Part shown: positions 1 through 21,999 of the stretch, in pieces
How positions within the stretch are numbered: position 1 is the first letter of the stretch
Layout of the letters: every line of letters begins with the position of its first letter
IMG/VR virus record: IMGVR_UViG_3300042317_001264
Coordinates: 1 to 21,999 of that record
From: a virus
Strand: one strand, 5' to 3'
DNA: 21,999 nt
Notes under the pieces: generated by a model
Told to the model about the DNA's origin: nothing
Databases searched by the model: none
Seen by the model: the letters and a program-made list of their open reading frames with translations, nothing else
Position numbers and translations under genes: made by a program

Positions 1-119
1 ATTTCAACGCTTCTGTCGCTACTAGTTTCAATTTCTAAATTATTTAATATGTTCCCAACAGTGGTTTCAATTTCCACTATATTTTTAGTGTCAAAAATTT
101 CTATAGTAAAATCGCTCAA
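1..119 (-). CDS. Start of an unidentified virion gene (partial, runs off left edge)
   Basis: An open frame starts with TTG at 119-117 and overlaps the TGA of the preceding gene in a TTGA arrangement. It stays open to the window edge. The visible N-terminus (about 39 residues, MSDFTIEIFDTKN...) is rich in Ile, Glu, Thr and Asn and repeats the pattern VEIETTVGNIL/NNLEIETSS, as β-structured or coiled fibre proteins can. Position after the head genes fits a connector, tail or fibre protein, but nothing visible assigns a function. The start is inferred from the coupling; I see no strong Shine-Dalgarno site. Confidence 0.45.
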   Translation of the reverse strand, partial: MSDFTIEIFDTKNIVEIETTVGNILNNLEIETSSDRSVE

Positions 120-520
120 GTGTCACACTCCAATAACGAAGATGATTGACTAAATCGTTTAACAATATTAATTGTGCCATATATTAATCGTATAATGTAT
201 TTACCGCCGCCAATGTATAAGTTATCATCACTTTGTAATTCCAAATCATATTTTGCAGCATTAAACGTAAAACTATTGGTGGTGCTAGCCGGTATCATAA
301 GAGTTATTTTACCAATTAACGGCTCTATACTAAATTTATATACACTATAATCTATATTCTCTGTGCTAAAAGTTTGAGTAAGATTAGTGTTAGTTTTCCA
401 TGTTAATCTAGCACACCAATTTGTAAGATCAATAGGGTTCCCATTATCGTCTTTATAAACCAAACTTAATTTAAAAGAGGAGCCTTGTTCTATACTAAAA
501 TCGTATTTGGATGCTGCCAT
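116..520 (-). CDS. Small virion-type protein (β-rich, probably tail or baseplate associated)
   Basis: This 134-residue protein has the layout of a common small phage family: an N-terminal YDFSIEQGSSFKLSLVYKD strand region (about 6-24), a DLTNWCARLTWK segment (about 31-42), then GKITLMIPAST (about 70-80) and a YDLELQSDD strand (about 91-99). In relatives I know from phage genomes this pattern belongs to virion proteins encoded near tail or baseplate genes. That is recall of a pattern, not a search result. There is no signal peptide or membrane segment. A strong Shine-Dalgarno site (AGAGGTGAT on the minus strand) precedes the ATG. The gene lies beyond the capsid terminator, so it depends on read-through or on a promoter I could not identify. 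Confidence 0.6.
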   Translation of the reverse strand: MAASKYDFSIEQGSSFKLSLVYKDDNGNPIDLTNWCARLTWKTNTNLTQTFSTENIDYSVYKFSIEPLIGKITLMIPASTTNSFTFNAAKYDLELQSDDNLYIGGGKYIIRLIYGTINIVKRFSQSSSLLECDT

Positions 521-566
521 AACATATCACCTCTGTTTATTATAGTTATACACCTTAATCATGATA

Positions 567-595
567 AGAAAAAAGCCGCCCAAAATTGAGCGGCT
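567..595 (-). terminator. Intrinsic terminator after the major capsid gene
   Basis: On the minus strand a six-pair stem AGCCGC/GCGGCT with a 10-nt loop is followed at once by TTTTTTCTT. It lies about 33 nt past the capsid stop codon. It probably ends most head-operon transcripts and lowers expression of the next gene. Confidence 0.88.
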
Positions 596-627
596 CTTCT
601 CTGTGATAAAACTATTAAGATAATATA

Positions 628-1638
628 TTATAGAGAACCAAGAAGTACTCTACGATTATCTAGAACAGCAAAGCCTAGTTCGGCCCAGCCGTAGAAACCA
701 GCTCGTTTCTGACGATGAAGTGTTTCATCTTCAAAAATTTGAACTTCTTGACGAATTGGCATAACAAAACTATCGTTCTTGCGAAGATCAAGACCAACAA
801 CAATTTCTGTATCGCTTCCTGGCATTGTGCCACCAAGAGTTGATGTATAGAATAGTTGATATTGTTGACCAACACCAAGTTCGTCACGATCATGAAGATT
901 AACGCCGAAAACTCTGTTAAGAGCGCCGTCAGCAGCGGTATAGATTTCGCGACGAGTAATTTCGTCAACTTGATCAACACCCCAGTTACGGATGTCTTCC
1001 ATAGCTTCTGGAGAAACGTAAAGGTCTGTTAACATACCTCTGTTATTAGAAGCAGAGTTACCTCCGCCATTACGTCTCATAACAGTTTTCATTAAACTAA
1101 CAAGACGCTTGGTAAACTGGCTAGCATTAGCATCGCTGTCATAAACAACAATGTTACGATCAACACCAGCGGCCAATAGTGTGTGCCAGCCATCATCATT
1201 CATCTTCTTAACGAACGAGGCTTCTAGCACTTCCATAGCACGACCAACAACGTCCCAACGAGCATCACGAGCATACTTTAAGAGATAATCGATGCTGGCA
1301 CCAACATCATATGTTGGAACCATAACATAATCACCCTCAACATGACGCTCTGGAATATAACCGTGGTTAGGAATTGTGTAGGCCACAAAGTCCTTCTCGG
1401 TACCAGGAGCTAAGAAATCAAGAGGAAACTCTGGTGTGGCACTTTGATCAAGACGAATTGGTTCAAAGATACCATCAAGAACATCACCATTAAGAACGCC
1501 CTGACGAAGAGGTAGTTCTAGGGCTTTTGCAAATTCGGCATTAGCTGCTAAAGCAACCTCTCTTTGAGCTGAACCAGAACGCTTTAGTAGATCACTAAGT
1601 TCTGGAGTTGGTTGAAATTTTTCAGTTTTAGCTGACAT
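628..1638 (-). CDS. Major capsid protein (HK97-type)
   Basis: This 336-residue protein is the likely shell subunit. It follows the portal, protease-scaffold and decoration genes in the classical head order. The N-terminal ~55 residues are helical and polar (KTEKFQPTPELSDLLKRSG). A region rich in β-strand and glycine follows, including the GYIPERHVEGDYVMVPTYDV segment (about 93-112), which resembles an E-loop/P-domain. The C-terminal part has VGLDLRKNDSFVMPIRQEV and ends RAGFYGWAELGFAVLDNRRV, a typical capsid A-domain finish. Length suits an HK97-fold protein without a long scaffold domain, in line with the scaffold being encoded upstream. A GGAG site precedes the ATG and a strong terminator follows the gene, both fitting high expression. 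Assignment rests on context and residue pattern. Confidence 0.85.
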   Translation of the reverse strand: MSAKTEKFQPTPELSDLLKRSGSAQREVALAANAEFAKALELPLRQGVLNGDVLDGIFEPIRLDQSATPEFPLDFLAPGTEKDFVAYTIPNHGYIPERHVEGDYVMVPTYDVGASIDYLLKYARDARWDVVGRAMEVLEASFVKKMNDDGWHTLLAAGVDRNIVVYDSDANASQFTKRLVSLMKTVMRRNGGGNSASNNRGMLTDLYVSPEAMEDIRNWGVDQVDEITRREIYTAADGALNRVFGVNLHDRDELGVGQQYQLFYTSTLGGTMPGSDTEIVVGLDLRKNDSFVMPIRQEVQIFEDETLHRQKRAGFYGWAELGFAVLDNRRVLLGSL

Positions 1639-1661
1639 ATTTATTTCTCCGTGTATGAAAA

Positions 1662-2120
1662 TTATAGGTTTACTGATACTTTAGCATAGCCGTCAGTGTC
1701 TTTGCCGCTTAAGAACTGACCAACTTTAACAGCATTAGAACTACTTGTGCCAATCAAGCCACTAGCACCAACATAAGCATCTGTTCCAGCGGATGGAGTG
1801 ATGCTGGCAACTAACATATTTGTTGTAACTTGGCCGTTACGTAATAGTGTTACTTTGCCACCGACCTGAACCTCATCTTTGTGCCAATTAATGTGTTGGC
1901 GAGTAAGATCAAGATTCACAACATCATTAAGTAGAACGCCTACTGGCTTCGCACCAGATGCTACAGCGGCGTAAGCAACAACAGCATTGGCATCGTCCAT
2001 AGACACGCCAACACCAGTTGTTGAAGTTACAGCGCTAACAACACCACCGCGCTCTGCTATAGTAGTCATGAAAAAAGAGATATCTGTTAATAGTTCGATA
2101 CGATCAGGTTTTAGAGCCAT
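1662..2120 (-). CDS. Probable head decoration / capsid-stabilising protein
   Basis: A 152-residue protein lies between the protease-scaffold gene and the capsid gene, where phages usually encode a decoration or cement protein. It is Ala/Val/Gly/Thr-rich and looks β-structured (GVVSAVTSTTGVGVSMDDANAVV, GGKVTLLRNGQVTTNMLVASI). There is a Gly/Ser/Thr stretch at about 118-127 and a short acidic-lysine turn (SGKDTDGYAKVSVNL) at the end. It has no membrane segment or signal peptide. A GGAG site lies 8 nt before the ATG, and the gap to the capsid gene is 23 nt, so the two are probably co-expressed at high level. The function is inferred from position and composition. A head-fibre base is an alternative. 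Confidence 0.6.
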   Translation of the reverse strand: MALKPDRIELLTDISFFMTTIAERGGVVSAVTSTTGVGVSMDDANAVVAYAAVASGAKPVGVLLNDVVNLDLTRQHINWHKDEVQVGGKVTLLRNGQVTTNMLVASITPSAGTDAYVGASGLIGTSSSNAVKVGQFLSGKDTDGYAKVSVNL

Positions 2121-2145
2121 TGTATGTTCTCCGTATAAAGATTAC

Positions 2146-2907
2146 TTAGTTTTTTTTGCCTAATTTACTGTAAACAAACTCAACAAGAGCTGCACGAGTG
2201 GTATTTTCTTCTTCTTCAGAAGAATCAGAGCCAACTGTTAATTCAATATTTGTTTCTGTTTCAACATTTTCTAGATCAGAAGCACTTACTTTGGGTTCAA
2301 CAATCTCTTCTGCTTCTGCAACTTCTTCTGCTTTCATTTTCATTTTCATAGCATCTTCTTTTTTCATTTTCATAGCAGCAAAAAGAGTTGCCATAGCGTC
2401 AAATGCTTCGTCTTCGATATTCTCATATTTTTCAACAAAAGCCAAAGCAGCATCTTCTTCGACGCCATTATCTACAAGGGCAGCTTTTCTTTTGGTCATT
2501 TTTTCTTTCTTGACCATTTCTGCTTCTTTTGTTTTATAAGCAGCGACTGTTTCGTTGGCGCTATCAAGTTCTGCTTTCATTTTCTTCATTTCTTCTTCTT
2601 TTTTCTTCATCTCTTCATTTTTCATTGCAATAGCTTCTGAAAGTTCTGAGATTTGTGCTTCTAATGAAGTTTTGAGTGCTAAAAGCTCTTCTGAAGCAGA
2701 AGCTTTGACTTCTTCGATTTCTTTTTTCATAGCAGTTTCTCTTTCTGTGAATTCGTTAGTTTGGGTTTGTAATTGAGATTCTAGTGCAATATTTTTTTCG
2801 GTTAATGAATTAACAGATGCGTTAGCTTCAGCTACAGCCTCTTGACAAGAAGTTTCCATAGCCACCAATTTGTTTTTGATTTCAGTTACATCTTGTTCTA
2901 CACTCAT
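2146..2907 (-). CDS. Nested in-frame scaffold protein (internal start of the protease gene)
   Basis: Inside the protease-scaffold gene an ATG at 2907 begins MSVEQDVTEIKNKL, exactly where the coiled coil starts. It is preceded by a GGAGA site 8 nt upstream, a strong ribosome-binding spacing within a coding frame. An alternative in-frame ATG lies at 2922. The product would be 253 residues of scaffold without the protease. Lambda Nu3, made from within gene C, is the known parallel. That the start is used is an inference. Confidence 0.5.
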   Translation of the reverse strand: MSVEQDVTEIKNKLVAMETSCQEAVAEANASVNSLTEKNIALESQLQTQTNEFTERETAMKKEIEEVKASASEELLALKTSLEAQISELSEAIAMKNEEMKKKEEEMKKMKAELDSANETVAAYKTKEAEMVKKEKMTKRKAALVDNGVEEDAALAFVEKYENIEDEAFDAMATLFAAMKMKKEDAMKMKMKAEEVAEAEEIVEPKVSASDLENVETETNIELTVGSDSSEEEENTTRAALVEFVYSKLGKKN

Positions 2908-3738
2908 TGTATTATTCTCCATTTGATTATTCAATCGAATACTTATTACACCTAAATTTTCATTTTCGTTATTTTTTTCTTGAGGATTATCAATTTTTTT
3001 ATTTTCTTCAAAAAGATTCTTATTAAAAACTATACTATCTTCATTTGCAGGTTTGTCAACAAATCCTTTACCAGTAAAGGTAATATTTCTTAAAACTCTA
3101 CCAATTTTATAATCATTATTTTCTCCTTTACCGCCGTATGCTCTAAGATATTTTGTTAAATAAGCTGTTTCATCACTTCTACTCAGCACTTTATATTCAT
3201 TGGTTTGTTTATTAATTACTCCATAATCAAAACCTTTAAAAAAGCATTCCATACTAACAAACTTAGTACCATTTTGAATTTCACTAATTAATTTTTCTGA
3301 TCTTTCTCTAAGTTCGGAAGTGCTAAATCCTTTATATATAACAGAACCTGTGAGAATATGGAATTTGTTTGGTAGATTTTCTACGGGAGTTTCTGGATCT
3401 ATTAATAGCCCATCCTCGGTAATAGGCCAATTTGATATTATATGACCAACAATTAAACTTTCGTTATGTTCTAGATTTGTGGGTTTATGTTCTGGAGTGT
3501 GTTTAGCATTCCATACCTCGTACTTATCAAATACATCATCATTTTTATTCCATGATGAGGTTACTAGAATAGATTGAACATAAAATAGATCACTATCGTC
3601 ATAAGATGCTAAACTTTTAAATGATTTAGATGATAATCTGAGAGAGCATGGCTCTGCAACACTAGCATAAGCAATAGAAGACGAGGCTAATATTTTTGAT
3701 GTTAAGCCATCTTCTTGTTCGTGTGGATATATTATCAT
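2146..3738 (-). CDS. Prohead maturation protease fused to a coiled-coil scaffold
   Basis: This 530-residue protein has two parts. Residues about 1-245 look like a phage prohead serine protease. HNESLIVGHIISNWP (from about residue 93) carries the His motif, and KFVSMECFFKGF (about 158-169) carries a likely nucleophilic Ser followed by Glu. Residues about 275-490 form a long Glu/Lys/Ala coiled coil with Met-Lys runs such as AMKMKKEDAMKMKMK. The tail is acidic, then ends ALVEFVYSKLGKKN. A protease cutting its own scaffold during head maturation is well known (lambda C/Nu3, HK97-like systems). An AAAGG site precedes the start. It sits between portal and decoration genes, as expected. An internal start could also yield the scaffold alone. 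Confidence 0.82.
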   Translation of the reverse strand: MIIYPHEQEDGLTSKILASSSIAYASVAEPCSLRLSSKSFKSLASYDDSDLFYVQSILVTSSWNKNDDVFDKYEVWNAKHTPEHKPTNLEHNESLIVGHIISNWPITEDGLLIDPETPVENLPNKFHILTGSVIYKGFSTSELRERSEKLISEIQNGTKFVSMECFFKGFDYGVINKQTNEYKVLSRSDETAYLTKYLRAYGGKGENNDYKIGRVLRNITFTGKGFVDKPANEDSIVFNKNLFEENKKIDNPQEKNNENENLGVISIRLNNQMENNTMSVEQDVTEIKNKLVAMETSCQEAVAEANASVNSLTEKNIALESQLQTQTNEFTERETAMKKEIEEVKASASEELLALKTSLEAQISELSEAIAMKNEEMKKKEEEMKKMKAELDSANETVAAYKTKEAEMVKKEKMTKRKAALVDNGVEEDAALAFVEKYENIEDEAFDAMATLFAAMKMKKEDAMKMKMKAEEVAEAEEIVEPKVSASDLENVETETNIELTVGSDSSEEEENTTRAALVEFVYSKLGKKN

Positions 3739-3765
3739 TATAAACCTTTCAAAAAGATTTGATTA

Positions 3766-5967
3766 TTATTTTGTACTATACACCATTGTATAAAAAGATG
3801 ATTTAGCTTGTTTAATTTCATCAACTGTTAATTCTCTAGAGAGTTCTAATTTAACCAAATTTAACCAATTATAAAAAGTTTTAGTATCATTACTAGTTGA
3901 TGCTGATAAATATTCTGTTATATTTTCTTCATTTAGTTTAGCAAAAGGTTTGGTCTGAAAAAGAATATTTGTTTTAATTTTTTCTAATTCTTCATTTTCA
4001 GCATTGGATAAACTCCTTAAATTTTTCTTATCAAAATATTCTAAAATTAATGGATTGATTATAGAACTAATTTTGTCTTGTGCAGAAGATGACCATATTA
4101 AGAGTTTGGCGCCAGTTTGGGGCGAAAATGTTCTGTCCTTTCTTTTTTCGGTATCTTTGGATAATTTGGGTCTGCCTTCGCCTGCTTCTTTCGGCAACGA
4201 TTCCGAGGACGGATCGTTAGCCACCTTGGGTGCCCCAAAAGGAGATTTTACTTGTTCTGCTTTTTGTTCTAATGCTGTTTTTTCGCTTGGTTTTTTCTTT
4301 GGTAAATCTAATCCTACTTGACTTGGTGTTACAATTCCTAATTGTAAAGATATTTTCTTAAGAGCATTTTCAAATTGAGGATCGTGCCACGGACCAGCTT
4401 TTTGTACCATTCTTTCGGAATCTCTTTCTTTTCTTTCTCTATTAAGTCTTGATTTTTCCATATCTGGATCAAAGCCAAATTTGGTCTGTAATAACTCATC
4501 ACTAATAAGACTTCTATCTGCTAATTGTATTAGTAGTGCCTTCTCTGCGTCTTCATTACTTAGGTCCATTCTATCAAATTCTATTTTAGCTGGATATCTA
4601 AAACCCATAGCTTTTTGCACAATTTCTATTTCACCTTCCCAAAATTTAACCAACATATCTCTACCATATTGTAGTCTTTGTGTTAAGGTTTTTAGACTAA
4701 TAAAATTATTAGTAGTTCCTGCTGCTCCGAATGTGCCAGTAAGTGTTGGAGGAATTCCCAAACCAGCATAGATAGCATTTAAATGAGGAGTATATTTACC
4801 TTCTCCAAGAAAATTATGAACATTAGTATTACTTTCTAACAATTCAATATCTGGGCCCCATACCAAATCCATTGTACCGCCACCAACATTGTTTCCTAAA
4901 ATTTGTGCTAGTTTGGCTGTTGCTGCTTTTGTTGGAGCAATTTTATGTTCTAAATTACCTAATTTGAAAATTCTAATATTACTTATAGCTCCATCTAGAG
5001 CCGCCATGTCTGCTAATTTTAGTTTTTCGATAACAGTAATATCGTCCATAATAGCATATATCATAGGATATGCCCATGCTTGCCAATCATCTTTTTTATA
5101 ATGAAAAACTAGTGTCTTTTCCGGATCTAATGGATATGGTCTTTTAGTTTTAGCTGCTAATACTATTGCTTCTGGAAGAAGAGATACTATCTGTTTTTCT
5201 GCTTCTGTTTTTGGACTATTAATATTTTTTCTAAAAGTAGCCGGTAAAATTAATTCATATCTTTTTTCACTAACAAATGATGATAAGGATCCGGCTGCGC
5301 TTTCAACATAAACTGGATCTATAAAAGTATATCTCCAAGGAATTTCTTTTTTTTCTATCTTAAATTGATCCATCTGTTTAACATTGAGATCAGGAGATCC
5401 AATAGTTTTGTATAGATTATCAGTAACTTTTAATGATATTTTGGCTGTTTGTTTATGAATAACAATATTGCCTGTTTTATATAGATTATTTAAAAATCTT
5501 TCGCTACGATCTTTACCATTAATTTTTTTGAACCACTGTCTATAAAATCTTTCTATTCTTTTATTTTTATGAACTAATTTAATACCATGTACAGCAAAAT
5601 CACCCATAAGATCGATAACATTTTTTACCAAACCAACACGATGATAAATATCTTCTGCTCTTCGGATAACTAGTTTAATCTTTTTAGGAACAGCTTCGTC
5701 TGGTCTAAAAGCATAGTAGTCATTACGAGTTAATCCAGGACGACCACCAGTATCACCGTCTAGATTAGAAAAATCTATACTATACCTTCTACCGCCGCCA
5801 AAAGCTGCTGTAGAATTTTGAATTCCTGTAAATTCATCTAGAGATTCGGATGATCTTTTAAGAGCATCTTGTTTACTAGATAAATCCTCTCCCCATGTGA
5901 CATAAGCATCCTCTCCTATAGATGATGCGTTTTTAATAACGTCTTCTTTGTTTGGTTTTCTGGGCAT
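3766..5967 (-). CDS. Portal protein
   Basis: A 733-residue protein directly follows TerL (54-nt gap) and precedes the prohead protease, the conserved portal position. It would form the dodecameric ring at one head vertex through which DNA is packaged. Portal-like features are the KKIKLVIRRAEDIYHRVGLVKNVIDLMGDFAV helix (about 95-126), the YPLDPEKTLVFHYKKDDWQAWAYPMIYA segment (about 278-305) and the IYAGLGIPPTLTGTFGAAGTTNNFISLKTL region (about 400-429), as seen in portals that read 'lgiPptl...'. The C-terminal ~200 residues are Lys/Ser/Pro-rich (GEGRPKLSKDTEKRKDRTFSP), then helical. Longer than many portals (450-600 aa), so that C-terminal extension may have an added role. The start codon has only a weak Shine-Dalgarno site. 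Confidence 0.85.
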   Translation of the reverse strand: MPRKPNKEDVIKNASSIGEDAYVTWGEDLSSKQDALKRSSESLDEFTGIQNSTAAFGGGRRYSIDFSNLDGDTGGRPGLTRNDYYAFRPDEAVPKKIKLVIRRAEDIYHRVGLVKNVIDLMGDFAVHGIKLVHKNKRIERFYRQWFKKINGKDRSERFLNNLYKTGNIVIHKQTAKISLKVTDNLYKTIGSPDLNVKQMDQFKIEKKEIPWRYTFIDPVYVESAAGSLSSFVSEKRYELILPATFRKNINSPKTEAEKQIVSLLPEAIVLAAKTKRPYPLDPEKTLVFHYKKDDWQAWAYPMIYAIMDDITVIEKLKLADMAALDGAISNIRIFKLGNLEHKIAPTKAATAKLAQILGNNVGGGTMDLVWGPDIELLESNTNVHNFLGEGKYTPHLNAIYAGLGIPPTLTGTFGAAGTTNNFISLKTLTQRLQYGRDMLVKFWEGEIEIVQKAMGFRYPAKIEFDRMDLSNEDAEKALLIQLADRSLISDELLQTKFGFDPDMEKSRLNRERKERDSERMVQKAGPWHDPQFENALKKISLQLGIVTPSQVGLDLPKKKPSEKTALEQKAEQVKSPFGAPKVANDPSSESLPKEAGEGRPKLSKDTEKRKDRTFSPQTGAKLLIWSSSAQDKISSIINPLILEYFDKKNLRSLSNAENEELEKIKTNILFQTKPFAKLNEENITEYLSASTSNDTKTFYNWLNLVKLELSRELTVDEIKQAKSSFYTMVYSTK

Positions 5968-6021
5968 ATATTTATTTCTAATGTAATAGTAATGCTATTT
6001 GATTACTTTAATAATACACTT

Positions 6022-8049
6022 TTATCTGTAAATTCCTTGATAAATATCGTCATCATTAACATTCGATGTGAACCATTCGGGACCTTTATATAGTTTATTA
6101 CTTTGTTGATTAACTAAATCTCTACTATCTCCACCAACAATATCATAATTTGGAGACTGTAAGGTTCTATTTAATTGTCTAGCTATCATATTAGCTATCA
6201 ATAATGAACTATATCGGTCTTTTCGTAATCTTCCTTTTTTACCATTTGGTAATTTTACTTCCGGAGTATCCCATCTGTCTCTTGCTTGTGGACCAGTGCT
6301 AGTTTGGGTCATAACTATAGTTGTTAATTCGTTTTTAAGTTCTTCTATTTCTAGTATGCATTCACTAACGCTATCATATAATGGATTTAAATCGTCGTCT
6401 AAGATATTTTTTCCTTCTTTTTCCATAGCAAGACCAAGTGTAAGATTATCAAAACGTGGAAATAGTAATATTTTATCTTCTAGATCTTTTCTTAATCCAT
6501 GATTAGCTTGACTTGTCCAATCTGCCTTTGCAAATTGTACTAGTTCCAGAATGTGTAAACCTTGTTGAGAATCAGTATCTTTTGCTTTGTCATAATCAAT
6601 AATTGGCCATATTAGTTGTTCATTATCTTGAAGCTTGCCAGGATCGTGCAAAGCTTCTTCTATTGCAACGCCACCCCCTTGAGCATCCATTCCTATTCTA
6701 ATAGGAGGAAAGGTTTTCATAAGATCTCTAATTTTTCTAGAACAAAAACTATAAAAGTCATATTCTTGTGCTAGTCCAACCTTTTGTCTTTCTTTAAAAT
6801 TATTTCTATTTGTTGCCCAACAATATACTATTCTAGAATGATCCGGATGAACTTCTAATATTACTATACTAAAATTATCTTGTTCACTAGCAGGATCGAT
6901 ACCGTAAACATAATGTAAATTAGGATTACCTTGAGTTATAGCATCAAAAACTACTGGTTTGTTACCAATTGTTATTGCCGGATAATCTTTTGTAACACAA
7001 CTTTCTATTAAACTTCTTCTAAAAAATCCCTGACTATCATTAACGAAACATGCAGCATATTCCATATTATATATACCAACATGAATAGTAGCTTTTGCTC
7101 TACTTACTTGTTTATCATCCATAAATCCTTTAGGTATTAATTCATAGGGTATACGAATAATACTATAATCTTTCCAATTAAAATTTGGTGGAATTTCTCC
7201 ATTAAAGATTTCTCGTAGTTTTCTTTCTTCGCCTTTACTTTCTATAATACTTTTATATCTTTTCCAGTACTGAGCAAAATGCTTGAAACCGTAGTCTGCT
7301 GTTCCACTTATCACTGCTTGATTATTAATTCTTCTAGAAATAGTATCTAATTCTTCGCTCCATACTCCTGCTAATTTCATAGCTGCTTTTTTAGCTTCTT
7401 CTTTAACGTTCTGAATTGGACTGGCACTAACAGCAGCGAAACCAGAAACTACCGTCTCATAAATATCTGGAGATATACTACTAAACTCATCTGCTAAAAT
7501 AATATGAGCGCGTAAACCTCTAATCTTATCTCCATTACCTAAAGGAATAGCTATGGCCCAACTATCTCCCAGTCTTATAGTACATCTATCAACATCTCGT
7601 CGTGGACCATCTTCGTTGCCATTGAATATGCTTCTTAAAATAGGACTATTTTTCCACATATTTTCCATATATTCAAAGATAATTTTACTTTGTCTAAAAG
7701 CAGCACCAACTATAACCACCTTGGTCCCTGGATAGAAAGCACACTTTAGTACCGCATACAGAGCTAACAGAAAGCTTTTACTAAAACCACGACTACCAAT
7801 AAGCATAGGGAAAGGACGATTCCACATTTCTTGTAGAACCATAGTCTGCATAGGATGTAATTCTATGTTAAAAATAAGTTTACAGGTTGATCCTATATAA
7901 TATGGATTTCTTAAAATTCTTAATAGATGCAAGTCTGGATTTTCTATATCTTCCTTTGTCCTATGAATCATAGGATTATTAGGAATACTAAGAGCACTTA
8001 TATCTCCTAGTCCAAGCCAAGCATTATCAAAACTTTTAAAATCAACCAT
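6022..8049 (-). CDS. terL: Terminase large subunit (packaging ATPase and nuclease)
   Basis: The 675-residue protein carries the two-domain TerL signature. The N-terminal ATPase has a Walker A-type loop LIGSRGFSKSF (about 83-93) and a Walker B strand AHIILADEFSS (about 181-191) with the acidic pair. The C-terminal RNase H-like nuclease has YGIDPASEQDN (Asp about 385), RIGMDAQGGG (Asp about 454) and a late acidic RKDRYSSLL segment (about 611-619). Terminases cut concatemeric DNA and pump it into the prohead through the portal, which is the next gene. The start overlaps the upstream gene by 8 nt, implying translational coupling. The Walker A loop is of the GxRGxSKS type seen in phage terminases rather than the textbook GxxxxGKT. 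Confidence 0.95.
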   Translation of the reverse strand: MVDFKSFDNAWLGLGDISALSIPNNPMIHRTKEDIENPDLHLLRILRNPYYIGSTCKLIFNIELHPMQTMVLQEMWNRPFPMLIGSRGFSKSFLLALYAVLKCAFYPGTKVVIVGAAFRQSKIIFEYMENMWKNSPILRSIFNGNEDGPRRDVDRCTIRLGDSWAIAIPLGNGDKIRGLRAHIILADEFSSISPDIYETVVSGFAAVSASPIQNVKEEAKKAAMKLAGVWSEELDTISRRINNQAVISGTADYGFKHFAQYWKRYKSIIESKGEERKLREIFNGEIPPNFNWKDYSIIRIPYELIPKGFMDDKQVSRAKATIHVGIYNMEYAACFVNDSQGFFRRSLIESCVTKDYPAITIGNKPVVFDAITQGNPNLHYVYGIDPASEQDNFSIVILEVHPDHSRIVYCWATNRNNFKERQKVGLAQEYDFYSFCSRKIRDLMKTFPPIRIGMDAQGGGVAIEEALHDPGKLQDNEQLIWPIIDYDKAKDTDSQQGLHILELVQFAKADWTSQANHGLRKDLEDKILLFPRFDNLTLGLAMEKEGKNILDDDLNPLYDSVSECILEIEELKNELTTIVMTQTSTGPQARDRWDTPEVKLPNGKKGRLRKDRYSSLLIANMIARQLNRTLQSPNYDIVGGDSRDLVNQQSNKLYKGPEWFTSNVNDDDIYQGIYR

Positions 8050-8611
8050 TAGATTGCTTTATTAATCTTCTAGAAGTTTTTATCGCTCTTTTAACTATCA
8101 TAGATGCTACAGACTCAATGTATGGTAAGCTTCTTTTTGCGCTTTCTTCTTTTAGCCAACCTAGGATAGTTGGTAAATTTTGTTCGCACCAGTCATTACC
8201 TTTTTCATTCATTTCTATAGCATGGCGTCTGCAAGAACAATTTGGGGTACTTTTAATTCCCATTGTGCTAATCATATTTGTTAATATGGTTCCTGGACCA
8301 TTAGGAAATTCTTCTAAGGTTTTGGGAAATTTGCTTCTAAGCTTGGTTGCGGTATCATCTTTAATGCTATCATATAGTAGTTGTTCTAGTGTGGATCTAT
8401 TAACATCCCCAAGCTTCTCATAATCGATACCATTTGCAATAACAAATGAACCAGGAATATTTCTAACAGTTGCAGAAACTATCTTGTTGGTTGGATTGTC
8501 GTGATAGGTAACATCTAAATAATCCATAACTAATGGTGGTGGATTAACTAATTGATTATTTTGATCAGTATATGGTGGCGGATAGATGGTGACTGAATTT
8601 TCAAGTTTCAT
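8042..8611 (-). CDS. Conserved phage protein with a Cys-x-Cys/DWCEQN motif, function unknown
   Basis: This 189-residue protein starts with a proline-rich segment (IYPPPYTDQNNQLVNPPPLV) and ends with a helical domain that holds TPNCSCRRHAIEMNEKGNDW followed by CEQNLPTILGWLKEESAKR (about 126-164). I recall similar 'tpnCsC...mde.g.dWCe.n...i..WL.eea.kr.lp' C-termini in many environmental phage and some bacterial proteins of unknown role. The three Cys and one His could bind a metal. It sits between the ERCC4 nuclease and TerL, overlapping both (11 and 8 nt). A packaging or morphogenesis role is possible from context only. I could not identify it as a small terminase. Confidence 0.6.
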   Translation of the reverse strand: MKLENSVTIYPPPYTDQNNQLVNPPPLVMDYLDVTYHDNPTNKIVSATVRNIPGSFVIANGIDYEKLGDVNRSTLEQLLYDSIKDDTATKLRSKFPKTLEEFPNGPGTILTNMISTMGIKSTPNCSCRRHAIEMNEKGNDWCEQNLPTILGWLKEESAKRSLPYIESVASMIVKRAIKTSRRLIKQSNG

Positions 8612-9089
8612 TTTGGTTCTCCTTTGGTTTATTGTTTATGAGGTAAATCCTTTTAATAATATATTCTGCTACTTTTTCTGCATTAGATGCATTATTACAA
8701 AATAATACTTTAATATCGTATTTAAGCTGCCAATCTAATATATTCTTCATTATAAATGCTGGAGTAATTCTAACTTTATCCCACATTCTTTTTGGTAGAT
8801 TTGATCCTATAGGATAGTTTAACACATCATTCATGCTAAATTCTAATAGGAAAAATGAATATTTAAGTTGGCTCATTCTATGTACAACATCTTTGAACCG
8901 TGGTTCAATAATATTATTAGCAATTTCATTTATACTCTTTTTACGTTCTATAGCAAAAACGTCCTGAAGACCTTCTATACTATAATCGCCAGTATCTAAT
9001 TTTTTATTAGCAACTACATAATCCTCAAAAGACCACGGTTGTTGCTCTCTGGTATCTATTATGATCGTAAAGTCTTCATTATTTATCAT
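8601..9089 (-). CDS. ERCC4-family nuclease
   Basis: The 162-residue protein has the ERCC4 (XPF/Mus81-type) nuclease core: IIDTREQQPW near residues 10-19, KLDTGDYSIEGL near 31-42 and FAIERKKSINEIANN near 46-60. The Asp, Asp and Glu-Arg-Lys of these motifs form the metal-dependent active site in this family, which cuts branched or nicked DNA. It lacks the helicase and (HhH)2 domains of cellular XPF proteins, as small phage members do. It lies in the packaging operon, 11 nt overlapping each neighbour, so it may resolve replication or recombination intermediates before packaging. That timing is inferred. Confidence 0.85.
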   Translation of the reverse strand: MINNEDFTIIIDTREQQPWSFEDYVVANKKLDTGDYSIEGLQDVFAIERKKSINEIANNIIEPRFKDVVHRMSQLKYSFFLLEFSMNDVLNYPIGSNLPKRMWDKVRITPAFIMKNILDWQLKYDIKVLFCNNASNAEKVAEYIIKRIYLINNKPKENQNET

Positions 9090-9357
9090 TTGATTTTTTA
9101 TTATCAGATATTAATTTGCTAAAAACTGCTTCGTATGCGTTTTCGTTTCCTTCTATAAGAGAGTGATGAAATTTACACAAAGTGATTCCGTTATTTATAT
9201 TATATCTCAAATCAACGCTATCAACCCATCTTTTGATATGGTGAACATGTAATTTTTTAGATGCTAAACATCCTGGCCATTGACATTTGTATTGATCTCG
9301 TTTTTTAACCTCTTGTCTAAAATTTTTGTATAATGGATCGTTATAATTTCTAAACAT
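9079..9357 (-). CDS. HNH endonuclease
   Basis: This 92-residue protein is a compact HNH nuclease. The core is CQWPGCLASKKLHVHHIKRW (about 24-43), giving the Cys pair and the His-His, then NGITLCKFHHSLIEGNE (about 57-73), giving the Asn, the second Cys and the final His. The fold binds one catalytic metal and, through the Cys residues, probably a structural zinc. HNH proteins encoded near the terminase are known in several phages (HK97 and relatives) to help packaging cleavage. The location three genes before TerL fits that, but a homing nuclease cannot be excluded. It overlaps Gmd by 8 nt and the ERCC4 gene by 11 nt. Confidence 0.85.
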   Translation of the reverse strand: MFRNYNDPLYKNFRQEVKKRDQYKCQWPGCLASKKLHVHHIKRWVDSVDLRYNINNGITLCKFHHSLIEGNENAYEAVFSKLISDNKKSNDK

Positions 9358-10342
9358 TAGCGTAAACTTTAATGTCGCTTTGTATCATTTCGCTAACTAA
9401 ATCATCAAAAGAAGTTGATGGAATCCATCCTAGTACTTTTTGAGCTTTAAGAGATCGGCCACATAAATAGTCAACTTCTGCTGGTCGATATAATGACGGA
9501 TCAATTTCCACATATTGTTTGTAGTCTAGATCCACACTCTCAAAAGATTTGATAACAAAATTTAATACGCTATGAGTTTGACCGGTACAAATAACAAAGT
9601 CGTCAGGAACATCTTGCTGTAGCATCAAATACATAGCATATACATAATCTTTAGCGTGACCCCAATCTCTGTAAGCTTGAAGATTACCAAGTTTTAAACT
9701 GTCTGATGTTTTCTTGTTAACTAATTGGCCAATATATTTGGTAACTTTTCGCGTTAGAAAATTTTCGCCACGTCGCGGACTTTCATGATTAAATAGTATG
9801 CCGCTAGTAGCAAAGATATTATAAGCATCACGATATATTCGTACCAAATTGTGACTAGCAACTTTGCTAACAGAATACGGACTTTGTGGAATTAGTGGAG
9901 TATTTTCATCTTGATATTTATTATTATCTTTATCCACACTATAATTTTTACCAAACATTTCGCTAGTGCTAGCTTGATAATATTTTGTAGCAGATGATGT
10001 GGTTCTTATGCCCTCTAAAATATGTAAAACTCCCATGGTATTAATATCAAACGTTGTGGAGGGCTGGTGAAAACTGGTTCCCACATGACTCATAGCGGCT
10101 AAGTTATAGAATTCGTCTGGTTCGTATTGTTTTAATATGGATAGTATTACTGAAGGATCTGTAAGATCAAATTCCAAAAGAGTTAAATTAGGATGATCTA
10201 CTATACTGGATATTCTTTCAAAATGATACGAACTACTACGTCTATATAATCCAATAACTTTGTAGTCTTTTTCTAATAATAGTTCGGCTAGATAGCTGCC
10301 ATCTTGACCAGTAATGCCTGTTATTATAGCTGTTTTATTCAT
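9350..10342 (-). CDS. gmd: GDP-mannose 4,6-dehydratase
   Basis: The 330-residue enzyme converts GDP-D-mannose to GDP-4-keto-6-deoxy-D-mannose with NADP+. It is an extended short-chain dehydrogenase: the Rossmann loop GITGQDG lies at 9-15, the STSEMFG active-site strand at about 125-131, and the catalytic YSVSK at 156-160. Further Gmd hallmarks are NLAAMSHVGTSF (about 80-91) and NHESPRRGENFLTRK (about 185-199). The length is a little under that of bacterial Gmd (about 340-370). It sits unexpectedly inside the head/packaging operon and overlaps both neighbours by 8 nt, so it is made with the structural proteins. Its pathway partner is encoded on the other strand at 12,317. Confidence 0.95.
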   Translation of the reverse strand: MNKTAIITGITGQDGSYLAELLLEKDYKVIGLYRRSSSYHFERISSIVDHPNLTLLEFDLTDPSVILSILKQYEPDEFYNLAAMSHVGTSFHQPSTTFDINTMGVLHILEGIRTTSSATKYYQASTSEMFGKNYSVDKDNNKYQDENTPLIPQSPYSVSKVASHNLVRIYRDAYNIFATSGILFNHESPRRGENFLTRKVTKYIGQLVNKKTSDSLKLGNLQAYRDWGHAKDYVYAMYLMLQQDVPDDFVICTGQTHSVLNFVIKSFESVDLDYKQYVEIDPSLYRPAEVDYLCGRSLKAQKVLGWIPSTSFDDLVSEMIQSDIKVYANV

Positions 10343-11165
10343 TGTGATTTTCCATAAATTCTGGTGTTAGTAATGGTACGTCCACAGTATTGTCTTGATA
10401 AGTATGATATTGTTGCATTCTTTCTTTGGCTCCGTTTGCTGCCATTCCAAGAATTTCCATTTCTTTGCCTTCTTTTTCTCTGACTATTTCATCTTCTAGC
10501 ATTCGTATTAAACCAACCCAACTACTTTTGCCATCTTCTATTCTTTTTATTCTTTGTTCCCTAGTAGCTTTAAGATCCTTGCTAATTTTTTGCTGTTCGT
10601 TAAGAAGTTTGGTATATTCATTAGTGTAATTAGCGATACTGTTGCGGGCAAACGACAATTGAGTTTCGAGATTAGCCAGTTTCGGTATATCTCTTTGATC
10701 CTCACTTTTTTCATATTCTTTATCCACAAGCTTTTGTAATTTTTCAGTTTCGCTAATGTGTCTTTTTCGTTCCTTCATGCTACGGTTAATTAATATATCA
10801 ATAGTGATAAATTGTTTAATTTGCAACTCTTCTGCTGGTAAAACGTCTTCTCTAAACTGTTTTATTAGTCCAACCCAAGTATCTTCAAAGTATTGGAGTT
10901 CGCCGCTGTCCGCATCAAATTGACGTGTAATTTCTACCCAAAAGGTTTTACTATGTAATTTATCTTTTAGGGTTTCATAAGCCGCTTTGTCTTCTGGATC
11001 AATTAGTAAATTATTTTCATTAATATATCGCTTAATTGGTCCTTCATGACGATTAAGATTAGATGATATAGTATCTATGCTTAATAAATTAACATTCTCA
11101 CGAATATAAGCTTCTTCATCTAAACTTAGTTGTCCTCGTTTTTTGGGAATTCTGTTGGCTTCCAC
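10335..11165 (-). CDS. HTH and coiled-coil protein, possible small terminase subunit
   Basis: A 276-residue protein begins with a DNA-binding-like segment (RGQLSLDEEAYIRENVNLLS then IDTISSNLNRHEGPIKRYIN, about 10-49) of the helix-turn-helix kind. From about 125 to 245 it is dominated by charged helices (RKRHISETEKLQKLVDKEYE, EYTKLLNEQQKISKDLKATR) that predict a coiled coil. The end is flexible. Small terminase subunits commonly combine an N-terminal HTH with a central oligomerising helical region, and no other gene near TerL fits. It is five genes from TerL, however, so this is a tentative reading. The HTH resembles the first 60 residues of the protein at 11,994 in pattern, both starting near a polar G-Q-hydrophobic-D segment. 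It overlaps the sigma gene by 40 nt. Confidence 0.55.
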   Translation of the reverse strand: MEANRIPKKRGQLSLDEEAYIRENVNLLSIDTISSNLNRHEGPIKRYINENNLLIDPEDKAAYETLKDKLHSKTFWVEITRQFDADSGELQYFEDTWVGLIKQFREDVLPAEELQIKQFITIDILINRSMKERKRHISETEKLQKLVDKEYEKSEDQRDIPKLANLETQLSFARNSIANYTNEYTKLLNEQQKISKDLKATREQRIKRIEDGKSSWVGLIRMLEDEIVREKEGKEMEILGMAANGAKERMQQYHTYQDNTVDVPLLTPEFMENHNE

Positions 11166-11767
11166 TGGTGCTCCTTCATTATTTCAGCGATGTGTTTTTT
11201 AAGTTTAGTTAATTCTGACTTATTAATTTTTTGATTGTGTTTTAATTTTAAATAGCTTTCTCTATATTCTGATCTTATATTAGAATCTAAAAAAGATACT
11301 ATTTCTGAGCTTTCATGAGAAGTACTAGATGCTGACAATAACGATAAATCTTCAACATAAGATGGCTTGGCTATGTTCTTTTTAGCATCGTTTCGCTTGG
11401 CCCATGAAGCATATGGTTCGCATTCCTTTTTGTCAATAAATTTAGAGCACTGATTGTTAGAAACTTTATAAGCAGCATCGTATAGTGGACACGTTAAACA
11501 AGGCTTGTCTGGTCTTTGATAGTTATTTCTTTTGTAATTAAATAACCGATTTCGCACATGAGTCCATAAAAAGTTTTCTAATGGCCTTTTATAATCATAA
11601 TTTTTTAATCCTTCTAACGCAAATATGGCCGCTTGTTGTTTCATGTCCTCGGCACTGTGATAGCCGAATTTAAATTTGTGAGCTAATTTTTTAGTAATTT
11701 TATCTAATACTTGTAAAAATTCAGCATCTGAAACTTGATTTTTATTTTCCAGAATTTTTTTCTTCAT
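11126..11767 (-). CDS. Phage sigma factor with sigma70 region 2 and a Cys cluster
   Basis: This 213-residue protein resembles the small late sigma factors of phages (T4 gp55 type). Residues about 18-82 match sigma70 region 2: a helix LDKITKKLAHKFKFG, then HSAEDMKQQAAIFALEGLKN and YDYKRPLENFLWTHVRNRLF, covering core-binding and -10 recognition positions. After it come Cys residues at about 90, 93, 107 and 116 (CLTC...C...C), which could hold a zinc. The C-terminal ~60 residues are a basic helix (LKLKHNQKINKSELTKLKKH); there is no clear region 4. It would direct host RNA polymerase to phage promoters. It overlaps the 53-aa gene upstream by 26 nt and the next gene by 40 nt. Which promoters it reads cannot be seen from the sequence. 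Confidence 0.75.
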   Translation of the reverse strand: MKKKILENKNQVSDAEFLQVLDKITKKLAHKFKFGYHSAEDMKQQAAIFALEGLKNYDYKRPLENFLWTHVRNRLFNYKRNNYQRPDKPCLTCPLYDAAYKVSNNQCSKFIDKKECEPYASWAKRNDAKKNIAKPSYVEDLSLLSASSTSHESSEIVSFLDSNIRSEYRESYLKLKHNQKINKSELTKLKKHIAEIMKEHQWKPTEFPKNEDN

Positions 11768-11903
11768 TATCTAGTAGAATTGATATATCCTCTCCGTCTG
11801 GTAGTTGCAGATCGCTTTGAGCCTGGTCCACAATACATCCTGATGCTTTGACCGATAAGATCGAAGATGTAAGATTGGTAATATTAGAATCAAAATTAAT
11901 CAT
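11742..11903 (-). CDS. First gene of the head operon, 53-aa acidic protein of unknown function
   Basis: I place the start at the ATG at 11903 because AAGGGGC lies at the right distance upstream; an ATG further out at 11930 falls at the predicted transcription start and has no such site. The product (MINFDSNITNLTSSILSVKA...) is acidic towards its end (PDGEDISILLDNEEKNSGK) and shows no recognised domain. It is the promoter-proximal gene and overlaps the sigma gene by 26 nt, so its translation is probably coupled to sigma synthesis. A sigma-modulating role would be speculation. Confidence 0.6.
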   Translation of the reverse strand: MINFDSNITNLTSSILSVKASGCIVDQAQSDLQLPDGEDISILLDNEEKNSGK

Positions 11904-11939
11904 ATTGAGCCCCTTGCTTAAAAGAACCAAAACTATAAT

Positions 11940-11967
11940 ATAATAGAGTTGATCATCACATTGTCAA
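11940..11967 (-). promoter_or_regulatory. Leftward sigma70-like promoter of the head operon
   Basis: On the minus strand TTGACA (11967-11962) is followed by a 16-bp spacer and TATTAT (11945-11940). The predicted start is near 11933, about 30 nt before the first ATG. It lies in the divergent gap shared with the HTH gene at 11,994. Confidence 0.75.
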
Positions 11968-11993
11968 TATTTACACTATATGGAGAGAATAAA

Positions 11994-12230
11994 ATGAGCT
12001 ACAGAAAATGGGGTCAGGTTGAATTGGATTTTATCCGCGATAATTTTAATGTTATTTCTGATGATGAAATTGCTGTACGATTGAGTCAAATAACAAATAG
12101 TAGTATTACTACTCCTATGGTGCGACGACAAAGGCGCAAACTTGGTATTCAAAAGCCACGAGGTCGTCAACCAAAGAACAAAAATGCCTCAATGCCAGCA
12201 TCGTTTGCATCATCAAATGATAATGGTTGA
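11994..12230 (+). CDS. Small helix-turn-helix protein, probable regulator
   Basis: I start this 78-residue gene at 11994, where GGAGAG precedes the ATG; an in-frame upstream ATG at 11949 lacks a ribosome-binding site and would cover the divergent promoter. The protein (MSYRKWGQVELDFIRDNFNV, then SDDEIAVRLSQITNSSITTP and a basic tail VRRQRRKLGIQKPRGRQPKN) looks like a Myb/SANT or HTH DNA-binding domain that surveys whether few or many targets are bound. It is transcribed divergently from the head operon and has its own terminator, the layout of an autoregulator. Similar small 'W...E..fi.....l.d.eia..l' proteins are common in phages. Its binding site is unknown. Confidence 0.7.
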   Translation: MSYRKWGQVELDFIRDNFNVISDDEIAVRLSQITNSSITTPMVRRQRRKLGIQKPRGRQPKNKNASMPASFASSNDNG

Positions 12231-12263
12231 ACATAAAATTTTAAATTAGATTATGATAAAATT

Positions 12264-12287
12264 GGGGCATTAAGTTGCCCCTTTTTT
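12264..12287 (+). terminator. Intrinsic terminator after the HTH gene
   Basis: The stem GGGGCA/TGCCCC encloses a six-base loop and is followed by six T residues. It separates the regulator from the sugar genes, whose own promoter I could not find in the short gap that follows. Confidence 0.92.
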
Positions 12288-12316
12288 ATTTAACCATATA
12301 GCATAAGGAAAATAAT

Positions 12317-13234
12317 ATGAAAGTTTTAGTTACTGGTGGTAATGGATTTTTAGGGTCTAGAATTATGAAAGTTCTAAAAGATCAAGGTTATGATGCTTCA
12401 ACATTTAGATCAAGAAATTTTGATTTGTGCAATCCTAAGCAAACTAAGGATGCTTTTGATAGATATCGGCCAGATGCTGTGATACACTGTGCTGCTGTGG
12501 TTGGTGGAATAGGGGCAAATAGAGTTAATCCAGGATCATTTTTTTATCAAAACATGATGATGGGATTAAATGTTATTGAAAATTGTAGAGTTTTTGATGT
12601 GAGTAAAGTTGTGCAGATAGGAACGGTTTGTAGTTATCCTAAATATACTCCGGTTCCTTTTAGTGAGGATAGTTTGTGGGACGGCTATCCGGAAGAAACT
12701 AATGCTCCGTACGGAATAGCTAAAAAAGCTCTTTATGTTATGGTAGAAGCTTATAAAAATCAATATGATCTAAATGGTTGCGTATTGGTGCCTTGTAATT
12801 TATATGGGCCAAATGATAATTTTGATCCTGGTAGTAGTCATGTTATTCCGGCTTTGATTAAAAAGTTTATTGATGCAAAACAAAATAACAATACCGAGGT
12901 AGAATGTTGGGGAAGCGGAAGTGCCACACGAGAATTTTTATATGTGGATGATGCTGCTGAGGCTATAGTAAAAAGCTTGAGCGTGGATACTGATTCTAAG
13001 CCTATTAATCTGGGCGGTGGTGTTGAAATAACAATAAAAGATTTAGCAGAAAAAATAAAACTATTTGTTGGATACGATGGAAATATAGCTTGGAATAGCG
13101 ATCAGCCAGATGGTCAGCCACGAAGATTTCTTGATGTATCACGAGCCAAAAAGGTACTGAGCTGGGAACCAAAGGTAAGTTTTGATGCTGGATTAAAAGA
13201 GACTATAGAGTGGTACGGGGCTAATAAAAAATGA
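12317..13234 (+). CDS. fcl: GDP-L-fucose synthase
   Basis: This 305-residue enzyme (also called WcaG) epimerises and reduces the Gmd product to GDP-L-fucose with NADPH. The Rossmann loop GGNGFLG is at 7-13. Ser106 follows Cys105 in the strand IGTVCSYP, and the catalytic YGIAK is at 132-136. The PCNLYGPNDNFDPGSSHVIP block (about 159-178) carries the conserved His of the family. The C-terminus DQPDGQPRRFLDVSRAKKVL also matches. Length agrees with bacterial Fcl (about 310-320). A purine-rich AAGGAAAA site lies before the ATG. It couples to the next gene by an ATGA overlap. Its partner Gmd is on the opposite strand 2 kb away, an unusual separation since the pair is normally adjacent. Confidence 0.93.
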   Translation: MKVLVTGGNGFLGSRIMKVLKDQGYDASTFRSRNFDLCNPKQTKDAFDRYRPDAVIHCAAVVGGIGANRVNPGSFFYQNMMMGLNVIENCRVFDVSKVVQIGTVCSYPKYTPVPFSEDSLWDGYPEETNAPYGIAKKALYVMVEAYKNQYDLNGCVLVPCNLYGPNDNFDPGSSHVIPALIKKFIDAKQNNNTEVECWGSGSATREFLYVDDAAEAIVKSLSVDTDSKPINLGGGVEITIKDLAEKIKLFVGYDGNIAWNSDQPDGQPRRFLDVSRAKKVLSWEPKVSFDAGLKETIEWYGANKK

Positions 13235-13656
13235 ATATTAAACTTTTAGAAGCTACGGATAATATACAAGATTATATAGATTGCGTGAAGGATCTAAATA
13301 GTCATTATACTAATTTGAGTTCAATAGAAGATATTAAATATGTGCTAGAGCACAGACCGTCAAATATATTAACTTTTGTGATGGTGAACGATAGTGATAG
13401 GATAGTATCAACAGCAACGGTGATTATGGAAAAAAAATTAAGATATCAAAATTTATGTATGCATATAGAGGATGTTGGCACTCATCCACATTTTCGTAAT
13501 CTTGGATACGGTTCGGAACTAATTCGATACTGCGTAAAAATAGCAGAAGAGAACAAATGCTACAAAGTTAAATTGAATTGTGAAAAAGATTTAGTAAGCT
13601 TCTATGAGAAACTAGATTTTAAGGTTGGCGGAAACCACATGGGGCGATCATTATAG
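13231..13656 (+). CDS. GNAT acetyltransferase resembling glucosamine-6-phosphate N-acetyltransferase (GNA1)
   Basis: The 141-residue GNAT protein transfers acetyl from acetyl-CoA. Motif A is HIEDVGTHPHFRNLGYGSEL (about 77-96), with the pyrophosphate loop in R-N-L-G-Y-G. CYKVKLNCEKDLVSFYEKLD (about 110-129) follows, with the catalytic-type Tyr near the end. The order HIED...R.xGxG...CYK..L.C......FYEK..F....M is that of eukaryotic-type GNA1, which makes GlcNAc-6-phosphate. Bacteria normally use the unrelated GlmU for this. The coupling to fcl (ATGA) points to a nucleotide-sugar or glycan role. A different acyl acceptor is possible; the substrate is inferred from residue pattern only. Confidence 0.75.
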   Translation: MNIKLLEATDNIQDYIDCVKDLNSHYTNLSSIEDIKYVLEHRPSNILTFVMVNDSDRIVSTATVIMEKKLRYQNLCMHIEDVGTHPHFRNLGYGSELIRYCVKIAEENKCYKVKLNCEKDLVSFYEKLDFKVGGNHMGRSL

Positions 13657-13770
13657 TTTAGGTAAGACATTTGTTTTAGTTTTGGCTTACTATGTTTAGA
13701 CCACCGCCGGTTTTTTGAGACTGATTCTCAATATCAAACCAAAATGAAAAAACCCCCCTACTAAGCGGGT
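13657..13770 (+). other. Gap after the sugar genes with a TGAGA-N5-TCTCA dyad
   Basis: This stretch holds no gene. It has an inverted repeat TTGAGA-CTGAT-TCTCAA at 13715-13731, whose half-sites reappear in the palindrome of the two control blocks. A run of A and C residues at 13746-13759 lies just upstream of the first block. I see no convincing plus-strand terminator for the sugar genes here. Base composition changes from AT-rich to mixed at about this place. Confidence 0.4.
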
Positions 13771-13850
13771 GACGCAAAATGCTGTGCAAAATGCTACAGT
13801 ATGACGCAAAATGCTACAGTGATCCTTACCCCCGTCTCAAAATGAGAATG
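13771..13850 (+). promoter_or_regulatory. Control block 1: three GCAAAATGCT dyads and a TCTCA-AAA-TGAGA palindrome
   Basis: Three copies of GCAAAATGCT start at 13774, 13786 and 13806. The palindrome GTCTCAAAATGAGA starts at 13834, preceded by CCCCC. The same parts recur in block 2 at almost identical distances (60, 48 and 28 nt before the palindrome here). The 11-mer dyad that fits an operator is AGCA-AAA-TGCT. These could be operators for a regulator acting on the downstream TGGCACG promoter or iterons for a replication initiator. Confidence 0.55.
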
Positions 13851-13903
13851 CTGTAACCCTATATTTTTCAAGGGGTTACGAAAAATCCTATTTTTTTTCT
13901 CGA

Positions 13904-13920
13904 ATGGCACGACATTCGCA
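13904..13920 (+). promoter_or_regulatory. Sigma54-like promoter element upstream of the 76-aa gene
   Basis: TGGCACGACATTCGCA has the GG and GC of a -24/-12 sigma54 site at the usual spacing, with one mismatch in the -12 part, followed by TATATAT. No sigma70 -35 hexamer lies at a suitable distance. It starts 71 nt after the palindrome, the same distance as in the second copy. Confidence 0.4.
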
Positions 13921-13978
13921 TATATATCTGGTATCGAAACAAGGGGTTTCGGAAACAAGTAGAAAAAGGATAGATAAG

Positions 13979-14209
13979 ATGGAAAACATGATTGTGCTCA
14001 ATACGGTTCGTGAGTTGTGCGAGTTGATCAACAATACGACCATGACCACGTTTGTTGGTCGTGTTGCTTTTGCAATGGACCTTCTGGAAAGGGTTCGCCA
14101 TAATGATAACATGATCGAAATCAATCATGAGTTGGGATTCTGCGATGATGGTGGATTCATCCAGATTGATGAGATGGGTTATGTGGTCGATGATTATGCG
14201 ATCCAGTGA
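13979..14209 (+). CDS. 76-aa protein of unknown function
   Basis: I start at the ATG at 13979 because AAGGA lies 8 nt before it; the in-frame ATG at 13904 falls inside the promoter element and has no ribosome-binding site. The protein begins MENMIVLNTVRELCELINNT (a helix), then FVGRVAFAMDLLERVRHNDN and a β-like end, GFIQIDEMGYVVDDYAIQ. It is acidic towards the C-terminus and has no recognised domain. It is the first gene of the plus-strand train and is followed by a class-B promoter 16 nt after its stop. Confidence 0.65.
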   Translation: MENMIVLNTVRELCELINNTTMTTFVGRVAFAMDLLERVRHNDNMIEINHELGFCDDGGFIQIDEMGYVVDDYAIQ

Positions 14210-14224
14210 TTCCCTATAAGGGGG

Positions 14225-14252
14225 GTTGTGGCAGCGAAAAAGTTTGGTAGGA
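14225..14252 (+). promoter_or_regulatory. Class-B promoter, copy 1
   Basis: TTGTGG, a 16-bp spacer and TAGGAT. The spacer CAGCGAAAAAGTTTGG and the purine leader ATAGAAAAGAAAGAGAG recur at 15,150 and 16,094 with few changes. All three follow a stop codon by 5 to 20 nt. Confidence 0.65.
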
Positions 14253-14277
14253 TCATAGAAAAGAAAGAGAGAAAAAG

Positions 14278-14463
14278 ATGGTTTACAATGTTGGCGATAG
14301 GTTGAGTGTGGTCTATAGTACTGGCGAATCGTTCACCGGTGAACTGGTTAGCGTTCGTGAGATTCCGAACAAGGGAACGCTTATTCTGGTGAACGACGAA
14401 ACGGTAGGCTATCGGTCCATGTATGCCGACAAGGTTGTGAGCGTAATCGTGGAGAATGCTTGA
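14278..14463 (+). CDS. 61-aa protein with an SH3-like β pattern
   Basis: The protein (VGDRLSVVYSTGESFTGELV, then NKGTLILVNDETVGYRSMYA) alternates polar and hydrophobic residues as a small β-barrel would, with G-D, G-E-L and N-D turns. That is a structural impression, not a family match. It has a long purine leader (AAAGAAAGAGAGAAAAAG) rather than a compact GGAGG. The next gene starts with no gap after its TGA, so translation is probably coupled. The function is unknown. Confidence 0.6.
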   Translation: MVYNVGDRLSVVYSTGESFTGELVSVREIPNKGTLILVNDETVGYRSMYADKVVSVIVENA

Positions 14464-14670
14464 ATGGATACTAACTACTTTCAATCATCGTTCGAGAGTA
14501 TGGAAACGAGTACCATACGATTGTGGCTCCACGAAGCACAAGTACGACTGCCCCATGAGAGGGGTAGCGTTCGTGAGATACTGAAAGAAGGTATACGCGC
14601 GTCTGCTCGTGAACTGTTGTTCAGGTATCGAGAGGATATGAAAAGAATCTTTTCAAAAAACTCGACGTAA
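14464..14670 (+). CDS. 68-aa 'METxT' protein, paralogue of the gene at 16,246
   Basis: The ATG follows the previous stop directly. The sequence has FESMETSTIRLWLHEAQVRL near the start and SARELLFRYREDMKR at the end, with a basic loop between. The protein at 16,246 shows the same frame: METVTLGKWMVNMQ near the start and AASELLRRYHEN at the end. This gives an all-helical, two-helix pair with conserved Trp, Glu-Leu-Leu and Arg-Tyr. They are paralogues that have diverged strongly. No known function. The stop codon lies inside the first hairpin repeat. Confidence 0.65.
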   Translation: MDTNYFQSSFESMETSTIRLWLHEAQVRLPHERGSVREILKEGIRASARELLFRYREDMKRIFSKNST

Positions 14671-14747
14671 ACCCTTGATACGTAAGGACTTACGGCGAAA
14701 TTGGGCCGCCATTTTTGACGTAACTCCTTATGGTTCAAGCACTTACG
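14666..14747 (+). repeat. Two-hairpin 3'-end repeat, copy 1
   Basis: Hairpin 1 pairs CGTAA..CCTT with AAGG..TTACG around a 7-base loop. A GC-rich middle (GGGCCGCC) and TTTTTGACG follow. Hairpin 2 pairs CGTAA with TTACG. The stop codon of the METxT gene is within the first arm. Confidence 0.8.
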
Positions 14748-14761
14748 GCGACCCCAAAGGT

Positions 14762-14845
14762 GGTGTAGCAAAACGCTGTAGCAAAATGCAACACCTGTAG
14801 CAAAATGCTTCACCTTGGCACACCCCCGTCTCAAAATGAGAAAGT
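14762..14845 (+). promoter_or_regulatory. Control block 2: dyads and palindrome
   Basis: GCAAAACGCT, GCAAAATGCA and GCAAAATGCT start at 14768, 14781 and 14800; GTCTCAAAATGAGA starts at 14828. Distances to the palindrome are 60, 47 and 28 nt, matching block 1. The bases between are diverged, so the arrangement is what has been kept. Confidence 0.55.
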
Positions 14846-14875
14846 TGTAAAGTGTTGTCCCATAAGGACTTAGAA
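14846..14875 (+). repeat. Partial hairpin-repeat arm (TAAGGACTTAG)
   Basis: CCCATAAGGACTTAG here equals the last arm of repeat copy 7 (21,882-21,897). It looks like the remnant of a repeat whose other half is missing or degraded. Confidence 0.45.
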
Positions 14876-14897
14876 AGAAAAAAATATTTTTCAGACT

Positions 14898-14914
14898 TTG
14901 GCACGGGAAGTGCA
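14898..14914 (+). promoter_or_regulatory. Sigma54-like promoter element upstream of the zinc-ribbon gene
   Basis: TTGGCACGGGAAGTGCA differs from the consensus YTGGCACGRNNNTTGCW at one position only. The TATATA that follows lacks a -35 hexamer at a sigma70 distance. It starts 71 nt after the palindrome of block 2. Confidence 0.45.
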
Positions 14915-14945
14915 TTATATAGAGGCATAAGAAAGAGAGTGAAAG

Positions 14946-15131
14946 ATGGATAAGACGATTTATTTGGTTTCCGATTGCTGCTATGTTGAAAGCAACCCAG
15001 ATTACCAAGTCTGCTCATGTTGTGGTGAGCATTGCGAAATGGTTGTGGATGATTCGATCCATACTGCTATGATGGATGATTTCATCGAGTCAGACTATAT
15101 CCCCGGTTATGATGATGGTGAGGCTATCTAG
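14946..15131 (+). CDS. Small zinc-ribbon protein, copy 1
   Basis: This 61-residue protein has an N-terminal metal-binding motif: YLVSDCCYVESNPDYQVCSC then CGEHCEMVVDD. Five Cys and one His lie in a CC...CxxCxxHC order, typical of small zinc ribbons that phages and bacteria encode. The C-terminus is acidic (ESDYIPGYDDGEAI). The gene at 15,944 has the same motif in the same order and is a clear paralogue. A purine-rich leader (GAAAGAGAGTGAAAG) precedes the ATG. A regulatory or host-interacting role is possible but not shown. Confidence 0.72.
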   Translation: MDKTIYLVSDCCYVESNPDYQVCSCCGEHCEMVVDDSIHTAMMDDFIESDYIPGYDDGEAI

Positions 15132-15149
15132 TCTCACCTAATCGGGGGG

Positions 15150-15177
15150 TTGCGGCGGCGAAAAAGTTTGGTAGAAT
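15150..15177 (+). promoter_or_regulatory. Class-B promoter, copy 2
   Basis: TTGCGG, 16-bp spacer, TAGAAT. The spacer CGGCGAAAAAGTTTGG is nearly the same as in the copies at 14,225 and 16,094. A purine leader AAGAAAGAGAGAAGAG runs to the ATG at 15,203. Confidence 0.7.
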
Positions 15178-15202
15178 CAGCACACAAGAAAGAGAGAAGA
15201 GA

Positions 15203-15520
15203 ATGGAAAAGTTTCGAATCGTTGAAGAATACAAGCGTACAGTTCGTGGTATCTTCTATGGTATGGCGATCCCTTGCGACAAGCGTAGTGCCGATGGTGG
15301 TACGATTACCAGTGAGAAGGTATTGAAGTTCAATCGTTCAGCGTTGCGAAAGATTGGCAAGAGTAAGGTCGAAAAGGCTGACCCCCGCATGGTAGGTGGT
15401 GAGGATCGTATGCGTTTCCCGGTTGGCAAGCCCGGTTCCCCCGAAAGGGTGGTTGCTCTTGCAGAGCAATATGCTAGCCTCGCGGATGATGAGATGAGTC
15501 CCTTTACTGGAGATGAGTGA
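15203..15520 (+). CDS. 105-aa basic-to-acidic protein of unknown function
   Basis: The sequence starts MEKFRIVEEYKRTVRGIFYG and has a basic middle (KFNRSALRKIGKSKVEKADP) that may touch nucleic acid. It ends in an acidic tail (YASLADDEMSPFTGDE). It is much longer than the other genes around it. I recognise no domain. The ATG follows a continuous AG-rich leader from the class-B promoter. The 49-aa gene at 15,525 starts 4 nt after the stop, and is therefore probably co-translated. Confidence 0.65.
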   Translation: MEKFRIVEEYKRTVRGIFYGMAIPCDKRSADGGTITSEKVLKFNRSALRKIGKSKVEKADPRMVGGEDRMRFPVGKPGSPERVVALAEQYASLADDEMSPFTGDE

Positions 15521-15524
15521 GAAC

Positions 15525-15674
15525 ATGACCATTCAAGTACAAAATACACTCCATCGCCTTGTTGCTCACCACGGTTATTCGGCTACATTTGTACAGTATA
15601 TGGGAGAGGGTATATGTATGTACAGTATCGGAGGCATCATGTACCGCATTAGGGGGGATGGTACGATTCTCTAA
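15525..15674 (+). CDS. 49-aa protein of unknown function
   Basis: This short frame (MTIQVQNTLHRLVAHHGYSA then FVQYMGEGICMYSIGGIMY) starts 4 nt after the previous stop and has GAGTGAGA before the ATG. It ends 6 nt before hairpin repeat 2, as genes of this region do. The content looks like a small αβ protein: one helix, then a β-hairpin around GEG and GG turns. The place between a gene and a 3'-end repeat supports it as real. Confidence 0.6.
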   Translation: MTIQVQNTLHRLVAHHGYSATFVQYMGEGICMYSIGGIMYRIRGDGTIL

Positions 15675-15680
15675 GGATTC

Positions 15681-15764
15681 GACATAAACCCTTGATACGT
15701 AAGGACTTAAGCAAAAATCGGGCCCGCAATTTTGACGTAAGTGCTTATGAGACAATGACTTACG
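15681..15764 (+). repeat. Two-hairpin 3'-end repeat, copy 2
   Basis: The first hairpin is TAAACCCTT/AAGGACTTA, the middle is GGGCCCGC, and the second hairpin begins GACGTAAGTGCTTA and ends TGACTTACG. It starts 6 nt after the stop of the 49-aa gene. A second small hairpin, ATGCCA/TGGCAT, lies just downstream (15,774-15,792). Confidence 0.8.
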
Positions 15765-15884
15765 ACAAACTCTATGCCATGATTTTTGGCATGAAAATTG
15801 CTCTAGCATATGGTGTGCCAATATGGAAGAAAATTATGAAAAGTTTTGTCAAAATCTCTTGACACAAAAATTTCCAGATTTTTC

Positions 15885-15912
15885 TTGCATCCTAAAGAAT
15901 CCATGGTATAAT
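15885..15912 (+). promoter_or_regulatory. Sigma70-like promoter of the second zinc-ribbon gene
   Basis: TTGCAT, 16-bp spacer, TATAAT. A TCGATA follows immediately after the -10. A long AT-rich tract precedes it. Confidence 0.75.
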
Positions 15913-15943
15913 GTCGATATAAGAGAAAGAAAGAGAGAAAGAA

Positions 15944-16087
15944 ATGAATAAGATTGAAGTTTACTATTCCGATTGCTGTGGTGTTGAGATTGTTGGTGAT
16001 ATCGCTGGTCTCGAATTGTGTCCCCGATGCTGGGAACACTGCGACTGCGTTATTGAGGAAATCGACGATCCATCATGCCCCGCCTAA
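15944..16087 (+). CDS. Small zinc-ribbon protein, copy 2 (47 aa)
   Basis: This 47-residue protein (KIEVYYSDCCGVEIVGDIAG then LELCPRCWEHCDCVIEEIDD) shares the SDCCxVE, CxxC and EHC arrangement of the gene at 14,946 and ends soon after it. Seven Cys, five or more of them in that motif, give enough ligands for one zinc. It lacks the acidic tail of the first copy. The ATG lies in a pure AG leader (GAGAAAGAAAGAGAGAAAGA). The class-B promoter starts 6 nt after the stop codon. Confidence 0.75.
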   Translation: MNKIEVYYSDCCGVEIVGDIAGLELCPRCWEHCDCVIEEIDDPSCPA

Positions 16088-16093
16088 TGGGGG

Positions 16094-16121
16094 TTGATGC
16101 GGCGACAAAGTTTGGTAGGAT
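16094..16121 (+). promoter_or_regulatory. Class-B promoter, copy 3
   Basis: TTGATG, 16-bp spacer CGGCGACAAAGTTTGG, TAGGAT. The leader ATAGAAAAGAAAAGGAAAGAG repeats the pattern of the other two copies in slightly shorter form. Confidence 0.65.
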
Positions 16122-16143
16122 TATAGAAAAGAAAAGGAAAGAG

Positions 16144-16242
16144 ATGTACAAGGATTTTCTTAGCAATCTGATCGTTTGTTTTCTGCTGTTTTGTTGGGCA
16201 TATTTGTTCGTTCTGGTTCCGGCGTATTTTTTCTTTGGGTGA
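16144..16242 (+). CDS. 32-aa membrane peptide
   Basis: The frame encodes MYKDFLSNLIVCFLLFCWAY then LFVLVPAYFFFG. After seven polar residues the peptide is almost entirely hydrophobic and would span the membrane once. AAAGGAAAGAG lies before the ATG, and the METxT gene begins 3 nt after its stop. A membrane-acting role (lysis accessory, host-signal or stabiliser of another protein) is possible. I cannot choose between these. Confidence 0.6.
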   Translation: MYKDFLSNLIVCFLLFCWAYLFVLVPAYFFFG

Positions 16243-16245
16243 TGT

Positions 16246-16440
16246 ATGAGTGATAGTGAAAAGCAAGTTTTAGATTTCGTGAATAAGATGGAAACCGTTA
16301 CGCTTGGAAAATGGATGGTAAACATGCAAAATGTTTCCAGTAATGTTTCCGTCTATGCTAGAACGTTTCCCAATATGTGCGTTAGTTTCGCCGCTAGTGA
16401 ATTACTTCGACGTTATCACGAAAATAGAAATGATAACTGA
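16246..16440 (+). CDS. 64-aa 'METxT' protein, paralogue of the gene at 14,464
   Basis: The sequence starts MSDSEKQVLDFVNKMETVTL and ends FAASELLRRYHENRNDN. It aligns by eye with the METxT...W and SARELLFRYRED features of the earlier copy. The middle has lost its charged loop and is rich in Val, Ser and Asn. It follows the membrane peptide after 3 nt and is followed by the 62-aa gene after 10 nt. The neighbourhood is thus the earlier cassette with reordered parts. No known function. Confidence 0.65.
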   Translation: MSDSEKQVLDFVNKMETVTLGKWMVNMQNVSSNVSVYARTFPNMCVSFAASELLRRYHENRNDN

Positions 16441-16450
16441 AAGGAAATGT

Positions 16451-16639
16451 ATGAATAGCCTCGATAAAATTCTGTCTGCTATGCGAACTGGCAAGTATGG
16501 TAGCGTGGTGGATACTAAGGGTAAGATTCATGTTGGCATTATCAATTCACTATTGCGTGAAGATGGCAGTAATAAAAATTGGATTGTAACGGTGAGCAAC
16601 CGTACAGTTACTGAACAAGTGTTCATTCATGCTAGTTAG
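16451..16639 (+). CDS. 62-aa β-rich protein of unknown function
   Basis: I start at 16451 because AAAGGA lies 6 nt upstream; the same frame is open further back to 16331 but that overlaps the METxT gene. The protein (MNSLDKILSAMRTGKYGSVV, then KGKIHVGIINSLLREDGS and NWIVTVSNRTVTEQVFIHAS) alternates strands and turns like a small β-barrel. The partner of the earlier METxT gene, at 14,278, has the same appearance, so the two could be distant relatives. The hairpin repeat 3 begins 11 nt after the stop. Confidence 0.6.
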   Translation: MNSLDKILSAMRTGKYGSVVDTKGKIHVGIINSLLREDGSNKNWIVTVSNRTVTEQVFIHAS

Positions 16640-16650
16640 GGTTGTCTCGG

Positions 16651-16732
16651 CGTAAAGTCTTGAACCATAAGGACTTACGACGAGGCCGGGCGGCCCCCGG
16701 CGACGTAACTCCTTGTGGCTCAAGCACTTACG
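16651..16732 (+). repeat. Two-hairpin 3'-end repeat, copy 3
   Basis: Hairpin 1 pairs CGTAAAGTCTT with AAGGACTTACG with one bulge. The middle contains GCCGGG and CCCCGGC, which can pair with each other. Hairpin 2 pairs CGTAA with TTACG. This copy has the most GC-rich core. Confidence 0.8.
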
Positions 16733-16791
16733 ACGACTAGCAGAGCAAACGCTGTGCCGCAAAAAATAATCTTTTTTCTAAGATTTTCTGC

Positions 16792-16819
16792 TTGACAGTG
16801 CCGATGATTAGTGTAGAAT
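16792..16819 (+). promoter_or_regulatory. Sigma70-like promoter with CGAT spacer motif
   Basis: TTGACA, 16-bp spacer GTGCCGATGATTAGTG, TAGAAT. An A/T-rich stretch (AAAAAATAATCTTTTTTCTA) upstream may act as an UP element. Confidence 0.82.
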
Positions 16820-16846
16820 CCACGCATCACCCCAAGGGACTTTACA

Positions 16847-17038
16847 ATGTACGATTTCGAGGACATCAACGCGATTCTTGCTGATATGGCCGACGAGGGT
16901 ATTCTGGAACCGATGGTCGAGCCGATTGATGAGAACGACTGCCATCCGCTCGACTGGGCCGAAGTGGTCGGTTGTGCGGACGATATTTTTGACGAAGTGT
17001 ATCTTGACGAAGTGGGCGATCCGTGGTATCTTGTTTGA
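16847..17038 (+). CDS. 63-aa acidic protein without Lys or Arg
   Basis: The product begins MYDFEDINAILADMADEGIL and continues EPMVEPIDENDCHPLDWAEV. I count 12 Asp and 8 Glu among 63 residues and no Lys or Arg. Two Cys and several Trp are present. Proteins with this charge pattern and small size include DNA mimics that block host DNA-binding proteins, but no family motif is visible. A short AAGGG site precedes the ATG by 9 nt. It is followed after 13 nt by an even more acidic gene. Confidence 0.65.
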   Translation: MYDFEDINAILADMADEGILEPMVEPIDENDCHPLDWAEVVGCADDIFDEVYLDEVGDPWYLV

Positions 17039-17051
17039 AAAGGAGAAAATG

Positions 17052-17324
17052 ATGAGTCACCCTGATCCCTTGTTCGATCCCGATAACTCTGAGGATGATG
17101 ATATGAATTATGATGATCACGACGATTTCTATCAAGAGGTCGAAGATTACAACGATTATTATATCGAAGAAAATAGCGTGGACGATGATGACGACTACGA
17201 TGATAGCATGGACGGCGACCATGATAGTGCCATGACTTCAGCCGGTTGGGGAACCGATGAGGATTATGGATCGTATCACGATGATATTGACGCTTATCAC
17301 GATTACTATGGGGAGGATTTCTGA
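17052..17324 (+). CDS. 90-aa extremely acidic Asp/Tyr-rich protein
   Basis: I use the second of two adjacent ATGs (17052), which stands 6 nt from AGGAG; the first (17049) would leave only 3 nt. I count 29 Asp and 7 Glu, that is about 40 percent acidic residues, with no Lys or Arg and about a dozen Tyr. Stretches such as EENSVDDDDDYDDSMDGDHD dominate. It may be a DNA mimic (as phage Ocr and similar antirestriction proteins are), a metal-binding low-complexity protein, or a flexible linker. The amino-acid bias produces a long open frame on the other strand, which should not be taken as a gene. The next gene starts 2 nt after the stop. Confidence 0.7.
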   Translation: MSHPDPLFDPDNSEDDDMNYDDHDDFYQEVEDYNDYYIEENSVDDDDDYDDSMDGDHDSAMTSAGWGTDEDYGSYHDDIDAYHDYYGEDF

Positions 17325-17326
17325 AC

Positions 17327-17533
17327 ATGATCGATTACATTTGCGACAGCATCACGGTTGATAATGATTCGGAAGATGGAATGTTTCTTGGAAACAAGAT
17401 GGTTGTGATTTCTGTTCCAGAGTGCGCTAGTGCTGATCCTTTGGACAGGTACGATCACCTTGCGGCAATATCCGGGGCGTTGGAAAATGCTCTGGACTGC
17501 GATGTACGCTCGTTCAGTTACAACAAACTTTGA
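17327..17533 (+). CDS. 68-aa protein of unknown function
   Basis: The sequence begins MIDYICDSITVDNDSEDGMF and ends SGALENALDCDVRSFSYNKL. A β-like first half with a central VVISVPEC strand and a helical second half suggest a small αβ fold. It is acidic, but unlike its two neighbours it contains several Lys and Arg. It starts 2 nt after the previous stop. Its TGA lies in the first arm of hairpin repeat 4. Confidence 0.6.
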   Translation: MIDYICDSITVDNDSEDGMFLGNKMVVISVPECASADPLDRYDHLAAISGALENALDCDVRSFSYNKL

Positions 17534-17613
17534 CGCAAACCCTTGCCGCGTAAGGACTTGCGTCGCGGCGGGCGGGCCGATTTTGACGTAAGTGCTTACT
17601 GCACAAGCACTTA
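17532..17613 (+). repeat. Two-hairpin 3'-end repeat, copy 4
   Basis: Hairpin 1 pairs GACGCAA with TTGCGTC, so the T-A pair of copy 1 has become C-G on both sides. Hairpin 2 pairs TAAGTGCTT with AAGCACTTA perfectly. The loop GCCGCG could pair with the downstream CGCGGC. Confidence 0.85.
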
Positions 17614-17632
17614 GAAAACATTACAGTTTTTC

Positions 17633-17661
17633 TTGACAAGTGTCGATAAGTATGGTATTCT
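17633..17661 (+). promoter_or_regulatory. Sigma70-like promoter giving a leaderless transcript
   Basis: TTGACA, 17-bp spacer with TCGATA, TATTCT. The -10 ends 6 nt before the ATG at 17,668. It is the only promoter of the set with a 17-bp spacer. Confidence 0.75.
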
Positions 17662-17667
17662 AACATC

Positions 17668-17838
17668 ATGAGCAAGCGAAAAAAGAGTATCGTTGTGCAA
17701 CTGAATGTGCGTCCATTGTGGGCTATCGGCATGGGTCATCACGACCACAAGAGCGGAAGCGGACAGCACGACAATCGACCAAAGCGACTTCGCACTCGCG
17801 GAGCCAAGAATCGACAGGCCGTGAGGGATGGTTGGTAG
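17668..17838 (+). CDS. 56-aa basic His-rich protein, probably leaderless
   Basis: The product (MSKRKKSIVVQLNVRPLWAI then GMGHHDHKSGSGQHDNRPKR, LRTRGAKNRQAVRDGW) is strongly basic in its first and last thirds and has a His/Gly/Ser centre. It could bind nucleic acid or a metal, although no domain is recognised. No Shine-Dalgarno site lies before the ATG, and the predicted transcription start coincides with the ATG. The charge is opposite to the acidic genes just upstream. The next stretch (17,839-17,897) holds a short AATCC-TAC-GGATT dyad and nothing else I recognise. Confidence 0.65.
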   Translation: MSKRKKSIVVQLNVRPLWAIGMGHHDHKSGSGQHDNRPKRLRTRGAKNRQAVRDGW

Positions 17839-17897
17839 TCCTACCTAATCCTACGGATTTGGATTGTGTGGATGTAGTCAGCCAAAAAATAGATCTC

Positions 17898-17925
17898 TTG
17901 ACAAATTAGATTTCTCGACTAAAAT
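17898..17925 (+). promoter_or_regulatory. Sigma70-like promoter of the PD-(D/E)XK gene
   Basis: TTGACA, 16-bp spacer, TAAAAT. This one has no CGATA in the spacer; TCG occurs near the -10. AAAGGAG lies 8 nt from the ATG at 17,946. Confidence 0.72.
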
Positions 17926-17945
17926 ATCGTTCAAAGGAGAAAACG

Positions 17946-18407
17946 ATGCTTACTCTTCGACATTTTCGTAAGATCGAGAAGGAAATCAAGGGACTGAAAA
18001 AGTGCCAAAGTATTTATAGCCGGAAAAAGAATGCTCTGTGCTATAAACTTTCTAAGATGGGTACTCAGCACAGGGCCAACGCTATTGAGCGTATGATTCG
18101 TGATTATTTAATCACTATGGGTAATAGGGTTGATTATTTTGGTGGTAATCATTCTTATGATATGATTGTAAATGGAAAAAAGGTAGAAGTAAAGTCCTCC
18201 CTTGCACAACCCATATCTGGTAAAAAGTATCGTTATAGGTTTCAAAATATCAAAAGTGGTTATTTTCACGAAATTATTTTAGTATTTGTTACCCCAAAGG
18301 GTATCAAGATCAAACGCATGAATAAAAATCGTTTGGAAAATCAAATCAGATATGCTAGGTGTTATTCAAATGGTAAGACTTTAGAGTTAAAAGAACTAGC
18401 GGCCTAA
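17946..18407 (+). CDS. Probable PD-(D/E)XK-type nuclease
   Basis: The 153-residue protein begins with a basic helical segment (RHFRKIEKEIKGLKKCQSIY). From about 45 the sequence fits a restriction-endonuclease-like core. IERMIRDYLITMGNRVDYFG gives the first helix and strand, then SYDMIVNGKKVEVKSS (about 70-85) provides an Asp and the Glu-Val-Lys pair. HEIILVFVTPKGIKIKRM (about 108-125) forms the last strands. Phages use such proteins as homing-type, resolvase-like or defence-evading nucleases. The Asp-x(9)-Glu-x-Lys spacing is compatible with catalysis. The gene is AT-rich compared with its neighbours, suggesting later acquisition. Its product family is not certain, and a non-catalytic relative cannot be excluded. 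Confidence 0.65.
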   Translation: MLTLRHFRKIEKEIKGLKKCQSIYSRKKNALCYKLSKMGTQHRANAIERMIRDYLITMGNRVDYFGGNHSYDMIVNGKKVEVKSSLAQPISGKKYRYRFQNIKSGYFHEIILVFVTPKGIKIKRMNKNRLENQIRYARCYSNGKTLELKELAA

Positions 18408-18418
18408 AGTTTTGGCTC

Positions 18419-18446
18419 TTGACAAACGATAAAAACAATGTAGAAT
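18419..18446 (+). promoter_or_regulatory. Sigma70-like promoter of the micropeptide pair
   Basis: TTGACA, 16-bp spacer AACGATAAAAACAATG, TAGAAT. It starts 12 nt after the nuclease stop codon with no hairpin repeat between. Confidence 0.82.
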
Positions 18447-18468
18447 TGTGCAGAACAAGGAGGTTCTC

Positions 18469-18540
18469 ATGGATGGGGCAATTGTGCTTATTGTGGTGGT
18501 TATGATTATTGGTCTAATTGTGGAGATATTGTGGAAATGA
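18469..18540 (+). CDS. 23-aa membrane micropeptide
   Basis: The frame (MDGAIVLIVVVMIIGLIVEI then LWK) is a single hydrophobic helix with an Asp near the N-terminus and a Lys at the end. It is supported by a perfect AAGGAGG ribosome-binding site, 5 nt before the ATG, and by a promoter about 23 nt upstream. Its last bases overlap the start of the next micropeptide in an ATGA arrangement. Possible roles are a toxin-like membrane peptide, lysis accessory or regulator of a membrane protein; none is shown. Confidence 0.65.
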   Translation: MDGAIVLIVVVMIIGLIVEILWK

Positions 18541-18617
18541 TTAGTAGTTTTCATGCTTTTGTAATTATCTCTTGTGCTTTTATCATGTATTTTGCCATTA
18601 TGACCGATAGTTTATAA
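18537..18617 (+). CDS. 26-aa membrane micropeptide, coupled to the 23-aa gene
   Basis: The frame (MISSFHAFVIISCAFIMYFA then IMTDSL) is a second hydrophobic helix with one Cys. It starts by ATGA overlap with the 23-aa gene, so ribosomes finishing there would reinitiate. Its TAA lies within hairpin repeat 5. Two tiny membrane peptides of similar length in one unit suggest a partner pair, though no sequence link shows it. Confidence 0.55.
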   Translation: MISSFHAFVIISCAFIMYFAIMTDSL

Positions 18618-18696
18618 ATCCTTGTGCTGTAAGGACTTAGATCAAAACGGCGAGGCCCGGCTCGACGTAAGTGCTTGATTCTCAACAACTTGCATC
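18612..18696 (+). repeat. Two-hairpin 3'-end repeat, copy 5
   Basis: Hairpin 1 pairs TCCTT with AAGGA and TAA with TTA. The middle CGAG-GCCCGG-CTCG is a small hairpin itself. Hairpin 2 pairs GACGTAAGT with ACTTGCATC with one mismatch, and C/A-type changes are mostly balanced. Confidence 0.78.
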
Positions 18697-18722
18697 AAAA
18701 AAATTTTTCTAAAGATTACCTC

Positions 18723-18750
18723 TTGCGTTGGCCGATAAATATGGTATGCT
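18723..18750 (+). promoter_or_regulatory. Sigma70-like promoter with CGATA
   Basis: TTGCGT, 16-bp spacer TGGCCGATAAATATGG, TATGCT. An A/T tract (AAAAAAATTTTTCTAAAG) lies upstream of the -35. Confidence 0.75.
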
Positions 18751-18775
18751 TGAGATTCACCAAGGGAGAAAGATG

Positions 18776-19084
18776 ATGACTCATGTTGAAGCGGTTAGGA
18801 TGGTTCGTGGCAAGCGGAATGCGGAGCGTCGCAAGGTTGGCAACAATACCTACGCGAAGATTCTGAGCGATGGTAGCGTTGGAATCATGCTGCATAGTAC
18901 CTATGTGGTCAAGATTCATGAGGATGGTACTTATACCCTGAATAGTGGGGGTTGGCAAACCTTGACCACTAAGGATCGTATCAATCAGTATAGCCCGCGT
19001 TATGTTTTCCAGAAGAACTATGAATGGTTCGTGAAAATCAACGACAAGCCGTATCCGTTTATCGACGGGATGGTGGTGAGTTGA
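18776..19084 (+). CDS. 102-aa conserved phage protein with a 'TLNSGGW...TTKDRIN' motif
   Basis: I start at the second of two adjacent ATGs (18776), 7 nt from GGGAG; the first (18773) would be too close. The protein has YAKILSDGSVGIMLHSTYVV followed by KIHEDGTYTLNSGGWQTLTT and KDRINQYSP. This strand-and-turn pattern is familiar from many phage proteins of unknown function (HxTxVV...pDGtxtLnSGGWxTxTTkdRIN). The N-terminal 25 residues are basic. It overlaps the next gene by 4 nt. The family has no role I can name. Confidence 0.75.
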   Translation: MTHVEAVRMVRGKRNAERRKVGNNTYAKILSDGSVGIMLHSTYVVKIHEDGTYTLNSGGWQTLTTKDRINQYSPRYVFQKNYEWFVKINDKPYPFIDGMVVS

Positions 19085-19278
19085 AAAATATCAACCAGAT
19101 TTTGAAAGGATTGGGAAAACTTGGTTTTAGGGTAGAGTTTTGTGATGGTAGTTTGGTCAAGTTATATCCGGCAGATTCTAGCCAACCTTTTTATTCATTA
19201 CATGTGGGAGAACGTGCGATTCACCCGCTAAAGAGGTTTGCCAAGAAAAACTGGAATATCGAACTTGACAAGGTGTGA
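19081..19278 (+). CDS. 65-aa protein of unknown function, TTG start
   Basis: A TTG at 19081 overlaps the previous TGA as TTGA; the frame is also open back to 19024, but only by overlapping the previous gene. The product (MKNINQILKGLGKLGFRVEF then HPLKRFAKKNWNIELDKV) is a short basic αβ protein, with two strands in VEFCDGSLVKLYP. The coupling supports the TTG start. The last part overlaps the next promoter (from 19,265), which is unusual for this region. Confidence 0.55.
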   Translation: MKNINQILKGLGKLGFRVEFCDGSLVKLYPADSSQPFYSLHVGERAIHPLKRFAKKNWNIELDKV

Positions 19279-19292
19279 GATGATGGTATACT
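19265..19292 (+). promoter_or_regulatory. Sigma70-like promoter inside the end of the 65-aa gene
   Basis: TTGACA, 16-bp spacer AGGTGTGAGATGATGG, TATACT. The -35 lies in coding sequence, and there is no hairpin repeat between this gene and the next. Confidence 0.75.
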
Positions 19293-19325
19293 TGTGACAT
19301 AAGGTAACTAACTGAAAGGAAAAAG

Positions 19326-19733
19326 ATGAACGATTTTATTGCTGCTGCTCTGGTTTCTACGATTTGTCTGGTTGGTCTGGTCTGCTTTGTGTTGTTTCAT
19401 ATCTATCGTGGATTGAATGATTCGCTGATTACTGCTAGGATCGGTAGTGTTTATAACTTTGAGTATGAACAGCCGGTTACTGGTGATCCTGAGCGTTTTA
19501 TGGCTAAGGTAATTAGTGTGCATCGTCTTAGCAATGATAGTATCGCTAGGCTGAATGCTACTAGCCGTTATCGAAGACACGATGGACAGTTTGTGCGTAC
19601 TCATCATCTGGTAACTGCTCAAACGCCGGATGGTAAGATTCGCAATTTCTACGCCGAACGTACTCGCAATGTTCGTCGCCCCCTCTTGGGTGGTACGCTC
19701 TTCAAGAGTGGTTTGGCCGCTATGATGTTCTGA
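19326..19733 (+). CDS. 135-aa membrane-anchored conserved phage protein
   Basis: An N-terminal hydrophobic segment (AALVSTICLVGLVCFVLFHI, about 7-26) is a likely single membrane span. The rest is soluble: IGSVYNFEYEQPVTGDPERF (about 39-58), then ARLNATSRYRRHDGQFVRTH and QTPDGKIRNFYAERTRNVRR with the end PLLGGTLFKSGLAAMMF. I recall this 'VYNFEY.QP..GdPeR...' and 'RRPLLGG.LFksG' pattern from other phage proteins of unknown function. AAAGGA lies 5 nt before the ATG. The protein would sit at the membrane with a basic C-terminal domain inside the cell, although the topology is inferred. Confidence 0.75.
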   Translation: MNDFIAAALVSTICLVGLVCFVLFHIYRGLNDSLITARIGSVYNFEYEQPVTGDPERFMAKVISVHRLSNDSIARLNATSRYRRHDGQFVRTHHLVTAQTPDGKIRNFYAERTRNVRRPLLGGTLFKSGLAAMMF

Positions 19734-19749
19734 ATATCGCCCCATCGCT

Positions 19750-19829
19750 CTAAGTTCTTGCTACCAAAGGACTTAGGGCGAGATGGGCGGGCCGGCCGCG
19801 ACGTAAGTGCTTACTTATCAACCACTTAG
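19750..19829 (+). repeat. Two-hairpin 3'-end repeat, copy 6
   Basis: Hairpin 1 pairs CTAAGTTCTT with AAGGACTTAG over ten positions with one wobble. An outer stem of CCCATC with GATGGG may extend it. The middle is GGGCGGGCCGGCC. Hairpin 2 pairs TAAGTG with CACTTA. Confidence 0.83.
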
Positions 19830-19849
19830 GATTTTCTAAAGAAAACCTC

Positions 19850-19877
19850 TTGACAAGCCGATACTATCTAGTAGAAT
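19850..19877 (+). promoter_or_regulatory. Sigma70-like promoter with CCGATA
   Basis: TTGACA, 16-bp spacer AGCCGATACTATCTAG, TAGAAT. A TTTTCTAAAGAAAA palindrome precedes it as a possible UP element. Confidence 0.85.
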
Positions 19878-19897
19878 GACTCGAACAGGAGAAAATT

Positions 19898-20077
19898 ATG
19901 GGTTATACTTGGGCCGTTTGGCAAAATAATCGTCTGGTGGGTTATGTTAAATCACCTAGCGAATGGGATGCTATTAGATTAGCCCATAGCAATTATGGGT
20001 CTTGTTTGTATGTGGAACGATGTTTGGCTGGTGTGTGTCCAAAAAATCTTCAAGAAAATGTCTTGACAGGCCGATAA
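19898..20077 (+). CDS. 59-aa 'W-GYV' protein, copy 1
   Basis: The protein (MGYTWAVWQNNRLVGYVKSP then SEWDAIRLAHSNYGSCLYVE and a Cys-containing tail) has paralogous features at 20,522: W-x-V near the start, L-x-G-Y-V, P-S, then A..LA...(F/Y)G. AGGAG lies 7 nt before the ATG. The final codons and TAA overlap the promoter of the ncRNA. It looks like a small βα fold. Its function is unknown. Confidence 0.68.
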   Translation: MGYTWAVWQNNRLVGYVKSPSEWDAIRLAHSNYGSCLYVERCLAGVCPKNLQENVLTGR

Positions 20078-20090
20078 TAGAGATTAGAAT
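20063..20090 (+). promoter_or_regulatory. Sigma70-like promoter of the structured ncRNA
   Basis: TTGACA, 16-bp spacer GGCCGATAATAGAGAT, TAGAAT. The predicted start is near 20,097, two nt before the first stem of the RNA. No ribosome-binding site or open frame follows. Confidence 0.85.
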
Positions 20091-20096
20091 ACAAAC

Positions 20097-20469
20097 TACC
20101 GTGGGTCCATGCTCAAGGGACTAGATAGGGATAAGCCATTACGATAAACCTACGGCTGTTATGCAGCGTGGGGTTGACAGCGGGCTTATACGCTGTATAG
20201 TAGTGCCTATCTATGTGGGATTGCGTCCAGACCACGGCCAATACAAAGACAGGCGGAGTAACTGAGGCGCTTCTAAGTGTAAGTGTCCCGGCCTGTCTAC
20301 AATACAACCAGTAACCGTTCCCAAGAGCCAGACGATATGAGTCATGAACATATCTAGGGAGGATTTCCGTGGACGGTTTCTACCAGTGTTTACCTTGCTC
20401 CAAGGGTTCATAATATCGGAGTATTGGTGGGTTATAGGAATCGGGGCGTAAAAGATTCCGCTGGTTTTT
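20097..20469 (+). ncRNA. Large structured non-coding RNA, no class recognised
   Basis: No plus-strand gene is visible in this ~373-nt stretch. Hand pairing finds a closing stem CCGTGG (20,099-20,104) with CCACGG (20,232-20,237). Inside are GTCC/GGAC (105-108/118-121), TAGATAGG/CCTATCTA (122-129/206-213), TAAGCC-type pairing (131-137/183-189) and GCTG/CAGC (155-158/164-167). ACAGCG (177-182) with CGCTGT (191-196) would make a pseudoknot across the last stem (offsets from 20,000). A second domain is AGACAGGC/GCCTGTCT (20,247-20,254/20,291-20,298). Further stems are AACCGT/ACGGTT and GATATG/CATATC. The 3' part has GGAATC/GATTCC inside ACCAG/CTGGT, followed by TTTTT. The start matches a promoter and the end looks like a terminator. 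Phage RNAs of this scale include GOLLD and ROOL; I see no signature linking it to them. Confidence 0.7.
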
Positions 20470-20473
20470 CTTA

Positions 20474-20501
20474 TTGACTTGACGATAAAGAATGGTATAA
20501 T
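20474..20501 (+). promoter_or_regulatory. Sigma70-like promoter after the ncRNA
   Basis: TTGACT, 16-bp spacer TGACGATAAAGAATGG, TATAAT. GGAGAG then precedes the ATG at 20,522. Having its own promoter, the downstream operon does not depend on read-through from the ncRNA. Confidence 0.83.
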
Positions 20502-20521
20502 GGTGGAAAAGGAGAGAAGTA

Positions 20522-20662
20522 ATGTATATGTGGTATGTTTTTAGAGATAAAGAACTTTTAGGCTATGTTCATGCTCCGTCTTTATATCAAGCCAAAGTAT
20601 TAGCATATACCGATTTTGGAAATGACGTAACTTTAAAGAAAAGTAAAACATATGACCGTTAA
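20522..20662 (+). CDS. 46-aa 'W-GYV' protein, copy 2
   Basis: The product (MYMWYVFRDKELLGYVHAPS then LYQAKVLAYTDFGNDVTLKK) repeats the W-x-V, L-GYV, PS and A..LA...FG positions of the 59-aa gene at 19,898. The Cys-containing tail of copy 1 is missing. AAAGGAGAG lies 7 nt before the ATG. It is AT-rich. Its end overlaps the next gene by 11 nt. The ncRNA sits between the two copies. Confidence 0.66.
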   Translation: MYMWYVFRDKELLGYVHAPSLYQAKVLAYTDFGNDVTLKKSKTYDR

Positions 20663-20888
20663 CGAACTTATTGAGCAGTTGAAGAGTTATCCCAGCGATA
20701 TGAGGGTATTGACTCTTGGGTATGAGGGTGGGTATGATGATATTGGTCTGAAGACTAAGGATATTGTTTTCAATGTGAATAGTAAGGATACTTGGTATTA
20801 TGGTAGCCATGATGAACCGGGTATGGTGAATAATATGGATAATGATGAAACCGGAACAAAGTGTGTTGTTATTGTGAGAACAGCATGA
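20652..20888 (+). CDS. 78-aa conserved phage protein, 'GYEGGYDDI' type
   Basis: The sequence (MTVNELIEQLKSYPSDMRVL then TLGYEGGYDDIGLKTKDIVF) matches a small protein type often seen in phages: a helix with L-I-x-x-L...P.D..V, then G-Y-E-G-G-Y-D-D-I. The rest is a β-rich half with acidic turns (HDEPGMVNNMDNDETGTKCV). It may bind a partner at the GYEGGYDD loop; its role is unknown. The ribosome-binding site is weak, and the start overlaps the previous gene. Confidence 0.72.
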   Translation: MTVNELIEQLKSYPSDMRVLTLGYEGGYDDIGLKTKDIVFNVNSKDTWYYGSHDEPGMVNNMDNDETGTKCVVIVRTA

Positions 20889-21022
20889 AAGTTTACGTTG
20901 TATTTGATATTCCCGGTATTGATCCAGACGATGAAGATGCTGACGAGATTATCGCAGTATTAGAAGATACTATTGACGAACTAGGTTACGAATGGTATAT
21001 TGATGATGCCACAGAGGACTGA
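20885..21022 (+). CDS. 45-aa acidic protein of unknown function
   Basis: The product (MKVYVVFDIPGIDPDDEDAD then EIIAVLEDTIDELGYEWYID) has one strand, an acidic loop, a helix and a second strand, so a complete small βαβ fold is possible. It is coupled to the gene before it by ATGA. It has one Lys and no Arg against some 17 acidic residues. This is the third strongly acidic product in the region. Confidence 0.68.
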   Translation: MKVYVVFDIPGIDPDDEDADEIIAVLEDTIDELGYEWYIDDATED

Positions 21023-21024
21023 AT

Positions 21025-21279
21025 ATGGAATGGCTTAGTTTTTTTGGTTATCGTCGCCCTATCAACGGTCAAAAGGTTTATTACTTTGGGCCAGATATTG
21101 GTGTGTGGCAGGGAAGGTATGAGATTCATAGGGATGATCCTGTGAGTGAACATATTCTTATTTGTGAGGAAAGTCCCGGCATTGTAGATCGTATGGATGC
21201 TCCGTGGTGGATGCCATATGAGGGACAACCTAAACCGCAACGACCAGAAAGTGATTACCCAAAGGATTATCCTTCATAA
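21025..21279 (+). CDS. 84-aa protein of unknown function
   Basis: The sequence (MEWLSFFGYRRPINGQKVYY then FGPDIGVWQGRYEIHRDDPV) is β-rich and aromatic. Near the C-terminus comes GIVDRMDAPWWMPYEGQPKP with a Trp-Trp pair and a Pro-rich end. I recall similar 'GQ.VYYF....GVW.G.Y' and 'DAPWWMPY' segments in phage proteins of unknown role. The start is 2 nt after the previous stop, with only the overlapping GAGGA as ribosome-binding site. Confidence 0.7.
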   Translation: MEWLSFFGYRRPINGQKVYYFGPDIGVWQGRYEIHRDDPVSEHILICEESPGIVDRMDAPWWMPYEGQPKPQRPESDYPKDYPS

Positions 21280-21282
21280 AAT

Positions 21283-21453
21283 ATGAATAAAGAACAAGAA
21301 CAAGCAATTAAAATGACCATCAACTTTCTAAGAAATAGATTATTGGGGGTCAATAAACATTATTACGATGCGGTCTTGACATCAGTAAAGATGCATGATA
21401 TAACTCTTGAAGACGTATTAGAATATTGGAGAAAGGAAGCAGGAAACGTATGA
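21283..21453 (+). CDS. 56-aa helical protein of unknown function
   Basis: The product (MNKEQEQAIKMTINFLRNRL then GVNKHYYDAVLTSVKMHDIT and LEDVLEYWRKEAGNV) is almost fully helical and charged. It is AT-rich, unlike the gene after it. The start lies 3 nt after the preceding TAA, with a weak AAAGGATTAT region upstream. Its TGA overlaps the next ATG (ATGA). I recognise no family. Confidence 0.62.
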   Translation: MNKEQEQAIKMTINFLRNRLLGVNKHYYDAVLTSVKMHDITLEDVLEYWRKEAGNV

Positions 21454-21821
21454 TCAAGATTGATTTGACGGTTCGTGAAGCGGTGGATTTGGCGATCTAC
21501 TGCCCAGCAGAAATGCGCGAAAAGATCGTGGCCGCACTGGAAAGTGCTTTAGGGTCAAAAGAGCAGTATCATGTTACCGTCACCGGCGGCATGACCACAA
21601 ACAATCGTATTCCTTGTATCAAGGCTGTGCGTCAGCACACCGGGTGGGGATTGAAAGAAGCGAAGGATTGGACCGATGGTATGATCGGCCGCTGGGACGC
21701 TTATGGCGTGTGGCACAAGGGCGACCTGAACCAGATATCGGTGCGTCTGAAAACCACAGAGGCGGCTGAAAATCTGCTTCGTGACCTGAAGAACGCTGGT
21801 TGCGAAGGGTACTTGTCGTAA
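21450..21821 (+). CDS. Protein with a ribosomal L7/L12 C-terminal-like domain
   Basis: I start at the ATG at 21450, coupled by ATGA to the previous gene, with AGGA upstream. The 123-residue product has an N-terminal helical half (TVREAVDLAIYCPAEMREKI then VAALESAL) unlike the L7/L12 dimerisation domain. The C-terminal part from about 53 reads NRIPCIKAVRQHTGWGLKEA then KDWTDG, and ends LKTTEAAENLLRDLKNAGCE. This is the bacterial L7/L12 order: v-IKaVR..TGlGLKEAKdlvd...A..l...L..AGa. L12 uses this domain to bind translation GTPases. The phage protein might bind them or serve only as a protein-interaction module. The domain call is based on residue pattern. Confidence 0.72.
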   Translation: MIKIDLTVREAVDLAIYCPAEMREKIVAALESALGSKEQYHVTVTGGMTTNNRIPCIKAVRQHTGWGLKEAKDWTDGMIGRWDAYGVWHKGDLNQISVRLKTTEAAENLLRDLKNAGCEGYLS

Positions 21822-21897
21822 ACCCTTATGCCGCAAGATTTTACGCTGCGGCGGGCGGGCCGATTTCGTCATAAGTGCTTATCCCATAAGGACTTAG
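21817..21897 (+). repeat. Two-hairpin 3'-end repeat, copy 7
   Basis: Hairpin 1 pairs CGTAAA with TTTACG; the loop GCCGCA can also pair with the downstream TGCGGC. The middle is GGCGGGCGGGCC. Hairpin 2 pairs TAAGT..CTTA with TAAG..ACTTA. The stop codon of the L12-like gene lies in the first arm. Confidence 0.8.
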
Positions 21898-21916
21898 GAT
21901 TTTTTAAAGAACAGTA

Positions 21917-21944
21917 TTGACTTCTGACGATAACAAAGTATAAT
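21917..21944 (+). promoter_or_regulatory. Sigma70-like promoter of the tRNA
   Basis: TTGACT, 16-bp spacer TCTGACGATAACAAAG, TATAAT. The predicted start is about 2 nt before the tRNA. It belongs to the CGATA promoter group. Confidence 0.83.
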
Positions 21945-21952
21945 CAAAGCAT

Positions 21953-21999
21953 GGGAGCGTAGACCAACGGCAGAGTCAAGGGACTTAAAATCCCTCCAG
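21953..21999 (+). tRNA. tRNA-Leu with anticodon UAA (3' part off window)
   Basis: The 5' acceptor arm GGGAGCG, linker TA, D-stem GAC/GTC and anticodon stem AGGGA/TCCCT fit the cloverleaf. The loop CTTAAAA gives anticodon TAA, which reads UUA. The short D-stem suits a class II (long variable arm) tRNA. The window ends in the variable region, so completeness cannot be judged. Confidence 0.85.

Follow-up and report, generated by a model that had tools for sequence, protein, structure and literature searches.

A short peptide module near the C-terminus of otherwise unrelated acidic phage proteins

Two adjacent acidic proteins, P1 and P2, are encoded in the window (the whole stretch of DNA analysed here, an entire IMG/VR entry of 21,999 bases and a tailed-phage fragment), and P2 has towards its C-terminus a module of about 25 residues that is found again in over 200 distinct proteins of unrelated phages. 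As judged by sequence comparison, this tail is shown to be modular and to be conserved as a peptide on proteins that are otherwise unrelated. It is tentatively proposed to act at an early stage of infection as a short docking peptide for one conserved target, probably of the host; P1 would be the partner specific to this clade. Features of the window are listed in Table 1.

Table 1. Coordinates of features in the window
Feature	Position	Strand	Remarks
Protein resembling major head protein of Bacillus phage G	631-1638	minus	
Terminase large subunit	6025-8049	minus	
Nucleotide-sugar genes and GNAT-like protein	9350-10342; 12317-13234; 13231-13656	minus; plus; plus	
Intergenic repeats, about 85 nt	14662-14746; 15679-15763; 16647-16731; 17530-17614; 18631-18691; 19745-19829; 21813-21897		AAGGACTTACG / CGTAAGTGCTT units
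Small Cys-rich paralogues (two)	14946-15131; 15944-16087	plus	SDCCxVE...CxxCxEHC type, acidic, possibly zinc-binding
Open frame antisense to P1-P2, 202 aa	16720-17328	minus	rejected as a gene
Sigma-70-like promoter TTGACA-16-TAGAAT	16792-16819	plus	11/12; upstream of P1, drives P1-P2 operon
P1	16847-17038	plus	acidic, 63 aa; confined to the phage clade of the window
P2 Shine-Dalgarno AGGAG	17041-17045	plus	6 nt 5' of ATG 17052; read from sequence
P2	17052-17324	plus	acidic, 90 aa; N-segment, acidic middle and C-terminal tail
P2 N-segment MSHPDPLFDPDNSEDDDM	17052-17105	plus	clade-specific; M1, S2, H3, P4, and D9 invariant in alignment
P2 acidic middle	17106-17195	plus	variable; acidity kept, length and sequence not
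Shared tail module YDDSMDGDHDSAMTSAGWGTDEDYG	17196-17270	plus	on unrelated carriers across many phages
P3	17327-17533	plus	68 aa, third gene of the operon; kept by close relatives, 11 distinct homologues
Strongly basic protein, 56 aa	17668-17838	plus	14 Lys/Arg, 3 acidic residues; own promoter-like site
131-aa protein	21426-21821	plus	match to ribosomal L7/L12 C-terminal domain, 32.9 bits (Pfam cut-off 25.9)

The tail module and its carriers

P2 is built of three parts, a clade-specific start (most homologues begin MSHPDPLFDPDNSYEDDM), an acidic middle that differs in length between homologues, and the strongly conserved end YDDSMDGDHDSAMTSAGWGTDEDYG. The tail consensus, MDGD(x)xSA[LM]xS[AC]G-x-G-T-D-E-D-Y-G, covers about 25 near-invariant residues in surroundings that are acidic and almost free of Lys and Arg, and because P2 bears it the first-pass annotation, which had seen no family motif in either protein, was wrong for P2. 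The search for P2 relatives had already given proteins with only the tail in common (L090, L098-L100). A DNA pattern for GWGTDEDYG was then matched by 120 or more stretches of IMG/VR, where the protein concerned was mostly unrelated to P2; the F/Y form of the pattern gave at least 120 further stretches. The distinct tail proteins from two IMG/VR scans number at least 136 and at least 102, most having unrelated N-terminal parts, and the GC content of their loci ranges from about 0.30 to 0.66.

Conservation extends to residues outside the search pattern (S at -2 in 98 of 104, [LM] at -4 in 100 of 103). When the upstream half only (MDGDxDSAM..) was used for scanning, 129 of 130 distinct proteins ran on into GxGxDExY, with a variable residue after the first G (W, F, Y, M, H, L, Q); since the upstream half alone predicts the remainder, the tail is not an artefact of the search pattern. 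Every synonymous codon occurs at each degenerate position of the core, and this free variation places selection at the peptide level. A DNA-level element, e.g., a recombination site or promoter, was rejected on the same grounds, and so was a low-complexity or compositional artefact, given a core near-invariant despite codon variation and the co-occurrence of both halves.

Carriers are mostly 60-100 aa in size and lie outside head operons. They include small HTH-like proteins, a WDFYKDVHGxRPRHW family, Cys-rich proteins, and a few large (virion) proteins. The motif is found near the carrier C-end, usually 10-40 residues away as counted from its first G, and rarely at internal positions (L160, L267, L272, and L323 among others). 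The C-ends differ (GEDF, GDE, YDD, ERL, and others), as does their distance from the motif. With carrier start codons set by rule, the mean charge per residue is -0.19 in the carrier part and -0.32 in the tail, and just 1 of 148 carriers is near neutral.

Many loci with unrelated carriers have no gene other than the tail in common with loci of the window clade. Outside that clade the search for a universal neighbour gene gave none, the neighbours being lineage-dependent. Nine diverse motif phages, with large genomes and from different lineages, have by blastp no gene family common to all nine, the best being a helicase-like family in seven of them. At this level no common phage-encoded partner is evident, though one too diverged for blastp may exist.

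A single tail locus was found in 55 of the 58 phage records scanned whole, which mix fragments and near-complete genomes; the two copies of Xanthomonas citri phage XacN1 correspond to its terminal repeats. The exceptions are two records with two copies (L137, L261) and one with a form outside the pattern. In L261 (945-1965, minus strand), two identical carrier C-ends lie 989 nt apart, as a tandem duplication or an assembly repeat. When a tail profile was applied to all six frames of nine genomes (73-165 kb), each yielded a single copy, with no second one even at a weaker score. A tag by which one phage would mark many client proteins was rejected, the tail being usually single-copy per genome.

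A scan of 84,980 genomes of bacteria and archaea gave no hit to the strict tail pattern and eight to the wider one. Every one of the eight is on a MAG contig (3-33 kb in size), where it lies close to the C-end of an acidic, phage-type carrier. Most simply, these are phage contigs binned with the MAG. The tail is thereby shown, across the genomes scanned, to be essentially absent from cellular genomes and nearly exclusive to viruses. Mimicry of a host protein was rejected, since GxGTDEDYG occurs in no cellular protein of these genomes apart from the eight contigs. Among 50,697 phage records, the tail was found only in XacN1 and the metagenomic huge phage LR745208, in a search that is limited by low-complexity masking, so that more may exist; tblastn against cultured phages was run with a less masked query, as such masking weakens or breaks matches. 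Carrier domains gave no match in cultured phages at E<0.01 (two carriers tried). The motif is absent from Pfam and NCBIfam, is represented in PHROGs only by the family of XacN1 itself, and its string was not found in the PMC papers searched. The motif family fits no described kind found here, and its biochemical activity may yet be of a known kind. Its shortness, its acidity, its masking as low complexity, and its near absence from cultured phages have kept it out of family libraries; a gap is thus exposed through which a motif of hundreds of environmental phages goes unseen.

The acidic operon of the window

The charge composition that had drawn attention to P1 and P2 was confirmed on recounting: P1 has 20 acidic residues (12 Asp, 8 Glu), no Lys or Arg and 1 His, and P2 has 36 (29 Asp, 7 Glu), no Lys or Arg and 5 His. 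Their 13-nt spacing and common promoter, also claimed at first pass, were borne out, the latter as a single sigma-70-like site 5' of P1. An alternative start of P2, at an ATG one codon upstream, would give 91 aa. Given a combined Lys and Arg frequency of 0.132 in the longer genes of the window, zero basic residues would occur with p ~1e-4 in 63 residues and ~3e-6 in 90, so the lack of Lys and Arg is not due to chance. Lys/Arg-free sequences make up 37 of 64 P1 homologues and 26 of 58 P2 homologues, and at most one Lys/Arg is present in 59 and 48 of these, respectively. Mean net charge is -16 for P1 and -32 for P2 homologues, with Lys+Arg at about 0.9% in each, and acidic character is conserved in both families (about 60 homologues each). 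Relatives of P1 and P2 are numerous in IMG/VR, as adjacent genes on phage contigs of up to 238 kb, and judged by these relatives neither protein is an orphan.

The P1 family has the consensus DFDxINxILxxMAxxGxxEPMVEPIDDPxxxxxFxDWAEVVGxVDExxPE, with L11, E25, P26, I27, D28, A38, and G42 invariant, and no relative of P1 was found in Pfam, PHROG, NCBIfam, or PDB. P1 lies nearly always 5' of P2. The gene following it (n=65) is a tail gene in 62 cases, at a median distance of 62 nt on the same strand, and a P2 with a diverged tail in two (L010 and L060, degraded to GWGLDESYD); in one case the contig ends. The P1 promoter is kept at 10/12 or better in 50 of 65 homologues vs. 5 of 65 shuffled.

Further head genes were assigned by position to the minus strand of the window, and beyond roughly 12 kb many small genes are encoded on the plus strand. 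The nucleotide-sugar and GNAT-like genes are situated around the junction of these two regions; the nucleotide-sugar genes resemble GDP-mannose 4,6-dehydratase and GDP-fucose synthase, all these assignments, the GNAT-like one included, being made by eye. Most of the intergenic repeats fold as hairpins (-17 to -47 kcal/mol). They have no Rfam match at gathering thresholds and separate small plus-strand transcription units, one flanking the P1-P2-P3 operon on each side; they are perhaps operon punctuation or a regulatory site. The strongly basic protein encoded directly after the operon shares a conserved HDNRPKRxRTR...NRxA motif with 28 distinct homologues from the clade, and is a possible partner for the acidic proteins. 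The antisense frame is rich in His, Arg, and Tyr because the opposite strand has acidic codons, of which it is a product.

Possible function of the tail

The first-pass annotation had likened the charge of P1 and P2 to that of phage DNA mimics. The acidity itself is real, conserved, and present in nearly all carriers, but a folded mimic is not indicated for P2. As monomers in AlphaFold2, P2 (59 homologues) was predicted to be disordered, with pLDDT 58, pTM 0.13, and no secondary structure, and P1 (65 homologues) to have three short helices (4-16, 34-41, 44-49; pLDDT 77, pTM 0.36), the P1 model giving no Foldseek match in BFVD or PDB at E below 0.001. Predicted disorder with no conserved fold in homologues had been named as speaking against mimicry, and half of this was found, in the disorder of P2. 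Neither P1 nor P2 has a notable match to known mimics by sequence (Pfam, PHROG, NCBIfam, PDB sequences), nor does the P1 model by Foldseek, and neither protein matches an anti-CRISPR family in Pfam, PHROG, or NCBIfam. Because AlphaFold predicts disorder, P2 is unlikely to be a rigid DNA mimic of the Ocr type.

Charge does matter, being conserved in both families and common to almost all carriers, and it lends some weight to the idea that P1 and P2 are electrostatic DNA or RNA decoys which fill the nucleic-acid site of a restriction enzyme, a nucleoid protein, or a CRISPR complex. Even a disordered acidic stretch could act as an electrostatic mimic. With 36 acidic and no basic residues in 90 aa, P2 is comparable to Ocr with 34 and 6 in 116 (PMC4872106). 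In L272 (6665-8850, plus strand), the start of the carrier gene coincides or overlaps with the end of a gene matching the PHROG 'anti-restriction protein' (phrog_7245), and a functional link between the two is possible. However, decoys of this kind are unlikely in view of the disorder of P2, the lack of a confident compact fold in P1, and the near-invariance of uncharged tail residues (S, G, G, T, Y), which speaks more for recognition of a specific sequence than for bulk charge.

The docking proposal takes P2 as the carrier of a short, probably disordered peptide. A single, highly conserved protein, most likely of bacterial and not of phage origin, would be the target onto which the tail folds, and would be blocked or redirected by it early in infection. 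The rest of P2 would be an interchangeable acidic carrier serving expression, solubility, and electrostatic steering to a basic surface of the target, perhaps its nucleic-acid-binding site; P1 would probably bind P2 or a second site of the same target. In some lineages the peptide lies inside large virion-type proteins and may enter with the DNA. A host target is favoured because the tail spans unrelated phages without a common phage gene, and early action because of the sigma-70-like promoter, the location of the XacN1 gene in a terminal repeat, and possible virion packaging in some lineages. The common acidity of the carriers suggests steering towards a basic surface, which makes a nucleic-acid-binding protein a reasonable guess for the target.

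Tails in large proteins of the head/packaging region, beside terminase or virion proteins (L160, L267, L323), would also suit an acidic peptide packaged inside the head for assembly, DNA condensation, or delivery. The L160 and L323 carriers match virion-structural PHROGs, and the segments after the tail in several carriers resemble, by eye, targeting sequences of phage heads (e.g., FKEHL). Such a role is rather improbable for the tail in general: in the window clade the gene has a sigma-70-like promoter of its own and is surrounded by small genes, on the strand opposite to the head genes and 8-16 kb away from them; carriers are mostly small and outside head operons; and XacN1 ORF038 is not named among virion proteins in the main text of the phage's description. 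It is quite unlikely that the tail binds a replication or transcription partner encoded by the phage, in the manner of acidic tails of phage ssDNA-binding proteins, and so coordinates replication. Replication genes are indeed neighbours in some lineages, i.e., an AAA-type ATPase (by sequence look) immediately downstream in 18 loci, ssb near three carriers (L160, L267, L323), and an RNR-like gene upstream in seven loci, but none of these neighbours is universal, and the nine motif phages have no common gene family at the blastp level.

If the docking proposal is extended, the tail may be a phage-only peptide, moved among unrelated carriers at about one copy per genome, that targets a near-universal bacterial protein and acts as a takeover device in phages of many phyla, missed since almost no cultured phage has it; this wider reading is held with greater reserve than the docking role itself. 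Were the tail to bind a conserved bacterial protein, it would mark a weak spot exploited by unrelated phages via the same approximately 25 residues, and would be a ready peptide probe for finding the target.

Comparison with known systems

In SSB-type proteins, an acidic disordered C-terminal tip with the last residues D-[ILV]-P-F docks on partners. The P2 tail is likewise acidic, C-terminal, and predicted to be disordered, and docking through it is proposed here, but it lacks the D-[ILV]-P-F end and is followed by a variable number of residues after GxGTDEDYG. Heads of T4-like phages contain acidic internal peptides, which some tail carriers resemble in being virion-type proteins; P2, unlike these, stands alone outside the head genes, and head proteins bear the tail only in rare carriers (L160, L323).

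T7 Ocr and other DNA mimics are, like P2, small, strongly acidic phage proteins, possibly early and anti-host, and the large excess of acidic over basic residues typical of Ocr and ArdA is present in P1 and P2. Ocr is a folded homodimer with the shape of bent DNA (PMC2806950, PMC4872106), whereas P2 is predicted to be disordered, is conserved as a linear motif, and has no homology to it.

The closest comparisons are two proteins that have the tail itself. The uncultured huge phage LR745208.1 (485 kb) has an unannotated ORF (approximately 1.6-1.95 kb) for an acidic protein that ends FNDSMDGDHASALASAGWGTDEDYGTFNAFGEE, without the MSHPDP N-segment of P2. In the 385-kb jumbo phage XacN1, ORF038 (BBA65186.1, phrog_36991) differs from P2 in its unrelated N-terminal part, and the host, genome, and size are unrelated. 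P2 has no match to phrog_36991; other carriers match this family mainly over the tail, and it is the only PHROG matched well. Like P2, ORF038 has the tail at the C-end (...DDGYALASAGFGTDEDYGMYDSGDY) in an acidic setting, and it is located in the 66-kb terminal repeat, for which a role in host takeover was proposed in the description of the phage (PMC5852040).
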